Assembly (NCBI RefSeq): GCF_023746595.1 | Contig: NZ_CP080572.1 | Span: 1,782,530 to 1,846,529 of the forward strand | Source of the DNA: Thermococcus argininiproducens | GTDB lineage: Archaea > Methanobacteriota_B > Thermococci > Thermococcales > Thermococcaceae | Reading direction: 5' to 3' | Length of the DNA stretch: 64,000 nt | Shown here: one piece after another, positions 1 to 64,000 of the stretch | Numbering within the stretch: position 1 is the first letter of the stretch | How the letters are laid out: every line of letters begins with the position of its first letter | Position numbers and translations under genes: made by a program | Notes under the pieces: model-generated | What the model was told of the DNA's origin: nothing | Databases searched by the model: none | Seen by the model: only the letters and a program-made list of their open reading frames with translations

Positions 1-19
1 CAACATTAACTACATTCAT
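1..19 (-). CDS. Start of next Mrp/Mbh-type subunit (cut by window edge)
   Basis: An ATG at position 19 overlaps the TGA stop of the preceding antiporter subunit G gene (ATGA overlap) and begins a frame reading MNVVNV before the window ends. In Mrp-type and Mbh operons of Thermococcales, subunit G is followed by an MrpB-N-terminal-like (DUF4040) membrane subunit such as MbhD, so this is the expected gene. Only six codons are visible, so the identity rests on context alone. Confidence 0.5.
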
Positions 20-381
20 TGGATCTCACCTCGGAGTTTTGTCTCATATGCATCAATGACAGCTTTTGCAGGTTTGTAACCACTAAGATGGGCTGCTTTT
101 GCTATCGCGTGAGCCCCTGTAGGATTGGTTAACATCAGTGCTATTAGTGCCACTAAGCTGTGAAGAGCCATCTGAAGATACTTTGGATTGTTTGTCTCCT
201 TTATCTGCCAGATAGAATGTACAACAACTGCAAAAACAGCAAATATTGTTCCAAATGTGGTGCACTTTGTTGCTCCATGAAGTCTAGTATATACGTCTGG
301 AAACCTATGAAGAGAGAAACTTCCTAATATGTTAAATATAATACTTACAGCGAGGAGAGCATAAACTATGAAATCGATCAC
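16..381 (-). CDS. mnhG: Monovalent cation/H+ antiporter subunit G (MrpG/MbhC-like)
   Basis: This 121-residue membrane protein has three hydrophobic segments and the MrpG-family core FPDVYTRLHGATKCTTFGT (about residues 27-45), followed by a region ending LTNPTGAHAIAKAAHLSGY. MrpG is a small subunit of the multi-subunit Na+/H+ antiporter; homologues (MbhC, MbsC) form part of the sodium-translocating arm of the respiratory hydrogenase or sulfane reductase complexes. It starts with GTG at 381, overlapping the stop of mrpF, so the E-F-G genes are translationally coupled. The SurR operator upstream of the operon favours MbhC of the membrane-bound hydrogenase, but the hydrogenase genes lie outside the window. 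Confidence 0.9.
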   Translation of the reverse strand: MIDFIVYALLAVSIIFNILGSFSLHRFPDVYTRLHGATKCTTFGTIFAVFAVVVHSIWQIKETNNPKYLQMALHSLVALIALMLTNPTGAHAIAKAAHLSGYKPAKAVIDAYETKLRGEIQ

Positions 382-641
382 TCTAATCCCCCCTGTAGAT
401 ATTTGGCAACCACTAATGTACCAATATAGCTGAGAAGAGCATACACTATTGCGATATCAATGTAAATTACCCTATCATAAGCGGCCCCCAACAGGATCAT
501 TCCTGCAACTATTAGAGTATTTAGTGTATCAACCCCCACAACTCTATCAGGAACACTTGGACCTAACATCACACGAACCAAAGTTATGACTCCTGCAAGA
601 ATCACTCCTAGTATCCCATAGAAAAACCCGATGAAAATCAT
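378..641 (-). CDS. mnhF: Monovalent cation/H+ antiporter subunit F (MrpF/MbhB-like)
   Basis: An 87-residue protein with three transmembrane helices and the MrpF hallmark LGPSVPDRVVGVDTLNT near residues 27-43, followed by a helix carrying YDRVIYIDIAIVYALL. It is a small subunit of the Mrp antiporter module. The ATG at 641 is chosen over a longer frame from 662 because AAGGAGGT sits 7-8 bases upstream of it. That ATG overlaps the TGA stop of mrpE (638-640), and the gene's own stop overlaps the start of mrpG. Confidence 0.9.
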   Translation of the reverse strand: MIFIGFFYGILGVILAGVITLVRVMLGPSVPDRVVGVDTLNTLIVAGMILLGAAYDRVIYIDIAIVYALLSYIGTLVVAKYLQGGLE

Positions 642-1138
642 TTCCCTAACCTCCTTGCCCATTTTTCAAATGAACCTGCAACGAGCTCTGAACTCTCTGG
701 TTCCTCTTCTGTTACGTGTATCCAATGAACATAAAGGGCATTTTCCTCAGGACAAGCATCTATTGTTAAAGTACCCGGAGTCAATGTAATAGAATTGCTC
801 AAAATGGTATACTGAGCTTTATTTTCCAAATCAACAGGGACCTTAACAATTCCTGGTTTTATTTTACCCGTGATAACTCTATAAGCTACATCCAAATTGG
901 CTTTCACCATGCCCCAGAATAAAGGGCCTATTGCATATACTAAGAAGCCTACTACCTTAATAGGGTTTAAGAACCTCTTTGCTCTTTCTCCTATGATATT
1001 CCTAGTAGAAAATCCAATTACGAACGCAAAAATAATGCCCGCTATAATTTCTTCTGTACTCCAGAGCATGCCTTTGCTACCTGCCGTAAGTACAAGCCAG
1101 AGCACAAACGACCATATGAATGCAACAATGAAACTCAT
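638..1138 (-). CDS. mnhE: Monovalent cation/H+ antiporter subunit E (MrpE/MbhA-like)
   Basis: A protein of about 166 residues, first in its operon. Two or three hydrophobic segments at the N-terminus are followed by a cytoplasmic domain with the MrpE signature LSNSITLTPGTLTID (about residues 113-127) and VHWIHV. MrpE belongs to the cation-translocating module of Mrp antiporters and of the related Mbh/Mbs complexes. The start is set at the ATG at 1138, which has GAGGTGGG just upstream; a frame three codons longer lacks such a site. The promoter lies about 120 bases upstream and carries a SurR operator. Confidence 0.9.
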   Translation of the reverse strand: MSFIVAFIWSFVLWLVLTAGSKGMLWSTEEIIAGIIFAFVIGFSTRNIIGERAKRFLNPIKVVGFLVYAIGPLFWGMVKANLDVAYRVITGKIKPGIVKVPVDLENKAQYTILSNSITLTPGTLTIDACPEENALYVHWIHVTEEEPESSELVAGSFEKWARRLGK

Positions 1139-1254
1139 TTTTCCCACCTCAACTTTTGGTTTACATCCCAGTCCTCACCTATTTTTCCATTTATCGATAT
1201 TAAATTCAATTGTTTCTTTTAAAAGGGTTTTGTAAAGGGCTAAATTAACAACAA

Positions 1255-1264
1255 AGGTATATAA
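1255..1264 (-). promoter_or_regulatory. TATA box of the mrp/mbh-like operon
   Basis: On the minus strand the sequence TTATATACC lies about 120 bases upstream of the mrpE start, with AAGATC as the preceding BRE region. Transcription should start about 25 bases downstream, near 1230, leaving a leader of roughly 90 bases. The SurR operator is directly upstream of this element. Confidence 0.6.
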
Positions 1265-1270
1265 GATCTT

Positions 1271-1287
1271 GTTTCCAACCAAAAGTT
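1271..1287 (-). promoter_or_regulatory. SurR operator (exact GTTn3AACn5GTT)
   Basis: The plus-strand sequence GTTTCCAACCAAAAGTT matches the extended SurR consensus GTT-N3-AAC-N5-GTT at every fixed base. SurR is the redox-responsive regulator of Thermococcales that activates hydrogenase operons without sulfur and releases DNA on oxidation by S0. Here the site ends seven bases upstream of the TATA box of the minus-strand antiporter operon, the placement expected for activation. This supports the operon being mbh rather than mbs, which is SurR-repressed. Confidence 0.65.
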
Positions 1288-1400
1288 ATGTAAAAACCCG
1301 TTTTTTGATGGCAGATTAGAATGAACAATGTACTAAAATACGCGATGCACAACTTTTATTAGCACTAATGTTTACCTCCATGTGAAGTTAAAATAAAAAT

Positions 1401-1415
1401 GCAAAAGTTTATAAA
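1401..1415 (+). promoter_or_regulatory. BRE/TATA promoter of the TRAM protein gene
   Basis: GCAAAAG followed by TTTATAAA is a good archaeal BRE/TATA pair. It lies about 70 bases upstream of the TRAM gene ATG at 1483. Confidence 0.55.
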
Positions 1416-1482
1416 CTCCAGAAAGAAGTAAGTTTGGCGCTCTTTTAAGGGGCGTTAAGAATTTGAAAGGAGATTGTTGGAA

Positions 1483-1698
1483 ATGTATGGAGATAGATTT
1501 GGTGGAAGGAGATTTGAAGCCCCAGTGAAGGTTGGGGAAAGATATAAAGTGAAGATAGAGAGTATAGGTCAAGGTGGAGACGGCATAGCTAGGATTAAGG
1601 GATTTGTAGTATTCGTCCCAAACACAAAAGTTGGGGATGAAGTTGAGATTGTCATTAACAGTGTAAAAAGAAAATTTGCCTTCGCTGAGGTTATTTGA
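1483..1698 (+). CDS. TRAM domain protein
   Basis: A 71-residue protein made almost entirely of one TRAM domain, with the family pattern [20 protein letters not shown] and [22 protein letters not shown] is a small beta-barrel RNA-binding fold found on tRNA/rRNA modification enzymes; free-standing archaeal copies bind RNA and have been described as RNA chaperones in cold-adapted methanogens. The basic N-terminus ([10 protein letters not shown]) fits nucleic-acid binding. The ATG at 1483 is preferred, although two TTG codons at 1474 and 1477 lie closer to the GGAG motif. It is monocistronic, with its own promoter. Confidence 0.85.
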
Positions 1699-1774
1699 TA
1701 ACGCTCAAGATTTTTTGATTACTCAGAGATCCGAAGTTTGATTTCTTTTCTTAACTTTTTACATTATTTCTTTT

Positions 1775-1809
1775 AAAAGCCTCGCCCTTCACAGCAGGGA
1801 GAAGGTCAG
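1775..1809 (+). mobile_element. IS200/IS605-type right-end or omega-RNA-like hairpin relic
   Basis: The intergenic stretch AAAGCCTCGCCCTTCACAGC continues AGGGAGAAGGTCAG and contains a CCCT/AGGG stem. This resembles the hairpin plus GGTCA terminus found after tnpB genes of archaeal IS605/IS1341 elements. No transposase gene is present, so it would be a solitary end or a PATE-like remnant. Two related hairpins occur at 7006-7040 and 55708-55741. The assignment is from memory of the family pattern. Confidence 0.35.
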
Positions 1810-1825
1810 TGTCTACTACGAAAGG

Positions 1826-1833
1826 TTTATTTA
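1826..1833 (+). promoter_or_regulatory. TATA box of the uppP operon
   Basis: CGAAAGG (BRE-like) followed by TTTATTTA lies 25-32 bases upstream of the uppP GTG. The predicted transcription start is therefore within a few bases of the start codon, so the message is probably nearly leaderless. Confidence 0.5.
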
Positions 1834-1857
1834 TTACAAATCCAGTTAGTTTTATTA

Positions 1858-2685
1858 GTGGCAGCTATGGAGTATTATCAAGCAGTTTTTATTGGAATAC
1901 TTCAAGGGATTACAGAATGGCTACCAATAAGCAGCTCGGGCCAGGTTATGCTCTCACTTATTAATTTCATAAGGATTTCTCCAGAAGACGCATACTCATA
2001 TTCACTTATTCTGCATTTGGGAACACTAATGGCATTGCTTTTTAAATTTAGATATGATCTAGGTAAAATTATGTTCAAACTCCTTCTTTTTAGGTGGGAG
2101 GAGGAAGAAAAGTTTCTATTCTATTCCACATTATTCACCGGACTGATAGGTCTTCCATTATACAAAGGATTTAAATCCATTGTCTCGTCGTTTAACCCAG
2201 AAGCTGTAAATGGTATAATTGGTATAGCATTGATTCTCACGGGGATAATGTTAAAGAAAAGCCAAGAAGCGCCTTTAGAGAGACTTGAAAAAGGTCTCAA
2301 GAAAGAAAAAGATGAAGTCACAATAGTAGACGCAATAATAGCAGGAATAGCCCAAGGAGTAGCAGTTATTCCTGGTATATCAAGATCAGGGATGACGATA
2401 GGAAGTTTGTTACTTTTAGGTATAAAGCAAGAAAAAGCTGTTAGATTAAGCTTTTTAATGGCAGCCCCAGCTATAATTGGAGCCCTATTTCTAGAATTAC
2501 CCGAAGCCTCAAGAACATCTGAACCTCTTTCTTTACCTTTAGCCTCCATACTTAGTGCATTCATTGTAAGTCTGCTCATGCTCGAGCTTATGATGAAACT
2601 CGCCAAGCGTCTTAATTTCTCAAGATTCTGCATCTTCTTTGGATTTATAGCTCTAATAGCTTCTTTAGTGGGGGTGTTAACTTGA
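1858..2685 (+). CDS. uppP: Undecaprenyl-diphosphatase family protein (UppP/BacA)
   Basis: A 275-residue membrane protein with about eight hydrophobic helices and both BacA/UppP signatures: LQGITEWLPISSSGQ near residues 15-29 and PGISRSG near residues 172-178. The family hydrolyses polyprenyl diphosphate to the monophosphate at the membrane, recycling the lipid carrier of surface glycans; in archaea the substrate should be a dolichyl-type diphosphate. The start may be the GTG at 1858 or the ATG at 1867; both are compatible with a leaderless transcript. The stop overlaps the TTG start of the nucleotidylyltransferase gene, so the two are probably co-translated and may serve glycan synthesis together. 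Confidence 0.9.
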   Translation: MAAMEYYQAVFIGILQGITEWLPISSSGQVMLSLINFIRISPEDAYSYSLILHLGTLMALLFKFRYDLGKIMFKLLLFRWEEEEKFLFYSTLFTGLIGLPLYKGFKSIVSSFNPEAVNGIIGIALILTGIMLKKSQEAPLERLEKGLKKEKDEVTIVDAIIAGIAQGVAVIPGISRSGMTIGSLLLLGIKQEKAVRLSFLMAAPAIIGALFLELPEASRTSEPLSLPLASILSAFIVSLLMLELMMKLAKRLNFSRFCIFFGFIALIASLVGVLT

Positions 2686-3941
2686 AGGGTGTGATACTTG
2701 CTGCTGGAAAAGGAGAAAGGTTAAGACCTCTTACAGATGACAGACCCAAGGTAATGCTCAAAGTTGCTAATAAGCCAATAATAGAACATGTATTGGAAAA
2801 CATTTATCCATTTGTAGATGAATTTATAGTGGTTGTGAGATACCATAAAGAGAAGTTAATGGAGCATCTTGGAGACGAATACGGAGGGAAACCTATAACT
2901 TACGTTGAACAAGTACAGGGAGAAGGAACCGCGAAGGCAATATACTCTGCAATTAAATATACAGAAAATGAAGAGTTTTTAACTGTTAATGGAGACATAT
3001 ACTTTGAGAGAGAAGGCATAAAAACGCTTCTCCAAGCATTTAGAAAACACAATGCTGATGCTGCTTTATTGGTAAAAGAATTTAAAGACTTGAGCCATTT
3101 TGGAATGGTAGAAATTGAAAACGAATCTGTAAAAGCAATAAAAGAAAAACCCGGCGCTATAAGTGGATATGCAAATTTAGGGATTTATTTCTTCAAGCCA
3201 GAAATTTTTGAATTCATCGAAAAAACCGGTGAAAGTGAACGTGGAGAATATGAAATTACAGACACAATAAACCTCATGATTAAGGAAAACAGGAAAGTTA
3301 CTTATGCAGTTTATGAGGGGTACTGGAATGATATTGGTAGACCATGGAACCTTCTTGAGCTGAACGAATACCTCCTCAAAAACCATCTTAAACATAATAT
3401 AAAAGGCATTGTAGAGGAAGGAGCTACTATCATCCCACCTGTAGAAATCGGAGAAGGAACTGTTGTACGAAGCGGAGCTTACATTATAGGACCAGTGAAA
3501 ATTGGGAAAAACTCAAAAATAGGCCCCAATTGCTTTATCCGTCCCTATACCAGTATAGGAAACAAATGTCATGTTGGAAATGCAGTCGAAATCAAAAACT
3601 CAATAATAATGGATCACAGCAACGCTCCTCATCTGAATTACGTGGGTGACTCCATAATTGGAGAAAACACAAATCTTGGAGCTGGAACAATTACCGCCAA
3701 CTTACGACATGACAATAAAAATATAAAGGTCGAAATAAAAGGTAAACTTGAAGATAGTGGTAGAAGAAAGCTTGGGGCAATAATAGGCCATAACGTGAAA
3801 ACTGGAATTAATGTCACTATATACCCTGGCAGAAAGATAGGAAGCAACTCGTTTGTTGGCCCGGGATTAATAGTTGATAAAAATATTCCTCCAAATGTGC
3901 TGGTTGTAGCTAAACAGGAGAAAGAAATAATTACCTGGTGA
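2682..3941 (+). CDS. Bifunctional sugar-1-phosphate nucleotidylyltransferase/acetyltransferase
   Basis: A 419-residue two-domain enzyme. The N-terminal nucleotidylyltransferase domain (about 1-230) carries LAAGKGERLRPLTDDRPK, VNGDIYF and YWNDIGRPWNL. The C-terminal part (about 245-410) is a left-handed beta-helix of hexapeptide repeats (for example IGEGTVVRSGAYIIGPVKIG) with the GlmU-like stretch GAGTITANLRHD. Archaeal homologues such as Sulfolobus ST0452 make UDP-GlcNAc or dTDP-glucose and acetylate hexosamine-1-phosphate. The TTG start at 2682 overlaps the uppP stop. The exact sugar cannot be read from sequence. Confidence 0.88.
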   Translation: MKGVILAAGKGERLRPLTDDRPKVMLKVANKPIIEHVLENIYPFVDEFIVVVRYHKEKLMEHLGDEYGGKPITYVEQVQGEGTAKAIYSAIKYTENEEFLTVNGDIYFEREGIKTLLQAFRKHNADAALLVKEFKDLSHFGMVEIENESVKAIKEKPGAISGYANLGIYFFKPEIFEFIEKTGESERGEYEITDTINLMIKENRKVTYAVYEGYWNDIGRPWNLLELNEYLLKNHLKHNIKGIVEEGATIIPPVEIGEGTVVRSGAYIIGPVKIGKNSKIGPNCFIRPYTSIGNKCHVGNAVEIKNSIIMDHSNAPHLNYVGDSIIGENTNLGAGTITANLRHDNKNIKVEIKGKLEDSGRRKLGAIIGHNVKTGINVTIYPGRKIGSNSFVGPGLIVDKNIPPNVLVVAKQEKEIITW

Positions 3942-3947
3942 AAAGGG

Positions 3948-5057
3948 ATGGATTTCATCCCCTATATTAACTTTATTTCAAGATGGTTGTTGTTCCTAGC
4001 CGTAACATATAAAGCATTGAAAAGTAAAGAAAAAAGATGGGGGTTAATAGCCACGGCTCTTTTTATAAACGCTCTCGATATAGAGAGCTATATCTTAGAG
4101 CCTTTAGGGGTCGGTATAAAACCAGGGGCATATGAAATAACTTCCCAGCTCCCAGGTTTTCTAATGGCCACGTTTTTAGTATGGGGAGGAATACAACTCA
4201 AAAAGGAAAGAAGTGAATTTAAGGATGTTGCATATTTAGGATTTTTTGCCGTTGCTGCATACATATGGATCTTTCTATCAGCTACAGACTTTTTTGACAG
4301 GTTTTCACACTCATTTACAATAAAACTCTCATTTCCATACCTCGCCTTTGGGTTTTCATTGATCTACATTGGATACATACTAAGAAGTTACGTAGTGGCA
4401 AAAAAGAGTCTTGAGGAGCTATTTCCTTGGGGACTGGCCCTTTTAGGAGCAATAAACCTAACCTATCCAGTCACCCGAAATATTGAATGGCTTGTCCCCA
4501 TAGCATTCCTACTTGCAGCCATTTTCAGATTTATAGCTGCTGTTGGAGCTCTGAAATTTGCTATATTTCCTGCAAAAATGGCTGTATTTGAAAGACCACA
4601 AAAAGAACATCCAACGGAGATTAAGGGGATTTTTCTATTTAATAGCAAAAAAGAACTCAAGAGAAACCTCCCAACCTTCTTCAGTGAGAATGTAATAATG
4701 ATAACAAGGAATCCACCAAAAATAGATGACTTAGATAATGTGCTAGTTTATTGGCTCACTAAGATAGAAAGTGATACTATCAAACAAGATGGGAAGATTT
4801 ACCCCATCTCTCCTGCAAAAATAGATATCTTGATAGACCTTTTAACTAGAAACCTTGAAAGCGGCTACAATGCCATTTATGTAGATGGATTCGAATATTT
4901 AGTGGTGGAAAATGGATTCGAAAGTGCAGCAAAATTTTTATTCGGGCTTAGAGACAGGGTGATGAGTAATGACAAAGCTCTAGCTGTTGTTTTAGACCCA
5001 AGAACACTAGATGATAGACAAATGGCACTTCTTGAAAGAGAACTTCGACTTCAATAG
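3948..5057 (+). CDS. Membrane protein with C-terminal DUF835 domain
   Basis: A 369-residue protein with about seven predicted transmembrane helices in residues 1-205, then a soluble domain (about 225-369) with the DUF835 pattern NVIMITRNPP, YWLTKIESDT and AIYVDGFEYLVVENGF. DUF835 is common in Thermococcales, often after a multi-helix membrane domain, and has no established function; its fold may relate to degenerate P-loop ATPases. It follows the nucleotidylyltransferase gene by only six bases, so an envelope or signalling role in the same operon is an inference from position. Confidence 0.75.
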   Translation: MDFIPYINFISRWLLFLAVTYKALKSKEKRWGLIATALFINALDIESYILEPLGVGIKPGAYEITSQLPGFLMATFLVWGGIQLKKERSEFKDVAYLGFFAVAAYIWIFLSATDFFDRFSHSFTIKLSFPYLAFGFSLIYIGYILRSYVVAKKSLEELFPWGLALLGAINLTYPVTRNIEWLVPIAFLLAAIFRFIAAVGALKFAIFPAKMAVFERPQKEHPTEIKGIFLFNSKKELKRNLPTFFSENVIMITRNPPKIDDLDNVLVYWLTKIESDTIKQDGKIYPISPAKIDILIDLLTRNLESGYNAIYVDGFEYLVVENGFESAAKFLFGLRDRVMSNDKALAVVLDPRTLDDRQMALLERELRLQ

Positions 5058-5076
5058 ATAAAAGGTAGAGAAAAGT

Positions 5077-6249
5077 TCAGAATCCGAGATACTCTATAAA
5101 TCTCCTAGTATGTTTTACATCTCTTTGGAGTTCGATTTTTTGAAGTATTTGTCTTTCTATTGCCCTAAGAGCATCATGCACAGCTTGTATAGCACCCCAT
5201 GTCTCTCCTGTAGCAATATATTGTCCTTTATCTGTTACTATTCTCATCCTAGCTTGGTATAGATGCACTCCACGAAGCTTTTCTGGGAACCGTCTAATGT
5301 TCAAATAGATTATTCCCTCATTGCCTAGTACTTCTTCGTACCTATCGACAAACCTTCTCATATCAGCTACTATCCTTTCCCTAGTGAAATCACTCAGATA
5401 GTGAGCATCTCCTCCAAGTTGTAAATAGAACTTAGTCTTTTTCTCCACCATTCTTGAGATTGGAAGTAATAGATCCTTTACAGTTAACACTCCCTTAACA
5501 ACATTCTCCCTATCCACAATTACAAGACCATCTATGTCATACTCTCTCATTAATTCAACTGCCTCTTTGACTGATGCTTCAGGGTCTATTGTAATCACTC
5601 CCTTAACCATGATGTCTCTGAGCTGCATTGAAAACGGAGGTATTTTCTCCCCTGCCACCTCTCCGAATTGGGCCTTGAACCTCGGCTTTATGAACCGAAT
5701 TATTAGATCATGCAATGTTACGAGCCCTTCGAGTTTTCCTTCTTCAGTAACAATGGGTATTCTTGAAATTGCATAGTCCCTCATAGTTGCAAGAGCCTTT
5801 GCTACCGTGTCTCCGGGACCAAGAGTAACCACGTCCTTCGTCATAAATTCCTCGACTTTTCTTTTTCCAAACTCTTCTTTAACAATTCTTTCAAGAAGGG
5901 TTATATCGCTTATTACACCAATAATTGAATTTTTATCCTTCCCAACGGGAAGTGAACGTAAGTCAACCTCAATCATGAGTTTGGCTGTAACACTTAAGTC
6001 TTCTTCAAGCTTTACAACTGGTGCAGTCTTATATACATCCTTAACTTTGGCTTTTATTGGATCCCACTTCAAATGGGACCGAATTATCAAATCTTGAGTC
6101 AATACTCCTTTGTACATTTTTCCATCAAAAACAACAATTAAATCGGGGTCTTCTTTTTCAAAAATTCCAATGGCCTCAGAAAGAGGGGAGTTTATGTCGA
6201 TTTTTGCAAATTTTTCTGTCATAACTTCCTGCACAGAAATCCCGACCAT
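5077..6249 (-). CDS. Four-CBS-domain protein with HPF-like C-terminal domain
   Basis: A protein of about 390 residues with four consecutive CBS motifs (about 8-60, 72-125, 135-195 and 210-265; for example VEEFMTKDVVTLGPGDTVAK and DIMVKGVITIDPEASVKEAV). The last 115 residues are different: VTDKGQYIATGETWGAIQAV followed by HDALRAIERQI resembles the beta-alpha end of bacterial HPF/YfiA ribosome-hibernation proteins. CBS pairs bind adenine nucleotides, so the protein could sense energy state and act on ribosomes; CBS-containing archaeal hibernation factors have been reported. The ATG at 6249 is chosen because AGGAGGTG lies 7 bases upstream; the frame starting at 6267 would include that site. The ribosome role is inferred. 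Confidence 0.75.
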   Translation of the reverse strand: MVGISVQEVMTEKFAKIDINSPLSEAIGIFEKEDPDLIVVFDGKMYKGVLTQDLIIRSHLKWDPIKAKVKDVYKTAPVVKLEEDLSVTAKLMIEVDLRSLPVGKDKNSIIGVISDITLLERIVKEEFGKRKVEEFMTKDVVTLGPGDTVAKALATMRDYAISRIPIVTEEGKLEGLVTLHDLIIRFIKPRFKAQFGEVAGEKIPPFSMQLRDIMVKGVITIDPEASVKEAVELMREYDIDGLVIVDRENVVKGVLTVKDLLLPISRMVEKKTKFYLQLGGDAHYLSDFTRERIVADMRRFVDRYEEVLGNEGIIYLNIRRFPEKLRGVHLYQARMRIVTDKGQYIATGETWGAIQAVHDALRAIERQILQKIELQRDVKHTRRFIEYLGF

Positions 6250-6355
6250 TCTTGACACCTCCTTCAATGTTATATTAGTTTTTATTCCATTTAAACCTTT
6301 CCAAGAGAAGGTTTATTTAAAAGAGGGAAATAAAATTTTTAGCCGACCGTTAATC

Positions 6356-6969
6356 TCAATTTAGCTTAAATGGATAGTTTTTCCTAAAAACCAGATAAAC
6401 TCCAAATAAGGCACCAAGTGTGTTTACTAGAACATCCCTAACTTTATTTCCAATGCTCTCATGTATAAAAGAAATCTCACTTTCACTGAGTTTTTCAGCT
6501 ACTTCCCATCCAATACTGAGCATGAATAGGATAACAAAAGAATATACGAGCAATTTTTTCTTATTAAGTCCTATATATCCGTTCCTAGTAAGATTAACTA
6601 AAATCTCAGTCACCAACAACCAAACCACTAATCCCCAAAAAAGTGGCTTATCATGTCAGCATTTCTCCATTCTTTGTGAAAAAGATCAATAGTAGTGAAA
6701 GGCACATTCACAAGAGAAACATGAATAGCTATGAATATTCCTAAAACCGCCATACTTTCCACATTATAGATAGGACTTAATATCAGGGCAATTTTTGAGG
6801 GAGGATTCTTAAGATATTTTTCAACAAGGTCAGGAATATAAAGCCCGATTAGTGCTACAGTAGTGCGATAAATATGATCAATTCTCCAATAAACAAGGGC
6901 AGTTACCAACCCAAGAAAAACTATGAACCTACTTACATTTAGCACTGTTTTTGGCTCTATATACACCAC
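6356..6969 (-). pseudogene. Frameshifted multi-helix membrane protein (DUF2238/YjdF-like)
   Basis: Two adjoining minus-strand frames make one protein if read continuously. The first (6969-6628, 113 residues) ends NADMISHFFGD and stops; the second (6628-6356, 90 residues) begins VVWLLVTEILVNL in another frame. The junction is a run of six T and four G bases on the coding strand; one extra G would give SHFFGGLVVWLL, a natural continuation. Both halves are hydrophobic, and the second has SIGWEVAE and RDVLVNTLGALFGV, reminiscent of DUF2238/VanZ-like membrane proteins. A sequencing slip in the homopolymer, a real inactivating mutation, or slippage-based expression are all possible. Confidence 0.65.
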
Positions 6970-7005
6970 CTAAAAAAGTAGGAGTTTATCTAATTTAATG
7001 ATTTT

Positions 7006-7040
7006 GGTGACCTAGGCCGCCCTAAAGGACGGATTTTTCG
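7006..7040 (-). mobile_element. IS605-type terminal hairpin relic
   Basis: On the minus strand the sequence AATCCGTCCTTTAGGGCGG continues CCTAGGTCACC. The stem CCGTCC/GGGCGG closes a TTTA loop and is followed by GGTCAC, very like the hairpin and terminus downstream of tnpB in archaeal IS605/IS1341 elements. It lies alone between the subtilase stop and the broken membrane gene, with no transposase. It could also act as an RNA 3' hairpin. Confidence 0.42.
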
Positions 7041-7058
7041 GAAGATAAAATTAAAAAA

Positions 7059-8315
7059 TCAATTGATGGCAGCTTGCACAGCCAAATCTGCCCTCACTAT
7101 CCCATATCCATAGTAAGGATCCCAACCAAGCAGTCCATGATCTTCTGCAGTTGTGTGGAGAATTTCTCTAAGTGCTTCAACCGAAAGAACTGTTCCATAC
7201 TTGTTATAGCGAGCTGCTTGAACAAGTGCAACTACTCCACTCACATGGGGTGTTGCCATTGAAGTTCCACTCAGTGTTGTGTAACTATCATCTGGATATG
7301 TGCTTAATATATCAACACCAGGAGCGCTGACCTCTACTCCTCTATTACTCCACCAAGGCACCTGATCATTAACGTCAGTCGCACCAACAGCTATAACTTC
7401 AGGATATGCCGCTGGATAACTCGGACTTGAGGCACCATCGTTACCACTTGCCGCAACTATAATCACTCCCCAACTGTATGCCCAATTTATTGCATCATGG
7501 AAGGATTCGACATCACTTGACCCCCTAAGACTCATGCTTATTACTTCAGCCGCATCATCATCATCTGGGTCTCCAACTATTATTCCATCCCCGTCACTAT
7601 CAAGTACACCATCGGGCCCTAATAAGGCCTGTTCAATCCCAAGAATTATATCACTGTATGAACCACTCCCACTTGGACCAAGAACTCTGATAGCGTATAT
7701 CTCTACACTTGGAGCGACGCCAACAACACCTATCTCATTGTTTAAAGCCGCCACTGTGCCAGCTACATGTGTACCATGTCCATTCTGATCCCTGTAATCC
7801 TTAGGTTTTGTTGATACTTTTCCCCTAAGTACGCTAACCCCCCATGCTAAATTGGGAGCTAAATCTGGATGGTCATAGTCTATGCCCGTATCAAGTATTG
7901 CTACTTCGATCACTCCCCCACTTGCGCCATCACTTATACTCCATGCGTCTAGAGCTTTAACACGAGAAATGCCCCATGGAATTTCCTGAGGAGGTTGGGG
8001 AGGCTTTGGTTTACCAACTCCAGGAGGTTTCCCCTTTAATATATGAACTTCTGCATCATACTCTACCCTAATCACACCCTTAACATTCTTTACTCTCTCT
8101 AGTGCCCTAGAAGGAATGTCAACTACAACAATTGGAAAAATTCTTCCTTTTGCAACAACATTTCCACCCAACGCAAATATAAAACTCTCATTGAATTCTC
8201 TGTCTACTGTTACTATCACACGAACCTTTTCAACAGGAGCTCCCCATACTACACCTCCCATAGCTCCAAACATTACAAAAACCAAAAATAGAACAAAAAT
8301 CTTATAAAATTTCAT
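7059..8315 (-). CDS. Secreted subtilisin-like serine protease (Tk-subtilisin type)
   Basis: A 418-residue S8 protease precursor. A signal peptide (about 1-25, ending VVWGA) precedes an I9-type propeptide (about 29-95) and the catalytic domain. The triad is Asp142 (LDTGID), His180 (NGHGTHVAGT) and Ser352 (GTSMATPH), with oxyanion Asn292. An acidic insertion GVLDSDGDGIIVGDPDDDDA (about 236-255) matches the Ca2+-binding loop of Thermococcus kodakarensis Tk-subtilisin, needed for folding at high temperature. A proline-rich linker (KPPGVGKPKPPQPPQ) joins propeptide and mature part. The ATG at 8315 follows AGGGGTGA. It is expected to be exported and to digest external protein, feeding the peptide metabolism that VOR serves. 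Confidence 0.95.
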   Translation of the reverse strand: MKFYKIFVLFLVFVMFGAMGGVVWGAPVEKVRVIVTVDREFNESFIFALGGNVVAKGRIFPIVVVDIPSRALERVKNVKGVIRVEYDAEVHILKGKPPGVGKPKPPQPPQEIPWGISRVKALDAWSISDGASGGVIEVAILDTGIDYDHPDLAPNLAWGVSVLRGKVSTKPKDYRDQNGHGTHVAGTVAALNNEIGVVGVAPSVEIYAIRVLGPSGSGSYSDIILGIEQALLGPDGVLDSDGDGIIVGDPDDDDAAEVISMSLRGSSDVESFHDAINWAYSWGVIIVAASGNDGASSPSYPAAYPEVIAVGATDVNDQVPWWSNRGVEVSAPGVDILSTYPDDSYTTLSGTSMATPHVSGVVALVQAARYNKYGTVLSVEALREILHTTAEDHGLLGWDPYYGYGIVRADLAVQAAIN

Positions 8316-8350
8316 GACTTTTCACCCCTTTTGTAATGCTTTGCATTATA

Positions 8351-8360
8351 ATTATTTAAC
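8351..8360 (-). promoter_or_regulatory. TATA box of the subtilase gene
   Basis: The minus strand reads GTTAAATAAT, a plausible TATA element about 36 bases upstream of the ATG at 8315. Transcription would start around 8330. Confidence 0.4.
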
Positions 8361-8400
8361 AGTTTGGGTAGTATAACTTGTATAATATCTCGAACTTTTG

Positions 8401-8417
8401 GTTGCAAAGAAGAAGTT
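8401..8417 (+). promoter_or_regulatory. Near-consensus SurR site before cbiMNQO
   Basis: GTTGCAAAGAAGAAGTT fits the SurR pattern GTT-N3-AAC-N5-GTT with a single mismatch (AAG for AAC). It lies 10 bases upstream of the TATA box of the nickel/cobalt transporter operon, an activating position. The match is short and the region A-rich, so chance is possible. Confidence 0.4.
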
Positions 8418-8427
8418 TAAAAAAGAC

Positions 8428-8436
8428 TTTTATATG
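8428..8436 (+). promoter_or_regulatory. TATA box of the cbiMNQO operon
   Basis: AAAAGAC followed by TTTATATGG forms a BRE/TATA pair about 55 bases upstream of the cbiM GTG at 8490. Confidence 0.55.
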
Positions 8437-8489
8437 GTGGCATCTTGTGATAATTTAGTGTTACGAAGTATCGAAGGGAGGTGGAATCT

Positions 8490-9104
8490 GTGCACATACC
8501 AGATGGGCTGCTAAGCTTTCCTGTGATAGTAATTACATACGCCATAACCATAGCCTGTGTGGGCTACTCCTTAAGAAGACTGAAGGACTATCCTGAAGAT
8601 AAAATTCCACTCTTAGGTTTATTCGCAGCTGGAATATTTGCTGCACAAATGGTAAACTTTCCCATAATAGGCGGAGTAAGTGGGCATTTACTTGGAGCAG
8701 TACTAGTAGCGGTACTCTTAGGACCTTATGCAGCAGTTGTTGTAATGACAGCTGTGTTGTTAATTCAAACTTTGCTTTTCGGAGATGGAGGGATTACTGC
8801 AATTGGAGCTAACATACTAAATATGGGAATATTAGGAGCATTTGTAGGTTATTGGGTTTATTCAAAACTTAAAAGCACCAACAAAACTCTTGCAATAGGC
8901 TTAGCCTCTTGGTTAGCAGTTGTTTTAGGAGCATTATTAACTTCAGTAGAAATAGGAATAAGTCACAGTCTACCATTTGGAAAACTCTTAACTCTAATGA
9001 TAGGATATCACGCAATAATCGGAATTGGAGAAGCACTCATCACTCTTTCCGTGGTTCAAGCCTTAAGAGCTAAGCTTCCAGAAATAGGAGGTGTTCCAGC
9101 ATGA
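8490..9104 (+). CDS. cbiM: Energy-coupling factor Ni/Co transporter S component CbiM
   Basis: A 204-residue membrane protein starting MHIPDGLLSFPVI, the canonical CbiM/NikM N-terminus in which His2 and the N-terminal amine help bind Ni2+ or Co2+. About six or seven hydrophobic helices follow, with HLLGAVLVAVLLGP and FGDGGITAIGANILNMG typical of the family. The start is the GTG at 8490, not the in-frame GTG at 8481, because function requires Met-His at the N-terminus and GGAGGTG (8478-8484) is then correctly spaced. It heads a cbiM-cbiN-cbiQ-cbiO operon with overlapping genes. In an organism using NiFe hydrogenases, nickel is a likely substrate. Confidence 0.93.
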   Translation: MHIPDGLLSFPVIVITYAITIACVGYSLRRLKDYPEDKIPLLGLFAAGIFAAQMVNFPIIGGVSGHLLGAVLVAVLLGPYAAVVVMTAVLLIQTLLFGDGGITAIGANILNMGILGAFVGYWVYSKLKSTNKTLAIGLASWLAVVLGALLTSVEIGISHSLPFGKLLTLMIGYHAIIGIGEALITLSVVQALRAKLPEIGGVPA

Positions 9105-9349
9105 GGCTTGTAATAAAAGGGTTACTAATAGTATTGATACTCTTAGCACTTATCCTTCCACTTGCTTCTGATAATCCCGATGGTCTTGAAGCTACTATGG
9201 AAAAATTGGGTCTAGAAGAATCTCCCATTTACAGTGCTCCTTTAGACTATGGTGAGACTTGGGGACAGGGGTTAATAATGGGCACATTTGGGATAATACT
9301 CGTGTTTGGAGCGGCATATGGAATTGCAAAAGTAGTAAAAGGTGTTTAA
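9101..9349 (+). CDS. Ni/Co transporter small component (CbiN-like, PDGLE domain)
   Basis: An 82-residue protein with a transmembrane helix at each end (about 5-22 and 52-75) and the PDGLE motif (NPDGLEATMEKLGL) after the first. PDGLE/CbiN proteins are accessory subunits of group I ECF transporters for nickel or cobalt and are needed for CbiM activity. It overlaps the cbiM stop (ATGA) and its own stop lies inside the start of cbiQ. Confidence 0.88.
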   Translation: MRLVIKGLLIVLILLALILPLASDNPDGLEATMEKLGLEESPIYSAPLDYGETWGQGLIMGTFGIILVFGAAYGIAKVVKGV

Positions 9350-10007
9350 CTTGTATCTTATTTTTCTTTTTGTGTATGCCATGCTCATTGCTACAAGACA
9401 AAGCATGACCGAGTTAGTATATTTCCTTCCACTGTTGGGCCTTCTTATAGCGCTCCTCAAACCTAAAAGACATATCTTTAAGCATTTAGGATTCCTTTTA
9501 GGATTTGAAGGTTGTTTGTTCCTCTTAGCACTGTTTATTCCCGGAAAAGCATTTATCACAACCCCTTTGGGAAATATTACATATGAAGGCATGCATAGAT
9601 TTCTCTTTCTTGTAGGAAAAGCTTTCCTTTCAGCGTCTGCGGTTATCATAGTGTCAAACTCCCTTGGATTCTCATATCTCTTGGGAGAGATGGAAACACT
9701 TCGTTTTCCCCGAATACTGGTGTTAACTCTTGCATTTACCTATCGCTATTTAGAACTCTTTAAGGAAGAAGCCACTAGAATGAAGAGAGCACTTGATTCA
9801 CGAGCAATAGGAATTAAAAAGAGGGAATACTATAAAAAACTAGGAGCTCTTATAGGGGAGATATTCGTGAGGGCATACATCAGAAGTATAAAAATCTACT
9901 GGGCAATGCTCTCAAGAGGATTTGGGGAGTTCCCTAAAGTCGAGAAACGAATAAAACCAGAAGCTTTAATACTATCTGTCATTGCTCTAGGGGTGATGTT
10001 GCTTTGA
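9342..10007 (+). CDS. cbiQ: Energy-coupling factor transmembrane protein CbiQ (EcfT)
   Basis: A 221-residue membrane protein with several N-terminal helices and a cytoplasmic coupling region containing MKRALDSRAIG (about 146-156) and SIKIYWAMLSRGFGE (about 182-196). The second fits the Ala-Arg-Gly-type coupling motif through which EcfT contacts the ATPase. It transmits ATP-driven movement to CbiM. It begins with GTG at 9342 inside the end of cbiN, and its stop overlaps the TTG of cbiO. Confidence 0.88.
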   Translation: MFNLYLIFLFVYAMLIATRQSMTELVYFLPLLGLLIALLKPKRHIFKHLGFLLGFEGCLFLLALFIPGKAFITTPLGNITYEGMHRFLFLVGKAFLSASAVIIVSNSLGFSYLLGEMETLRFPRILVLTLAFTYRYLELFKEEATRMKRALDSRAIGIKKREYYKKLGALIGEIFVRAYIRSIKIYWAMLSRGFGEFPKVEKRIKPEALILSVIALGVMLL

Positions 10008-10789
10008 TAGAGATCATAGATCTCCACTTTTCATATGACAGTAGAAAAGTGTTAGATGGCATCTCATTGCAAATAAATAGGGGTGAAGTGTTTGGTATCT
10101 TAGGACCCAATGGAGCTGGAAAATCTACCTTAATACTCCATCTGAATGGGATCTTAAAACCTAAAAAAGGTAAAGTGCTCGTAAAGGGCATAGATGCCAG
10201 TAAAAGACCCCAAGAGGTAAGAAAGTTCGTAGGAATTATATTCCAAGACCCCAATGACCAACTATTTTCCCCCAAAGTGTTTGATGATGTCTTATTTGGG
10301 CCATATAACCTAGGACTACGAGGAAAAGAACTTGAAGAAAGAGCTATAGAAGCTCTAATGACAGTCGGAATGTTGGATTACATAAATCGAGAAACCAAGG
10401 AATTAAGCTTTGGAGAGAAAAAAAGAGTCGCAATAGCCACTGTATTAGCAATGGATCCTGAGATTATTGTTTTCGACGAACCGTTTGCAAACTTAGATTT
10501 CAAAGGAAAGAAAATGTTAAGAGACCTCATTCTAAAGTTCAGAGGAGAAAAAACCATAATTCTCTCTTCTCATGAAGCAGAATACCTTACACTCTGCGAC
10601 AGAATAGCCCTTTTAGACAAAGGGAAGATAGTAACCGTTGGGACTCCAGAAGAAGTTTTTAGCAACATTGACATCCTAAGGGCCCACAACTTAGATATTC
10701 CCCCTCTAATCGAGCTTTTCTTAGAGTTAGGATTAGGAATACCCAAAGGAGTAGAAGAAGCTAAAAACATTCTCAAAAAACTCTTATAG
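10004..10789 (+). CDS. cbiO: Energy-coupling factor ABC transporter ATPase CbiO (EcfA)
   Basis: A 261-residue ABC ATPase with Walker A GPNGAGKST (about 34-42), Q-loop FQDPNDQLFS, signature LSFGEKKRV, Walker B IIVFDEPFANLD and H-loop SSHEAEY. The FQDPNDQ form of the Q-loop is typical of ECF-type ATPases. As the only ATPase in the operon it probably works as a homodimer driving Ni/Co uptake with CbiQ. The TTG start overlaps the cbiQ stop, with no intergenic gaps in the operon. Confidence 0.92.
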   Translation: MIEIIDLHFSYDSRKVLDGISLQINRGEVFGILGPNGAGKSTLILHLNGILKPKKGKVLVKGIDASKRPQEVRKFVGIIFQDPNDQLFSPKVFDDVLFGPYNLGLRGKELEERAIEALMTVGMLDYINRETKELSFGEKKRVAIATVLAMDPEIIVFDEPFANLDFKGKKMLRDLILKFRGEKTIILSSHEAEYLTLCDRIALLDKGKIVTVGTPEEVFSNIDILRAHNLDIPPLIELFLELGLGIPKGVEEAKNILKKLL

Positions 10790-10820
10790 AAACTTTAATA
10801 TTTCCACAATCCTTATAATG

Positions 10821-10838
10821 TATCACCCTCAATGAGTA
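10821..10838 (+). promoter_or_regulatory. Possible TGM (Tgr/TrmBL1) operator before malP
   Basis: TATCAC is a perfect left half of the Thermococcales glycolytic motif TATCAC-N5-GTGATA; the right half (ATGAGTA) is degenerate. It lies about 20 bases downstream of a TTTAATA TATA-like box (10794-10800), where Tgr/TrmBL1 represses sugar-degrading genes in the absence of maltodextrins. One weak half makes this tentative. Confidence 0.35.
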
Positions 10839-10873
10839 ATAGCAACCTTGTAGGTAAGAAGAGGGTGAAAAAT

Positions 10874-13369
10874 ATGGAGAGCGTTATCAATCAAATTAAA
10901 TCCAAACTCCCAGAGAATCTTGAAGGGCTTTTAGAACTTGCGTACAACTATTGGTGGAGCTGGAACAGACGTGCTACAAAAATGTGGGAAAAAATAAACC
11001 CAGAACACTGGAAAGAGCATAAAAACCCTGTCAAACTTCTCCTTGACACCCCTGAAGAAAGACTAAATGAGCTCTCCAAAGATGATGACTTTATGAACCT
11101 ATACGAGCTTGTTATTGATCAATTCAGACATTATATGAATCCGGAGAGTACTTGGTGCTCAACAAATTACCCCAAATGGGAAGAGCCAATAATATATCTC
11201 TGTATGGAATACGGTATAAGCAAAAGTCTTCCCATTTATTCAGGTGGACTTGGAATACTAGCTGGAGATCACGTGAAAACGGCCAGTGACCTCGGACTTC
11301 CTTTTATTGCTGTTGGCCTTCTTTACAAACATGGTTATTTTAAACAAGAAATAGATAAAGAAGGGAATCAAATAGAAGTTTTTCCTGAATACGATCCCAA
11401 AGAGATGCCGATTATCCCAATAACAAATGAAGAAGGACAACCTCTTCTTATAGAGGTGCCAATTGAAGACAGAATAGTTTATGCAAGAGCATTCGAAGTT
11501 AATGTAGGAAGAGTAAAACTCTATCTTCTGGATACTGATGTTTCTGAGAACTCGAATGATGATAGAGCAATATGTGATTATCTTTACAACGCTGAAATTG
11601 ACAAGAGAATAAAACAGGAAATCCTCCTTGGAATCGGTGGAATGAGGCTTTTACAAGCATTAGGGATTAAGCCTGCAGTAATTCACCTTAATGAGGGGCA
11701 TCCATCATTCGCAAACTTCCAAAGAATAGCCTGGTACATGGAAGAAGGCCTAAGCTTTTTGGAGGCCTTGACTCTGACCAGAAGCACAACAATATTCACA
11801 ACTCATACTCCCGTCCCAGCAGGCCACGATAGATTTCCAATAAAGGAAGTAGAAAAGAGACTTTCCAAGTTCTTTGAACAGTTGCCTAAAGAAGATTTCC
11901 TTAATCTAGGCCGTGAAGGAGACCAGTTCAACATGACTCTTTTATCAATAAGAACGTCAAGTTACGTAAACGCCGTCAGTAAACTTCACACAAAAGTTAC
12001 TAAAGAGATGTGGAAAGATCTTTGGAAAGGTGTCCCCCTTGATGAGATACCAGTAAAAGGCATCACAAATGGTGTCCACACAAAGACATGGCTTCATAAT
12101 GAAATAAAAAAGCTTATTGATCGTTACATTGGTAGAGTGTGGAGAGACTATGCAGAACTTGAAGGCCTGTGGTATGCCATAGAAAGTATTCCCGATGAAG
12201 AACTATGGGAAGCCCATATAAGAGCCAAAAAAGAGTTCATAGAGCTTATCAAGAGAAAAATAAAAGAACGGAATAAACGTCTAGGAATCGATGAACCCAT
12301 CCCAGATATAGATGAAAATGCTCTTATAATCGGTTTTGCAAGGCGTTTTGCGACTTATAAACGAGCAACTTTAATTTTGAGTGACTTAGAACGACTTAAA
12401 AAGATATTAAATGATCCAGAGAAACCCGTGTACATAATTTTTGGAGGAAAGGCTCATCCAATGGATAAAGCAGGTAAAGAATTTCTAAAGAGAGTTTACG
12501 AGATCTCACAAATGCCCGAATTCAAAAACAAGATAATAATCTTCGAAAACTATGATATGGGATCTGCTAGAGCAATGGTAGCAGGAGTTGATGTATGGTT
12601 AAACAATCCAAGAAGACCTCTAGAAGCCAGTGGGACAAGTGGTATGAAGGCTGGTCTCAATGGAGTATTGAATTTAAGCATTTATGATGGATGGTGGGTA
12701 GAAGGATACAATGGCAAAAACGGTTGGGTTATAGGAGAAGAAAGTGTTGAAGCAGAGAGTGAAGCAGATGATATAAGAGACGCAGAAAGTCTTTATGAGC
12801 TCCTTGAAAATGAGGTAATTCCCACATATTATGGAAATAGAACTCGTTGGATATATATGATGAAGGAAAGCATAAAGAGCATTGCCCCCAAGTTCAGTAC
12901 ACACAGAATGTTAAAGGAATACATGAACAACTTCTACTCAAAGGCACTAGCAAATTACATTCTCCTCCATAGAGACAACTTTAAAGCAACTAGAGAGATA
13001 GCAAGCTGGAAAGCAAAAATCTTCAGCTCATGGGAGAACGTTAGTATAGAAAAGGTTATAACTCATGATGCTACTGGTGTTGAAGTTGTAGTCGACCTAA
13101 ATGGTCTTAATCCAGAAGACGTAAAAGTGGAGATCTATTATGGAGTCAAAGCAGAAGGTTATGCAATAGAGAAAGCATATGTGATAGAACTCAAACATCC
13201 ACAAAATCTTGGAGGTACAAAATGGCTCTATCGCTACGAAGGGAATGCCCTCAGAAATTTGGGCCATCCATGCTGGCACTATGCAGTGAGAATATACCCC
13301 TCACATGACAAATTGCCCCACAAGTTTTTGCTTGGTCTTGTTAAATGGAAAGGCTTTTTTGAATTCTAA
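10874..13369 (+). CDS. malP: Maltodextrin (alpha-glucan) phosphorylase
   Basis: An 831-residue GT35 phosphorylase that cleaves alpha-1,4-glucans with phosphate to give glucose-1-phosphate, part of maltodextrin breakdown. Landmarks are YNYWWSWNRRATKMWE near the start, the active-site-region segment SGGLGILAGDH, HLNEGHPSF, THTPVPAGHD and the PLP-lysine region EASGTSGMKAGLNGVLNLS. The ATG at 10874 is chosen over an ATG at 10832 because the first 14 residues are not family-like, GAGGGTG precedes 10874, and the resulting length of 831 equals the Thermococcus litoralis enzyme as I remember it. It has its own promoter region with a possible Tgr operator and is not obviously co-transcribed with pyrH. 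Confidence 0.95.
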   Translation: MESVINQIKSKLPENLEGLLELAYNYWWSWNRRATKMWEKINPEHWKEHKNPVKLLLDTPEERLNELSKDDDFMNLYELVIDQFRHYMNPESTWCSTNYPKWEEPIIYLCMEYGISKSLPIYSGGLGILAGDHVKTASDLGLPFIAVGLLYKHGYFKQEIDKEGNQIEVFPEYDPKEMPIIPITNEEGQPLLIEVPIEDRIVYARAFEVNVGRVKLYLLDTDVSENSNDDRAICDYLYNAEIDKRIKQEILLGIGGMRLLQALGIKPAVIHLNEGHPSFANFQRIAWYMEEGLSFLEALTLTRSTTIFTTHTPVPAGHDRFPIKEVEKRLSKFFEQLPKEDFLNLGREGDQFNMTLLSIRTSSYVNAVSKLHTKVTKEMWKDLWKGVPLDEIPVKGITNGVHTKTWLHNEIKKLIDRYIGRVWRDYAELEGLWYAIESIPDEELWEAHIRAKKEFIELIKRKIKERNKRLGIDEPIPDIDENALIIGFARRFATYKRATLILSDLERLKKILNDPEKPVYIIFGGKAHPMDKAGKEFLKRVYEISQMPEFKNKIIIFENYDMGSARAMVAGVDVWLNNPRRPLEASGTSGMKAGLNGVLNLSIYDGWWVEGYNGKNGWVIGEESVEAESEADDIRDAESLYELLENEVIPTYYGNRTRWIYMMKESIKSIAPKFSTHRMLKEYMNNFYSKALANYILLHRDNFKATREIASWKAKIFSSWENVSIEKVITHDATGVEVVVDLNGLNPEDVKVEIYYGVKAEGYAIEKAYVIELKHPQNLGGTKWLYRYEGNALRNLGHPCWHYAVRIYPSHDKLPHKFLLGLVKWKGFFEF

Positions 13370-13377
13370 TTCTTTAA

Positions 13378-14109
<732 letters not shown>

Positions 14110-14161
14110 TTTCACAATTTTTTTATACTTCTCGCATTCCTTTCTATATGGTGGTGTTATA

Positions 14162-15481
14162 ATGAAAATTGTTGTAATCGGTTCTGGTACGGCAGGTAGC
14201 AATTTCGCGCTTTTTGCAAGAAAAATAGACAGAAAAGCCGAGATAATCGTTATTGGAAAAGAAAAGACAATGCAATATTCTCCCTGTGCTTTGCCTTTTA
14301 CATTAAGTGGTAAAATACCAAAGCTTGAGGACATTGTTGTGTTTCCCACCGAATTTTATGAAAAACAAAAGATAAAGCTACTGCTTGAGACTGAAGCAAA
14401 AGCTATAGACAGAGAAAGAAAAGTCGTAGTTACAGATAAAGGAGAAATACCATATGACAAGTTGGTTCTAGCCACTGGATCAAAAGCGTTTGTACCTCCA
14501 ATAAAAGGAGTTGAAAGTGAGGGGGTCTTCACTTTAAAAACAATGGACGATGTAAAGCAAATTCAAAATTATATAAAAGAACGGAATCCTAAAAAAGCTT
14601 TAGTTATAGGAGCAGGCCTAATTGGACTCGAGGGTGCTGTTGCTTTTAGAGAAATCGGAATGGATGTCATTGTAGTAGAGCTTCTTGAGCATTTACTCCC
14701 CACCATGCTCGACAAGGATATGGCCTCCATTATCCAGTCACATATGGAAGAAAAAGGAATTCAATTTAGATTTGGTGCTGCGGTGAGTGAGATTATAGGA
14801 AACCCTGTAAATGCAGTAAGAATAGGGGAAGAAAAAATTGAGACCGATTTAGTCCTTGTGGCCACTGGAGTCAGGGCAAATACTGAATTAGCAAAGCAGG
14901 CGAATTTAGAGGTTAACAAAGGAATTATAGTGGACGAGTACCTCAGAACCAGTGACCCAGATATATACGCCATTGGAGATTGCGCGGAGGTTTATGATGC
15001 AGTAACCGGAAATCGGATTCTAAGTCAGCTCGGAACAACAGCAGTTAGAATGGCAAAAGTGGCTGCTGAAAATATCTTTGGCAGAAATGTGAAGTTTAAA
15101 CCAGTCTTCAATACTGCAATAACCGAACTTTTTGATTTAGAGATTGGTACATTTGGAATAACGCAGGAAAGAGCAAAAAAAGAGGGAATTGATGTAGTTA
15201 TTGGCAAATTTAAAGGATCCACCAAACCAGAGTACTATCCTGGAGGAAAGCCTATCACAGTGAAACTCATGTTTAGAAAGAAGGATAAAAAACTAATAGG
15301 AGCCCAGATAGTAGGTGGAGAAAGAGTTTGGGGCAGAATCATGGCGCTAAGCCTTGTAGCTCAAAAAGGAGCAAGTGTTGAAGATGTAGCATATAGCGAA
15401 ACTGCTTATGCCCCACCAATAAGCCCCACTATTGATCCCATAACAATCGCAGCTGAGATAGCATTGAGAAAATTCAAGTGA
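14162..15481 (+). CDS. NADH oxidase / CoA-disulfide reductase family flavoprotein
   Basis: A 439-residue FAD and NAD(P)H-dependent pyridine-nucleotide-disulfide oxidoreductase. An N-terminal FAD site (VVIGSGTAGSNFA), a single redox cysteine (Cys42 in YSPCALPF), an NAD-binding glycine motif (LVIGAGLIGLEGAVAF) and the second FAD motif (IYAIGDCAEV) are all present. Single-cysteine members include NADH oxidases, CoA-disulfide reductases and the NAD(P)H sulfur reductase of Pyrococcus; sequence alone does not separate these. The start at 14162 is preferred to an extended frame from 14099 because the glycine-rich motif begins directly after this ATG and GGTGGTG lies upstream. A TTTTTTTATA promoter element lies near 14118-14127. 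Confidence 0.85.
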   Translation: MKIVVIGSGTAGSNFALFARKIDRKAEIIVIGKEKTMQYSPCALPFTLSGKIPKLEDIVVFPTEFYEKQKIKLLLETEAKAIDRERKVVVTDKGEIPYDKLVLATGSKAFVPPIKGVESEGVFTLKTMDDVKQIQNYIKERNPKKALVIGAGLIGLEGAVAFREIGMDVIVVELLEHLLPTMLDKDMASIIQSHMEEKGIQFRFGAAVSEIIGNPVNAVRIGEEKIETDLVLVATGVRANTELAKQANLEVNKGIIVDEYLRTSDPDIYAIGDCAEVYDAVTGNRILSQLGTTAVRMAKVAAENIFGRNVKFKPVFNTAITELFDLEIGTFGITQERAKKEGIDVVIGKFKGSTKPEYYPGGKPITVKLMFRKKDKKLIGAQIVGGERVWGRIMALSLVAQKGASVEDVAYSETAYAPPISPTIDPITIAAEIALRKFK

Positions 15482-15482
15482 G

Positions 15483-15499
15483 TTTTTCCTATTTTTTTA
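15483..15499 (+). terminator. Oligo-T terminator after the flavoprotein gene
   Basis: Runs of five and seven T residues directly follow the stop codon, the pattern that terminates transcription in Thermococcales. Confidence 0.45.
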
Positions 15500-15540
15500 A
15501 CTTAATGAGTTATAAAAGGAAAACTCCCAAAAGCTAGGAA

Positions 15541-15750
15541 CTAATTAAGCTGAACAAGCTTATGGTATATTTTATCTAATATTTTCCCCGCTCTGGAGGA
15601 AATGTTTTCAAGAGAAAATGCAAGAAACATTGAGGAGCCAAGTACTTCAAGGTAACTCTTGCCTTCTCCTCAGTGAGCTCGACGCTATGAAGGAAAGAAT
15701 ACAAAATATACAAAGTAGGAAAAAATGTTAGAATTATTATGAATAGACTT
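15541..15750 (-). pseudogene. Decayed C-terminal gene fragment
   Basis: Minus-strand translation of this gap gives protein-like sequence in two frames. One frame reads LHSVELTEEKARVTLKYL and the next continues GSSMFLAFSLENISSRAGK then ILDKIYHKLVQLN before a TAG at 15541-15543. A single missing base near 15636 joins them. A hydrophobic stretch precedes it (IIILTFFPTLYILYSFL), then a stop. No start codon with a ribosome site was found. It looks like the C-terminal end of a lost membrane-associated protein; the family was not recognised. Confidence 0.4.
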
Positions 15751-15802
15751 TAAATTCACTTACTTCATATTTTGTCACAATGACAAATTAAGATGGAAAA
15801 AA

Positions 15803-15812
15803 TTTTTATAGA
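15803..15812 (+). promoter_or_regulatory. TATA box of the NSS transporter operon
   Basis: GGAAAAAA followed by TTTTTATAGA is a strong BRE/TATA-like element. Transcription should start near 15834, giving a leader of about 130 bases before the transporter GTG at 15962 and starting a few bases before the small ORF at 15842. Confidence 0.5.
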
Positions 15813-15841
15813 TAAACTCCATTTTAATGCGTTGATGCACC

Positions 15842-15883
15842 ATGATGAGCTGGAGTGAGTGTTTTTGGGAGTATAGTTGGTGA
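15842..15883 (+). CDS. Putative Trp-rich leader peptide (13 residues)
   Basis: ATG ATG AGC TGG opens a 13-codon frame reading MMSWSECFWEYSW followed by TGA. Three of 13 residues are tryptophan, with one Phe and one Tyr besides. The ATG lies about eight bases after the predicted transcription start, compatible with leaderless translation, and 79 bases separate its stop from the transporter GTG. Bacterial attenuators use Trp-rich leader peptides in this position; such a mechanism is not established in Archaea, so both translation and function are hypotheses. Confidence 0.35.
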   Translation: MMSWSECFWEYSW

Positions 15884-15961
15884 CGCTTTTCTATTAGTCA
15901 AAGGTAGGGATTGTTTTTGGCACTGATTTAACCGTCTCAAAAGCTTTTGGGGGTGTTCCTT

Positions 15962-17245
15962 GTGGTTAGAGAAACTTGGGGAAGTAGAGTAGGGTTTGTT
16001 GCAGCAGCTGTAGGAAGTGCAGTAGGCTTAGGAAACATCTGGATGTTTCCCATGCGAACTGGCCTCTACGGTGGAGCGGCCTTCTTGATACCGTATCTTA
16101 TTTTATTGTTTGCTGTTGGAGTGGTTGGACTTACAGTAGAGTGGACTCTCGGAAGAGCAACAAAAGGAGGACCAATAGAAGCATTCGCAAAAGCATTACC
16201 TGGCGGAAAATACCTTGGATTGCTAGTAAACGTGATAATGATAATGATATTTGCATTCTATTCCCTAGTACTTGGCTGGATACTCCGGTATTTTATAGCC
16301 TCACTTACTGGAGAGCTAGCGGGGGTTAATCCAGGAGCGTTCTTTGATACTTTAGCCTTCAGTAAAGAAGCAATATTATGGCAGTTTATTGTAATAGCGA
16401 TAACAGTAGGCATAGTTGCTATGGGAGTTCAGAAAGGTATTGAACGGGCCAACAAGATAATGATGCCTGCATTGTTTGTGCTCCTTATTATACTGACGAT
16501 AAGAAGTATTACTCTACCTAATGCTTATGAAGGGCTTAAATTTTACCTATTACCTGACTGGAGCAAAGTTATGAGTGGAAAGACATGGATGATAGCTCTA
16601 TCACAAATGTTCTTCTCATTGAGTGTCCTTGGAACTACAATGGTAGTCTATGGAAGCTACCTAAAGGAAAGTGATGACATACCTCTCTCGGCAATAGCAA
16701 CAGCCTTTGGAGATACAGCTGTGGCTGTCACAGCTGGTTTCTTAATATTCCCAGCAGTGTTTTCATTTGGGCTTGAACCAACAGCAGGACCAGGACTAAT
16801 TTTTGTCACACTTCCCATGGTCTTCCAAAAAATGCCAGGAGGAATACTTTTTGGCGCATTGTTCTTCCTGTTGTTAATATTCGCTGGATTGTCATCAACA
16901 GTCTCAATGCTTGAGGTATACGTGGATTCAGCAATAACAAAGCTCAACTTGAACAGAAGAAACGCCTCAATTCTTCTAGGTCTCTTAACATTTATAGTGG
17001 GAGCCCCTTCGGCACTCAATCCTTCATACTTTGAATGGCTGATTAACATCTCAACCGTTTATATAGGGCCATTAGGAGCTCTTATAGCTGCTTTAGCATT
17101 GATAAGGCTCGGAGTAGAAAAAGCTTACGAGGAAGTCAGAAAAAGTGCACTCATAGAAATTCCAGGAATTTGGAAACCTTGGGTGAAATACCTGTACCCA
17201 ATAGTGATAGTAGTGATATACATTTCACAGTTTATACTGGGGTGA
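15962..17245 (+). CDS. Sodium-dependent amino-acid transporter (NSS/SNF family)
   Basis: A protein of about 427 residues with around 11 transmembrane helices in the LeuT fold. The NSS signature is clear in helix 1: VGFVAAAVGSAVGLGNIWMF, followed by GGAAFLIPY. It uses the sodium gradient to import amino acids; NSS members in prokaryotes carry leucine, tryptophan, tyrosine, methionine or alanine. The GTG at 15962 is chosen because GGGGGTG lies about six bases upstream; a TTG at 15947 would add five residues. A tiny partner protein follows four bases after the stop, and a Trp-rich leader ORF precedes it, so an aromatic substrate is possible but unproven. Confidence 0.92.
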   Translation: MVRETWGSRVGFVAAAVGSAVGLGNIWMFPMRTGLYGGAAFLIPYLILLFAVGVVGLTVEWTLGRATKGGPIEAFAKALPGGKYLGLLVNVIMIMIFAFYSLVLGWILRYFIASLTGELAGVNPGAFFDTLAFSKEAILWQFIVIAITVGIVAMGVQKGIERANKIMMPALFVLLIILTIRSITLPNAYEGLKFYLLPDWSKVMSGKTWMIALSQMFFSLSVLGTTMVVYGSYLKESDDIPLSAIATAFGDTAVAVTAGFLIFPAVFSFGLEPTAGPGLIFVTLPMVFQKMPGGILFGALFFLLLIFAGLSSTVSMLEVYVDSAITKLNLNRRNASILLGLLTFIVGAPSALNPSYFEWLINISTVYIGPLGALIAALALIRLGVEKAYEEVRKSALIEIPGIWKPWVKYLYPIVIVVIYISQFILG

Positions 17246-17249
17246 GAGA

Positions 17250-17351
17250 ATGAGCACGGTTTATATAATAGCACTCTTCGTGGTCCTCATAATATACGGA
17301 CCTCTCATATGGGCCCTCTATAAGCTCTCGAAGGCAGGCTCTGCCTCTTAA
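17250..17351 (+). CDS. MetS-like small subunit of the NSS transporter (33 residues)
   Basis: A 33-residue, single-helix protein beginning MSTVYIIALFVVLIIYGPLI and ending LYKLSKAGSAS. It begins four bases after the transporter stop codon with GGTGAGAG as ribosome site. Tiny one-helix proteins encoded directly after 11-helix NSS transporters (MetS of the Corynebacterium MetPS methionine/alanine system) are required for transport in bacteria. The helix ends in a Trp-Ala-Leu-Tyr-Lys stretch like those proteins. Position, size and topology support the call; sequence similarity is by eye. Confidence 0.75.
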   Translation: MSTVYIIALFVVLIIYGPLIWALYKLSKAGSAS

Positions 17352-17372
17352 TTTTTCTTTTGGTGAACACAA

Positions 17373-18416
17373 ATGACACTAAAAAGGCTTTCCAAAATAG
17401 AAGATGATTATGCAAAAGACCTGCCAAAGGGCAACTATTTGGATTGTGCATTAGGCCATAACCCATTCGGATGTTCTCCTAGAGTATTAGAAGGAATCAC
17501 AAGAGTAAACCCTCAAGACATCTATCTTTATCCTTCCGGAGAAGAAAGGCTCAAGGAATCTATCGCAGAATACTGGGGAAACCTAAGTAAAGAGGAAATC
17601 TTTCTTGGAGCCGGGTCAATGGGATGCTTACAAATGATCAACAAGCTATTAACCAAAGGGTCCGTGGTTTTAGGCTACGCTCCGCAATTCTTACCCTACA
17701 TTAACGATGCAATAGCAAATGGTGCAGTTTATGAATACGTCCCTCTTAAGGAAGAAGATGAATTTAGTATCGATGTTAATGAGATAATAAATAACATAAC
17801 TAAGAAAACAACCTTCATTTATGTTGACAATCCCCATAACCCCACAGGACAGGTTTTATCTTTAAAAGATATCAAAGATATTGTAGAAGAAGCAGAGAAA
17901 AAAGGTGCACTTGTAATAGTTGATGAGGCCTTTGGAGACTTTATGCCAAAAAAGAACTCTGCAATAAGCCTTGAAAATGAGAATATTATAGTTACAAGGT
18001 CGTTCTCAAAGGGGTTTGGACTTGCTGGTCTAAGAATCGGGTATTGCATAGCCAGAGGAGAGATACGGAGAACTTTAACAAAAATTCACCTCCCATTTTC
18101 CACAACTATGCTCTCAATAAAAGCAGCAGTTCTTGCTTTGGAGGATAAGGACTTCTTAAAAACAGTTATAGAGGGGGTGAAAAGTAATAAAGCAAGGCTA
18201 ATAAAGTTCCTAAAGAAAGAGTTTTGTATAGCAAAAACCCACAAAGCTACCCCTATTTTTCTCTGTGGGAGAGAAAGTGATACATACTCCTACTTTTTAG
18301 AAAGAGGCATTGTAACAGTGCCTGGAGGTGAGTTCATCAACTTAGACAATTCTTACATCCGAATAAGAGTGCCAAGCGATGTTGAAGAGTTTTTAAAAAG
18401 AGTTACTTCAACTTAA
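17373..18416 (+). CDS. PLP-dependent aminotransferase, HisC/CobD-like (class I/II)
   Basis: A 347-residue fold-type I aminotransferase. It has LDCALGHNPFGCSP at the N-terminus (cf. LNxNENP in HisC), DNPHNPTGQV (about 149-158), VDEAFGDF (about 181-188) and the PLP lysine in TRSFSKGFGLAGLRIGY (about 208-224). This resembles histidinol-phosphate aminotransferase and threonine-phosphate decarboxylase. No his or cobalamin-synthesis genes are nearby. It lies 21 bases after the NSS small-subunit gene, so it may be co-transcribed with the amino-acid importer and act on the imported substrate. Its 3' end overlaps the convergent methyltransferase gene by 14 bases. Confidence 0.8.
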   Translation: MTLKRLSKIEDDYAKDLPKGNYLDCALGHNPFGCSPRVLEGITRVNPQDIYLYPSGEERLKESIAEYWGNLSKEEIFLGAGSMGCLQMINKLLTKGSVVLGYAPQFLPYINDAIANGAVYEYVPLKEEDEFSIDVNEIINNITKKTTFIYVDNPHNPTGQVLSLKDIKDIVEEAEKKGALVIVDEAFGDFMPKKNSAISLENENIIVTRSFSKGFGLAGLRIGYCIARGEIRRTLTKIHLPFSTTMLSIKAAVLALEDKDFLKTVIEGVKSNKARLIKFLKKEFCIAKTHKATPIFLCGRESDTYSYFLERGIVTVPGGEFINLDNSYIRIRVPSDVEEFLKRVTST

Positions 18417-19647
18417 GTTTTATAACAGCTTCAATATGAGAAGTATGAGGGAACATATCAATCAAGACCGCATCCTCAATTTCATAAGTTTCTCTTAAAT
18501 GTTTATAATCTCTCACAAACGCCTGTGGATTGCAAGAGATGTAAATTAGATTATTTACTTTGCTTTTTGCTATCAGCTTAACTGCTTCTTTTAACCCTTT
18601 TCGAGGAGGATCCACAATGACAGTATCATAATCTCCTATTTCAACATCCTTCACATCTCCTACTGAAAACCTAGCATCTACCCCATTAATTTCGGCATTT
18701 TTGTTTGCTATCTCAACTGCAAGTGAATTTATTTCAATCCCTTCAACTCTAAGGCCTCTTTTTGCTAGGTAGATTCCAAAAGTGCCCACGCCAGCATAGA
18801 GATCAAATACGCTTTCGCCTTCTATGAAATCCCATACTGCTTTCAAAAGAAGACGAGTAGCATAGGAGTTTGTCTGGAAAAAGCTATTAGGGTGGATTAG
18901 ATACATAACATCCCCAATTTTTTCTCTTATGTAGGGAGAGCCACCTACAAGGACCGGGGTGCCCCTAGGATCGTCCTTACTATCATCTTTAAAACTCCAA
19001 TAAATGGAGCCCGCAAAATCGAAGTAATCGATAAAACTTGAAGGCACTTCTTTGATGTGGGCAATCATATTTACCATAATGTCTCCTGTGAATTTCCCTT
19101 CTCTAACGGAAAGATAGTGTATCTCACCAAATTTTTGCTTTGAATCCCATGGCATGAGTCTTTCCTCTTTCATGAACTTCTTCAATGTAAGCAAGAATTT
19201 CGACGTTTTGTTCGAGAAAATAGGACATTCCTTCACCTCTACAACATTCTGGGATTCCCTCTGTTTAAATCCAATTCCTCTAGTAGAAACTATAAAGTTG
19301 CTAATATTTCTAAAACCCCAGATTTTCGGTGATCCTTTTATTGGAGCTTCTATTCCAGTGGCCTTCCTAAAAAGCTCATTTTTTAGATTAAGTTGCTCTT
19401 GATATTTTATATGCTGCCAAAAACAACCTCCACATCTTTCAAAATGAGAACATCGCGGTCTCTGTCTTAGATGCGATTCTTCAATGATTTCAAACTCTCT
19501 AGCTATGTATCTCCCGAATCGTCTGAATGTTTTTCTAACTTCCACTAAATCACCAATTACAGTAAAAGGTACATGGACCGGTTTTTGAAGATCCAATACT
19601 CCGTATCCATCAAAACTTATTTGCGTTATATATCCTCGCCCTTTCAT
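18403..19647 (-). CDS. TrmA/RumA-type RNA (uracil-5-)-methyltransferase
   Basis: A SAM-dependent RNA m5U methyltransferase of about 414 residues. An N-terminal TRAM-like domain (GRGYITQISFDGYGVL) precedes an Fe-S cysteine set (RCSHFERCGGCFWQ plus a later VKECPIF), then the Rossmann domain with DLYAGVGTFGIYLA, VDPPRKGL and the catalytic cysteine in YISCNP. Pyrococcus has two such enzymes, one making m5U54 in tRNA and one acting on 23S rRNA; the sequence seen does not decide between them. An ATG at 19647 is used, although a GTG three codons upstream is possible. Confidence 0.88.
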   Translation of the reverse strand: MKGRGYITQISFDGYGVLDLQKPVHVPFTVIGDLVEVRKTFRRFGRYIAREFEIIEESHLRQRPRCSHFERCGGCFWQHIKYQEQLNLKNELFRKATGIEAPIKGSPKIWGFRNISNFIVSTRGIGFKQRESQNVVEVKECPIFSNKTSKFLLTLKKFMKEERLMPWDSKQKFGEIHYLSVREGKFTGDIMVNMIAHIKEVPSSFIDYFDFAGSIYWSFKDDSKDDPRGTPVLVGGSPYIREKIGDVMYLIHPNSFFQTNSYATRLLLKAVWDFIEGESVFDLYAGVGTFGIYLAKRGLRVEGIEINSLAVEIANKNAEINGVDARFSVGDVKDVEIGDYDTVIVDPPRKGLKEAVKLIAKSKVNNLIYISCNPQAFVRDYKHLRETYEIEDAVLIDMFPHTSHIEAVIKLKLK

Positions 19648-19658
19648 CTCTCTCACTA

Positions 19659-19994
19659 CTAACCAAACTCTATCTCATTTTTAAACTCCTCGCTTGTGAT
19701 CAGAACAAGAACAATAGCTGCCAAAAAGGTTAGACTTACTGAAGCGGGTTCAAAACTTACCAAAATCCAAATTATACCAAATATTAAGTCAAGAAGGGTT
19801 ATATACGTGCCAACTTGTATAACGATTTCTACACTCCCCAAAACCCCAAAAAGAACCAGAAAGTGAACTAAAGCTATGGCCATAAACCCAATTGCAACTG
19901 ATTTTTCTTCCACACTTAGAAGGGCCATTCCCACAAAATATGCTCCCATTAGAAAAAAGAAAAGAGAAACAATAGACTTAATTCTCATTTTCAT
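19659..19994 (-). CDS. Hypothetical membrane protein, four helices
   Basis: A 111-residue protein with four hydrophobic segments (about 8-25, 32-52, 58-78 and 80-98) and short charged ends. No family was recognised. The ATG at 19994 follows a GGGGG stretch. It sits between the GDT1-like gene and the methyltransferase gene with a gap of 15 bases to the first, so it could be co-transcribed with either. Confidence 0.6.
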   Translation of the reverse strand: MKMRIKSIVSLFFFLMGAYFVGMALLSVEEKSVAIGFMAIALVHFLVLFGVLGSVEIVIQVGTYITLLDLIFGIIWILVSFEPASVSLTFLAAIVLVLITSEEFKNEIEFG

Positions 19995-20009
19995 GACCCC
20001 CTAGTCATC

Positions 20010-20273
20010 TCACAACTTTCCAAAGATCATTAAAATCCCAAAAAGGATAAAAAGCAATCCTGCTCCCTTATGAATAACCTCTAATGGCAAGGCATCTCCA
20101 ATTTTGTCTCCAACAAAGGCACCTATAAGATTCACAAAAGCTAGCCCCAATATGGCTCCAAGAAATGCTTTCATCCATCCATATTTGGAAGCAAATGCCA
20201 TAGTAGCAAGCTGTGTCTTATCACCTAATTCAGCGAGAAATATCGCAATGAAAACATAGAGAATTTCTTTCAT
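20010..20273 (-). CDS. Half-size GDT1/TMEM165 (UPF0016) cation transporter
   Basis: An 87-residue membrane protein with three helices and one copy of the UPF0016 signature, AELGDKTQLATMAFASKY (residues 14-31). Eukaryotic GDT1/TMEM165 and bacterial MneA proteins have two such repeats and exchange Mn2+ or Ca2+ for protons. A single-repeat protein would have to act as a dimer, as proposed for ancestral family members. The ATG at 20273 has GAGGTGA upstream. Confidence 0.82.
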   Translation of the reverse strand: MKEILYVFIAIFLAELGDKTQLATMAFASKYGWMKAFLGAILGLAFVNLIGAFVGDKIGDALPLEVIHKGAGLLFILFGILMIFGKL

Positions 20274-20306
20274 TTGTTATCACCTCGAATAAAAGGAATT
20301 GAAAAA

Positions 20307-21482
20307 TCAAAGACCTTCAAGAACTTTTTTCATTCGTGATATTGCCTCTAATAGGTTTTCTTGTTTTGTGGCATAGCTTATTCTTATGTATCCCTCACCA
20401 TTGGGCCCAAATGCTGTTCCTGGAATTACTACTACTCCAGCTTTATCTAAAAGCCACTCCGCAAACTCCTCACTTTTCATTCCAGTCTCCCTTATGTTAG
20501 CAAAGACATAAAATGCTCCCTTTGGCTCAAACGCCTTTATGTATGGAACCTCTTTCAACTTCTCTAGAACAAGCCTCCGTCTCTTTGCGTATTCTTTTCT
20601 CATATTTTCTACAGCCTTCCAGCTTGCTTCTTCCCTAAGTGCAGCAACACCAGCAATCTGGACAAATGAAGCAACATTTCCAATGATATAAGCATGGAGC
20701 TTTATCATGTCTCTGATGATCTCTTCAGGAGCAATTGTAAAGCCCAAACGCCACCCAGTCATGGCGAATGTTTTTGAAAAGCTGTTTGCGAGTATTGTGT
20801 TATCTGGAGCATATTTTATCATTGGTATATGCTTTGCCCCATCATAAAGGAAATGCTCATACGGTTCATCACTAAGAATATAAATGTTATAGTCCTGAGC
20901 AATATCTGCAATGGCTTTAGCTATATCTTCATCTAGAGTTGCTCCAGTAGGGTTGTTTGGGTAGTTGAGAACTATCATTCTTGTTTTCTTAGTAATCAGC
21001 TCGAGGAGCTCATCTGGGTCTGGTTGGAAATCATTTTCTTCTCTCAATGGCAATCTAATAGCTTTTGCCTCGGCTACTTTTGCATCTTCAGCATAACACA
21101 CAAATGCTGGATCAGGAATTATTACTTCATCTCCGTCTTCTAATAGACTCTCAAATGCCAGATAAGTGGCTTCATAAGCCCCAGCAGTTACGAGAACATT
21201 TTGAACTGGGATCTCGATACCATGATGATCAGCATAATACTCTGAGATTGCATTCCTTAATTCTGGGACTCCTGCATTGGGAGTATAATGAGTCCATCCT
21301 TCATCAAGTGCTCTTTTTGCAGCATCTTTTATGTTTTGAGGAGTATCAAAATCAGGTTCACCTATCCCCAAAGAGATTACATTTTCCATTTTCGAAGCCC
21401 TTTCAAAGAGCTCCCTAATCTTTGACCTTTGAATTAGATTTATACGATTTGCTACAAAATACTTATGCTTCCTATAACGCAT
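20307..21482 (-). CDS. Class I aminotransferase (aspartate/aromatic type)
   Basis: A 391-residue PLP enzyme of aminotransferase class I. Conserved elements are SLGIGEPDFDTP (about 37-48), YPNNPTGATL (about 174-183), ILSDEPYEHFLYDG (about 202-215), the PLP-lysine motif SFSKTFAMTGWRLGF (about 235-249) and a C-terminal arginine in GYIRISYA. It transfers amino groups between amino acids and 2-oxoglutarate, supplying keto acids to the ferredoxin oxidoreductases. Thermococcales have several paralogues with aspartate, aromatic or alanine preference; the substrate cannot be fixed here. GGAGGGATGA precedes the ATG, and a TTTATAA TATA box lies near 21524-21534. Confidence 0.9.
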   Translation of the reverse strand: MRYRKHKYFVANRINLIQRSKIRELFERASKMENVISLGIGEPDFDTPQNIKDAAKRALDEGWTHYTPNAGVPELRNAISEYYADHHGIEIPVQNVLVTAGAYEATYLAFESLLEDGDEVIIPDPAFVCYAEDAKVAEAKAIRLPLREENDFQPDPDELLELITKKTRMIVLNYPNNPTGATLDEDIAKAIADIAQDYNIYILSDEPYEHFLYDGAKHIPMIKYAPDNTILANSFSKTFAMTGWRLGFTIAPEEIIRDMIKLHAYIIGNVASFVQIAGVAALREEASWKAVENMRKEYAKRRRLVLEKLKEVPYIKAFEPKGAFYVFANIRETGMKSEEFAEWLLDKAGVVVIPGTAFGPNGEGYIRISYATKQENLLEAISRMKKVLEGL

Positions 21483-21617
21483 AATTCATCCCTCCAGATG
21501 GCATTTATGAGTGAGGAGGAGTTCTTATAAATTTATCGAAAAGAAAGCTTCAGTTTTGAGCACAGAAATACAAAAATTCTCAAAATTATGGTTATGAATA
21601 CACATAATTAGACAATA

Positions 21618-22040
21618 TTAGAGCACATCCACCAAAGCAGCGCGCTCGAAAAGCTCTTTTACTTTTTCTTCCTCACAATCTACAATCGGGAGTTCCTTTG
21701 CAGATGTTTTTATAACTATATCCCTCAAATCCTCTTCTGCATGTTCCCCAATAGCCACAAGGAAATTTTCTCCTTCTTTCGCTCCAACTTGTGATATGGC
21801 ATCTTTTATCTGAAGTGTTCCACTTGCTCTCAGGAGAATCTCCCCCTTAACTGTCTTGGCTTTGTTTGTGCCTCTTTCAAAGGATCTTAGTGCTAATATT
21901 GTAGCAAATGCTACTTGTTCCCAACATTTAATATTCAATATTTGAACATTATTGGGAAGTATTTCAAAAATCGAGGTAATATTTTCAATCAGAATTTTTG
22001 CAATTACAATCCTCTTGTTATCGTATCTCAGCACTTTCAT
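21618..22040 (-). CDS. cgi121: KEOPS complex subunit Cgi121
   Basis: A protein of about 140 residues with family features CWEQVAFATILALRSFERGT (about 38-57) and EILLRASGTLQIKDAIS (about 66-82). Cgi121 is a KEOPS subunit that binds the tRNA acceptor end and helps Kae1 make t6A37. Kae1-Bud32 is not in the window, but the Pcc1 subunit gene is at 30482-30724. The start is the ATG at 22040, preceded by GGGGGATG, rather than an upstream in-frame start at 22052. Confidence 0.85.
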   Translation of the reverse strand: MKVLRYDNKRIVIAKILIENITSIFEILPNNVQILNIKCWEQVAFATILALRSFERGTNKAKTVKGEILLRASGTLQIKDAISQVGAKEGENFLVAIGEHAEEDLRDIVIKTSAKELPIVDCEEEKVKELFERAALVDVL

Positions 22041-22067
22041 TACATCCCCCAAAAGTGATTTATTCGT

Positions 22068-22199
22068 TATTTATTAAAGTTTTTGTTTATACAGAAGTGT
22101 GTAGTCATTTAAAAAATTTAATTTTATGGCCTATTTTTTAAAAATTTTTTGAAATTAATAATATGACAGTATTAAATCACAGACAAAAAGTATTTAACT
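22068..22199. promoter_or_regulatory. Divergent promoters of cgi121 and the RHH-ftsZ operon
   Basis: This A+T-rich divergent gap holds a TAATAAATAA element on the minus strand (22068-22077) for cgi121 and, on the plus strand, CAAAAA followed by GTATTTAAC (22185-22199) for the ribbon-helix-helix/ftsZ pair. Blocks of T and A tracts between 22110 and 22160 could bind chromatin proteins or the RHH regulator; no clear inverted repeat was seen. Confidence 0.4.
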
Positions 22200-22249
22200 A
22201 ATTAAAACAACATATTCATTAGCTACGCTCATGTATAGGTGAGACTACC

Positions 22250-22441
22250 ATGGCCAAAATGAAAATCATCAGTGTACAACTACCACAAGGACTCATAAAT
22301 GCCCTTGACAGTTTAGTTAGGAGAGGAGTCTACCCTAACAGAAGTGAAGCAATTCGAGAGGCTATCAGAGAACTAGTAAAAAAAGAACTCTACGTCACTG
22401 AGTCAGAAGAAAGGAGAATACCAGAATACGTGGTCAAATAA
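22250..22441 (+). CDS. Ribbon-helix-helix (CopG-type) regulator upstream of ftsZ
   Basis: A 63-residue RHH protein: strand KIISVQLPQGLI, then helices LDSLVRRGVYPNRSEAIREA and IRELVKKEL. RHH dimers bind DNA through the paired N-terminal strands. The gene ends 19 bases before ftsZ and shares its promoter. In haloarchaea the short RHH protein CdrS is co-transcribed with ftsZ2 and controls cell-division genes, so a CdrS-like role is likely; autoregulation would be typical. Confidence 0.88.
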   Translation: MAKMKIISVQLPQGLINALDSLVRRGVYPNRSEAIREAIRELVKKELYVTESEERRIPEYVVK

Positions 22442-22460
22442 AATTATCGGGGTGATATAA

Positions 22461-23708
22461 ATGGTGTTTAAGATATTAGAACAAGCCGGTATTAATTTAG
22501 ATATAAATAACAATGATGACAAAATCCAAGAAACCCTCAGTGATCTAGATGTCTCTAAAGCTTTCATTAAAATAGCAATAATAGGCATTGGTGGCTCTGG
22601 GAACAATACTATCACAAGACTTTACGAATTAGGCGTAGAAGGAGCAGAACTGATAGCAATGAACACTGACGCTCAACACTTGGCAAGGACAAAAGCACAC
22701 AGGAAAATTCTTCTTGGAAAGAATATAACTCATGGAAAAGGATCTGGTGGAAACCCAAGAATAGGGTATTTGGCCGCAGAGGCCAGTAGAGATGAAATTG
22801 CTGATGTTGTTAGAGACGTGGATCTCGTATTTTTGACTGCTGGAATGGGTAATGGTACTGGAACTGGAGCAGCGCCGGTAGTTGCAAAAATAATAAAAGA
22901 AGAAGCTAGAAATGGTGGGAGAATTCAAGAGCCACTCATTGTAAGTGTTGTGACATATCCATTCAGGAATGAAGGAACAAAAAGAATCGAAAAAGCAAAA
23001 GCTGGGATACAAGCCCTGCTTAAATACTCTGATACTGTAGTGATAATAGAAAATGATAAACTTCTTGAACTTGTACCAAAATTACCGATCTCCGCAGCAT
23101 TCAGATTTGCAGATGAGATAATAGCAAGAATGGTCAAAGGTATTACAGAGACAATAATGCTCCCTTCTATGGTTAATATTGATTTTGCCGACGTTTATAG
23201 TGTTATGAAAAATGGTGGAGCAGCGTTGATTGGAATTGGTGAGAGTGATTCTAATAGAAGGGCTGTTGACGCAATAAACAATGCACTAAACAACAAAATG
23301 CTTGAAGTTGAGTTCGGAAGCGGCGAATCTGCACTAGTTCACTTTACAGTCGGACCAGATGTCAGTCTTGGAGAGATAAACGATGCGATGCAGATAGTCT
23401 ATGAAAAGCTTGGAGCAAAATCCGAAATAAAATGGGGCGCGAGAATCGACAAAGAGCTTGGAAAGGTCGTTAGAGCAATGGTTATAATGACAGGAGTTAG
23501 ATCTCCACACATCCTCAGTAGTGATATACACGCACTTAGCGAGGAAGACAACATAATAATATCAAATCCAATAGATAGGAGAATAAATAAGGACTCAGAA
23601 CTCGAGAACCTCTTTGACAGGGTTTCGGGTGAAAAGAAAAGAAGTGTCGGAGCAAATCCAATAGTTGAGAGAATCTTAGACGGAGCTATAGATTACGATT
23701 TAAGTTAA
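22461..23708 (+). CDS. ftsZ: Cell division protein FtsZ
   Basis: A 415-residue tubulin-superfamily GTPase. An N-terminal extension of about 35 residues precedes the Rossmann core [13 protein letters not shown] (38-50), the tubulin signature [12 protein letters not shown] (128-139) and the T7 loop [11 protein letters not shown] (239-249) with Asp241 and Asp244 for GTP hydrolysis on the neighbouring subunit. Residue 131 is Asn where most bacterial FtsZ have Gly. FtsZ polymerises into the division ring. The ATG at 22461 follows GGGGTGAT. It is second in an operon with the RHH regulator. Confidence 0.95.
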
Positions 23709-23760
23709 ATCCTCACATTTTTATAATCACCAAAATTTGGTAAAATCAGAGGTGCTAAAA

Positions 23761-24207
23761 TCACTCGCAAAATATCTCTACTATTTTTTGAATTATTTTA
23801 CTAGTTTTGGCAATGTCGCTTTTGTAGGAATAGGGAATTCTTATAACCTCGGCGTTAATACCATTCTTTTTCAGCTCTTCTTTAAGAACATTAATATCGA
23901 AATTCTGATCTGGTCCCAAAGCAATAATATCGGGATTTAGCTTTTTAACTAACTCAAAACTTATACAATCAGGTTCCCCAATAACCACATCATCTACCAT
24001 TTTAAGAGCCTTTAAGACCTCTGCTCTCTCATACATAGAATTTATAGGCATCCTACCTTTTCTTTCCTCAACAGTTTTATCATGTGCCACTATCACTATA
24101 AGTTCATCACCAAGTTCTTTTGCGTGCTGCAAAAAATGGATATGACCCACATGTAGGATATCAAAAACTCCACCTGTAACCACTCTAATCTTCTTCTTTT
24201 CCATCAT
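23761..24207 (-). CDS. ribL: FAD synthase, archaeal RibL type
   Basis: A protein of about 148 residues of the cytidylyltransferase-like nucleotidyltransferase fold, with [20 protein letters not shown] (the HxGH motif) and the archaeal RibL-like [10 protein letters not shown]. RibL transfers AMP from ATP to FMN to make FAD. Glycerol-3-phosphate cytidylyltransferases are close relatives, but length and the GPDQ segment fit RibL. The start is the ATG at 24207 or 24204, overlapping the PUA gene stop (24204), within the operon RNA ligase-DUF4443-PUA-RibL. Confidence 0.85.
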
Positions 24208-24716
24208 AACACCGTCAACTCCCAAATTTTATCCTTTGCATGATGTATCACTTTCACAGCTTTTCCTTTTTTCTTTTCCTTCATAGTTTTTCCATCTAAT
24301 AAAGCTATTCCAATAGCTAAAGGTCTCCCATATTGTTCCTCTACAATAAAAACGAAATCCCCCTCTTTTATTTCTTCATCTGCATCTACTATACCTGGAG
24401 CCATGACATCAGCCCCATTTAGAATATAAGGTACTGCTCCCTGGTCCACAACTACTCTACGTTTCCATTTTCTCAGATCCTCCACATTTGAGATTTCATA
24501 CAAGGCTATAACCAAGGGAAAAATAAGGTCTTCCCTCTTTATAAACCGCGGTTTTTTGTTAACAAAGAGTATCTGAGTTTTTTTATCGAATTCTCCTATT
24601 AGAACCTGATCATTCTTAGATATAAGCTTTTTTGCCACCTCATCTCCAAAAATTTTACTCATATCTTCTATTATCCTCTTAACTTCCTTTTTACTTAAGG
24701 GATGCTTTATCTTCAT
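24204..24716 (-). CDS. PUA-domain RNA-binding protein (MCT-1-like)
   Basis: A 170-residue protein: an N-terminal domain (about 1-75) of the kind preceding archaeal PUA domains, and a PUA domain (about 75-155) with [24 protein letters not shown] and the hallmark [16 protein letters not shown]. Archaeal homologues resemble eukaryotic MCT-1 and the eIF2D N-terminus, which act in translation initiation or recycling; the archaeal role is uncertain. The ATG at 24716 has GAGGTG upstream and is preferred to a start at 24758. It overlaps RibL. Confidence 0.85.
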
Positions 24717-24732
24717 CTTGAACACCTCAAAT

Positions 24733-25332
24733 TTATTCCGCCAGTTTTCTGATCTCACTGGGCAACAAATCTCCTTTTAAAACCACCGCTACATGAATAG
24801 CACTCTTAATAGCACTTGTTCGACTTTCTGCCCATGTTATTACGACTAAATCTCCATCTTTGAGAGGTAATCTCTTCACTTCTCTATCTATCTCAGGGAG
24901 TGTGTCCTTTAAGGGCCTTCTGTCCTCAGGGAATATCACTTCTCCCTTAGAACATAGTAAAATCATGGCTCCTTTCGCAAAAAATCTAATAGCTTCATCT
25001 CTCAACTCTATACTCTTAAACTCAGGAGGGTTCTTCACAATGAGAGCACATGCAGGGAAGCCTTCTATAGGTTCTATCTCAACAGGTTCTGAAAAAAGAG
25101 TAGAAATCTCGTTTACAACTTTAATTCCTTTCTCACTCAGAAAATGACCTTTTTGTTGGGACTCAATCAAGCCCGAAGCAGCAAGTTTCTTTAAAAGGGT
25201 TCTAACAGTACCTTCTCCAAGACTTAATTCCTCAGAAATCTGTTTACGACCTTTTGGAGTCTTCACCAAAAAGAGTGTGATGAGAACATCTTCCATTTTA
25301 AACTCAGGATATGCACCTCGCTTCCAGTCCAT
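24733..25332 (-). CDS. DUF4443 protein with N-terminal winged helix
   Basis: A protein of about 199 residues. An N-terminal winged helix-turn-helix (about 15-75) contains KGRKQISEELSLGEGTVRTL and LIESQQKGHFLSEKG; the C-terminal DUF4443 domain contains RDEAIRFFAKGAMILLCSKG and DLVVITWAESR. The arrangement suggests a ligand-responsive transcription regulator, but the function is not established. The ATG at 25332 follows GAGGTGA. It lies in the operon between RNA ligase and the PUA protein. Confidence 0.75.
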   Translation of the reverse strand: MDWKRGAYPEFKMEDVLITLFLVKTPKGRKQISEELSLGEGTVRTLLKKLAASGLIESQQKGHFLSEKGIKVVNEISTLFSEPVEIEPIEGFPACALIVKNPPEFKSIELRDEAIRFFAKGAMILLCSKGEVIFPEDRRPLKDTLPEIDREVKRLPLKDGDLVVITWAESRTSAIKSAIHVAVVLKGDLLPSEIRKLAE

Positions 25333-25385
25333 TCTTTCACCTCTACTTTCGAATGCATTAAAGAGATATAAAAAGTTTAAGGCGG

Positions 25386-26528
25386 TCAATCTACAAATGC
25401 GTGTCCATTCCAGAGTTCTCTAATTTCCCTTGTAGCTTCTGGATAAACTCGCTTAAATGTTATCTTCCAATACTCATTAGATGTTTCCTCTATATCTTCA
25501 ATATGAATCTTCAATCCAAGACGCTCAAAATGTGAGACCATCTTATATGCAGTCTCAATATGTTTTACTCTCACAGTAAACATCTCTGCTATTTCCTCAC
25601 CACCACCTACATCCCATATACTCTCCACAAATGGTTCCAAAAGTGCTTTTCCGAGAGCAGTTGCATATCTTTCAAAGTCTGCATCTCTGATTTTTTCTTC
25701 TGCTAAGTAAAAGGCCAAACGTTTAATCCTCTGCATAAAATATCCATGTGGTAGCTCGAAAAATACCCGTGCTCCAATTCGTATGTCATTTATATTTGCA
25801 TATGGCGTTACGTATTTAATTATCTTCTTCATGTCGGGACTCTTCATTACTATCCCTTCTCGGCGTTGCGTGCTGAGCTCTTCTATAAGTTGTCGAAGTT
25901 CATCTATCTTTGAAATATTATACATCCCAAAAACTTCAACACTTGGAATTCCATATTCTTCTGCCATTTTTATCCTATCTTTCACAGAAATTGATTTGCC
26001 AGTCTTTTTCTCTTGAATATCAAAGAGAAAGAACTGAATATCTTCCTTTATATGGGGTGGACCTTCAACAAGATAGGGGCTTTCAGGCCCTGCCATCTCC
26101 CCACAAAGTACTAAATTAGGGTAATCTTTGAAAAATTCCATGTTCACAAAATCTTCAATCCTCTCTGTAGTGAAGGGACATATAAAACCCCCTCTTGTAA
26201 AAGCAAATACTCTTCCCTCAATTTGAGCCACTCTGATATTGTACCCATCTATTTTTTCCTCCACGTAAAACGGCTTCATTTTAAATACTCTTTTTATACC
26301 TTTCTCCAGCTGGACAACTCTCTTTATGTGAGGAAAGCCCAATATGATATTATGATGGTCAAAAACCACGGTACCTCTTCTTAGATTACCGGCTGAATCT
26401 TTAAATCTGAGATATTTTATGCCCTCAAACTCATCTTCTACTATTCCCCCTTTCCCTTCAAGCATCTCGATTCTTTCTTCACTAATTCCAAGATCAAGAA
26501 GGAGCCTCTTAAAGTATGAGCTCACCAT
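25386..26528 (-). CDS. ATP-dependent RNA ligase (Rnl3 family, Pab1020-like)
   Basis: A 380-residue ligase with nucleotidyltransferase motif I EEKIDGYNIR (Lys92 takes AMP), then FAFTRGGF, VLCGEMAGPESP and a motif V-like REGIVMKSPD near 230-240. The C-terminal 140 residues form the helical dimerisation region of this family. Homologues from Pyrococcus abyssi and Methanothermobacter circularise RNA in vitro, acting on 5'-phosphate and 3'-OH ends. The ATG at 26528 is preceded by TTGGTG; a frame four codons longer is less likely. It heads the operon to RibL. Confidence 0.9.
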   Translation of the reverse strand: MVSSYFKRLLLDLGISEERIEMLEGKGGIVEDEFEGIKYLRFKDSAGNLRRGTVVFDHHNIILGFPHIKRVVQLEKGIKRVFKMKPFYVEEKIDGYNIRVAQIEGRVFAFTRGGFICPFTTERIEDFVNMEFFKDYPNLVLCGEMAGPESPYLVEGPPHIKEDIQFFLFDIQEKKTGKSISVKDRIKMAEEYGIPSVEVFGMYNISKIDELRQLIEELSTQRREGIVMKSPDMKKIIKYVTPYANINDIRIGARVFFELPHGYFMQRIKRLAFYLAEEKIRDADFERYATALGKALLEPFVESIWDVGGGEEIAEMFTVRVKHIETAYKMVSHFERLGLKIHIEDIEETSNEYWKITFKRVYPEATREIRELWNGHAFVD

Positions 26529-26645
26529 TGATAGCACCAATAAATAATACCACTCTTATAGTTTATAGTTTTTGTGAAGATACTTCTATCTCATAACAAA
26601 GAGTTTTCAAAAAGTAGATGTCCAAAGAAAAGTGTGAAAATAGAA

Positions 26646-27371
26646 TCAACCTTTCAAAAATGCTTCAACGAGATTCCTAGTCTCTTTAAAAGCCTCCAAA
26701 GGAACACCTTTTGGAAGTCCTCCAACGTCCCCTTTTACATCCTTTAAAACGCCTTCACCAGCCCCTAAAAACATTCCCTCACTTGTTATTCCCCTAAAGT
26801 TTGCAGGAGGGAGTAATGCTACAGCGACTTTGTGACCTTCTTTTACGCTTAAATCATTTGTTACTACTGTAATGGCCCTATCACCTAGATTTACATTACA
26901 TACAAGAAGCTTATCTGCATTTGGGTGTTTACCAGCACTCATGACCTCTCCAACTCTTATATCAACAGCAATTACAGGATCATTTATTTTTCCAAATTTC
27001 AACCTTTTATTCAGGCCCATTATAGTATTCAAGAAAAATCTTATCTTTGCAATAGATTCTTCCAATTTTTCCTTTTCATGCTTGTCAGCCAGTTCTAGAA
27101 ATTTAATGTACCATTCCTCTCCCCCAAGTGCTTCAATTATCCCTTGTGCTTTTTTTACAAGTTCCTTCATTTGGGGAGTCTCAGTAAGTTCAGAGGGCTC
27201 TAAGTAGGAGTACCTCATAGCTTGAAGTTCAGGAATCATTTCTTTAGCAAGCTGTATTGCTTTCTTCTTGTCCCACTTACCTTTAAATTTCGCTCCTTCA
27301 ACTGTTTTTAAGAAAAGCTCCACTGCTTTCTCTGCTACAAGTAAGCGATAATCCTTACTCGTGTCCCACAT
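26646..27371 (-). CDS. tRNA-binding (EMAP/CsaA-like) domain protein
   Basis: A protein of about 241 residues. The N-terminal half is helical (about 1-120, with [20 protein letters not shown]); the C-terminal half is a tRNA-binding OB fold with [39 protein letters not shown] and the family stretch [13 protein letters not shown]. The domain also occurs at the end of methionyl- and phenylalanyl-tRNA synthetases and in Arc1p/EMAP II, where it binds tRNA. Starts at 27374 and 27371 are both ATG. The start overlaps the upstream helical-repeat gene. Confidence 0.82.
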
Positions 27372-28425
27372 CATTCCCACCTTCAATTGCTTTTAAAACT
27401 TCTTTCTTAACACTTTCGTTTGATATTGCCTCCGCAACTGTAACAGCTTTAAGCTTATCACCTCTCTTAGCATACGCTAGAGCAATCTTAGCAAATACTT
27501 GAGAAGCAAGTTCCCTATCATCCATTATGGCTGCTATGGTTAGAGCCTCCTTAAGCTGACCTATTTTCAAAAATTTGAACGCAATATCTCTAAGGGATTC
27601 ATCCTCAGGTTGAAGCTTTCTTTCAGCAGCCATTCTAAAAGCCTCTTCTACTAAACTATTACCCAAACCTTTTTTATCATGAAGAACAAGCCAATAAGCT
27701 ATCTCCAATAATGCTAAAATCTTTTCTTCTTCTGGCAAGTATTTAATAACGAAAACTGCACTTTCTAAATCTCTTTTTTCAAGAAAGTCTGAAACGACTT
27801 TACTCCCATGTTCTACTGCAAGTTCTATAAGAGAAGCTTTTTTCTTTAGCTCTTGAGCACTAAGATTCCTTCTAATATCTTCATAGATTCCTGCTGCTAG
27901 TTCATAAAAGTCTCTAGCTTCTGGAGAACGTACCTTATCTGCACTCTCTACAATTCGTTGCGCCAAAGTATAAAGAAAAGAAAGAACTTTAGAATATGGT
28001 TCAGAAGATCTTGTTGCTGTTTCATATGCCACATTGTAATAGTAAAACGCATCACTATGCTTCCCACTTAACGCCATGTAATATGCTAGATATGCATACC
28101 CATCAGCTCTCCAAAGAGAATAATCAATAGATCTAACTAGTTGATGTGCTTTTTTAAAAAAGTATTCACCTTTGCTATCTCCAGAAGCTAGAAGAGTGTA
28201 TCCAATTAATGCTAGTGCTCTTGCCTTATCCAGTACTTCTTTTAAAGAGTCTACTACCTCCAACATTCTCCCTAGAAGCGCTTCCATGTACTTTACCTCT
28301 TCTACATAAAGATAAATGTATGAAAGGGCTTCAAGTTTCGAGAAGGGATCTTTAATCCTTAAGGCCAACTCCAATGCACTCCCAAAATCCCCCCTCTCTA
28401 CAAAATCAGATATATCTTCCATCAT
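27355..28425 (-). CDS. Alpha-helical (TPR-like) repeat protein, function unknown
   Basis: A protein of about 356 residues built from about ten helix pairs of TPR/HEAT-like type, for example [40 protein letters not shown] and [20 protein letters not shown]. No catalytic motif or membrane segment is seen; a scaffold role is likely. The ATG at 28425 has GGTGAT upstream; ATG codons at 28431 and 28422 are alternatives. It overlaps the next gene and starts next to the stop of the zinc-ribbon gene. Confidence 0.65.
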
Positions 28426-28430
28426 AATCA

Positions 28431-28763
28431 TCACCGAGTATTCTTAACCCTCCTGTCCCACTCCTCTAACATTAAGTCAAGAGTTAACAAATTAGTGAGC
28501 TTCAATTTGACTTTATTATTCTCATAGTCTATACTACCCTTAAATTCATTAAGAAGCTCAAAGACCTTGCTCGCTTCATTCTGACTTAAACTGTTTCCAT
28601 AGAATTCTTCACCACATTTCGGACACGTAAATATGAAAGTGTCCAACGTAGATAAAAAAGAATCCCTATTTTTGAGCAATTCCTTAAAGTTATTCAAAGT
28701 GAGCATCTGCTCAATAAGATCTTCCCACTTAAGCACTTCACCACAAAGGGGGCACCTACTCAT
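28431..28763 (-). CDS. Zinc-ribbon protein
   Basis: A 110-residue protein with two CxxC pairs, CPLCGEVL (residues 4-11) and CPKCGEEF (about 50-57), which could bind one zinc. The rest is helical and charged. No family was recognised beyond the zinc ribbon. The ATG at 28763 follows GGGGTGA, and the gene is four bases after the DHH phosphoesterase stop, in a long operon. Confidence 0.6.
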   Translation of the reverse strand: MSRCPLCGEVLKWEDLIEQMLTLNNFKELLKNRDSFLSTLDTFIFTCPKCGEEFYGNSLSQNEASKVFELLNEFKGSIDYENNKVKLKLTNLLTLDLMLEEWDRRVKNTR

Positions 28764-28767
28764 TGGA

Positions 28768-29748
28768 TCACCCCAAGTTCTTTAGAAAAGTTTCGATTTC
28801 TTTCACTAAAAACTTAACGGCATCATCAAGATTTTTCTTTCCGTTTGCTCCAGCAGCTCCAGAATGTCCTCCTCCAGAACCATCTATAATTGGGCCTACT
28901 CTCTCCATAAGCTTACCAAGATGAAGTCCTTTCTTAACTAAATGTTCTTTAGCACGAGCTGAGATTCTAACCCCTTTCTTTTCACTCCCTACAATCGCAA
29001 CATCAGCCCCCAACTGAAGGAAGATTTTACACGCAAGTGATTCATAGGCAGAAATCTTTGAAATCGCAATTATATAATTCTTCACTTTTCTAATTTCCAT
29101 TCGTTGACAGGCCTTCAGGATGGCAATTCTCTTTGCCTGATCTATGTTTTCATCGGTAACAGGAAGAACAAGATTATAGACCTCCCCCATATGTATGTTA
29201 AACTTTTCAAGAATGCTAAAAACCGTTTTGAAGGTCTTTGAATTTGCGTATCTAAAGTTGGCAGTATCTGTAACTATTCCTGCTAAAATGACTCTTGCCG
29301 AAATTTCATCATAAAATCCTAAGTAATTAAGAAGCTCCCATACTATCTCAGCAGTAGATGTCCTAGAAGAATCTACAATCCAAATATCCGCATTTATAGG
29401 ACTTTCTTTTTCAGCATGATGGTCAATAACCACTACATATTTCCCTTCAGGAATTTTAATTGGCTCAAGCTGTTCAATAGAGGAAGTATCGAAAATCACT
29501 ACAACATCTTCCCCAACCTCTGGATCCTTTTCCACCTCGGCAAATTGGAGAAGTCTCTTTGCATAAGATGAAACACTTTGAGCAACCCCAATTTTATTTT
29601 TCAGTCCTCTACTGGTCAAGTATCTTGAGAAAGCAATAGCACTACCCAGAGAATCTGGATCGGCATTATGATGACACAGGAGTAAAAAGGTATAATTTCT
29701 TTCCTCTGCTTCATTTAGAAATCTTTTGAGCTTTATTTTCCCCTGCAA
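28768..29748 (-). CDS. DHH/DHHA1 phosphoesterase (NrnA/RecJ-like)
   Basis: A 326-residue DHH-superfamily protein. The DHH domain has HHNADPDSLGSAIAFSRYL (about 25-43), VVIFDTSS and VVIDHHAEKE (about 106-115); the DHHA1 domain ends with GGGHSGAAGANGKK (about 291-304). Members hydrolyse pAp, oligoribonucleotides or cyclic dinucleotides with Mn2+. Archaeal homologues without RecJ's extra domains include nanoRNase-like enzymes. It starts with TTG at 29748 and overlaps the DUF3194 gene by 38 bases. Confidence 0.85.
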   Translation of the reverse strand: MQGKIKLKRFLNEAEERNYTFLLLCHHNADPDSLGSAIAFSRYLTSRGLKNKIGVAQSVSSYAKRLLQFAEVEKDPEVGEDVVVIFDTSSIEQLEPIKIPEGKYVVVIDHHAEKESPINADIWIVDSSRTSTAEIVWELLNYLGFYDEISARVILAGIVTDTANFRYANSKTFKTVFSILEKFNIHMGEVYNLVLPVTDENIDQAKRIAILKACQRMEIRKVKNYIIAISKISAYESLACKIFLQLGADVAIVGSEKKGVRISARAKEHLVKKGLHLGKLMERVGPIIDGSGGGHSGAAGANGKKNLDDAVKFLVKEIETFLKNLG

Positions 29749-30034
29749 TTTCCATCAACCTTTTTTCAACTTTTTTATACGCATTTTCAATAGCTTCATC
29801 TACTAGAGTATCCACATCTACTTTCACAAATATTGGAACCTCTAAATAGACTTCAAGCTCCAGATCAAGGGTATCTTCACGGTTTATTCTTGCTGTTACT
29901 TCAATATCTTTTACCTCACTTCTAGTCAAATACTTAAAGATATAATCTATCACGGCTTCTTGAGCCAGTTCTCCGACTTCTATTAACTTCTCTTCTGTCA
30001 GCTCAGGGAGACCTATATGGACAACCCTCTTCAT
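29711..30034 (-). CDS. DUF3194 family protein
   Basis: A 107-residue acidic protein matching the archaeal DUF3194 family, with PELTEEKLIEVGELAQEAV, EVTARINREDTLDLELEVYL and DTLVDEAIENAYKKVEKRL. It has no known function but is regularly next to prefoldin beta in Thermococcales. The ATG at 30034 is preferred to an upstream start at 30070, inside the pfdB coding end. Confidence 0.7.
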   Translation of the reverse strand: MKRVVHIGLPELTEEKLIEVGELAQEAVIDYIFKYLTRSEVKDIEVTARINREDTLDLELEVYLEVPIFVKVDVDTLVDEAIENAYKKVEKRLMEIAGENKAQKISK

Positions 30035-30066
30035 GATGACCACGTGCAAAAGTTTAAAAAAGGAGA

Positions 30067-30420
30067 TCAACCAGCAATACCGCCTCTAAGAGCACTTTGA
30101 ATCTGTTGGGTGAGTTCTTTAATTTTCTCATTGAGCTTTTGCTCCTGTCTTTCTAGGGCCTTTAAACGCACTTCAAGAGTCTCAATTTTCTCATTGAGTT
30201 CTCCTAAAGCCTTGGATTTTGTTGATCTGACTATTAGGGTACCGACTGTTTTGTATATTGGACTCTCATCCTCACTCTTCTCAATTTCCTCAAGAGCTTT
30301 TCTAGCATCATTAAGTTCAACTTGAATTCGTTGCTTTTGTTGAATAACAAGTTGAATCTGTTGCTGATAACTCTCCAACTGCCCTAACAACGCCTGCACT
30401 TGTGGTGGGATATTCTGCAT
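30067..30420 (-). CDS. pfdB: Prefoldin beta subunit
   Basis: A 117-residue protein with N- and C-terminal coiled-coil helices (IPPQVQALLGQLESYQQQIQ and EVRLKALERQEQKLNEKIKE) around a beta hairpin (IYKTVGTLIVRSTKS), the standard beta-prefoldin layout. It forms an alpha2-beta4 hexamer that hands unfolded proteins to the thermosome. GGAGGTG precedes the ATG, and a TATTTAAA TATA box lies near 30468-30478, so prefoldin, DUF3194 and the DHH gene can be transcribed from here. Confidence 0.93.
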   Translation of the reverse strand: MQNIPPQVQALLGQLESYQQQIQLVIQQKQRIQVELNDARKALEEIEKSEDESPIYKTVGTLIVRSTKSKALGELNEKIETLEVRLKALERQEQKLNEKIKELTQQIQSALRGGIAG

Positions 30421-30481
30421 AGCAACACCTCCATAATCGCAATATCCGAGCTATACTCTCAAGGGACATTTAAATAGTTAA

Positions 30482-30724
30482 CTAAAGCTCGGTGATTTCA
30501 AGGGCAACTTTAATCCACCGGAGATAGGAATTAATTGTACCCCTTAAAGCAGAATTATCATCTGCCACAAAATTTATTATTATTTTGGATCCATTTAGAG
30601 AAAAGTCCAGTTTACTCCTTCTGTAAGGAACAGTTTTATGTTCAAAAAGAACACTCTCATAAACAACTCTTGCAACCTCTTCATTTGGAAATTCTATTTC
30701 AATTGAGCCTCTTATTTTGCTCAT
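30482..30724 (-). CDS. pcc1: KEOPS complex subunit Pcc1
   Basis: An 80-residue protein with the Pcc1 pattern IRGSIEIEFPNEEVARVVYE, KIIINFVADDNSALRGTINS and YLRWIKVALEI. Pcc1 dimers bridge KEOPS and bind tRNA during t6A synthesis. The ATG at 30724 overlaps the TGA of the Brix gene; a longer frame from 30769 would lie inside that gene. It is the second KEOPS gene of the window. Confidence 0.88.
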   Translation of the reverse strand: MSKIRGSIEIEFPNEEVARVVYESVLFEHKTVPYRRSKLDFSLNGSKIIINFVADDNSALRGTINSYLRWIKVALEITEL

Positions 30725-31353
30725 GTGCCCTCGCTCCTCTTGATGCCAAGCTTTTCCTTGTAGTCCCATCTCCTACCATCTTCCATTATCCATATTTTAA
30801 CACTTATCAATGGCCCCACTGGTTTATCCTTTGAGACATCAAAACGATAAAAGTTCACCGCCATTCCCCTTGGATGACGTTCTATAACACCAAGAACATC
30901 AGTATTGTATTTATCAGCTATGTACTGGAGATTTCTATCATTACGGGGTATAAACTTGCCATTTGTGAGCTCAGCAAATACTTGACCAAAAATAATATGA
31001 TCAAGATCCACCCGTTTGGCCGTTGTTACAATAAATGGCATTTCCTCTCTGATCAAACGAATGTTTCTAAACCCAATTTCTCTTTGAAGTTTAATGCCAT
31101 GAAGGTAGAGATAACCCATATACCCCCAATCATCGGGAGAAACCTTAATAAAAGTCATTTTAAGAGGATTCCCTTTCCAGACATTTATAATTAATAGCCT
31201 CTCATACCCTCTATCATAAGCCTCAACAAGAAGATCTTGGATAGTTTTCTTACCTCTAGTCAAATAGGTAGAATTTGGAAAAATACGCTCTAAGTCATGT
31301 CCAAAGCTTCTTGTCCTTCTTGTAGGCCTATGGGATGTTGTTATCAGCATCAT
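30721..31353 (-). CDS. Brix domain ribosome-biogenesis protein
   Basis: A 210-residue archaeal Brix protein with MMLITTSHRPTRRTRSFGHD, a Brix-like YLTRGKKTIQDLLVEAYDRG and LIINVWKGNPLKM. Brix proteins (Imp4, Rpf2, Brx1 relatives) bind rRNA during subunit assembly. ATG codons at 31353 and 31350 are both possible. A CTTTATAAC TATA box near 31386-31395 would serve Brix and Pcc1. Confidence 0.88.
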   Translation of the reverse strand: MMLITTSHRPTRRTRSFGHDLERIFPNSTYLTRGKKTIQDLLVEAYDRGYERLLIINVWKGNPLKMTFIKVSPDDWGYMGYLYLHGIKLQREIGFRNIRLIREEMPFIVTTAKRVDLDHIIFGQVFAELTNGKFIPRNDRNLQYIADKYNTDVLGVIERHPRGMAVNFYRFDVSKDKPVGPLISVKIWIMEDGRRWDYKEKLGIKRSEGT

Positions 31354-31421
31354 CTCTGATCACTTGTTGGTTTGTCAAAAACAGGTTATAAAGGTTTTTG
31401 ATAGTTTTAAAAAAGCGCAAT

Positions 31422-31571
31422 TCAAATTGCTTTGACCCGTCTGCCCACCTTAGGTCTGGGCTTGTAAATTATCTTGGCCCCACAATAAGGACAGCGAATT
31501 TCTCGAACAACCGCTAAATCCATTTTAAATTCTTTTCCACATTTTGCACATCTGTATAATGCTTCCACCAT
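31422..31571 (-). CDS. rpoP: DNA-directed RNA polymerase subunit P (Rpb12 homologue)
   Basis: A 49-residue protein beginning MVEALYRCAKCGKEFKMD. Two CxxC pairs (Cys8/Cys11 and Cys27/Cys30, the latter in RCPYCGAKI) bind zinc, and a basic tail (KPRPKVGRRVKAI) follows. Size and layout are those of archaeal RpoP, the Rpb12 counterpart that contacts the Rpo3/Rpo10 assembly platform. It is 26 bases downstream of the L37Ae gene, the usual archaeal order. Confidence 0.93.
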   Translation of the reverse strand: MVEALYRCAKCGKEFKMDLAVVREIRCPYCGAKIIYKPRPKVGRRVKAI

Positions 31572-31597
31572 GTCAACCACCAAAAAGGTTTAAGGGG

Positions 31598-31855
31598 TTA
31601 TAGGCTTGAGACACCCCTCTTAGCAATTCTTCCAGCCGGTGTGGCTGGTAAATAAGCTCCTCCAGCAAATGTGGCACCACACTTTTGACATTGCCATATT
31701 CCTGTACTTATTCTCTTAACAGCTTTTCTTCCACATACTGGACAGGTGTGTTTTTGCCTCATTTTCTCTTCTACTGCAGCCACTCTTCTTCTAATCTTAA
31801 GACCGTATCTTGGTCCAAATCTTCCAGCTGATCCGACTTTTTTAGTTCTTGGCAT
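31598..31855 (-). CDS. rpl37ae: 50S ribosomal protein L37Ae
   Basis: An 85-residue protein with the L37Ae sequence [20 protein letters not shown] and zinc ribbon [19 protein letters not shown] then [12 protein letters not shown]. It is a zinc-binding large-subunit protein near the E site. The ATG at 31855 (MPRTKK) is chosen over two earlier starts. A promoter with TTTATAAA lies near 31950-31960. Confidence 0.95.
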
Positions 31856-32056
31856 GATCATCACCCCTAATGATCTTAAGCTGAAGGGTATTGAGAGAGT
31901 TTATTTAAAAGACTTTTCCTAAACCCAACTAAAAAACCAGAGTTTAGTTTATAAATCTTTTCTTGAAAGAATATAAGTTAAAATTCTCCCTCACTTCCTC
32001 TGATGTGAAAGGAAAAATACTTAACCGTAAAAATTCAAAAGAAAAGGAAACGTTGC

Positions 32057-32866
32057 TTATTCTTTCTTTATTGCCTCAAGGATTTTTTCTCTAATTTCTT
32101 CTGCTTTTTTGTATGCGGTGTCTACAGCATACACTACTTCTTCAAGCTTAAAACTCCCGCCTTCACTCTTTTGAACTGCAGAGATATACCCATTTTCATC
32201 TGTGGTTATTGTCAACTTTCCATCCATAACTTGCTCTTCTTCAAAGTTTGGATCCACAACTAGGGTGTTTCCTATCTTTGCAAAGCTTACTGGAATTGGG
32301 ATCTTTGTTACTGGAAGTTTTTCATACTCATCTAGTGTTGTAACTTCCTCAGTTTCTTCATTATACTCTACTTTCGGAATCTTTGCACTCAACAATGCCG
32401 CAATTGCACCAATTCCTGAGGCATCCAAAAGATTTCCATCGTGATCCAACACATGAACATCTATGAAGACTACTCTAACAAGTTTTCCAGGAACTATGAC
32501 AAGTTTCTCCAGGTCAATTGCTTGGCTTTCTCTTATTCCTCTGTCCACAACTCTTGCGAGTTCTATTGCTCTCTCATCGGGTGGACCTGGCTCAAAAGTG
32601 GGTGAAGCTAATGGGACAAATTCAACGTTAGTGGTTATTACACCCATATTTGGCAAATCTGGGAATGGTTCACCCAAATCAACTTTTATGCCAACAAGTA
32701 CCTGAGTGTCTCCAAGTTTTACAAGAGCAGAACCTTCTGCTTTTTCTATAACATCTGTCTCAATCGTTAAGGGCCTAGCGTCCTCCAATCCCCTTCCATC
32801 TATTCTCTTCTCCTCTTTTAGAAGCTGCAAGATATGATCCTTCATTATTGATGCCATTACTTCCAT
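32057..32866 (-). CDS. rrp42: Exosome complex subunit Rrp42
   Basis: A 269-residue RNase PH-fold protein, with KRIDGRGLEDARPLTIETDV, VEFVPLASPTFEPGPPDERA and VFIDVHVLDHDGNLLDASGI. Rrp42 is the non-catalytic partner in the Rrp41-Rrp42 hexamer ring, needed for RNA binding and phosphorolysis. The ATG at 32866 is preferred over the GTG at 32875, since GGTGAG lies at the right distance. It directly follows rrp41. Confidence 0.95.
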   Translation of the reverse strand: MEVMASIMKDHILQLLKEEKRIDGRGLEDARPLTIETDVIEKAEGSALVKLGDTQVLVGIKVDLGEPFPDLPNMGVITTNVEFVPLASPTFEPGPPDERAIELARVVDRGIRESQAIDLEKLVIVPGKLVRVVFIDVHVLDHDGNLLDASGIGAIAALLSAKIPKVEYNEETEEVTTLDEYEKLPVTKIPIPVSFAKIGNTLVVDPNFEEEQVMDGKLTITTDENGYISAVQKSEGGSFKLEEVVYAVDTAYKKAEEIREKILEAIKKE

Positions 32867-32867
32867 T

Positions 32868-33611
32868 TCACTCACCTACCTCTTGTGCTATTTTGAGATA
32901 CTTTTCCTTTAGGGCCTCTCTTTGTTTCTGATAAACTGCTTTCGCGCCTTTTATTGCAAGTCTCACGGCTTCAAGGAATTCATCTTTTGTTAGATAACCA
33001 TCCATTTGAAGTAGAGTTATGTCATTCTTTATTGGCATTATCGCCACTGGCACATCAGCTTCTCCATAATTGTCCTCTTCCTTGTTGAGATCCAGTACTA
33101 TCTCACCATCGATCTTTCCCGCAGCGCATGCTGCAACAAGATCTCTCATTGGAATTCCTGCATCAGCCAATGCAAGCGAAGCTGCTGTAATCCCTGCCAC
33201 CCTAGTTCCAGCATCGGCCTGAAGAACTTCTATAAAGATATCTATTGATGTTCTTGGGAAAAGCTCGAGAATAACTGCTGGTTCTAGGGCACCTCTTATG
33301 ACTTTACTTATCTCCACACTTCTCCTATCTGGTCCCGGCTTTTTTCTCTCTTCAACACTAAATGGTGCCATGTTATATCTTACCCTCAGAATAGCTCTAT
33401 CCGGTTTTTGAAGATGTTTTGGATGAATCTCTCTTGGCCCATAAACAGCAGCCATTACTTTATTCTTTCCCCACTCAACATAGGCAGAACCATCCGCACT
33501 TTTAAGGACTCCAACTTCCATTTTTATTTTCCTAAGTTCATACTTTTTCCTTCCATCAATTCTGTATCCATTCTCATCAATAAGCTTAAGCCCTTCCGGT
33601 TTTCCCATCAT
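32868..33611 (-). CDS. rrp41: Exosome complex exonuclease Rrp41
   Basis: A 247-residue RNase PH-type phosphorolytic exoribonuclease, the catalytic ring subunit of the archaeal exosome. It has [40 protein letters not shown] and the active-site segment [20 protein letters not shown]. It degrades RNA 3' to 5' with phosphate and can add A-rich tails in reverse. The start overlaps the rrp4 stop. Confidence 0.95.
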
Positions 33612-34363
33612 TCCTCTTCACCTTCTTTTAATTGAGGGACTTCTTCAATAATCCCTTGCTCTTTAAGTTCGTTTAATCTCTGAAGCAGCATTTCTTTAAC
33701 CCTATCTGTCAATCCTTGAGTGTGACTTTCTCTGTTTACTTTAAGGATGGCTTCTATGGCCAATTTTTCAAGTTCCTCTTTCCTTCCACTGACCCAAACC
33801 CATCCATTCTGTCCTACTATAATTCTGGTCCCTGTAAGATTCTTTATCAGGTTTATCATTGAACCACCTTTTCCTATCAAACGAGGAACCTTTGAGGGGG
33901 TTATTTTCACTAGTTGGCCTCCTTTCAACGGCCCACCACTAAAGGGCATCCCTTTTGTCATCAGATCAATCTGATTAATCTCATTAAACGCTTTTACTTT
34001 CGCGTATATTATGTCCCCTATATCAAATATTTTCCTCAAATCAGTCTTCAAAATATCAACTCTTCCTTCTACAGCGTCTTGTATCCTAAGTCCAGCTTGA
34101 TAGGGCGCACCGATGTCAACAATCCAGTTTGAGAACTTTACATCAATTATTTTGCCAATTACTGAATCTCCGACCTCTGGTATATACGGGCCCTCAAGAG
34201 GTACTACTGACACAGTGTCATTTGACACCCTAACCAATCCAACAACGGTTGAGTATATTCTACTGCCTTCTTTAAAAGTACCTCTTCCATGTTTGAACGG
34301 TCCTTGTGCCAAAAGTGTCCCTGGAACCACTAAATCCTTATTTTTTACAAAAATCTTCCTCAT
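33608..34363 (-). CDS. rrp4: Exosome complex RNA-binding subunit Rrp4
   Basis: A 251-residue cap protein of the exosome with an N-terminal domain ([20 protein letters not shown]), a central S1 domain ([20 protein letters not shown]) and a C-terminal KH domain ([20 protein letters not shown]). It guides RNA into the Rrp41-Rrp42 ring. It is translationally coupled to SBDS upstream and rrp41 downstream. Confidence 0.95.
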
Positions 34364-35070
34364 AGTCCCTTCCTCTCTATAAGTTTAGTTACAACTGTGC
34401 CCTTTGTAAGGGCATTCAGTTTCTCATAAAATTCTTCTTCAATTCCCCCAGGAATTTCAATTAAAAACATCCAAGAGCCATCGCTTGCCCATTCCTCTCT
34501 CTTTATTCTTCCAAATTTTCTTACTTCTCCATAAGCTTTCCCTGTATATTCTGATGGTATCTTAACTGCTATTACTTTAGTCTCAATCTTCAATGGTAAA
34601 ACCCTTCTCAAGGCCTTTATTATATCTGGAACCTGTGTCTCTGCATCTTTAAATATGTCCACCCTAGTTCCTACTTCTTCCATTGCTTTGAGAATCCTCT
34701 CAGGAGGATGAGGATAGCCAGTTCTCGGATCAACTGCATGTCGGTGAATTATCATGGCTATCTGTCTTTTCTTCTCCTCAAGCATTTGTCTTCTCTGCTC
34801 TGCTGTAAGCTGAACTTCTCCCTTTCGAAGAATTATTTTTGCAACTTCATATGGATCACTTGTTCCAAAAAGTTTCTCCATTTCATGTTCACTTGCTTTA
34901 TCTCCCTTATGGGCATCTTTAAAAATATAAGGGGTAGCAAGAATCTCCTCTACAGGAACTTCTCTGCCTTCTTTGAAGTCTCTAGCCAAATAAGGATCCA
35001 CTAATATCTCAAAAATTTCTCCATGTGTTTTCAATCGAGCTATCACTGCTTTGTCGAGACTTACTGGCAT
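34360..35070 (-). CDS. SBDS family ribosome maturation protein
   Basis: A 236-residue protein with the three-domain SBDS layout: N-terminal FYSH domain ([20 protein letters not shown]), middle helices ([20 protein letters not shown]) and a C-terminal ferredoxin-like domain ([20 protein letters not shown]). SBDS helps release the anti-association factor aIF6 from 50S subunits. The ATG at 35070 has GAGGTGG upstream. Its place between psmA and rrp4 is the classic archaeal superoperon order. Confidence 0.94.
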
Positions 35071-35081
35071 TATCAACCACC

Positions 35082-35864
35082 TCAGTAGTTGCTATCCAAT
35101 TCACTATAGTCCTCCTCTTTCTCTGGGACTTCTTCTGCCTCAGCTTCCTTTAAAGCCTCTTCAAGACATTTGGCTACTTTTTCTGGACTTATTTTCTTGA
35201 ATCTTTTCTCTTCCACTGTAATCACTGCAACTTCAATGTTCTCTGGAGTGGGTTCTTCCATTATCTTTGAAAGTGCCAAAACTGCTAGCTTAATAGCCTC
35301 TTCAAGAGTCATATCATCCTTGTATTTTTCCTCAAAAATCGCCATTGCAGTGTTTCTGCCACTTCCTATTGCCACAGCTTTCCATTCAAAATAAGCCCCA
35401 CTTGGATCGGTTTCAAATAACTCTGGCTTTTCATTTACACCTGCCATTAAAAGAGCTGCACCAAAGGGTCTAACACCACCATATTGGGTGTGCATCTGCT
35501 TTAAGTCACATATCTTTTTAACAAGAACTGTTAGCGGGACGGGCTCACCATAGGTTAACCGATGAATTTGAGCTTCTAAACGAGCTCTATCCACAAGAAC
35601 TCTAGCATCAGCTATTATACCGCTTGAAGCCGCTGCTATGTGTTCATCAATTTGGAAGATCTTTTCATAACTCTCTGGTTCTATGAGTTTACTCGTGACT
35701 CTCTTTTCTACAGCTAAAACGACACCATCTTTACACTTCACTCCTACTGCAGTAGCGCCCCTCTTAACAGCCTCTCTTGCATATTGGACCTGGAAAAGCC
35801 TTCCATCAGGACTGAAAACTGTTATTGCCCTATCATACCCGGCTTGTGGCGGTACAAATGCCAT
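35082..35864 (-). CDS. psmA: Proteasome alpha subunit
   Basis: A 260-residue alpha-type 20S proteasome subunit. The N-terminal [20 protein letters not shown] is the alpha signature; [20 protein letters not shown] and a gate-region N-terminus follow. Seven alphas cap the beta ring and bind the PAN ATPase. The C-terminal tail is acidic ([14 protein letters not shown]). The ATG at 35864 lies next to its own promoter region, so this may be an entry point for the exosome operon. Confidence 0.95.
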
Positions 35865-35920
35865 TTTCCATCACCTCTAAAGTTATCGTAATCTGGTTAT
35901 GTTAGAGATTTCTTCACTCC

Positions 35921-35930
35921 CTTTATATAC
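35921..35930 (-). promoter_or_regulatory. TATA box before psmA and the exosome operon
   Basis: The minus strand reads GTATATAAAG, a strong TATA element 57-66 bases upstream of the psmA ATG. It lies between rnp2 and psmA, allowing psmA-SBDS-rrp4-rrp41-rrp42 to be transcribed apart from rnp2. Confidence 0.6.
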
Positions 35931-35981
35931 TCTCCGATTTTAGATATTTTAAGTGAAGATAATTAAATTTTTTCCCATCTT

Positions 35982-36344
35982 TCATTTCCATCCGAACTCT
36001 CGCAAGAATTTGATTTTAAGTCTTTTTATAGTACCCGAAACACCAAGACTTCTTATAATAGCTTTAGAATCATTTATTTCAGTCACCAAGGAGAATGCAA
36101 AGCGAAGCTCTTCAACATATTCTCTATCACACCTAACAATACCTGTTTGAGTTTTTTCATTAAATTTTATAAACCAAGGTTTTGTTCTTGCTGTCCCAAG
36201 TTCCCCTAGAGTTCTGAGGGCAGCATCCCATATTGCTCTCTTTATTTCATCTTTTTTGAAGGGTCTTTCTCCAATAACCTGGAACGCTATATACCGATAC
36301 TTGTCCCTTAGTGTTGGAGGTAATGTTCTAGGTTTCTCTCTCAT
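35982..36344 (-). CDS. rnp2: Ribonuclease P protein component 2 (Pop5)
   Basis: A 120-residue protein beginning [20 protein letters not shown], with [20 protein letters not shown] and [20 protein letters not shown], as in Pyrococcus Pop5. Pop5 pairs with Rpp30 and activates the catalytic domain of RNase P RNA in tRNA 5' processing. The ATG at 36344 gives the usual 120-residue length; four extra codons upstream are possible. Confidence 0.93.
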
Positions 36345-36390
36345 AGCAGAAATCACTTCGCATAGAGATTTATTAAATTATCTCAAGTTT

Positions 36391-36400
36391 TTTATATATA
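36391..36400 (+). promoter_or_regulatory. TATA box of the DUF763 gene
   Basis: CAAGTT followed by TTTATATATA. With transcription expected about 25 bases downstream, the start is at or just before the ATG at 36420, so a leaderless message is likely and the ATG at 36402 is probably upstream of the transcript. Confidence 0.55.
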
Positions 36401-36419
36401 GATGACAAACTCCCAATTG

Positions 36420-37574
36420 ATGAGACGAGGTATTGCAGAACTTCCCCTACACGGGGGGCATGTCCCCAGATGGCTTGCCCTAAGGATGAAAAGACTGGCC
36501 AACATTATGATAAAGCTTCTTATAGATGAATATGGCACTCAGGGTGTTCTTGAAAGGTTAGCAGACCCTATATGGTTCCAAGCGCTTAACAATCTAATTG
36601 GAATGGATTGGGATTCTTCAGGAAGCACTACAGTTACAGCAGGTATTCTAAAAGAAATTCTTTCAAAAGAAGAGTTAGGGATAAAAGCTGCTGGTGGAAA
36701 AGGGGCAAAAAGCAGAAATACTCCACACGAACTTGAGCAAATAAGCAAAGTCTATGATCTAAATCCCAACGAATACATAAGAACATCAAAACTCGTTGCC
36801 AAAGTTGATAGTGTTGCTCTCCAGAATGGATATCAACTTTATCATCATGTCTTTTTTGTAGACCAAGAGGGAAGATGGGCTATAGTACAACAGGGTATGA
36901 ATCCCCAAGTCAAACTTGCTCGGCGATATCACTGGTTCTCTGAAAAAATCAAGTCATTTACTTTAGAGCCACACAACGGAATAAGCGGAATACAAAGTAA
37001 CTATGCCCTTAACACTATTGCCAAAGAAGCAAAAGAATACCAAAAGACCCTTTTAGATATAATCTCCGAAAATCCCACTAAAATCGAACGTGAAATAAAG
37101 AGCGTAGAAGCCCTCACAAAGGGATATGCTCCTTTGTTTTATAAACCGTATGAAAAGAGAAAAGTTGTACCCCTATTTGAGAGATATCAAAGCTTCGGCA
37201 AACTCGAACTTAATAAAAGAGCCCTTGAATTAGCAAGAGAACTAAGCGTAGATAATTATGATGAGTTACTCCTCATAAAAGGTCTTGGCCCAAGTACACT
37301 ACGAGCTTTGTCTTTGGTTCTTGAATTAATTTACGATGTTCACCCCTCTTGGAAGGATCCTGTTACTCATCCTCCGGATCCGTTCAAGTTCGCTTATGCC
37401 GTTGGAGGGAAAGATAGAGTTCCATTTCCAATTGAAAGGGGTACTTATGACGAGTTAATATCTTTTCTCGAAAAGCTCCTAGACAAAGGAAAAAACGATA
37501 GGGAAGTCGTTAAACAAGTAACAAAAATCAGTCGAAAGTGGAAATTCCCAGAAAAGGAAAAACGACCCACTTAA
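36420..37574 (+). CDS. DUF763 family protein with helix-hairpin-helix
   Basis: A 384-residue DUF763 protein beginning MRRGIAELPLHGGHVPRWLA, with conserved blocks AGGKGAKSRNTPHELEQISK, KVDSVALQNGYQLYHHVFFV and GRWAIVQQGMNPQVKLARRY. Near residues 283-300 a helix-hairpin-helix (LLLIKGLGPSTLRALSLV) suggests DNA binding. The family is unassigned; the many conserved His, Asp and Arg residues suggest an enzyme acting on nucleic acid. The ATG at 36420 is chosen from promoter spacing and the family N-terminus. It is monocistronic and divergent from rnp2. Confidence 0.8.
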   Translation: MRRGIAELPLHGGHVPRWLALRMKRLANIMIKLLIDEYGTQGVLERLADPIWFQALNNLIGMDWDSSGSTTVTAGILKEILSKEELGIKAAGGKGAKSRNTPHELEQISKVYDLNPNEYIRTSKLVAKVDSVALQNGYQLYHHVFFVDQEGRWAIVQQGMNPQVKLARRYHWFSEKIKSFTLEPHNGISGIQSNYALNTIAKEAKEYQKTLLDIISENPTKIEREIKSVEALTKGYAPLFYKPYEKRKVVPLFERYQSFGKLELNKRALELARELSVDNYDELLLIKGLGPSTLRALSLVLELIYDVHPSWKDPVTHPPDPFKFAYAVGGKDRVPFPIERGTYDELISFLEKLLDKGKNDREVVKQVTKISRKWKFPEKEKRPT

Positions 37575-37754
37575 ATTAACATAATAATGAAGCATTTTAA
37601 TACGACTTCTTAGACGAAAAAAGCATGTGCAACCTCTTATGAATTAATGCAAACTCCAACAATATTTTCTGATCTATTGAGTATCTTTAAAGTAACCTTA
37701 GCTCAACAAAATTATCAATAACCGCAATAATCGTGAACAAAGTGAAAAAGAGCA

Positions 37755-38495
37755 CTAAAAGAGTTTAATGAATTGTTCTTTTGACATTTTTATTCTGTAA
37801 TGGCGTGGTATAAACGCTGGAAGCACAGATTTAGGCACTAAAATAGTCTCCTCTAAACCCGATGGACCCACATGAGAAACAAATTCTATAACTTGATCGC
37901 TCAGGCTAAAAAGCCAAGCAGTGACATGTTCCGGAACAGCGCTCGCATTTAGGAGTGTTATCGCAACAATCTTAAGAGCATTTAAAGGTTCCTTCTCCAA
38001 ACTCGCAGTTGATGCTCTGACTATCTTGTCCATCATGTTATAACCAAACTCATGATAGGTTCCCTCCATAGTAGCTACAAGACCCACTACCAATACATCT
38101 TTGGGAATTCTAGAACTCAATCTCTTATACACATTAATCAATTTTGCAATACCAGTTTCATCACTCCAATCAGGTATTTGGATTATATATGGCTTTTTAG
38201 AGGGAATTCCATACTTAGAACCAAAAAGATCAATTACATAAAGTTTCCCATCCTCTCCAGCTTTGTGAAGATCAAAACCTGCGCATTCCAACCTTAACTC
38301 AAGCTTTGAGACTGGCAGTGCTGTGTTAAGAATAACTCCAATCGCACCCTTCTCTATCAAACTTTTGAGTATCTTTAAACCCAATATCCATCCTAATGAC
38401 CTCTTGTCATACACTATTAACAAGTTTCCTCTCTCAATAATTCCACCACCCAAAATAGCATCTATATCATCCAATCCAGTCTTCACGACCTTCAT
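37755..38495 (-). CDS. KaiC/RecA-superfamily protein lacking a Walker A lysine
   Basis: A 246-residue protein starting MKVVKTGLDDIDAILGGGII, the usual KaiC/GvpD opening, with ERGNLLIVYDKRSLGWILGL where GETGSGKT-like Walker A should be. The P-loop glycine-lysine-threonine is missing, so ATP hydrolysis is doubtful. The Walker-B-like strand DVLVVGLVATMEGT has no acidic pair either. Thermococcales have many KaiC-like proteins of unknown role; this one looks like a non-catalytic member. The gap of 180 bases after its stop shows no gene. Confidence 0.72.
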   Translation of the reverse strand: MKVVKTGLDDIDAILGGGIIERGNLLIVYDKRSLGWILGLKILKSLIEKGAIGVILNTALPVSKLELRLECAGFDLHKAGEDGKLYVIDLFGSKYGIPSKKPYIIQIPDWSDETGIAKLINVYKRLSSRIPKDVLVVGLVATMEGTYHEFGYNMMDKIVRASTASLEKEPLNALKIVAITLLNASAVPEHVTAWLFSLSDQVIEFVSHVGPSGLEETILVPKSVLPAFIPRHYRIKMSKEQFIKLF

Positions 38496-38675
38496 GATTA
38501 ACCCACCAACTAGAACTTTTCTCTTAAAATTAAAAAAGTTTTATCTTCACACATCCACTCCAACAAATAGAGAAGGATAAACAAAATGAAAGGATAGTAA
38601 AGGTGGAGTAGACTGAGATTATTAAAAATGAAAAAAGTTTCCCAACTTTTCCATTGCTTTGGTTAGTGCTATACA

Positions 38676-38849
38676 TTAATTTACACTGCTAACAAATTTA
38701 AAAGCCTTCAAGTCCTCTATTTCATAGAATGGGAGGTTTATTACTAACAGATTTCTTATTTGGGCTTTAACATTCTCGACTCTTACGAATAAGCTCTCAA
38801 AATAGTCCCCTGAGAAGGTGAAAATGATGAAGATACTGTCTAATCTTTT
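38676..38849 (-). pseudogene. Gene relic abutting the tRNA-Val 3' end
   Basis: Directly after the encoded CCA of tRNA-Val the minus strand reads open to a TAA at 38676: KRLDSIFIIFTFSGDYFES, LFVRVENVKAQIRNLLVIN, LPFYEIEDLKAFKFVSSVN. It looks protein-like (alternating charged and hydrophobic residues) but has no start; the frame runs back into the tRNA. It may be the end of a gene cut when DNA was inserted or lost at the tRNA 3' end. The adjoining 38496-38675 holds no feature I could recognise. Confidence 0.35.
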
Positions 38850-38926
38850 TGGTGGGCCCGCGGGGATTCGAACCCCGGACCTCCACCTCGTAAGGGTGGC
38901 GTCATAACCATCTAGACCACGGGCCC
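38850..38926 (-). tRNA. tRNA-Val (anticodon UAC), CCA encoded
   Basis: The minus strand folds as a full cloverleaf: acceptor stem GGGCCCG/CGGGCCC, anticodon stem CCACC/GGTGG around loop CTTACGA (anticodon TAC), T arm CGGGG TTCGAAT CCCCG, discriminator A and encoded CCA (38850-38852). The body is 74 bases (38853-38926). No intron is present. A TATA box lies 25-34 bases upstream. Confidence 0.97.
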
Positions 38927-38950
38927 GCCCAAAGCATTAAAGTCAAAGTC

Positions 38951-38960
38951 CAAATATAAA
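38951..38960 (-). promoter_or_regulatory. TATA box of tRNA-Val
   Basis: Minus-strand CGAAAGA followed by TTTATATTTG is a strong BRE/TATA pair, 25-34 bases upstream of the tRNA 5' end, so transcription starts close to the mature end. Confidence 0.6.
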
Positions 38961-39077
38961 TCTTTCGCTTAAAACTTGTGTCTTCAACTCACTTTTCATG
39001 CCCAGGAAAATGTTTTTCAGAGGATAAAACCTAAGATTTATAAGGGTTCTAAAATATTCCCAAGCGAGGCGAGATCG

Positions 39078-39365
39078 GTGGAACGAGAGATCACCGAAGA
39101 AAAACTGAAGAAATATTTTGAAATCACAAGAAAAGCTCTTGAAACGCTCGAAATAGCAGTACATGAAAAAAGCACTCTTTTTGCTGTGGCGCAAGACTTT
39201 TTAACTATGGCAAAAAGCTATTATAGCGATGCTGAATACTACTACAAAAAAGGAGATTATGTAACAGCATTCGCTGCTTTAAACTATGCGCATGGCTTTA
39301 TCGATGCAGGAGTAAGACTGGGAGTATTTAAAGGAGAAGACGACAGATTATTTGCATTCGGGTGA
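39078..39365 (+). CDS. DUF357 family protein
   Basis: A 95-residue helical protein with the DUF357 pattern TEEKLKKYFEITRKALETLE, YYSDAEYYYKKGDYVTAFAA and LNYAHGFIDAGVRLGVF. The family is archaeal and uncharacterised; helix content resembles TPR-like or HEPN-like helical bundles. The GTG at 39078 is chosen because the family begins here and GAGGCGAG lies upstream; an ATG at 38976 would add 34 atypical residues. It is coupled to the DUF555 gene. Confidence 0.78.
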   Translation: MEREITEEKLKKYFEITRKALETLEIAVHEKSTLFAVAQDFLTMAKSYYSDAEYYYKKGDYVTAFAALNYAHGFIDAGVRLGVFKGEDDRLFAFG

Positions 39366-39370
39366 GGAAA

Positions 39371-39763
39371 ATGGGAGATTATGTAGTTATCCTTGAGGCT
39401 CCAATAATAGTGAGAGAAGTTGAAAGTCCAGACGATGCAATAAATGTTGCGGTTTCAAAAGTAGCAAAAGCATTAAATAAGGAGAAACTAGACTTTGTAA
39501 GGGTGGAAATAGGCTACTCTCAATGTCCAGTGTGTGGTTCCCCGTTTGAGAGTGCTTTTGTTATTGGAAATATAGGTCTTGTTGGAATTTATTTAACTTT
39601 AAAAGTTTTCAATGCTCAAAGTCTTGAACATGCAGAGAGGATAGCCAAAGCGGTTGTTGGAAAAGCTCTAAAGAAAGTGCCATTAAAAGTTTTTGAGATA
39701 AAAGAGCTCCACAATGGGAAAAAAGAAGTTGGGATCGAGCTTAATAACAATAATACTCTCTAG
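39371..39763 (+). CDS. DUF555 family protein
   Basis: A 130-residue archaeal DUF555 protein: MGDYVVILEAPIIVREVES, SQCPVCGSPFESAFVIGNIG with a CxxC pair, and a C-terminal region with EHAERIAKAVVGKALKKV. Its function is unknown; conservation next to DUF357 and pyrG in Thermococcales suggests a housekeeping role. GGTGAGG precedes the ATG at 39371. T-rich stretches follow the stop (39788-39834). Confidence 0.78.
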   Translation: MGDYVVILEAPIIVREVESPDDAINVAVSKVAKALNKEKLDFVRVEIGYSQCPVCGSPFESAFVIGNIGLVGIYLTLKVFNAQSLEHAERIAKAVVGKALKKVPLKVFEIKELHNGKKEVGIELNNNNTL

Positions 39764-39835
39764 ATCCCCATTTGTATTCCCCACTTTTTTGAGGGGGTTT
39801 ATAATTTGGATTTTATTGTTTTTAGATTTTTCTAA

Positions 39836-42381
<2,546 letters not shown>

Positions 42382-42433
42382 CAGAAAAAATAAGGGAGTT
42401 AACGTTTTAAGAGTTTTGGAGAGAAAGGGAAAA

Positions 42434-42442
42434 GATTTATAA
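42434..42442 (+). promoter_or_regulatory. TATA box of the S8e gene
   Basis: GGAAAAGA followed by TTTATAAG is a strong BRE/TATA pair, about 50-58 bases upstream of the S8e ATG at 42493. Confidence 0.55.
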
Positions 42443-42492
42443 GCAAATCTCTAAAATGCCCATAGGGTTAAGATCATCATGAGGTGAGAGTT

Positions 42493-42885
42493 ATGGCTAT
42501 CTGGCAGGGAAGATCACTCAAAAAACCTTCAGGTGGAAGAATCATATTTGCAAGAAAGAAGAGAAAAAGGGAGCTTGGAAGAGAACCAGCATTTACAAGG
42601 GTAGTTGAAGATAAGGAAGAAAGAAAGATCATAAGAACCTACGGTGGTAACAGAAAGGTCAGGTTGGTTAAGGCACTCTATGCAAATGTCTTTGAAAATG
42701 GAAAAGGTAAGAAAGTAAAGATAATCAGCGTTGTTGAGAACCCAGCAAACAGACAATATGTAAGAAGAAACATTATCACAAAAGGTGCAATAATCCAAAC
42801 AGAAATCGGAAAAGCACTAGTGACCTCAAGACCTGGCCAAGAAGGCATTGTGAATGCAGTCCTTATAAAAGATGAAAGTGCCTGA
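42493..42885 (+). CDS. rps8e: 30S ribosomal protein S8e
   Basis: A 130-residue basic protein: [60 protein letters not shown] and [20 protein letters not shown]. It is the archaeal/eukaryotic-specific S8e. The ATG at 42493 has GAGGTGAGAG upstream. A strong promoter supports independent expression. Confidence 0.96.
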
Positions 42886-42950
42886 TTTCTCTCTTTTTCT
42901 GCGAATCCTTTATATCCCTTGAACACATATTTTTACTTAGGTGTAGACAA

Positions 42951-43844
42951 GTGGAATACTCCCGTATAGAAAAGATATTAGCTAGTTTGTTTGTACTCTT
43001 CCTTCTTATTGCAAGCATAAACTTTCTTAGAGAGCTTGAAAATATCCCCAAGAGGCCGGACTATAATTATTACCAAGAAAAATATGGTATAAACACTCTC
43101 CTTGAAAACCAGACTCGTTTAATGGGATTAGATAGAGAACTCTTTCAAGATTATCAAAAAACAAAAGATGTCCTAACTGAGGCAGAGCGAGTTTATCTCT
43201 TTAAGAGAGAGGAATATAGAGTAGCTCTTGAAAACGGAAACGTCACAGAAGACCTCAAAAATGAATATGTAAAAGCCAAGGAAGAGTATGAAAAAGCATA
43301 CTTTCAATATCTTGGGGCCAAAAGTGCCTATGAAAAAATCCACAATCAATTAGAAGAACTCAATTCAAAAATCCAAGAACTATCAATGAGAGCGAGTACC
43401 GAGTATACCAGGGCCTACCAAGCATATAGGCTCAAAGTTCTGGCATTAAAACTTTTATTTGCCCTTCCAATCTTTATACTCTCCTTCCTTCTCTTAAAAA
43501 GATACAAAAACATATACACACTTTCCATGATAAGCTACTCCTCATTACTACTCATCTATCTTCTCCTTTCAGTTATATGGGATACCATCCAGATTATAGG
43601 TCTGAGCCTCTTTGGCGCCTTTGCAACTTTGCTAGCACTCTATTACATAAGAAGAGAATACTTCAAACCCGAGAGAGTTTACAAAAGAAGGGTAGCTCAG
43701 AATAAGTGCTATAACTGTGGCTTCCCTATAAAGGAGGATTACCTTCATTGCCCTAACTGTGGGACCCCATTAAAAGAAAAATGTGAACATTGTGGAGCTC
43801 TAAAACCTATTCACCTTCAATTCTGCCCATATTGTGGACAATAG
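42951..43844 (+). CDS. Coiled-coil membrane protein with C-terminal double zinc ribbon
   Basis: A 297-residue protein. A first transmembrane helix (about 8-24), then a long charged coiled coil (about 45-155, with EYVKAKEEYEKAYFQYLGAK), two or three more helices (about 165-230), and a C-terminal double zinc ribbon: CYNCGFPIKEDYLHCPNCG, then CEHCGALKPIHLQFCPYCGQ. The coil would lie outside and the zinc part inside, or vice versa. Function unknown. It begins with GTG, has a TTTATATCC promoter near 42908-42916, and its last 38 bases overlap the convergent NOG1 gene. Confidence 0.68.
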   Translation: MEYSRIEKILASLFVLFLLIASINFLRELENIPKRPDYNYYQEKYGINTLLENQTRLMGLDRELFQDYQKTKDVLTEAERVYLFKREEYRVALENGNVTEDLKNEYVKAKEEYEKAYFQYLGAKSAYEKIHNQLEELNSKIQELSMRASTEYTRAYQAYRLKVLALKLLFALPIFILSFLLLKRYKNIYTLSMISYSSLLLIYLLLSVIWDTIQIIGLSLFGAFATLLALYYIRREYFKPERVYKRRVAQNKCYNCGFPIKEDYLHCPNCGTPLKEKCEHCGALKPIHLQFCPYCGQ

Positions 43845-44862
43845 CCTCCATCTCTGGTTTTATTATTTTTATGACTCTTTTTTTAAGCTCCTCTATTCCT
43901 AAACCTTTCTCAGCTGCAATCCGTAAAGATTCAACACCCCTCTCTCTTAAAAACTCCTCTACCTCCCTTATCTTATCCTCATTGGCAATATCCGTCTTAT
44001 TCAGCACAACTATAAATGGAAAACCCCCAAATTCTCTGTAAACTTCCTCAAAAAGGTGCATTTGTTCCTCGATTGGATATCCACAGTATTCACTTGGATC
44101 AAAGATGTAGATTATCAATTTGCCAAGGTGCTTTAATGCTAAGATAGCTTGTCTTTCAATTTCGTTTCTCTCACTTAAGGGTCTATCCAAAAGACCAGGT
44201 GTGTCTATAACCTGATACCTAAGCCAGTGTTCCTCGAATTGCCCAACGTTTATTCCCTTAGTGGTGAAGGGGTAAGTTGCAATCTCTGGTTTCGCATTTG
44301 TAAGCCTCCTTAACAATGTAGATTTTCCTACGTTTGGATGGCCTGCTATGACTATAGTGGGAAGATCAAGATCAATCACTGGCATGTCTTTTAGAACGTC
44401 TCTGGCCTTGTTTAGATATTCCAGATTATCGTTAATGTCTTTTAAAATACTTGCAACCCTTCCATAGAACTCCCTTCTTAATCGAGCAATTTCCTTGGGA
44501 TCTCTGGAATACCTCACTTTCTCTACGTATCTCTCCTCAAGAGTCCGAATGGTCTTCACGGCCCAATTTATTGATGCTAATGCCTTATGAAACATTCTTT
44601 TATCTACAAGAGTATCTAAAAGTTCTTGGTAAAATGATGGAAGGGTTGAGACTCCAGGCGTTCTATTTAGGACCTTCCTAAGATTATCCCGAATAACATT
44701 TGAAACTGTCCTTATTCTAAGCTCTTCTCTCTGCCTTGCTTTACTTACTATATTTCCCCTTGGAGTGAAAGCAGATGCAGCCTTCTCAGCGCGCCTAAAT
44801 GCTTTATCAATAATCTCATCCGCCAGAAGGATAGTAGGCATTTTTTCAAATGGATTCTTCAT
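43807..44862 (-). CDS. NOG1-family GTP-binding protein
   Basis: A 351-residue TRAFAC GTPase. An N-terminal helical domain (about 1-160; NPFEKMPTILLADEIIDKAF) precedes the G domain: G1 GHPNVGKST (174-182), G2-region YPFTTKGINVG, G3 DTPGLLDRPL and G4 NKTD. It is the archaeal counterpart of NOG1, which acts in late 60S assembly at the peptidyl-transferase centre. GGTGAG lies upstream of the ATG at 44862. The 3' end overlaps the convergent zinc-ribbon gene. Confidence 0.92.
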   Translation of the reverse strand: MKNPFEKMPTILLADEIIDKAFRRAEKAASAFTPRGNIVSKARQREELRIRTVSNVIRDNLRKVLNRTPGVSTLPSFYQELLDTLVDKRMFHKALASINWAVKTIRTLEERYVEKVRYSRDPKEIARLRREFYGRVASILKDINDNLEYLNKARDVLKDMPVIDLDLPTIVIAGHPNVGKSTLLRRLTNAKPEIATYPFTTKGINVGQFEEHWLRYQVIDTPGLLDRPLSERNEIERQAILALKHLGKLIIYIFDPSEYCGYPIEEQMHLFEEVYREFGGFPFIVVLNKTDIANEDKIREVEEFLRERGVESLRIAAEKGLGIEELKKRVIKIIKPEMEAIVHNMGRIEGE

Positions 44863-44967
44863 ATCCTCTCACCTTTTTCTATTTTTCTCGCCGTTAGTGA
44901 GTTTCTCAAGGAGTTTTTAAAGATGTTGATGAAATTATCCTCTATAAGGCTTCAAAAATGGGGAAAT

Positions 44968-46032
44968 TTAAAACCTCTCCAGCATTTTTGGAATCTCCTG
45001 TGGCTCAAGAGCAGTCTCCACAACATATCCCTTTTCTACTAATATCTTGTTAAAGAGGTCGCTCTTTTTCCACCCATCCAATGTAAGATCCCCATAAAAC
45101 ATCAACTCAGGCAAGAATATAACTCCCAGTTCAACCTCTGGAAGCTTCTTAACTTCTCTAAGCACGTCTTGAGCTGTCAATAGGCCAGCAGTTCCTATAT
45201 TGCCTCCAAAGAATTCATTTTTTACCATGATTACCTCGAGTTTTGGGAAAAGTCTTTTGATTTCTGGGTAAGCCAGCTCACCAGTAAATATATAGACTGG
45301 AAACTCACTTTCAATCTCAAATGGCTCAAATGGAAGCATGAACTCTCCCAGGAGGGATTGAAATATCGGGGGGATCACTATTTTAATATCAAGGTTCTTT
45401 TGTCCCTCTTCCACAATTCTCTTGACATATTGAAGTTCCTCCTTACTCAAAGGCCTCGTTTTTGAAAACCTTGTAACTCCAATTGGAAACAACCTAACTT
45501 CATGAACACCAAACTCGTCCAATTTTCTAAGGATTTCCCCTATGTCCCTAACATTATAGCCGGGTACCAGTATAATGTCAGCGATCGTCCTAAAATGTTC
45601 CACAACTTTAGGTAGAAGGTCAATTATTTTTTCAGCATTTTTGTTTCTCATAAGTTCTACTCTAACTTTCCTTTTGGTTGTATGAAGAGAAATTTGGATC
45701 TCGTCCAGACCAGCTTTATAAAGAGTTTCTATCCTCCTCTCATCAAAACGAACATTTGCAGACGTATCTGTAACCCTTATCCATAAATCATAGTTTTTTC
45801 TTGCATAAGCTATCCTTTTTTCAAGCTCTGGGTCATTTAGAGTGTCATGTTTAGCTACTCGATAAATCATTTGAGGTGGATTCTGCAACAAATAGCAGAA
45901 AACACAATCGTTTCCGCACGGCCCTGCTCTAGATGATGGAGGAATAATTAGAAGATCTTCCCTTTCATTCACCATGTCAAGCTCATATTTAGTTATCTTT
46001 CTGAGCTTGTACTCTTCAGTCAGCTCATACAT
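44968..46032 (-). CDS. Radical SAM protein with C-terminal DUF512-like region
   Basis: A 354-residue protein with the radical SAM cluster CGNDCVFC (Cys39, Cys43, Cys46, a Cx3Cx2C set) and downstream barrel strands ([20 protein letters not shown]). The C-terminal part ([39 protein letters not shown]) matches the DUF512 type found in archaeal and clostridial radical SAM proteins. The reaction is unknown. The ATG at 46032 has no good ribosome site, so a leaderless transcript is possible. Confidence 0.82.
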
Positions 46033-46082
46033 AATGAAAGAATGAAAACAAGGTTTAAAAAGAATTAGATGGATAAAATATC

Positions 46083-47411
46083 CTACTTCCCTGCTATTCT
46101 AACATTTTCAAAGGCTACTGATGGCACAACCATGCTTCCACCAAAGGGGAGAACTTTTTGTTCTTTACTTATCGCATAGATGCTCGGCAATAGTTCGTAA
46201 ATATTGCCACTCATCATAAAGACTGTAGACCCTTTTATCTCTCCATCTTCAATGAGGAATGCTGGATTTGCTACCACTGCAAAGTTCCCATTATCTGGGT
46301 TGCTCGAATGAGCTCCTTGGAAACTGTCTACAAGGTATCCATGCTTTATTTCGCCGATTATATCTTCAATCTCTTGTTCCCCATTTTCAATCACTACATT
46401 GTGAAGAGCTATTCCTATTCCTCCAGTAGAAAAGTTTCTTTTTCCATTTCCCGTGCTTTTCACTTCCTTGATATTTGCCCAATAGTTATCCCAAATAAAA
46501 CCTTTAAAGACCCCTTTCTCTACAAGAACATTCTTTCTCGTTGGTGTTCCTTCATCATCCGCTATTATGGGATTTATACTAAGTTCATGCAAGGGATCAT
46601 CATATACGTTTAAAAGATCACTCGAAATTGTTTCTTCAAGTTTATTCATCAGCGGAGTAGTTCCTTTCATGAGCTTCTCGCCACTAAAGGCTGGGAAGAA
46701 AGCATAATTCAAGAGACTTGAGAGAGCCCAAGGTTGCAAAATAACTTTTGCTTCTTCCGTTTTACTTCTTTCTACATTAAATGCCCATTTGACTTTTTGA
46801 ACTGCACTTTTTACAACACTTTCTACATCGAGGTTAAGAGAAAGCCTTGCATCAAAGTCAAAAATTCCGGGAGTTACTTTTCCTCCTTTCATTCCCACGA
46901 GTTCAATGTAAAAGAACGCTCCACCACCTTCTTGAAACACATTGACACCATTGGAATTCATTATTAAGCTTTCTCTCCATTCAGCACCACCTCCGCCACC
47001 TGCAACCACGACTCCCTCTTCCTGCAAAGCCTGATCTATACTCTCCTTGGCCAGTTCAACGAAGCAATCGGGAGATACTTCCTTAATTTCTTTATCCATT
47101 TTTCTCGGGGCTCTGTATTTTCCTGGAAGTGGGAGAGAAACCCATTTTTCATCAGGCTTATTGAGCCTAGACATCTTGTATGCTCGCTCTATTGCGTCTC
47201 TGAGTGCTTTTTTATCATCGGTATCAACTATCGAAACTCCAAGCCTTTTATCCTTCAGACCTCTAATTATAGTAACTACTCTTTCTCTAAGGGCCGAAGT
47301 AGAAACTTCATTAAGCTCAATATTTACACTTGCATCTCTAGTTCTATAAATGGCAATTTCAAGCTCATCAAAAAACTTTTCCCCGTACTTGATCAACTCT
47401 TCCATTTCCAT
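46083..47411 (-). CDS. TldE/PmbA family metalloprotease subunit
   Basis: A 442-residue TldE/PmbA homologue, with [36 protein letters not shown]-type sequence ([20 protein letters not shown]), [20 protein letters not shown] and [20 protein letters not shown]. In the TldD-TldE heterodimer this subunit lacks the metal-binding HExxxH and supports catalysis. The start is GTG 47414 or ATG 47411, overlapping the tldD stop. Confidence 0.88.
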
Positions 47412-48781
47412 CACCCGATTATTATTCCCCCATCAAAGCGCATATGAGGCCCGCCAGAACTTACAAAAGCTGCTTGTCCTTTCCCACATCTCCCCATTTC
47501 AAGGCCAAAATCTCTTCCTACGGCACTTATCTTCTTCAAGGCTTCAATTGCAATTCCACTAATAGATGTATCCCTAATTGGTTTTGTTATTTCTCCATTT
47601 TCTATCACATAGCCTTCCTGAATTCCTACTTGGAATGCTGAATTAAGCTGGGCTTGACCTCCCCTGAAGTCTACAACGTAATAACCAAACTTAATATCTT
47701 CTATCATTTCTTCAAAATTCCAGTCTCTTGGTTCAAAAATAGTATTACGCATCCTTATTATTGGGGGATAAGTATAGTTTTCGGCTCTCGCGTGACCATT
47801 TGGTTCCATACCCCATTTGTGGGCATATTCTCTGTTTAACATTATCTGCTTGAGTACACCATTTTCAATGATGTGAATGTCTTTTACCGGGACCCCTTCA
47901 TCATCATACTTATCGTTTCCAAAACCACCTTCAACTATACGCTCACTCATTGTTACATATTCTGGAGCAACCTCTTTTCCAAGAAGATCTTTGAATGGAG
48001 AATTTATTGTCAAATCTGCCTCAGCTAAGTGCCCCAAAGCTTCATGAGCTATGAGACCTACAATTATTGGACCAGCAACTATTGGAAATTCTCCCCTCTT
48101 AGGTGCAACCCCTTGTAACTGGGCATGAACCTTTCTAATGACTCTTTTTGCAACCTCTTCATTGGGTTCCCTCTCCCTGAAGAGCTCCCATCCATAATCC
48201 ACAGCCCCTACTTCGTCTCTGGCTGCTGCTAGTCTTTCTCCTTCTTTACCCGTAGCCCATACATACTGCCATACATAGTTTAATTCCCATTTTATTTTAG
48301 TCCCCTCATTTGTGAGAAGAATCTTTTCCCCACTTGCATCCTCATACCTGAGCCATGTAGACTTAATAGTACTATCCGCTTTAAGGAGAGACTCAAGTTC
48401 AGCTAATCTTTCAACTTTTTCTTCTATGGAAACTTCTTTTGGCTTTATTTTCATCTTACTCCTTACAATATCTTCATAGGTTTTAACCTCTGCAAGTTGG
48501 ATTTTCTCCTTCTTTGCTTTTGCTGTGGCCCTAGCAAGCTTGTATGCACTCCCTATAGCCATCTCAATCCTGTCAAGCCTATTTGTAGAAGCAAAACCCC
48601 AAGCCCCATCCGCAAGAACTCTTACAGCAATGCCTATTTGGTCCTTTCCAGCAAAAGTTGTAAAAGTGCCATCCTTAAGCTCAAGAGTATTTTTGTTTAC
48701 ATTCTCATACCGTACCTCTAGGTATTCTGGCTTAAATTTCTCAAGAGCCCATTCAAGAGCTTTTTCAAGTCTATCTTCCAT
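47411..48781 (-). CDS. tldD: TldD family zinc metalloprotease subunit
   Basis: A 456-residue TldD homologue carrying the metal motif HEALGH (His246, Glu247, His251) and a late conserved cysteine in GLEMGRCGKGQ. With TldE it forms a barrel-shaped protease that cuts unfolded or small peptides; in bacteria it matures microcin B17 and degrades the CcdA antitoxin. No precursor peptide gene is seen next to the pair. It begins with ATG at 48781 and is coupled to tldE. Confidence 0.92.
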   Translation of the reverse strand: MEDRLEKALEWALEKFKPEYLEVRYENVNKNTLELKDGTFTTFAGKDQIGIAVRVLADGAWGFASTNRLDRIEMAIGSAYKLARATAKAKKEKIQLAEVKTYEDIVRSKMKIKPKEVSIEEKVERLAELESLLKADSTIKSTWLRYEDASGEKILLTNEGTKIKWELNYVWQYVWATGKEGERLAAARDEVGAVDYGWELFREREPNEEVAKRVIRKVHAQLQGVAPKRGEFPIVAGPIIVGLIAHEALGHLAEADLTINSPFKDLLGKEVAPEYVTMSERIVEGGFGNDKYDDEGVPVKDIHIIENGVLKQIMLNREYAHKWGMEPNGHARAENYTYPPIIRMRNTIFEPRDWNFEEMIEDIKFGYYVVDFRGGQAQLNSAFQVGIQEGYVIENGEITKPIRDTSISGIAIEALKKISAVGRDFGLEMGRCGKGQAAFVSSGGPHMRFDGGIIIG

Positions 48782-48893
48782 TGCATATCACCCATAATCT
48801 AAAGGTTTAGATAATCATTTGAATTAAATACCACAAGTATAAAAGTATTTCCTTGTTCGACAGTGAACATAATAGAACAGTAAGAATAGAAAA

Positions 48894-48903
48894 AGTATAA
48901 ATC
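48894..48903 (+). promoter_or_regulatory. TATA box of the PfkB kinase gene
   Basis: GAAAAAG followed by TATAAATC, 36-45 bases upstream of the ATG at 48939, which has GGAGGTGG just ahead. Confidence 0.5.
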
Positions 48904-48938
48904 TCCTGACTCTATAAGAGAACAGTGGAGGTGGAAGG

Positions 48939-49817
48939 ATGTTTGATGTGATTGCAATAGGCAATCTTAACTATGATATCACGCTTTTAGTTGAAAGATT
49001 CCCAGAATTTCATGAAAAGATCATAGCTAAAGGTGCTCATTTTGGATTAGGAGGTGCTGCCGGCAATACGGCTTCTTGGCTTGCCCAAATGGGGCTTAAA
49101 GTTGGATTTATTGGCGCAGTCGGAAATGATGAGATTGGAGAGGCCCATATAAACTACTTTAAGAAAGTAGGTGTTGACGTTAACGGAATCAAAGTTATAG
49201 AGGAGCACTCTGGAATAGCAATATCCATGATAAAAGGCGAAGATAAAAGGATAGTAAAGCACTTAGGAGCAAATGCTTATCGAGAGGTAGACTTTAGATA
49301 TTTATCAAAAGCGAAATACATTCACATGTCTTCAAATCCAAAGAAGCTCATAGAAAAAGTTGTTGAATTTGCTTGTGAGAGAGATATTCCTGTTTTTCTA
49401 GACATTGGAGAGGCAGAAGTTCCCAAGCACATAGAAAATAAGATAACATACCTCCTAATGAACGAAGATGAGTTCAAACGTAAATATGGAAGCTTGAAAA
49501 ATGTCCATATTGTGAAAGCCAAAAATTTAATAATTACCCTAAACGGTGGAGGGGCGTTAATTAGGGATGAGAATGAGAAAGTTTTTGAAGTCAAAGGACT
49601 AAGTGCTGAGGTCATTGATTCTACTGGAGCAGGAGATGCCTTTGATGCTGGATTCATTTATGGAGTGGTTAATGGATGGAACTTAAAAGATGCAGCAACT
49701 TTAGGCACTTTTTTAGCATATCTGACAGTTCAAAAGATTGGAGCCAGAACAGCCATAATACCTCTAGAGGAAATTAAAAAGAACGCCAAGAAACTTAATG
49801 TAAAGCTTCCCTTTTAA
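48939..49817 (+). CDS. PfkB family sugar kinase (possible ribose-1-phosphate kinase)
   Basis: A 292-residue ribokinase-fold enzyme with [40 protein letters not shown], a substrate-region [10 protein letters not shown] and the anion-hole/catalytic motif [16 protein letters not shown] (about 226-241). The opening and [10 protein letters not shown] block resemble the Thermococcus kodakarensis ADP-dependent ribose-1-phosphate kinase of the pentose bisphosphate pathway for nucleosides, which I recall as similar; ribokinase or another sugar kinase remains possible. GGAGGTGG precedes the ATG. The stop overlaps the convergent ABC permease. Confidence 0.85.
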
Positions 49818-50635
49818 TAACTCTTCAATCCTACTATTCTGGCCTGTCTTTCACTCCATTTATAAACTAAGTATCCCACAATTGCATATGTCCCTGAAAG
49901 GAGTACAAGATACGAGATCTCACTTATCGAATTGAGATAACCATAAGCAACAATTTTTCTAACAGCCTCGCTTGTTGGAGCATAAGGGAGAATTTTTGCT
50001 AAGATTTGAAGTCCCTTTGGAAGTATAGAAACAGGATACATGGCACCACTTAAAGCAAACACCAACATTTCAAGTATTGTGATAAATGGCCCTGGATCTT
50101 TTAAGTAAAGTACTATCCCAGCGGCGGTCATTCCTAATCCAATCATGCCAACTGCACCCACTAAAAGAAATGGAATGGCCTTTAAGAAGTTTAAAAAGTC
50201 AAATCGAATGTTAAAAAGCAAGGTGAAAATTGGAATATAAATACCCATGTACAAAAAAGATAAGAAAATTCTAGTGAGAACATTACCCATAAAGAATGTT
50301 ATTCTTCTCATGGGAGCAGCGAATGAATATTCAAGCGTGCCCGCATACAACTCTTCCACAATACTCCATACAAACCCACTTAAAAACGTGAGCCCAAACC
50401 CAAGAACCATAAAGCCGAGCACTGCAAAAGTCACGTAATCTGCATAGCCCGTAAGCTGTTGAAGTGCTGGAGAGTTTCTCTCTCCGGTTAATCCAATCCC
50501 TATTAACAAGGCTTGGCCTACGAAGAAGAAACCAAACATCACATCACTTACTAACCAGAGTTTATAGCTTGTGAAGATACGCCAATTTTTTACTGCAACT
50601 CCATATAGGGCTTTAAGTTCGCTAGTAACCCCCAT
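49814..50635 (-). CDS. ABC-2 type exporter permease (second)
   Basis: A protein of about 273 residues with six hydrophobic segments and the ABC-2 feature [20 protein letters not shown] (between helices 2 and 3) and [20 protein letters not shown]. It is the last gene of an ATPase-permease-permease operon, and the two permeases probably form a heterodimer. The ATG at 50635 is preferred to TTG 50641; GGGTGAT lies upstream. The substrate is unknown. Confidence 0.85.
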
Positions 50636-51425
50636 AACCAATCACCCTAGTGATTTTTTCGGCCCACTTGAAAAGAGCATAACCAATTCCCCAATATAGT
50701 GGGATTAAAAAGAAAAGCCACTTGATCTCTCCTAAAAGCTCAACATAACTCGTTCCAACAAAAAGAGCCCTTACTATATACGCAGCATGAGTTAATGGAA
50801 AAATCTTTGAGAAAGCGACCATAATTTTTGGCATCACATTTAATGGAAAGAACACACCTGAAAAGAAAAGCATGGCAAATTCAAATATCTGAGCAAATGG
50901 CCCTATGTTTTTCAACATCATAACTAAACCTGCAAATACAAATCCAAATCCTAAAAACGCAACCAACGAAGCAAAGATGATTGGAAGAGACTTCAAAATA
51001 ACCGAAAATGTAAGAGGAATATCAAATATCACTATCCCAATTGCAAATACTACTCCCATAAGGACTGAATCCATGAGTAACCAACTCATGGCCAAACTAG
51101 ACAATAATTCCACCATTTTTGCTGGTGAAAGAATATTCATTTCAAAAGTTCCCCTTTGAAGTTCTCTCCTCACCCCCCAGACATAAGCTTCCATCGGAGA
51201 TACTGAAACCCACCATAGAACATATCCTATTAAAGCATATGTGGGGTAATCCCCCATGCCCGTAGAAACCTCTAATAAAGCAGAATACCTTCCTCCAAGG
51301 ACCGCCTGGCCAAAAAATACAAACTGTAAAAGAAAGACTAGCCCAACTAGTACAGAACTTATAACTCGAAGGGGATATCTAAAAAACATTCTGAACTCCT
51401 TTTCAATAACTGCAGAGAGTATCAA
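50622..51425 (-). CDS. ABC-2 type exporter permease (first)
   Basis: A 267-residue permease with six hydrophobic segments and RELQRGTFEMNILSPAKMVE plus FSGVFFPLNVMPKIM, parallel to its neighbour. A TTG start at 51425 overlaps the ATPase stop; it overlaps the second permease at its own end. All three genes form one transcription unit. Confidence 0.85.
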   Translation of the reverse strand: MILSAVIEKEFRMFFRYPLRVISSVLVGLVFLLQFVFFGQAVLGGRYSALLEVSTGMGDYPTYALIGYVLWWVSVSPMEAYVWGVRRELQRGTFEMNILSPAKMVELLSSLAMSWLLMDSVLMGVVFAIGIVIFDIPLTFSVILKSLPIIFASLVAFLGFGFVFAGLVMMLKNIGPFAQIFEFAMLFFSGVFFPLNVMPKIMVAFSKIFPLTHAAYIVRALFVGTSYVELLGEIKWLFFLIPLYWGIGYALFKWAEKITRVIGYGGY

Positions 51426-52387
51426 TCCCTTAACCCCCTTCCTGTAAGCTTTATGAACACATCTTCAAGAGTGGGCTCCTTTTGCTCGACGCTTATTATC
51501 TTCGCACCCCTTTTCACAAGCCACTCGACGAGTTTCGGCAAATCTTCTTCATCTACGGTTCCTCTAAGGAGTGCAGTATCACTCTCTATATCCCTCTCGA
51601 TAATTGCTAATCTCCAAGGAATTTCATTAGGTATCCTGCCCTTAAGACGTATTTCAACTGCATCTTCAGCTTTGACTAATTTTTTAAGACCGTCTGGTGT
51701 GTCAAGAGCTATTATTTTCCCATGGTCTATTATGGCGATCCTATCACAGAGCTGCTCTGCTTCAGCCATGTAATGAGTTGTTAAAAGAACGGTCTTTCTC
51801 TCCTCGTCAACGAGTTTTCTCACGAATTCTCTGACAAATATTGAACTCTGAACATCTAACCCTAGTGTAGGTTCATCCAGAAAGAGCACTTCCGGATCAT
51901 TTATCAGGGCCTTTGCTATTGCTAAGCGCTGTTTCATTCCCCGAGAGTAGTTCATTACCAAGTCATTTCGTCTCTCCCACAGCCCAACAAACCTAAGAAG
52001 TTTTTCAATCCTTTCTTTCTCCTCCCTTTTTGGCACGTAATAGATCCTTGCGAAATATTTGAGATTTTCATAACCACTCAAACGCCAATAAAGGGTTCTT
52101 TCTCCTTCTGCGACGAGGTTTATCCTCTTTCTAATTTCCCTAGCGTCTTTTCTTAAGTCATAACCCAAGATCTTCGCATTACCCTCTGTTGGCTCTAAAA
52201 GAGTGGTGAGAATTTTTATTGTGGTTGTCTTTCCTGCTCCATTAGGACCAAGAAGACCAAAGAGCTCACCTTTCTTAACCTTGAAACTGATTCCTCTAAC
52301 TGCCTCAACCCATTCTACTTTCCTAAACGGGAGAGGAATCTTTTTAGGATAGCGTTTTTTTAAGTTGCTGACTTCAATAGCATGCAT
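51422..52387 (-). CDS. ABC-2 type exporter ATPase
   Basis: A 321-residue ABC ATPase: Walker A GPNGAGKTTT (about 47-56), Q-loop region VAEGERTLYW, signature YSRGMKQRLAIAKA, Walker B VLFLDEPTLGLD and H-loop TTHYMAE. The DrrA-like C-terminal extension has VEQKEPTLEDVFIKLTGRGL. Exporters of this type move drugs, lipids or glycans; archaeal members are mostly unassigned. It starts with ATG at 52387. Confidence 0.9.
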   Translation of the reverse strand: MHAIEVSNLKKRYPKKIPLPFRKVEWVEAVRGISFKVKKGELFGLLGPNGAGKTTTIKILTTLLEPTEGNAKILGYDLRKDAREIRKRINLVAEGERTLYWRLSGYENLKYFARIYYVPKREEKERIEKLLRFVGLWERRNDLVMNYSRGMKQRLAIAKALINDPEVLFLDEPTLGLDVQSSIFVREFVRKLVDEERKTVLLTTHYMAEAEQLCDRIAIIDHGKIIALDTPDGLKKLVKAEDAVEIRLKGRIPNEIPWRLAIIERDIESDTALLRGTVDEEDLPKLVEWLVKRGAKIISVEQKEPTLEDVFIKLTGRGLRD

Positions 52388-52533
52388 GGTACTTCCCTAG
52401 ATTATTCATAACAAAAGGGCATAAATAAAGATAATGGTTCTCATCAGGCAAAGGCTTAAAAATAGTAAAAAGATAAACAATAAAAAGAACAATAAGTGCT
52501 CTAAACCCCGAGGATATCATGGAGGTGGCTTGA

Positions 52534-52815
52534 TTGGAAATCACAATTGAAAAGTTTAAGCCCAAAGTTACTAGACCCTTCAAAAGGAAAAACGAGTATT
52601 GGGTTAAGCTCATTGATGAAAGTGGTGAATATATAATGAAGTTCAAAACCCCTTTGGAAGCTGAAGATGCTATTTATGGTCTTCTCGATTTGCAAGTTTA
52701 TGGCGGAAAGGTCAAGCTAACTTTGAGAGAGGGAAACGTGATAGAGAATATTGAAGTTTTGGAACTTTACAAACCTTCGGCAAAAGAGCTTGTTGATGAG
52801 TACTTTACTGATTAA
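52534..52815 (+). CDS. Hypothetical 93-residue protein
   Basis: A small acidic protein starting with TTG at 52534, with GGAGGTGG five bases upstream. Sequence features are strand-rich (ITIEKFKPKVTRPFKRKN, YWVKLIDESGEYIMKFK) and helix (PLEAEDAIYGLLDLQ) then VKLTLREGNVIENIEVLELY. No family, membrane segment or motif was recognised. Codon pattern and ribosome site support a real gene. Confidence 0.6.
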   Translation: MEITIEKFKPKVTRPFKRKNEYWVKLIDESGEYIMKFKTPLEAEDAIYGLLDLQVYGGKVKLTLREGNVIENIEVLELYKPSAKELVDEYFTD

Positions 52816-52879
52816 ATTGACGTCCTTTTTTATACATTAACCTCCTTTTTTCGACAAAAACCTATATATACTATAGGGG

Positions 52880-52894
52880 GCATAATATATAAAT
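52880..52894 (+). promoter_or_regulatory. Promoter of the TFE gene
   Basis: GGCATAATATATAAATA contains a strong TATA element (52884-52894); a second TATATATA lies at 52862-52870. Transcription would start near 52915-52920, about 45 bases before the TFE ATG at 52962. Confidence 0.5.
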
Positions 52895-52961
52895 AGAGCT
52901 ACCTAAAAGAGCAGAAAAATTAATTTTTAGCATGAAATCCAATGATTTGGAGGGCTTATTT

Positions 52962-53477
52962 ATGGCAAGAAAAAGAAACAAGGAACTCATGAAGTTTGCA
53001 GAGGAAATCGGGGGAGAAGAGGCAATAGAGGTAATCAAGGCTCTAGAAAAGAAAGGTGAGGCTACAGACGAGGAACTAGCTGAAGTAACTGGAATAAGAG
53101 TAAATACCGTGCGCAAAATTCTCTATTCTCTCTACGACAACCAGCTCGCAGAGTTCAGAAGAACCAGAGATAAGGATACTGGATGGTACTACTATTACTG
53201 GCGTCTTGAAACAAAAAGACTGCCTGAAATAATAAAAGCCAAAAAAATGCAAGAACTTAAAAAACTCAAAGAGGTGCTTGATGAAGAAACCAGAGAAATC
53301 TATTACCACTGCGGAACTCCAGGACATCCAAGGTTAACTTTTGATGAAGCCATGGAATATGAATTCAGATGCCCTCTATGTGGAGAAATGCTTATGCAAT
53401 ATGACAACACTGAAATTGTGAAGGAACTTCAAGAAAGGATAAAAAAACTTGAAAAAGAACTAGGGCTTAAAGCTTGA
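52962..53477 (+). CDS. tfe: Transcription initiation factor E alpha (TFE)
   Basis: A 171-residue protein with an N-terminal extended winged helix (about 1-90; [20 protein letters not shown]) and a C-terminal zinc ribbon (residues about 118-150; [19 protein letters not shown] then CPLCGEML), ending in a coiled coil ([17 protein letters not shown]). TFE stabilises the open complex with TBP, TFB and RNA polymerase. The ATG at 52962 has GGAGGG seven bases upstream; a frame from 52932 is rejected. The zinc site uses one Cys (YHCGTP) and the CPLC pair visible here. Confidence 0.93.
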
Positions 53478-53515
53478 TTTTTTTAGATAAATAAATGAAC
53501 TGCGGGGATGGTAAC

Positions 53516-54256
53516 ATGGAGATAGTTATTCTTGAGAAAATTTATGGGGATCGAAGCGGTTTTGAAAAGCTTAATAGGAAGCTTAAATCTCTTATTGGAG
53601 ATTTAGAAATCTCTTGGAAAGTAGGTATAACCCAAAGACAATGGGCAAAAATATCCCTAGAAGGAGAAGACAAGGAGGTTTCTGCGAACCTCATTAGGGA
53701 GGAATTTGGAGAAATTCCGTACAAACTCAGTGCTATCGAAGAAGGAAGAATATATAAAGGCCGTTTTGTTGACCTAGGAAAAATAGGGTATGGTGTTTAT
53801 GTTGATATAGGGATTTTCTCGCCTGTTCCAAAGGATGCCCTCATTCCACTTTACTACCTCAAGTCCACGTTTGGAGAAAAACCCGTTAGGCGAATGATAA
53901 GAGAATTTGGGTGGATAGATTATCTCCCAGTTGAAGTCGAGATAAAGAAGGTAGAGTTTGGAACAAGAGAAATTGAAGTAGAATTTACAAGAAGACAGCT
54001 CACAAAGATAAACAAATGGTTGAATGACGGTCACGACAAGATTTTTATTGCTGGGACAGTGAGTGAGAATGTTGAAAAAGCTCTCATTGAAACAGGCCAT
54101 TCACGAGATGTAATACGCTTAGAAGAACTTGGATTAATGGAGACTTTACTAGTTCTCAAAAAAGGCACACAAGCCCCAGGAATAATAAAAGAGATCGGGC
54201 CGTATTTAAAACCGGCAGTCTTCGGGGCAATAAAATTCCCAAGTGACTATCTTTAG
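53516..54256 (+). CDS. DUF2110 family protein
   Basis: A 246-residue archaeal protein of DUF2110. It shows EEGRIYKGRFVDLGKIGYGV and YVDIGIFSPVPKDALIPLYY (resembling an S1/OB-type strand order) and a C-terminal GTQAPGIIKEIGPYLKPAVF. The family is regularly encoded directly after TFE in Thermococcales; no function is established. The ATG at 53516 follows GGGGATGG. Confidence 0.75.
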   Translation: MEIVILEKIYGDRSGFEKLNRKLKSLIGDLEISWKVGITQRQWAKISLEGEDKEVSANLIREEFGEIPYKLSAIEEGRIYKGRFVDLGKIGYGVYVDIGIFSPVPKDALIPLYYLKSTFGEKPVRRMIREFGWIDYLPVEVEIKKVEFGTREIEVEFTRRQLTKINKWLNDGHDKIFIAGTVSENVEKALIETGHSRDVIRLEELGLMETLLVLKKGTQAPGIIKEIGPYLKPAVFGAIKFPSDYL

Positions 54257-54269
54257 AGCAAGGGGGTTT

Positions 54270-55619
54270 TCAAGTTAGATAAAGCTCGGTAATCAATCTT
54301 ACAGCAAGCCCAGAAGATACCAAGATAAGTGCAAGTATCACCTCAGGAACTGCCAACATAAGCACCAAGTGAGACAGGAAAAGCCAAAGTAGTAGTGCTT
54401 TACCCCCTTTCATTCTTAGTATTGATCTTCTAAACCTGAAAAGAACATAAGAAATTAAAATAATCTGTACAATGCCCTCTTTCATAAATAGTATTAAATA
54501 ATCAAACCGTACAACAAGTGGCCATTCAGGGAGAGGAACGTTAAAATAACTCCTACCTGCAAGGAATATTGCCGTAGTAAGACCCAAATATAGATAATTT
54601 TTCATTGATTTTGTTGGAAGTGCAAGAAACATAAAAACTGGGATTAATAAGAGATAAGGCCAAATTAATGCGCCAAATCCAGTAATAACTGATAAAATCA
54701 TTATCTGTTTTATTAACTTAGAGTCCTCTTCAATGAATTTTGTATTCAATACTATAGCCAGCACAGTAACAAGAAAGAGTATCTCAAATATTGAGCCATT
54801 AAAAGTTTCCAAAGAATGCCTAAATGTAGGTGAAGCAAAAGTTAACCCAAACACAACAAACCCAAGCTCTCTATATGGTTTTGGAGCAATGAAAAAGAGT
54901 AAAGTCGCTATCAAGAATATCAAGAATAAATGAAGAATTAAAACTGCCTCTTCAGTTGGAGAATACAGCCTAAAATAAAGATTAAAGAATAATGTTAGAA
55001 GAGAACCTTTTTCCTGACCAATGAGGGCATTTTGGAAAATTGACTTCAAGAATGTTTCACTTATTGTAAATAAACCCGAGTTAGAAAACCATAATGCAAG
55101 GAGAGCTATCACCAGAATATAGAAGAAATGGGTGTACTTTCCATGCTTCGAAAACAAAAATGTAAATAAAAATACCAAGAAGGAGACAATTAAAAGAGCA
55201 CCATATATTTCTTTAATTTCAAAGGCATGTTTTTGAGAAAATGGTTCCTCGATTAAGTAGATATTCTCCTCATTCCCAGTAAAAAATACTGCATTATCAA
55301 GGACTATCACTGAGGGGTTCAATGAAGCCTCATAAGGAAGACCTGTTAACTCCCACAACTCCTTCATTTTTGGGTTTTCATAAACGTTTCCAACAAGAAC
55401 GATAACTTCTTGACCCCTTTCTTTAAATCGTGAGAGTTTTGCATCTAAATATGTTGCCCAGGCTTGAGAATACTCACTCTCCCCTGAAACCACATAATAT
55501 CCCCTTTCATCATTAAGAAACTCCTCAAACGCCTTTTCATCTGGATAGAAACTTAATTCTGCTGCAGAAACTAGAGGAAGTATCAATATTACGAGTAATA
55601 TCGACAGGATCTTTTTCAT
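54270..55619 (-). CDS. Membrane protein with signal peptide and large outer domain
   Basis: A 449-residue protein. A cleavable-type signal (about 1-19, MKKILSILLVILILPLVSA) precedes a soluble domain of about 115 residues (YYVVSGESEYSQAWATYLDA, GQEVIVLVGNVYENPKMKEL). About ten transmembrane helices follow. The soluble part resembles putative cell-wall-binding repeat-type sequence (LxG..xYxxAxA, VIVLVGN..), which is an inference. No family firmly recognised. The ATG at 55619 is preferred to GTG 55628. Confidence 0.62.
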   Translation of the reverse strand: MKKILSILLVILILPLVSAAELSFYPDEKAFEEFLNDERGYYVVSGESEYSQAWATYLDAKLSRFKERGQEVIVLVGNVYENPKMKELWELTGLPYEASLNPSVIVLDNAVFFTGNEENIYLIEEPFSQKHAFEIKEIYGALLIVSFLVFLFTFLFSKHGKYTHFFYILVIALLALWFSNSGLFTISETFLKSIFQNALIGQEKGSLLTLFFNLYFRLYSPTEEAVLILHLFLIFLIATLLFFIAPKPYRELGFVVFGLTFASPTFRHSLETFNGSIFEILFLVTVLAIVLNTKFIEEDSKLIKQIMILSVITGFGALIWPYLLLIPVFMFLALPTKSMKNYLYLGLTTAIFLAGRSYFNVPLPEWPLVVRFDYLILFMKEGIVQIILISYVLFRFRRSILRMKGGKALLLWLFLSHLVLMLAVPEVILALILVSSGLAVRLITELYLT

Positions 55620-55707
55620 CGGCGCCACCAGATAAAATTATACCCTATAAATGATACCTTGATGAGTAATAAAAAATAATGAATTTAAATTTTACTTTTC
55701 TCTCCTG

Positions 55708-55741
55708 AAAGCCTCATCGTTCCTACATGAGACACGGTCAA
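55708..55741 (+). mobile_element. IS605-type terminal hairpin relic (weaker)
   Basis: AAAGCCTCATCGTTCCTACA continues TGAGACACGGTCA. The stem CTCAT/ATGAG and the AAAGCCTC...GGTCA frame match the relic at 1775-1809 in layout but not in stem sequence. This is the weakest of the three; it might be a chance hairpin or a gene-end structure. Confidence 0.25.
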
Positions 55742-55761
55742 TTATCAAAAAGGGTAAGAGA

Positions 55762-56643
55762 CTAATCTCCATCCTCTTTTTTCTCCAACCTCCTAGCCAG
55801 TTTTTGGGCAATCTCCATAAATGCTTTTGCTGCTGGTGTCTCTTCAAAAAGCACTATGGGTATGCCATTGTCACTTGCCTCTCTTGCCTTAAGATCAATA
55901 GGAACCTTCCCGAGAAAGTCTACCCCTTCTTTTTCTGCAAGCTTTTCTCCACCACCTTCTCCAAAGAGATCAATCTTATTTCCACAATGGGGGCATATTA
56001 AGTAACTCATGTTCTCAACAACAGCCACATAAGGAACTTCCATCTGCTTCATCATATTCACGGCTTTTCCAGTGTCAAGTAACGCCACTTCTTGAGGAGT
56101 GGTAACTATTATGGCAGCATCTAGACTTAATGTTTGAGTAACTGTTAAAATTTGATCTCCAGTTCCGGGTGGAAAATCCACTATCATGAAATCTAAAGTT
56201 CCCCACTTAACATCACCAAGAAGTTGTTTAATGGCCTTTGTAACCAGAGCTCCTCTCCAGATAATAGGTTGATCGTCAGGCACCATAAAACCCATACTCA
56301 TTACTTTAATTGGTGTTGTTTGTCCAAAAAAGTCATTCATTGGGGGTATCATCTCAAAATGCCCATCTTCAAACTTTTCAGCTAGAATTTCAGCTTTTTC
56401 AACTCCAAGCATTTTGGCAATATTTGGCCCATGTACATCGGCATCAAGAACTCCCACAAAATATCCCTGCTTTGCGAGGGCTGCTGCTAAATTCACGGCT
56501 ACTGTTGATTTACCGACACCGCCTTTGCCACTTAAAACTGCTATTCTAAATCTCCACTGTTTCTCTTTCTCTTTAATTCTTTGCGTGAGAGGGTCGGCGC
56601 CCAGACCTGGAACATTAAAAGTGGGGGGAGTTTTTATCGTCAT
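55762..56643 (-). CDS. Mrp/Nbp35 (ApbC) iron-sulfur carrier ATPase
   Basis: A 293-residue P-loop protein with deviant Walker A GKGGVGKST (about 37-45), DADVHGPNIAKMLG, FPPGTGDQILTVTQ and the metal-ligand CPHCGNKIDLFGEGGG (CxxC). Members assemble and transfer Fe-S clusters. The ATG at 56643 (MTIKTPPTF) has GAGGTG upstream; two earlier starts are less likely. Its neighbours on the same strand are the Fe-S-rich POR and VOR genes, fitting a role in their maturation. Confidence 0.92.
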   Translation of the reverse strand: MTIKTPPTFNVPGLGADPLTQRIKEKEKQWRFRIAVLSGKGGVGKSTVAVNLAAALAKQGYFVGVLDADVHGPNIAKMLGVEKAEILAEKFEDGHFEMIPPMNDFFGQTTPIKVMSMGFMVPDDQPIIWRGALVTKAIKQLLGDVKWGTLDFMIVDFPPGTGDQILTVTQTLSLDAAIIVTTPQEVALLDTGKAVNMMKQMEVPYVAVVENMSYLICPHCGNKIDLFGEGGGEKLAEKEGVDFLGKVPIDLKAREASDNGIPIVLFEETPAAKAFMEIAQKLARRLEKKEDGD

Positions 56644-56754
56644 TTTCATCACCTCAAATTTTTTAGGCTAATCTAAGAAAAGAAGCTTAATCTTATAAGC
56701 TTTGCCCATAAATTACACAACAGTACACAAAAATGAGTAACAAAAAGAAGAAAT

Positions 56755-57702
56755 CTAGAGAAGCTCAACTTCCTTACCAAGGATTCTCCAGACTTCTTTG
56801 ATCTGTCTCTTGAGTTCTTCAATTGCCTCTGGCTTCTTGAAGAGGTGTTTGAATCTTCCTTGGAGCCTAAGATAGTCCTCAATTGGCTTTTTGAACTTTC
56901 CATCTTTGGGGAATCTTTGGAACTTAATGTTATGGAAGTCACCGTTTTCAATTTCGAAGAGAGGCCATAGACCTGTCTCAATCGCTAATTTTGCGATTTC
57001 CACAGTTTTCTCTGGTGGAGTTCTCCATCCTGGAACACATGGAGCTAAAACTTGAACAAATGCTGGTCCATCGACACTTGCGGCCTTTTTCATCTTCCTG
57101 TAGAAGTCATATGGATCTCCAATGCTTGCTGTAGCCACATAGGGAATTTGATGAGCTGCAGCTATTAGAGCTACCCATTTCTTTGGTTTGTCCTCACCAA
57201 TTGAGTACTTTCCAGGCGGTGAAGTGGTTGTCCATGCTCCGTAAGGAGTGGATGAAGATCTCTGGATACCCGTATTCATGTAAGCCTCATTATCATACAT
57301 GAGGTAAACCACATTGTGTCTTCTTTCAAGCATTCCAGAAAGGGCTTGGAGACCAATATCTGCTGTACCACCATCTCCACCAATGGCAAGGATTTTTCCT
57401 TTTCTTCCAAGCTTCTTCCAAGCAGCGTCGACACCACTTGCGACTGCACCAGCGTTTTCAAAAGCTACATGTATCCAAGGAGCTTTCCATGCAGTATATG
57501 GGAAAACACCAGAAACAACTTCCATACATCCTGTGGCATGAGCAATGGCAAATGCATTCGGATCGCCATATTTTGCTTCCATAGCCTCGCTAAATGCTTT
57601 TGTAGCAAGTCTCATGACTATTGCAGGACCGCATCCAGCACATGCGGCATGACCAGGTGCCCAGTATTCGCGAGTTGTGATAGGAGGCTTTCTAACTGCC
57701 AT
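56755..57702 (-). CDS. porB: Pyruvate ferredoxin oxidoreductase beta subunit
   Basis: A 315-residue TPP-binding subunit. It has [14 protein letters not shown] (CxxC of the internal 4Fe-4S cluster), the TPP motif [20 protein letters not shown] and [20 protein letters not shown]. With PorA, PorD and the shared PorG it oxidises pyruvate to acetyl-CoA, reducing ferredoxin. It begins [14 protein letters not shown]; the ATG at 57702 follows GAGGTGG. It is last in the porDAB block. A 74-base stretch (57227-57300) is nearly identical to vorB. Confidence 0.95.
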
Positions 57703-57712
57703 CATAACCACC

Positions 57713-58897
57713 TCACAAAATCTCCTTCCTCAATCCTATCCAGTTAACTTCTTCAACCTTCTCTCCTTCAAGGGCCTTCTTTGATATCTCAACGACTTCT
57801 TCAAGTTGTTCAAAGGTAACATCCCTTCCACCAAGTCCAAGTATGAAGTCAAGGATTATTGGCTTCTCTTTCTCGTTTATAAGTGCTCTACCGACATCTG
57901 TGTAAACAGCACCACTAATTCCAAAGCTTATGTCTTTTTCAAGAATAGCAAGAACCTTTGTTTTCTTTGCGAGAGCCCTTATCTCCTCAATTGGGAATGG
58001 TCTGTAAACTGTCATCTTAGCCGCCCCAATTTTTACGCCCTCTTCCCTCTTCTTGTCAATGAACTCCTTGAGAGTTCCAGCTAATGAGCCCATTGTGAGA
58101 AGAATTACTTCAGCATCCTCAGTCTTGTATTCCTCGATCATATGATATCTTCTTCCAAACTTCTTCTCGAATTCATCAAAGACCTCTTTAATGACTTTTC
58201 TCGCGTTTTCCATTGCTTGCCAAACTGTGTATCTGGCTTCCATGTAGTGAGCTGGGAATCCAAGGGCACCTTGAGTGATTGGTCTAGCTGGATCGAGATA
58301 AGCGTGTTTTGGTACGTATTCTCCAAGGAACTCGTCAACTACTTCTTGATCTGGTATTTCTACTGGTTCAACTGTATGTGTCAATATGAAGGCATCAAAG
58401 CCAACCATTGCTGGGAGAAGAACTCTCTCGTCCTCAGCAACTTTAAATGCTATAAGGATTAGATCCAGTGCTTCTTGGTTGTTTTCAGCATAGAATTGCA
58501 TCCAACCAGTGTCTCTCTCACTTATTGTGTCTTGCCAGTCATTCCAAATGTTAATTGGAGCACTCAATGACCTGTTACCAATCGCCATAACTATTGGAAG
58601 TCTCATTCCAGCTGCAATGAAAAGAATCTCGTGCATCAGGGCAAGACCTTGGGAAGCAGTTGCCGTAAAAGCTCTCACACCTGCAGCACTTGCTCCAACA
58701 CATGCAGAAATTGCAGAGTGCTCACTTTCAACTTTTATGAACTCAGCATCCATTTCTCCATCAGCTACGAATTCACTAATTTTCTCTGGAACGAGTGTTG
58801 ATGGTGTGATCGGAAATGCAGCAACAACTTTTGGCTTTGCAAGTTTAGCAGCCCACGCAGCAGCTTCATTACCCTTCATAACCTTTCTCATTGGCAT
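57713..58897 (-). CDS. porA: Pyruvate ferredoxin oxidoreductase alpha subunit
   Basis: A 394-residue alpha subunit with [60 protein letters not shown] and [20 protein letters not shown], closely matching the pyruvate-specific PorA of Pyrococcus furiosus as I recall it; the wording [13 protein letters not shown] distinguishes it from vorA (MAPPWSVWDDQTDS). It lies between porD (10 bases) and porB (10 bases) in one operon. Confidence 0.95.
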
Positions 58898-58907
58898 TCA
58901 TACCACC

Positions 58908-59225
58908 TCATTTGCTTTCTCTAACCATTTCAATTGCTTTTGTTGGGCATTCATTTGCACAAATTCCACAACCCTTACAATAATCATAGTCAAAAACAGG
59001 ATAGCTCTCTTCATCTAGATATATGGCTGGTTCTGGACATAGAGTGTAACATAGGAAGCATCTAACACACTTATCTTTGTCAAACTGTGGCATAAAAACT
59101 CTCCATCCACCGGTCTTGTTGACAACGCTGCTTCCAGGAATGTAGACTACTGCTCCAGGTGTCATCTTTTCACTATACTCTTTTTGGACTCTCTCAATAT
59201 CAGCTTTGAATGGACTTTCAGCCAT
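58908..59225 (-). CDS. porD: Pyruvate ferredoxin oxidoreductase delta subunit (2x4Fe-4S)
   Basis: A 105-residue ferredoxin-like subunit with CVRCFLCYTLCPEPAIYLDE and CKGCGICANECPTKAIEMVR, binding two 4Fe-4S clusters that pass electrons out of the enzyme. The ATG at 59225 (MAESPF) has GGGGTGG upstream and is preferred to an earlier GTG. 44 bases of its end are nearly identical to vorD. Confidence 0.93.
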   Translation of the reverse strand: MAESPFKADIERVQKEYSEKMTPGAVVYIPGSSVVNKTGGWRVFMPQFDKDKCVRCFLCYTLCPEPAIYLDEESYPVFDYDYCKGCGICANECPTKAIEMVRESK

Positions 59226-59286
59226 GCATACCACCCCAAGCGAATTATATCATTTTTTCTTTAAATTTTTCGTAAAAATAAAAATA

Positions 59287-60222
59287 TCAGCCGAAAACCT
59301 CGGCCTTCTTTTTGAGTTCTTCCCATTCTTTTAGTACCCATTCTTGGAGTACTTGAATATCTTCTTTGGTCATGTACTTAAATCTTCCTTGTAGTTTTAT
59401 GAAGTCCTCAAGGGGCTTGGGTTCCTTGTTTGGTGAAGGCATGTTTATCTTATACTTGCCGTTTTCATATTCAAAAAGTGGGAAATATGCTGTTTGGACT
59501 GCTAAGCGGGCAAGTTCAATGGTCTTGTCAGTTGGTGCCCTCCATCCTGTTGGACACGGGGCAAAGAGTTGTATGAATGATGGACCTTTAATATTCTTGG
59601 CCTTCTTTAGTTTTCTCATGAAGTCTTCTGGATAAGCAACGCTAGCTGTAGCAGCATACGCGGGCTTGTGAGCTATCACGATATCAATGACCTTCTTCTT
59701 TGGTCTTCTCTCAACGAAGTGTTTCTTTCCACCCGGGGTGTTAGTTGTCCATGCTCCGTAAGGAGTGGATGAAGACCTCTGGATACCCGTATTCATGTAA
59801 GCCTCATTATCATACATTATGTATAATCCATCATGCCCCCTTTCAAGGAAACCACTCAATGCTTGGAGACCAATATCTGCTGTACCACCATCTCCTGCCC
59901 AGCCGACTACCATTATTCCATCTTCGCCCTTAACTTTGTAGCCTTTTGCTTTCAAAGCTGCCTCAATACCACTTATAACCGCACCAGTAGTCTCAAAAGC
60001 TGTATGGAACAGAGGAGCATTCAAAGCTGAATAAGGCCACGGACCTGCTATAATTGTCGAACAACATGCAGGTATTGTGAATATTGTCTTATTCCCATAA
60101 GCTTTTAAAACATACCTCAACCCTAAAGAGGCTCCACAACCCTGGCAAGCCGTGTGTCCAGCGTAAAAGTGTTCCTCAGCAGGGAGTGTTAATTTCTTTT
60201 TCACCTCAGCAGGAAGTTCCAT
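59287..60222 (-). CDS. vorB: 2-Ketoisovalerate ferredoxin oxidoreductase beta subunit
   Basis: A 311-residue subunit with HTACQGCGASLGLRYVL (CxxC), [20 protein letters not shown] for TPP and [23 protein letters not shown] oxidises branched 2-keto acids from Val, Leu and Ile to acyl-CoAs. The ATG at 60222 (MELPAEVKKK) follows GAGGTGA; a frame from 60249 runs into vorA. It follows vorA by five bases. Confidence 0.94.
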   Translation of the reverse strand: MELPAEVKKKLTLPAEEHFYAGHTACQGCGASLGLRYVLKAYGNKTIFTIPACCSTIIAGPWPYSALNAPLFHTAFETTGAVISGIEAALKAKGYKVKGEDGIMVVGWAGDGGTADIGLQALSGFLERGHDGLYIMYDNEAYMNTGIQRSSSTPYGAWTTNTPGGKKHFVERRPKKKVIDIVIAHKPAYAATASVAYPEDFMRKLKKAKNIKGPSFIQLFAPCPTGWRAPTDKTIELARLAVQTAYFPLFEYENGKYKINMPSPNKEPKPLEDFIKLQGRFKYMTKEDIQVLQEWVLKEWEELKKKAEVFG

Positions 60223-60227
60223 TCTTC

Positions 60228-61409
60228 TCACCTCTTTAAGTGGTACCATTCGATTTCCCTATCAAGTTCCTTCTTTTCAATTATTTCTTTCATATTTTTG
60301 GCAATTACTCTCACGTCATTCACTGTTAAGTCCCTTCCGCCAAGTCCAACAATGTAGTTCTTCATTACTGGGTTTGCATCAGTGTTGTAAAGAACACCCT
60401 TAGCTTCATTGAAGAGAATTCCCTCTTGTCCAAATGAGAAGTTTCTATCAAGGACTGCTATCCCTTCCACGTTTTTGGCCAACTCATAAAGTTCTTCCTT
60501 GGGGAAGGGTCTGAACCAGCGAACCTTTGCAGCTCCTACCTTGTATCCTTCATTTCTAAGAACATCAATGGCCTCTTTAACAGTACCCATTAAAGAACCC
60601 ATACCCATGAAAACAATCTCTGCATCCTCTGTCCTGTATAGCTCTATCATCCGACTGTAGTCTCTTCCAAATCTTTCTCCAAATTCCTTACCAACTTCTT
60701 TAATGATCTTTCTAGCGTTTTCCATAGCCTTTTCAATCCTATATCTAAATTCATAGTAATCAGCTGGAGTACCTAGCGCACCAACTGAGAATGGGTTTTC
60801 AAAGTCCGTTAATGTATAGAGAGGCTTCCTTGGTGGAAGGAAATCATCTATCTCTTCTTGGCTTGGCATGTCAACTACATCATAAGTGTGACTTAGAATA
60901 AATGCACTTTCAATAACCATCACTGGGAGGTTAACTTTCTCATGCTCGCCAATTTTAAATGCCATTAGTACACCGTCATAGACCTCTTGGTTGTTTTCAG
61001 CATAAAATTGAAGCCATCCAGTGTCTCTTTGGGCAAGTGAATCTGTTTGATCATCCCAAACACTCCACGGTGGAGCCATTGCTCTGTTAACATCCACCAT
61101 CACTACTGGGAGTCTTGCTCCAGCAGCCCAGTGAAGCATCTCATGCATTAAAGCAAGACCTTGAGCAGATGTTGCCGTGAAAGTCCTTGCTCCCGTCGCT
61201 GAGGCACCTATACAAGCAGCCATTGCTGAGTGCTCACTCTCAACTGAGACATATTGAAGATTTTCGACCTCTCCATTAGCTATAAACTCAGCTATTTTTT
61301 CAATAATTGACGTCTGAGGTGTTATAGGGTAAGCGGCTACAACCTCAACTCTCGCATGTTTCGCCGCATAAGCAGCCGCGTAATTTCCACTTACAACTTT
61401 CTTTGGCAT
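60228..61409 (-). CDS. vorA: 2-Ketoisovalerate ferredoxin oxidoreductase alpha subunit
   Basis: A 393-residue alpha subunit: [60 protein letters not shown] and VWDDQTDSLAQRDTGWLQFY. It is homologous to porA but with ITPQTSI and MAPPWSVWDDQ, as expected of VOR. It lies ten bases after vorD. Confidence 0.94.
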   Translation of the reverse strand: MPKKVVSGNYAAAYAAKHARVEVVAAYPITPQTSIIEKIAEFIANGEVENLQYVSVESEHSAMAACIGASATGARTFTATSAQGLALMHEMLHWAAGARLPVVMVDVNRAMAPPWSVWDDQTDSLAQRDTGWLQFYAENNQEVYDGVLMAFKIGEHEKVNLPVMVIESAFILSHTYDVVDMPSQEEIDDFLPPRKPLYTLTDFENPFSVGALGTPADYYEFRYRIEKAMENARKIIKEVGKEFGERFGRDYSRMIELYRTEDAEIVFMGMGSLMGTVKEAIDVLRNEGYKVGAAKVRWFRPFPKEELYELAKNVEGIAVLDRNFSFGQEGILFNEAKGVLYNTDANPVMKNYIVGLGGRDLTVNDVRVIAKNMKEIIEKKELDREIEWYHLKR

Positions 61410-61418
61410 TTTATCACC

Positions 61419-61736
61419 TCACTTCTCCTCTCTTACCATGCTTATTGCCTTAGTTGGACATTCATTTGCACAAATTCCACAACCCTTACAATAGTCATAG
61501 TCCACCGCGACATAGCCATCTTCTTTTATGTATATTGAAGGCTCTGGACAGAACTTCCAACAAATATAGCACTTTATACATTTGCTTTCGTCAACAACTG
61601 GTATAAACGTCCTCCAATCCCCAGTAAAGTTCGAGAGTGTCGTTCCAAGAGTTATTGGAACCTCCGGATATTCTTCAACAGATTTAAATACCCTTTTTCC
61701 TGCATTTGCCTTCTTCTCCCCGAATAAAGTATTCAA
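61419..61736 (-). CDS. vorD: 2-Ketoisovalerate ferredoxin oxidoreductase delta subunit
   Basis: A 105-residue 2x4Fe-4S subunit with CIKCYICWKFCPEPSIYIKE and CKGCGICANECPTKAISMVR. It starts with TTG at 61736 with AGGGGTGA six bases upstream. It follows porG by about 40 bases. Confidence 0.92.
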   Translation of the reverse strand: MNTLFGEKKANAGKRVFKSVEEYPEVPITLGTTLSNFTGDWRTFIPVVDESKCIKCYICWKFCPEPSIYIKEDGYVAVDYDYCKGCGICANECPTKAISMVREEK

Positions 61737-61777
61737 GACAATTCACCCCTTATAATGAATTTTAAAGGAAGGAAAAA

Positions 61778-62335
61778 TCAAAGTTCATAAACAGTGGTCT
61801 TTCCAAATGCTTCTCTTGCTGCCTTAGCATTCTTCTCTCCAAGTTCTCCTGAGAAAGTGTCCTTAATAGCTTCCTCAACACTTTCAATTTTAACCACACC
61901 TGTGGCTTTTGCCACTGCACCGAGAATTGATGTATTTGTAATTGGCAACCCAAGAATTTCTAAAGCTATTGTCGTAGCATCAACAAGAGCTAGCTTGGCT
62001 GGTTTCTTCTTGAGCTTCTCAAGAACTTCTTCCTTTGATTTTTCAGTGTTTATAATTACCATCCCACCCTCTTTAAGACCTGCTGTGACGTCTACTGTGT
62101 CCAAAAGTGAGGGATCAAGAACAACTACCACATCAGGTTCATAAATCTGAGTTTTGATTCTAATAGGTCTTTCGTCTATTCTTGTAAATGCTGTAACTGG
62201 AGCACCTCTTCTTTCAACACCAAAAAACGGGAACGCTTGGACATACTTGCCTTCTAAGAAAGCTCCTTCGGCTAAGATGTTTGCAGCTGTAACTGCACCT
62301 TGTCCACCCCTACCGTGAAAACGAATCTCTATCAT
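61778..62335 (-). CDS. porG: Shared gamma subunit of pyruvate/2-ketoisovalerate ferredoxin oxidoreductases
   Basis: A 185-residue gamma subunit with [20 protein letters not shown] at the N-terminus and [20 protein letters not shown]. In Pyrococcus furiosus one gamma subunit serves both POR and VOR, and the gene order porG-vorDAB-porDAB is the same here; only one gamma gene is present in the window. It is first in the operon, with its own promoter upstream. Confidence 0.95.
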
Positions 62336-62381
62336 CGTCTCTTCCTCCCAAGTTTTGTCAGTATCATTTTCAGTCAGCGCA

Positions 62382-62396
62382 TTTATTTAGTTTTCG
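62382..62396 (-). promoter_or_regulatory. Promoter of the porG-vorDAB-porDAB operon
   Basis: Minus-strand CGAAAACTAAATAAATG is a good BRE (62391-62396) and TATA (62382-62391) pair about 50 bases upstream of the porG ATG. The rest of the 62400-62560 gap shows no gene. Confidence 0.5.
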
Positions 62397-62619
62397 GTAT
62401 GGCAAGAAACCTCTTTCGGCATGTGTCTTTGAGTAAAAGTGGACAGATTCTATGTTCAATGAATAATATAATACACCAACAGACACAAAATTTCCCTTTA
62501 CATTTGTAAAAAGAATGTCTCTCTAAAAGACTTCCTGTTACCAAACCAGAAAAAGGGCAACGAGTAGATTTTTAAACTTAAAACTACTATATAGTCTATA
62601 TAGATATGAGGGGACAGAA

Positions 62620-63582
62620 ATGGAGGCAGTTATGTTAGCTGCGGTCGCAATAGGGTTCTACATTGCCTGGAATATTGGGGCCAATGACAGTGCAAATGCA
62701 ATGGGGACTGCCATAGGTGCAGGTTTGTTAAGCTTCAGACAGGCAACTCTTACAATCACAGTATTTGTAATGCTTGGAGCTTATTTGAAAGGATCCAAGG
62801 TCATGAAGACTATTGGAAAAGGCATCGTCCCCCCAGAGTATCTATCACTTGAACTTGCAATAATAGCTTTATTAGCAGCAGGAGTTTGGGTGACCATAGC
62901 TACCATAAAAGGCCTTCCAGTTTCCACTACTCAAGCAATTGTAGGGGGAGTTGTAGGGGTTGGAATCGCTATAAGTGCCCCTATAAAATGGGAAACACTT
63001 ATTAAAATTGGTGCTGCATGGATCATTTCCCCAATATTGGCTGCGATTTTCGGCTTGATCCTTTTCAAGTTTTATGGGAGAATTGTCAATAGAATCAAGA
63101 GTCTAAAAAGGATAGAGTTTCTCTATAAGTGGCTTGCAGTTCTTGGAGGCTCTTATATGGCTTTTAATTTTGGCGCTAATGAAGTTGCAAATGCAACTGG
63201 CCCCTTGGTAGGAGCTGGATTCTTTGATCCTAAAACCGCTGGGATGTTTGGGGCACTAAGCCTAGCTTTAGGAGCATTAACCTTTAGTTATGCTGTCATG
63301 TATACTGTAGGCAGAAAAATAACCTCCTTAGGTCCAATATCTGCTTTTTCCGCCCAATTTAGTTCTGCCATAGCAGTTAGCTTAGCTAATATGTTTGGGC
63401 TTCCTGTAAGTTCAAGCCAAGCCATTGTAGGAGGAGTAATAGGAGTAGGTCTTGCTAGTGGGAGAGGAATAGAAAAAGAAGTTGTGAGGGAAATAGCCGT
63501 TGGATGGATAGCTACACCAACCACTGCGATCGTGATCTCCCTTGCTATGTTTAAGGTATTTCAGTTTGTTGGGTTGCTCTAA
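62620..63582 (+). CDS. PiT family inorganic phosphate transporter
   Basis: A 320-residue protein with about ten helices and two copies of the PiT signature: WNIGANDSANAMGTAIGAG (about 18-36) and FNFGANEVANATGPLVGAG (about 182-200). Each half also has a PVSTTQAIVGG or PVSSSQAIVGG loop. PiT carriers import metal phosphate or phosphate with H+ or Na+. No PhoU-like regulator gene adjoins it. TATATAG elements lie 25-35 bases upstream; GAGGGG precedes the ATG. Confidence 0.93.
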   Translation: MEAVMLAAVAIGFYIAWNIGANDSANAMGTAIGAGLLSFRQATLTITVFVMLGAYLKGSKVMKTIGKGIVPPEYLSLELAIIALLAAGVWVTIATIKGLPVSTTQAIVGGVVGVGIAISAPIKWETLIKIGAAWIISPILAAIFGLILFKFYGRIVNRIKSLKRIEFLYKWLAVLGGSYMAFNFGANEVANATGPLVGAGFFDPKTAGMFGALSLALGALTFSYAVMYTVGRKITSLGPISAFSAQFSSAIAVSLANMFGLPVSSSQAIVGGVIGVGLASGRGIEKEVVREIAVGWIATPTTAIVISLAMFKVFQFVGLL

Positions 63583-63593
63583 AAGAAAAAAGA

Positions 63594-64000
63594 TCACTTC
63601 TTTCTTCCAAACCTAAACTTTGCTGTAAGAATCTTTTCTGTTGTGAAAAACTTCGCTGTCACAGATAATGTTATTGCTGCTATTACAGAAAGATAAATCA
63701 CGCTAGTATACATGGTAGAGTATTCTCCCATGAGCATCGCCTTTGAAGCCAACACTGGGTGGCTGAAGGGTATTGCTAATATGAGATATTTGAGAGCAAC
63801 TGGAAGTGTTTCTATGTCTGCAAACATTAGAATAAAAGTTGGAAATGCCAAAGGCATTATTCCAGCACTTACAACAGCATTTGCACTTTTTGTATCTTCT
63901 GCAAAAACCGCTAGTAGCATTGCAAAACTTAAAGCAAATACCATTGCCAAGAACATTATAAGAACAAATAACATGACTCCTAATGGTGTTACTTTCAAAC
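63594..64000 (-). CDS. ABC-2 type permease, C-terminal part (cut by window edge)
   Basis: The visible 134 residues hold four hydrophobic helices ending GRKK at 63594; the N-terminus lies beyond the window. LLAVFAEDTKSANAVVSAGI, PLAFPTFILMFADIETLP and AIPFSHPVLASKAMLMG resemble the end of NatB/ABC-2 family permeases of Na+ or multidrug exporters in archaea. The first methionine seen need not be the true start. The gene converges with the PiT gene, 11 bases apart. Confidence 0.75.
   Translation of the reverse strand, partial: LKVTPLGVMLFVLIMFLAMVFALSFAMLLAVFAEDTKSANAVVSAGIMPLAFPTFILMFADIETLPVALKYLILAIPFSHPVLASKAMLMGEYSTMYTSVIYLSVIAAITLSVTAKFFTTEKILTAKFRFGRKK

Follow-up and report, generated by a model that had tools for sequence, protein, structure and literature searches.

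The window analysed here is a stretch of 64,000 nucleotides from Thermococcus argininiproducens. Reading and translation of its minus strand reveal an open reading frame of 390 aa between positions 5077 and 6249. This gene, hibA, and the elements within and upstream of it are as follows.

5077..6249, minus strand: hibA gene, encoding the 390-aa HibA protein (ATG at 6249, stop codon at 5077–5079; phmmer match to 9SR9 chain H, E 7.7e-197; 76% identity)
5443..6249, minus strand: N-terminal CBS module, residues 1–269, with four CBS domains in two Bateman pairs (PF00571; limits as in Pyrococcus abyssi HibA)
5629..5682, minus strand: equivalent of the PTC loop, residues 190–207, RFKAQFGEVAGEKIPPFS (by alignment with P. 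abyssi HibA; loop defined in PMC13324472)
5080..5442, minus strand: C-terminal HPF/RaiA-like domain, residues 270–390 (phmmer match to HibA, E 4.9e-55; Foldseek)
6256..6262, minus strand: ribosome-binding site GGAGGTG (read directly; kept in the upstream alignment of relatives)
6289..6297, minus strand: TATA-like element GGTTTAAAT, A+T-rich and kept in the Thermococcaceae upstream alignment; putative promoter element
6312..6334, minus strand: degenerate palindrome TTTATTTCCCTCTTTTAAATAAA where most relatives have an intact Phr-like box, TTTATTAACnnnnnGTnAnTAAA (upstream alignment); putative Phr-binding site

The preliminary description of this DNA had placed the start of the gene at 6249, and the ribosome-binding site at 6256–6262 bears this out. 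A TTG start at 6267, proposed by an ORF finder, was rejected, because GGAGGTG precedes the ATG at 6249 and the relatives align from that codon. The genome carries a single full-length copy of hibA; all remaining matches cover CBS domains only.

Convergent to hibA, at 1858–5057 on the plus strand, lie genes for a BacA-like protein, a sugar nucleotidyltransferase and a DUF835 membrane protein. Upstream, a subtilisin-family protease (PF00082) is encoded at 7059–8315 on the minus strand, and two small unassigned ORFs (6356–6628 and 6628–6969) are situated between it and hibA. In one other locus, L055, the BacA-like/nucleotidyltransferase/DUF835 block also adjoins hibA, and the upstream gene is methionine aminopeptidase-like instead of a subtilase.

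Comparison of the upstream regions reveals, in most relatives, TTTATTAACnnnnnGTnAnTAAA-like boxes located 61–84 bases before the hibA start. These boxes agree at 13–14 of 14 fixed positions, a score reached by 0–1 of 200 shuffles of the same upstream sequence, and the counts are descriptive because the pattern was written after the alignment had been viewed. The box of the window species, TTTATTTCCCTCTTTTAAATAAA, scores 12 of 14 and those of its two nearest relatives (L009 and L010) score 11, while no recognizable Phr-like box was seen upstream of hibA in L018, L020 and L041. A scan of the T. argininiproducens genome with the Phr-like pattern, allowing up to three mismatches, gave 83 matches against 60 for a reversed-pattern control; single matches in the genome therefore mean little, and the argument depends on the box being conserved among relatives. 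In addition, the hsp20 gene of the same genome carries TTTAATAACTATCGGTAACCAAA just upstream. This is consistent with the heat-shock repressor Phr, which has been reported to control hibA (PMC13324472). Since the Phr-like box is eroded in the window clade, induction of hibA may differ there.

In a phmmer search of PDB sequences, residues 1–388 of the window protein aligned with residues 1–388 of 9SR9 chain H and of seven further entries (E 7.7e-197). The chain was deposited under the name 'Dehydrogenase', and entry 9SR9 is named in the text of a study of P. abyssi HibA (PAB0961), a hibernation factor with a CBS module at residues 1–269 and an HPF/RaiA-like domain at 270–392 (Madru et al., Nat Commun 2026; PMC13324472). 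Measured against the protein of locus L026, which matches the 9SR9 chain across the residues aligned, identity to the P. abyssi ortholog is 76% over the whole length; the CBS module stands at 78% and the tail at 72%. HibA of P. abyssi (UniProt Q9UYR4; PDB 9SR9–9SRF and 9T7H) and of Thermococcus barophilus (F0LKU5) has the same architecture as the window protein, four CBS domains and an HPF/RaiA domain, and the PTC loop of the P. abyssi protein occupies the same position. Compared with these two, hibA of the window shows only ordinary sequence divergence, apart from the degenerate state of the upstream Phr-like box.

P. abyssi HibA inhibits translation in vitro, and its ribosome-bound structure has been determined by cryo-EM. 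The tail occupies the mRNA/tRNA channel of the 30S subunit, the CBS module takes the tRNA sites of the 50S subunit, and the PTC loop enters the peptidyl-transferase centre. HibA sits on 70S ribosomes at near ribosomal-protein abundance. T. barophilus deleted for hibA has a lag of 4 h instead of 2 h on leaving stationary phase, and its 70S ribosomes during that phase are reduced by approximately 60% (PMC13324472).

The 76% identity and identical architecture allow the function of the orthologs to be extended to the window protein, which probably behaves on the ribosome as the P. abyssi and T. barophilus proteins do. The four-CBS module would swing onto the 50S subunit at the tRNA sites (PTC, uL5 and L1 stalk), and module and tail together would keep the idle 70S ribosome intact and unable to translate, with its active centres protected until growth resumes. 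One adenine nucleotide, preferably AMP, would be bound by the CBS module between CBS3 and CBS4. The gene at 5077–6249 is thus almost certainly an ortholog of hibA, encoding a four-CBS/HPF protein with this ribosome-preserving function. The preliminary description had called it a candidate ribosome hibernation factor; the reading is supported by the P. abyssi ortholog, and the word 'candidate' is outdated now that the family has been named HibA. The family has been on record, with its ribosome structures and its function, since April 2026, so that hibA itself is ordinary.

The four CBS domains recognized in the preliminary description were detected by Pfam as four stretches (PF00571, E 1.1e-41) and agree with the alignment to P. 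abyssi HibA. A model of the full-length protein has a pLDDT of 82.2; its sole segment with a pLDDT below 50 is residues 190–203, within the PTC-loop equivalent. The T-x-x-D motif is typical of CBS nucleotide sites, and the window protein has one in CBS3 (T178–D181) and one in CBS4 (T256–D259). One more S/T-x-x-D match, at 155–158, lies inside a helix. The motifs of CBS3 and CBS4 are compatible with the single nucleotide site reported for the ortholog, at the CBS3/CBS4 interface, where the isolated P. abyssi CBS module binds AMP (12 µM), ADP (65 µM) and ATP (113 µM) (PMC13324472).

The preliminary description had gone further and linked ribosome silencing to AMP/ATP. The nucleotide-binding part of this proposal stands, in that the CBS module of the ortholog prefers AMP to ADP and ADP to ATP, but an influence on ribosome binding does not follow. 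No nucleotide was seen in native HibA complexes. In reconstituted complexes AMP left the distribution of states unchanged and ATP added one weakly populated state; the authors reported that neither had a clear effect on the binding of HibA to the ribosome (PMC13324472). For this reason an energy switch is unproven. That HibA is mainly an AMP/ATP-gated switch, in which the nucleotide bound by the CBS module sets ribosome binding and release, would add to the HibA explanation and not replace it; the binding values and the T-x-x-D motifs of CBS3 and CBS4 speak for such a switch, yet in view of the nucleotide-free native complexes and the largely unresponsive reconstituted ones it appears rather unlikely.

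Pull-downs suggest that hibernation may not be the sole role of HibA: the P. abyssi ortholog, Pab0961, was recovered together with RadB, a Sir2-family deacylase, GINS23 and GAN, the nuclease associated with GINS. The GINS23 contact was also seen in Thermococcus kodakarensis, with TK1186, and a personal communication cited in the same paper connects Hvo_2384 with RadA/RadB (PMC3820547). The contacts of Pab0961 with RadB, GINS23 and GAN were reported before HibA was recognized as a hibernation factor. On the strength of these contacts the protein could be regarded as a regulator of replication and recombination that acts on GINS, GAN and RadB and binds ribosomes only secondarily. This is very improbable, however, given the abundance of HibA on 70S ribosomes, the solved ribosome structure, the fall in 70S pools on deletion of hibA and the HPF fold of the tail. 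Somewhat less remote, though still improbable, is a HibA with two jobs, in which the nucleotides bound by the CBS module would choose between idle ribosomes and the GINS/GAN/RadB machinery, and in which erosion of the Phr-like box in the window clade would have uncoupled hibA from the heat-shock regulon. If so, energy status would silence translation and replication together.

Hibernation as the function of HibA draws further on the tail, which the preliminary description had likened to HPF/YfiA. This tail, of approximately 120 residues, was modelled with AlphaFold2 without templates from an alignment of 13 sequences (Thermococcales and three distant relatives). The model is confident (pLDDT 87.6, pTM 0.76), with the order strand-helix-strand-strand-strand-helix. 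A Foldseek search of the PDB returned 20 matches at E ≤ 0.001, all of them HPF/RaiA/YfiA/protein Y or chloroplast pY (TM-score by target length 0.49–0.80; identity 12–20%). The structure prediction thus yielded an HPF/RaiA-like fold and not an unrelated one, confirming the likeness. By sequence, residues 270–390 matched P. abyssi HibA (E 4.9e-55) and, more weakly, PDB 9L96 (E 1.2e-9) in phmmer searches of PDB sequences. A profile of the tail family, searched against the same sequences, reached HibA and 9L96 only and missed bacterial HPF, so that the HPF link rests on the fold and the published structure. The archaeal-specific insertions of the HPF domain (283–285 and 324–330 in P. abyssi HibA), through which the ortholog contacts uS19 and uS12 (PMC13324472), are present with no gap relative to that protein, as HYL at 283–285 and KLRGVHL at 324–330.

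The tail gave no significant Pfam match, and NCBIfam returned no HPF model, only CBS-driven matches far below the cut-offs. These results would favour an ordinary CBS protein with a tail only superficially like HPF, a reading that the predicted fold, the 20 top structural matches and the orthologous tail solved on the 30S subunit refute almost beyond doubt. The preliminary description had thus read the tail correctly, something not obvious from curated libraries: HibA is an example of a hibernation factor missed by sequence-only libraries, since Pfam and NCBIfam see its CBS domains alone.

Bacterial HPF/RaiA (YfiA) and chloroplast pY share the fold of the window tail, with 12–20% identity, and occupy a place on the small subunit like that of the HibA ortholog, but they lack a CBS module. 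The window protein is therefore distinct from a standalone HPF/RaiA, being fused to four CBS domains and matching no curated HPF model in Pfam or NCBIfam. PDB 9L96 chain a, a 406-aa 'CBS domain-containing protein' present in four PDB entries, is distantly related to HibA (E 5.2e-35 for the whole protein, 1.2e-9 for the tail); a literature search found no paper naming this entry. Among other archaeal factors, the haloarchaeal HVO_2384 (PMC12607858) is distant and likened by description, combining tandem CBS domains with a hibernation-factor-like tail as in the window protein. Dri of Pyrobaculum calidifontis (Pcal_1808) has two CBS modules and lacks an HPF domain (PMC13324472), whereas the window protein has one four-CBS module and an HPF domain. 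With PDB 9e6q the window protein showed a weak CBS match only (phmmer). This entry is presumably Dri.

HibA has been found in 47% of archaeal genomes (PMC13324472). Among the 61 genomes searched here, orthologs, either full-length or cut by a contig end, are present at 72–97% identity in all members of the Thermococcaceae except G006, an incomplete metagenome-assembled genome (MAG) of the same genus (79% complete). Such identity in essentially every genome of the family argues against a chance resemblance. In other families of the class, a full-length relative was present in three genomes only (G041, G050 and G057), at approximately 30% identity. In a locus designated 'Methanomicrobia archaeon isolate AUK010' (L065, positions 2717–7051), an hsp20 gene is followed, 34 bases after its stop codon, by the start of a distant hibA. 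Beside them lie genes for an AAA ATPase of the CDC48/VAT type and for a winged-helix regulator. In two further MAGs (L039 and L040), a similar hsp20 C-terminus is encoded upstream of the distant hibA.

Follow-up and report, generated by a model that had tools for sequence, protein, structure and literature searches.

The 13-codon open reading frame (ORF) with Trp codons that lies ahead of an NSS-family amino-acid transporter gene in Thermococcus argininiproducens appears, from its conserved sequence context, to be the first segment of a larger device, which is very probably a translational sensor of charged tRNA-Trp working through repeated programmed +1 frameshifting. It is also likely that, throughout the Thermococcaceae, up to three serial, starvation-dependent +1 shifts precede trpB2 or a Trp transporter gene and act as an AND gate, whose output is a power of the slippage at a single site. 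The first-pass annotation of this DNA had likened the ORF to a bacterial attenuator leader peptide; the part of that idea which stands is a short Trp-codon leader ORF, retained by descent, before Trp-acquisition genes, while the attenuator mechanism gives way to a leader of overlapping frames, two to four in number, with +1 steps between them.

In the window (the whole stretch of 64,000 nucleotides that was analysed, from a genome consisting of a single contig of 1,946,248 bases), this ORF, hereafter ORF1, occupies positions 15842-15883 on the forward strand and encodes MMSWSECFWEYSW* through the codons ATG ATG AGC TGG AGT GAG TGT TTT TGG GAG TAT AGT TGG TGA, which confirms the short Trp-codon ORF originally described there. 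A TATA-like box, TTTTTATA (15803-15810, +), lies upstream within an aligned block that is conserved in the genus, and from it transcription is predicted to start near 15834, so that the earlier placement of the ORF behind a predicted transcription start holds. Directly 5' of the box there is an inverted repeat, TTTGTCACAATGACAAA (15771-15787), a possible operator, which has similar counterparts in the genus but not in G014 and G093. ORF1, the putative entry segment of the relay, contains the first shift cassette (15852-15868, +), composed of the Shine-Dalgarno (SD)-like run GGAGTGAG, the codon TGT, the P-site codon TTT and the A-site codon TGG at 15866-15868. After one +1 shift the ribosome would read segment 2 (GSIVGDAFLLVKGRDCF-W-H*; 15867-15926, +), which holds the second cassette, GGT AGG GAT TGT TTT TGG (15903-15920, +; Trp codon 15918-15920), at a spacing of 52 nt (1 mod 3) from the first, and which stops, if unshifted, at the TGA at 15924-15926. 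After another shift it would read segment 3 (GTDLTVSKAFGGVPCG*; 15919-15969, +), which has the same layout in other NSS leaders, and whose stop codon TAG (15967-15969) is located just beyond the transporter's start codon, 5 nt past the GTG start. The complete +1 path of the window, with its two shifts, is thus MMSWSECF>GSIVGDAFLLVKGRDCF>GTDLTVSKAFGGVPCG*.

The presumed controlled gene, which encodes the NSS-family transporter (15962-17245, +), is preceded by an SD-like run, GGGGGTG (15949-15955, +), recognized from the sequence and the 16S 3' end, and its GTG start at 15962 lies 78 nt downstream of ORF1; the close upstream position of the ORF had been noticed correctly, with a gap given as 79. 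Among solved structures the transporter is closest to MhsT (4us3, 263 bits; runner-up about 160), and MhsT binds Trp. A palindrome, CAAAAGCTTTTG (15938-15949), to which the first reading of the leader had drawn attention, is indeed present, but it is conserved in the closest relatives only and runs into the transporter's SD. Directly 3' of the transporter, at 17373-18416, there is a gene for an aminotransferase of the HisC/CobD kind, which scores below the curated family cut-offs. In addition, ATGATGA with CTGA, which we take to be a C/D-box-like motif, was seen by eye in the window leader and was discarded, as it is not conserved in relatives.

To examine the conservation of ORF1, the upstream regions of 15 NSS genes, orthologous or close, were aligned, and the ORF with its start codon was found ahead of 13 of them, with the consensus M-x-F-R-S-E-(C/G/Y)-(F/L)-W. 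It is missing from the NSS copies G009:C43 (74% identity) and G011:C4 (76% identity), which are more distant. The window ORF1 is an outlier among these, since the Phe-Arg that its relatives carry at codons 3-4 is changed to Ser-Trp, creating the third Trp. The three Trp codons pointed out in the beginning therefore differ greatly in their conservation: the Trp at codon 9 is present in 82/82 leaders, the one at codon 4 is private to the window genome, and the last one is kept only within the window's genus.

On the family scale, the core AGG-AGT-GAK-NGT-TTT-TGG was traced in 94 Thermococcaceae genomes. The pattern CAGGAGTGAGNGTYTTTGG with at most 2 mismatches has matches in 82/94 of them, mostly single ones, and R1, a sequence model spanning 42 positions, finds 83 strong sites (E<=1.2e-5) in 79/94 genomes plus three weaker matches (E 0.02-0.03), which speaks against an ORF that arose by chance. 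Of the strong sites, 80 are followed by the start of a trpB2 or NSS gene, 2 by decayed remnants of these (trpB2 in G015; NSS in G009:C34, where the leader is broken shortly after its start codon), and 1, in G065, lies at a contig end. The leader of G015 (L132) itself looks intact before its apparent decayed trpB2 remnant. In most genomes the downstream gene is trpB2 and not the transporter gene, and its protein matches NCBIfam TIGR01415 (TrpB-like). Of the 69 genomes with trpB2, 66 have the leader, the others being the window genome, G020, and G091, in which the contig ends at that spot; the window genome's own trpB2 (G000:C1:146101-147387, -) has a different upstream region and a shortened N terminus. 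Four genomes (G002, G004, G007 and G093) carry two leaders each, one per gene (trpB2 and NSS). No match to the leader was found in the 21 genomes from other families of the phylum among the 115 searched, and the five extra pattern hits that were examined for a cassette at other genes (in G002, G004, G009, G019 and G021) turned out to lie in unrelated stretches. In total, 84 leader sequences were gathered, from which those of G020 and of the window genome's trpB2 (G000t) were dropped for having no copy 1. In all the remaining 82 leaders the start codon of ORF1 is kept (ATG in 81, GTG in 1). The peptide R-S-D/E-x-F-W is conserved. A leaderless 7-codon ORF starting from GATGC was also considered and rejected by eye, because G033 has lost this start and the trpB2 leaders of G002, G004 and G007, which keep ORF1, do not have it.

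Each cassette has the same order of elements, i.e. an SD-like purine run, one codon, a slippery UUU_U (or CUU_U), and the Trp codon UGG. At the first cassette the A-site codon is Trp in 82/82 leaders, and over shifts 1-3 the P-site codon is TTT in 204/207 cases and CTT in 3/207, in a count that admitted only these two codons; the site definitions demanded TGG, hence the constancy at copies 2-3 is by construction. A looser scan, with two mismatches allowed before the final GG, found no TTC in the P site; both TTT and TTC are common in ordinary genes, occurring 554 and 277 times, respectively, in the 53 ORFs of the window. The T run before GG is five long at 169/211 sites; a further 36 sites have four T, and 5 have three that follow a C. 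What stays constant in the run is, on the face of the sequence, the requirement for +1 re-pairing of the P-site tRNA. The predicted duplex with the anti-SD, which is confirmed by the 16S 3' end of the window genome (GATCACCTCCT), has a mean energy of -7 to -10 kcal/mol and sits one codon before the P site, the minimum being reached, at sites 1-3, by 9-mers whose last base lies 5-6 nt before TGG. In the ordinary genes of the window UUU-UGG occurs once against 6.6 expected; as TTC-TGG is also low (1 against 3.3), an avoidance of UUU-UGG is only suggested. The sole in-frame TTT-TGG among the 53 window ORFs is located in the gene at 18403-19656 (-), where it likewise follows a run of GGAGG and the codon TGT (GGAGGT-TGT-TTT-TGG).

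Later copies of the cassette, usually one or two, follow the first core; a typical copy 2 reads GGG-CGG-GAT-TGT-TTT-TGG, often with GTTAG(T/C)C on its 5' side, and the next AGG-GGG-GNN-TGT-TTT-TGG. Over the 82 leaders, the spacing between successive copies is 1 mod 3 in 123/130 pairs, with twelve different lengths (25, 28, 31, 37, 52, 55, 58, 61, 64, 67, 73 and 142 nt), and 0 mod 3 in the other 7/130 (24, 27, 30 three times, 90 and 141 nt); a spacing of 2 mod 3 does not occur among them. A spacing of 1 mod 3 means that each copy reads -C-F-W- (or R-F-W etc.) one frame on from the previous one, and between the copies this +1 frame is open from copy to copy.

To follow this frame through a whole leader, we read from the start codon of ORF1, advanced one base at each in-frame TTT-TGG or CTT-TGG, and counted a path as successful if it reached the start region, i.e. 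ended no more than 45 nt short of the gene start. Three leaders (G015, G065 and G072) lacked an automatically assigned gene start, although the path of G072 is seen to end in ATGA, and the start in G038 was corrected by hand. In 79/79 leaders with an assigned gene start the +1 path reaches the start region, compared with 1/79 without a shift and 1/79 with a -1 shift (within 45 nt; both being the very short leader of G018), and 13.75/79 expected when the spacers are dinucleotide-shuffled and the copies and their spacings left unchanged. Since kinship among the genomes inflates these raw counts, the test was also run on 17 similarity clusters, of which 17/17 reach the start against 3.7 expected. 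The first spacer carries a stop in one of its non-path frames in 67/71 leaders and in the other in 71/71, the zero stops of the path frame being by construction. In the unshifted frame the median distance from the Trp codon to the stop is two codons for sites 1 and 2, and six for site 3.

The path ends exactly in the stop-start overlap ATGA in 52/79 leaders, the window leader not being among these. The other ends range from 39 nt before to 60 nt past the gene start, with six leaders stopping 15-39 nt short of the assigned start and several 5 to 60 nt beyond it, while G018 runs into TrpB2; in 13/13 NSS leaders the path overshoots the first base of the gene by 5 to 28 nt. An example is G030, with the path MIARSDCF>GFDGFPFEMSVSPKTSGRDCF>GAELRRGCF>GSSESPLITGLVLTLLFPRLLGLLKTLKPEEVVE*, the TGA of which overlaps the ATG of trpB2. 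The relation between the ORF1-to-gene distance and the number of shifts is arithmetic that follows from these path ends, and is not counted as separate evidence. No codon-position bias was found in the +1 segments, hence no sign of coding selection on their peptides; the peptide of a segment seems to be irrelevant and its openness not, which fits a pure gate and yet removes the usual coding signature. In genus g4, the nucleotides of a block ATTATTCCCTC-N-TTTTGGGA, located some 45-60 nt upstream of trpB2, are conserved whatever the path frame.

Natural variants, as far as their sequences can tell, speak for a shift. The leader of G041 has 238 nt and 2 shifts, that of G051 has 239 nt and 3 shifts, and the downstream frame is kept; likewise, in G023, G050 and G073 a later copy lies one base closer and out of step, and there is one shift fewer with the frame kept, though homopolymer sequencing errors may account for one-base variants in draft genomes. 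In G085 a fourth shift is required, and it is present. The leader of G018 contains only one cassette, and its +1 frame runs directly into the TrpB2 sequence, GSKAEIHAKSILKDGEIPKRWYN..., staying open over 455 codons. No in-frame ATG precedes codon 96, and the sole start-like codon in that stretch, a GTG within the SD-like run, could in principle start this TrpB2.

From this architecture we infer slippage, Trp dependence, reinitiation and raised expression of the downstream gene, in the following manner. A ribosome would initiate at ORF1 and then meet a cassette with UGG in the A site. When Trp-tRNA is ample, UGG would be decoded and termination would follow a few codons on; when it is scarce, the ribosome would wait, and the tRNA-Phe on UUU could slip forward by one base onto the overlapping UUU, which would bring GGN (Gly) into the A site and allow the +1 frame to be read up to the next cassette. 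Each cassette would repeat the test, twice in the window and usually three times before trpB2, so that the gene would be accessible only to ribosomes slipping every time; as the last segment terminates at or close to its start codon, these could then reinitiate there. With three cassettes the output would be the third power of a single shift, giving a small leak and a steep response; transcript polarity caused by early termination may be an extra effect. The controlled genes, encoding TrpB2 and an MhsT-like transporter, are those that a Trp-starved cell wants. A title in the reference list of PMC4681839 assigns TrpB2 of T. kodakarensis to Trp synthesis and indole salvage, and the abstract of PMC6728339 describes ATGA overlaps as coupling translation in archaea. 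If the proposal is true, hungry-codon frameshifting has a natural regulatory use, and TrpB2 of the G018 lineage is made only as a frameshift product.

Several observations count against this proposal. Most trpB2 and transporter genes have an SD and a start codon of their own, which weighs against access through the leader only, and initiation at these genes independent of the leader is possible. The trpB2 genes of G020 and of the window genome, as well as the NSS copies of G009 and G011 with 74-76% identity, exist without the leader. Furthermore, according to passages of PMC5009743, bacterial slippage is weaker on UUU_U than on CUU_U, and the elaborate modification of base 37 in tRNA-Phe may hinder shifting.

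Among the alternatives, the shifts might be real and Trp-independent, forming a constitutive relay of low efficiency that merely throttles translation. Sequence cannot reveal Trp dependence, and SD-stimulated slippage on UUU_U could be expected at any slow A-site codon; however, the first A site is Trp in every one of the 82 leaders and the gene is trpB2 or MhsT-like wherever it is visible, so we regard this as unlikely. Classical attenuation or nascent-peptide arrest, in which a stall on ORF1 alters RNA folding and the other frames are irrelevant, is very unlikely: the short conserved ORF, its constant Trp codon and the peptide R-S-D/E-x-F-W would suit it, but it leaves the 1 mod 3 spacing, the open +1 path and the repeated cassettes in later frames unexplained. 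Moreover, no terminator-like hairpin occurs in window positions 15480-16000, and a search of 14 leader loci against Rfam 15 gave no match at E<=0.5, the window stretch yielding only a sub-threshold U12 hit outside the leader. Nor does a marked consensus fold emerge before trpB2 in 47 leaders; for a possible hairpin covering the SD of trpB2, RNAalifold on the 47 last segments returned no more than a helix of 3 pairs and one of 6 pairs at the gene start. With no run of Trp codons and a palindrome that is not conserved in addition, the bacterial attenuator model first proposed for this leader is not upheld.

The remaining readings account for the frames in other ways. Entry into the second frame by initiation at the GTG inside cassette 1 (GGAGTGA) would dispense with a shift, and this GTG is present in nearly all first copies and in frame with copy 2; yet it overlaps the SD-like run, it is GCG in G011, and most leaders have no start codon in frame with the third copy, so that we give this reading very little credence. 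Slippage of RNA polymerase on the T run is hardly credible as the cause of the frame changes. Five T at 169 of the 211 sites might invite it, but 36 sites have four T and 5 have three after C, which suits tRNA re-pairing on UUU_U or CUU_U, T runs of three to four are short for RNA polymerase slippage, and neither a Trp codon nor an SD-like run would be needed. Nor do we attach any real weight to the view that the repeats are sites for a regulatory RNA- or DNA-binding protein, with incidental frame relations: nucleotide-level conservation of the cassette and its recurrence on a single strand would fit, but the twelve predominant spacings are all 1 mod 3, the path is open in 79 of 79 leaders, and the other two frames of the first spacer are stopped in 67 and 71 of 71. 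The reading as a Trp-responsive relay of +1 shifts accordingly stays the preferred one.

This relay can be compared with several known systems. Bacterial trpL attenuators place a short leader ORF with Trp codons before Trp genes, and its translation senses charged tRNA-Trp. The 82 leaders are like trpL in having such an ORF before Trp genes and in that they would sense the same molecule; they differ in that no intrinsic terminator or antiterminator was found, in having one conserved Trp codon per segment instead of a run, and in that the output would be a frame change and not stalling. For attenuators and riboswitches in Archaea, the T. kodakarensis transcriptome paper (PMC4247193) states that direct experimental support in vivo was lacking as of 2014. 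The word trp is absent from the main text of that paper, and likewise from PMC3124441, and PMC1854888 discusses trpB2 without the word leader. As no description of the leader was found in our literature search, with most subscription papers beyond reach, we call the system categorically new in design. It is a family-wide candidate for attenuator-type regulation in archaea and for functional hungry-codon frameshifting, and it sits in organisms with genetics and offers natural variants with one to four shifts, one-base compensations and a direct TrpB2 fusion. The number of cassettes could serve to set the steepness of a serial-frameshift design, and annotated 5' leaders can conceal coding paths that are invisible to ordinary ORF finders.

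With regard to frameshifting, passages of PMC5009743 present telithromycin-induced frameshifting in the ermC leader as a case of a regulatory leader, and that in pheL as incidental. As in the ermC leader ORF, a frameshift would let ribosomes run on toward the downstream gene; in ermC, in contrast, it is a single, drug-induced event that acts through mRNA unfolding, while here it would be serial, in the +1 direction, and caused by Trp shortage. The slip at an A site whose aminoacyl-tRNA is scarce is shared with hungry-codon frameshifting, which, unlike the leader, has been studied as an error; functional trans-frame products specific to starvation were not known as of 2016, according to the same passages (PMC5009743). 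These passages also describe the RF2 cassette, with its internal SD and CUU_U, or UUU_U in a small minority of species (PMC5009743). The leaders' cassette resembles this cassette of the bacterial RF2 gene, prfB, which shares the SD-like run, the short spacer, the slippery CUU_U or UUU_U, the slow A-site codon as the sensor, and a short zero frame with the +1 product as the useful one. The spacer of prfB is one codon. The leaders differ from prfB in that the A site holds TGG (Trp) and not UGA, the genes are trpB2 or NSS and not that of RF2, two to three cassettes are arranged in series in an archaeal leader, and the relay mostly ends at a separate gene start and does not itself encode the protein. 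The cassette would thus work like that of RF2 without being a member of its family.
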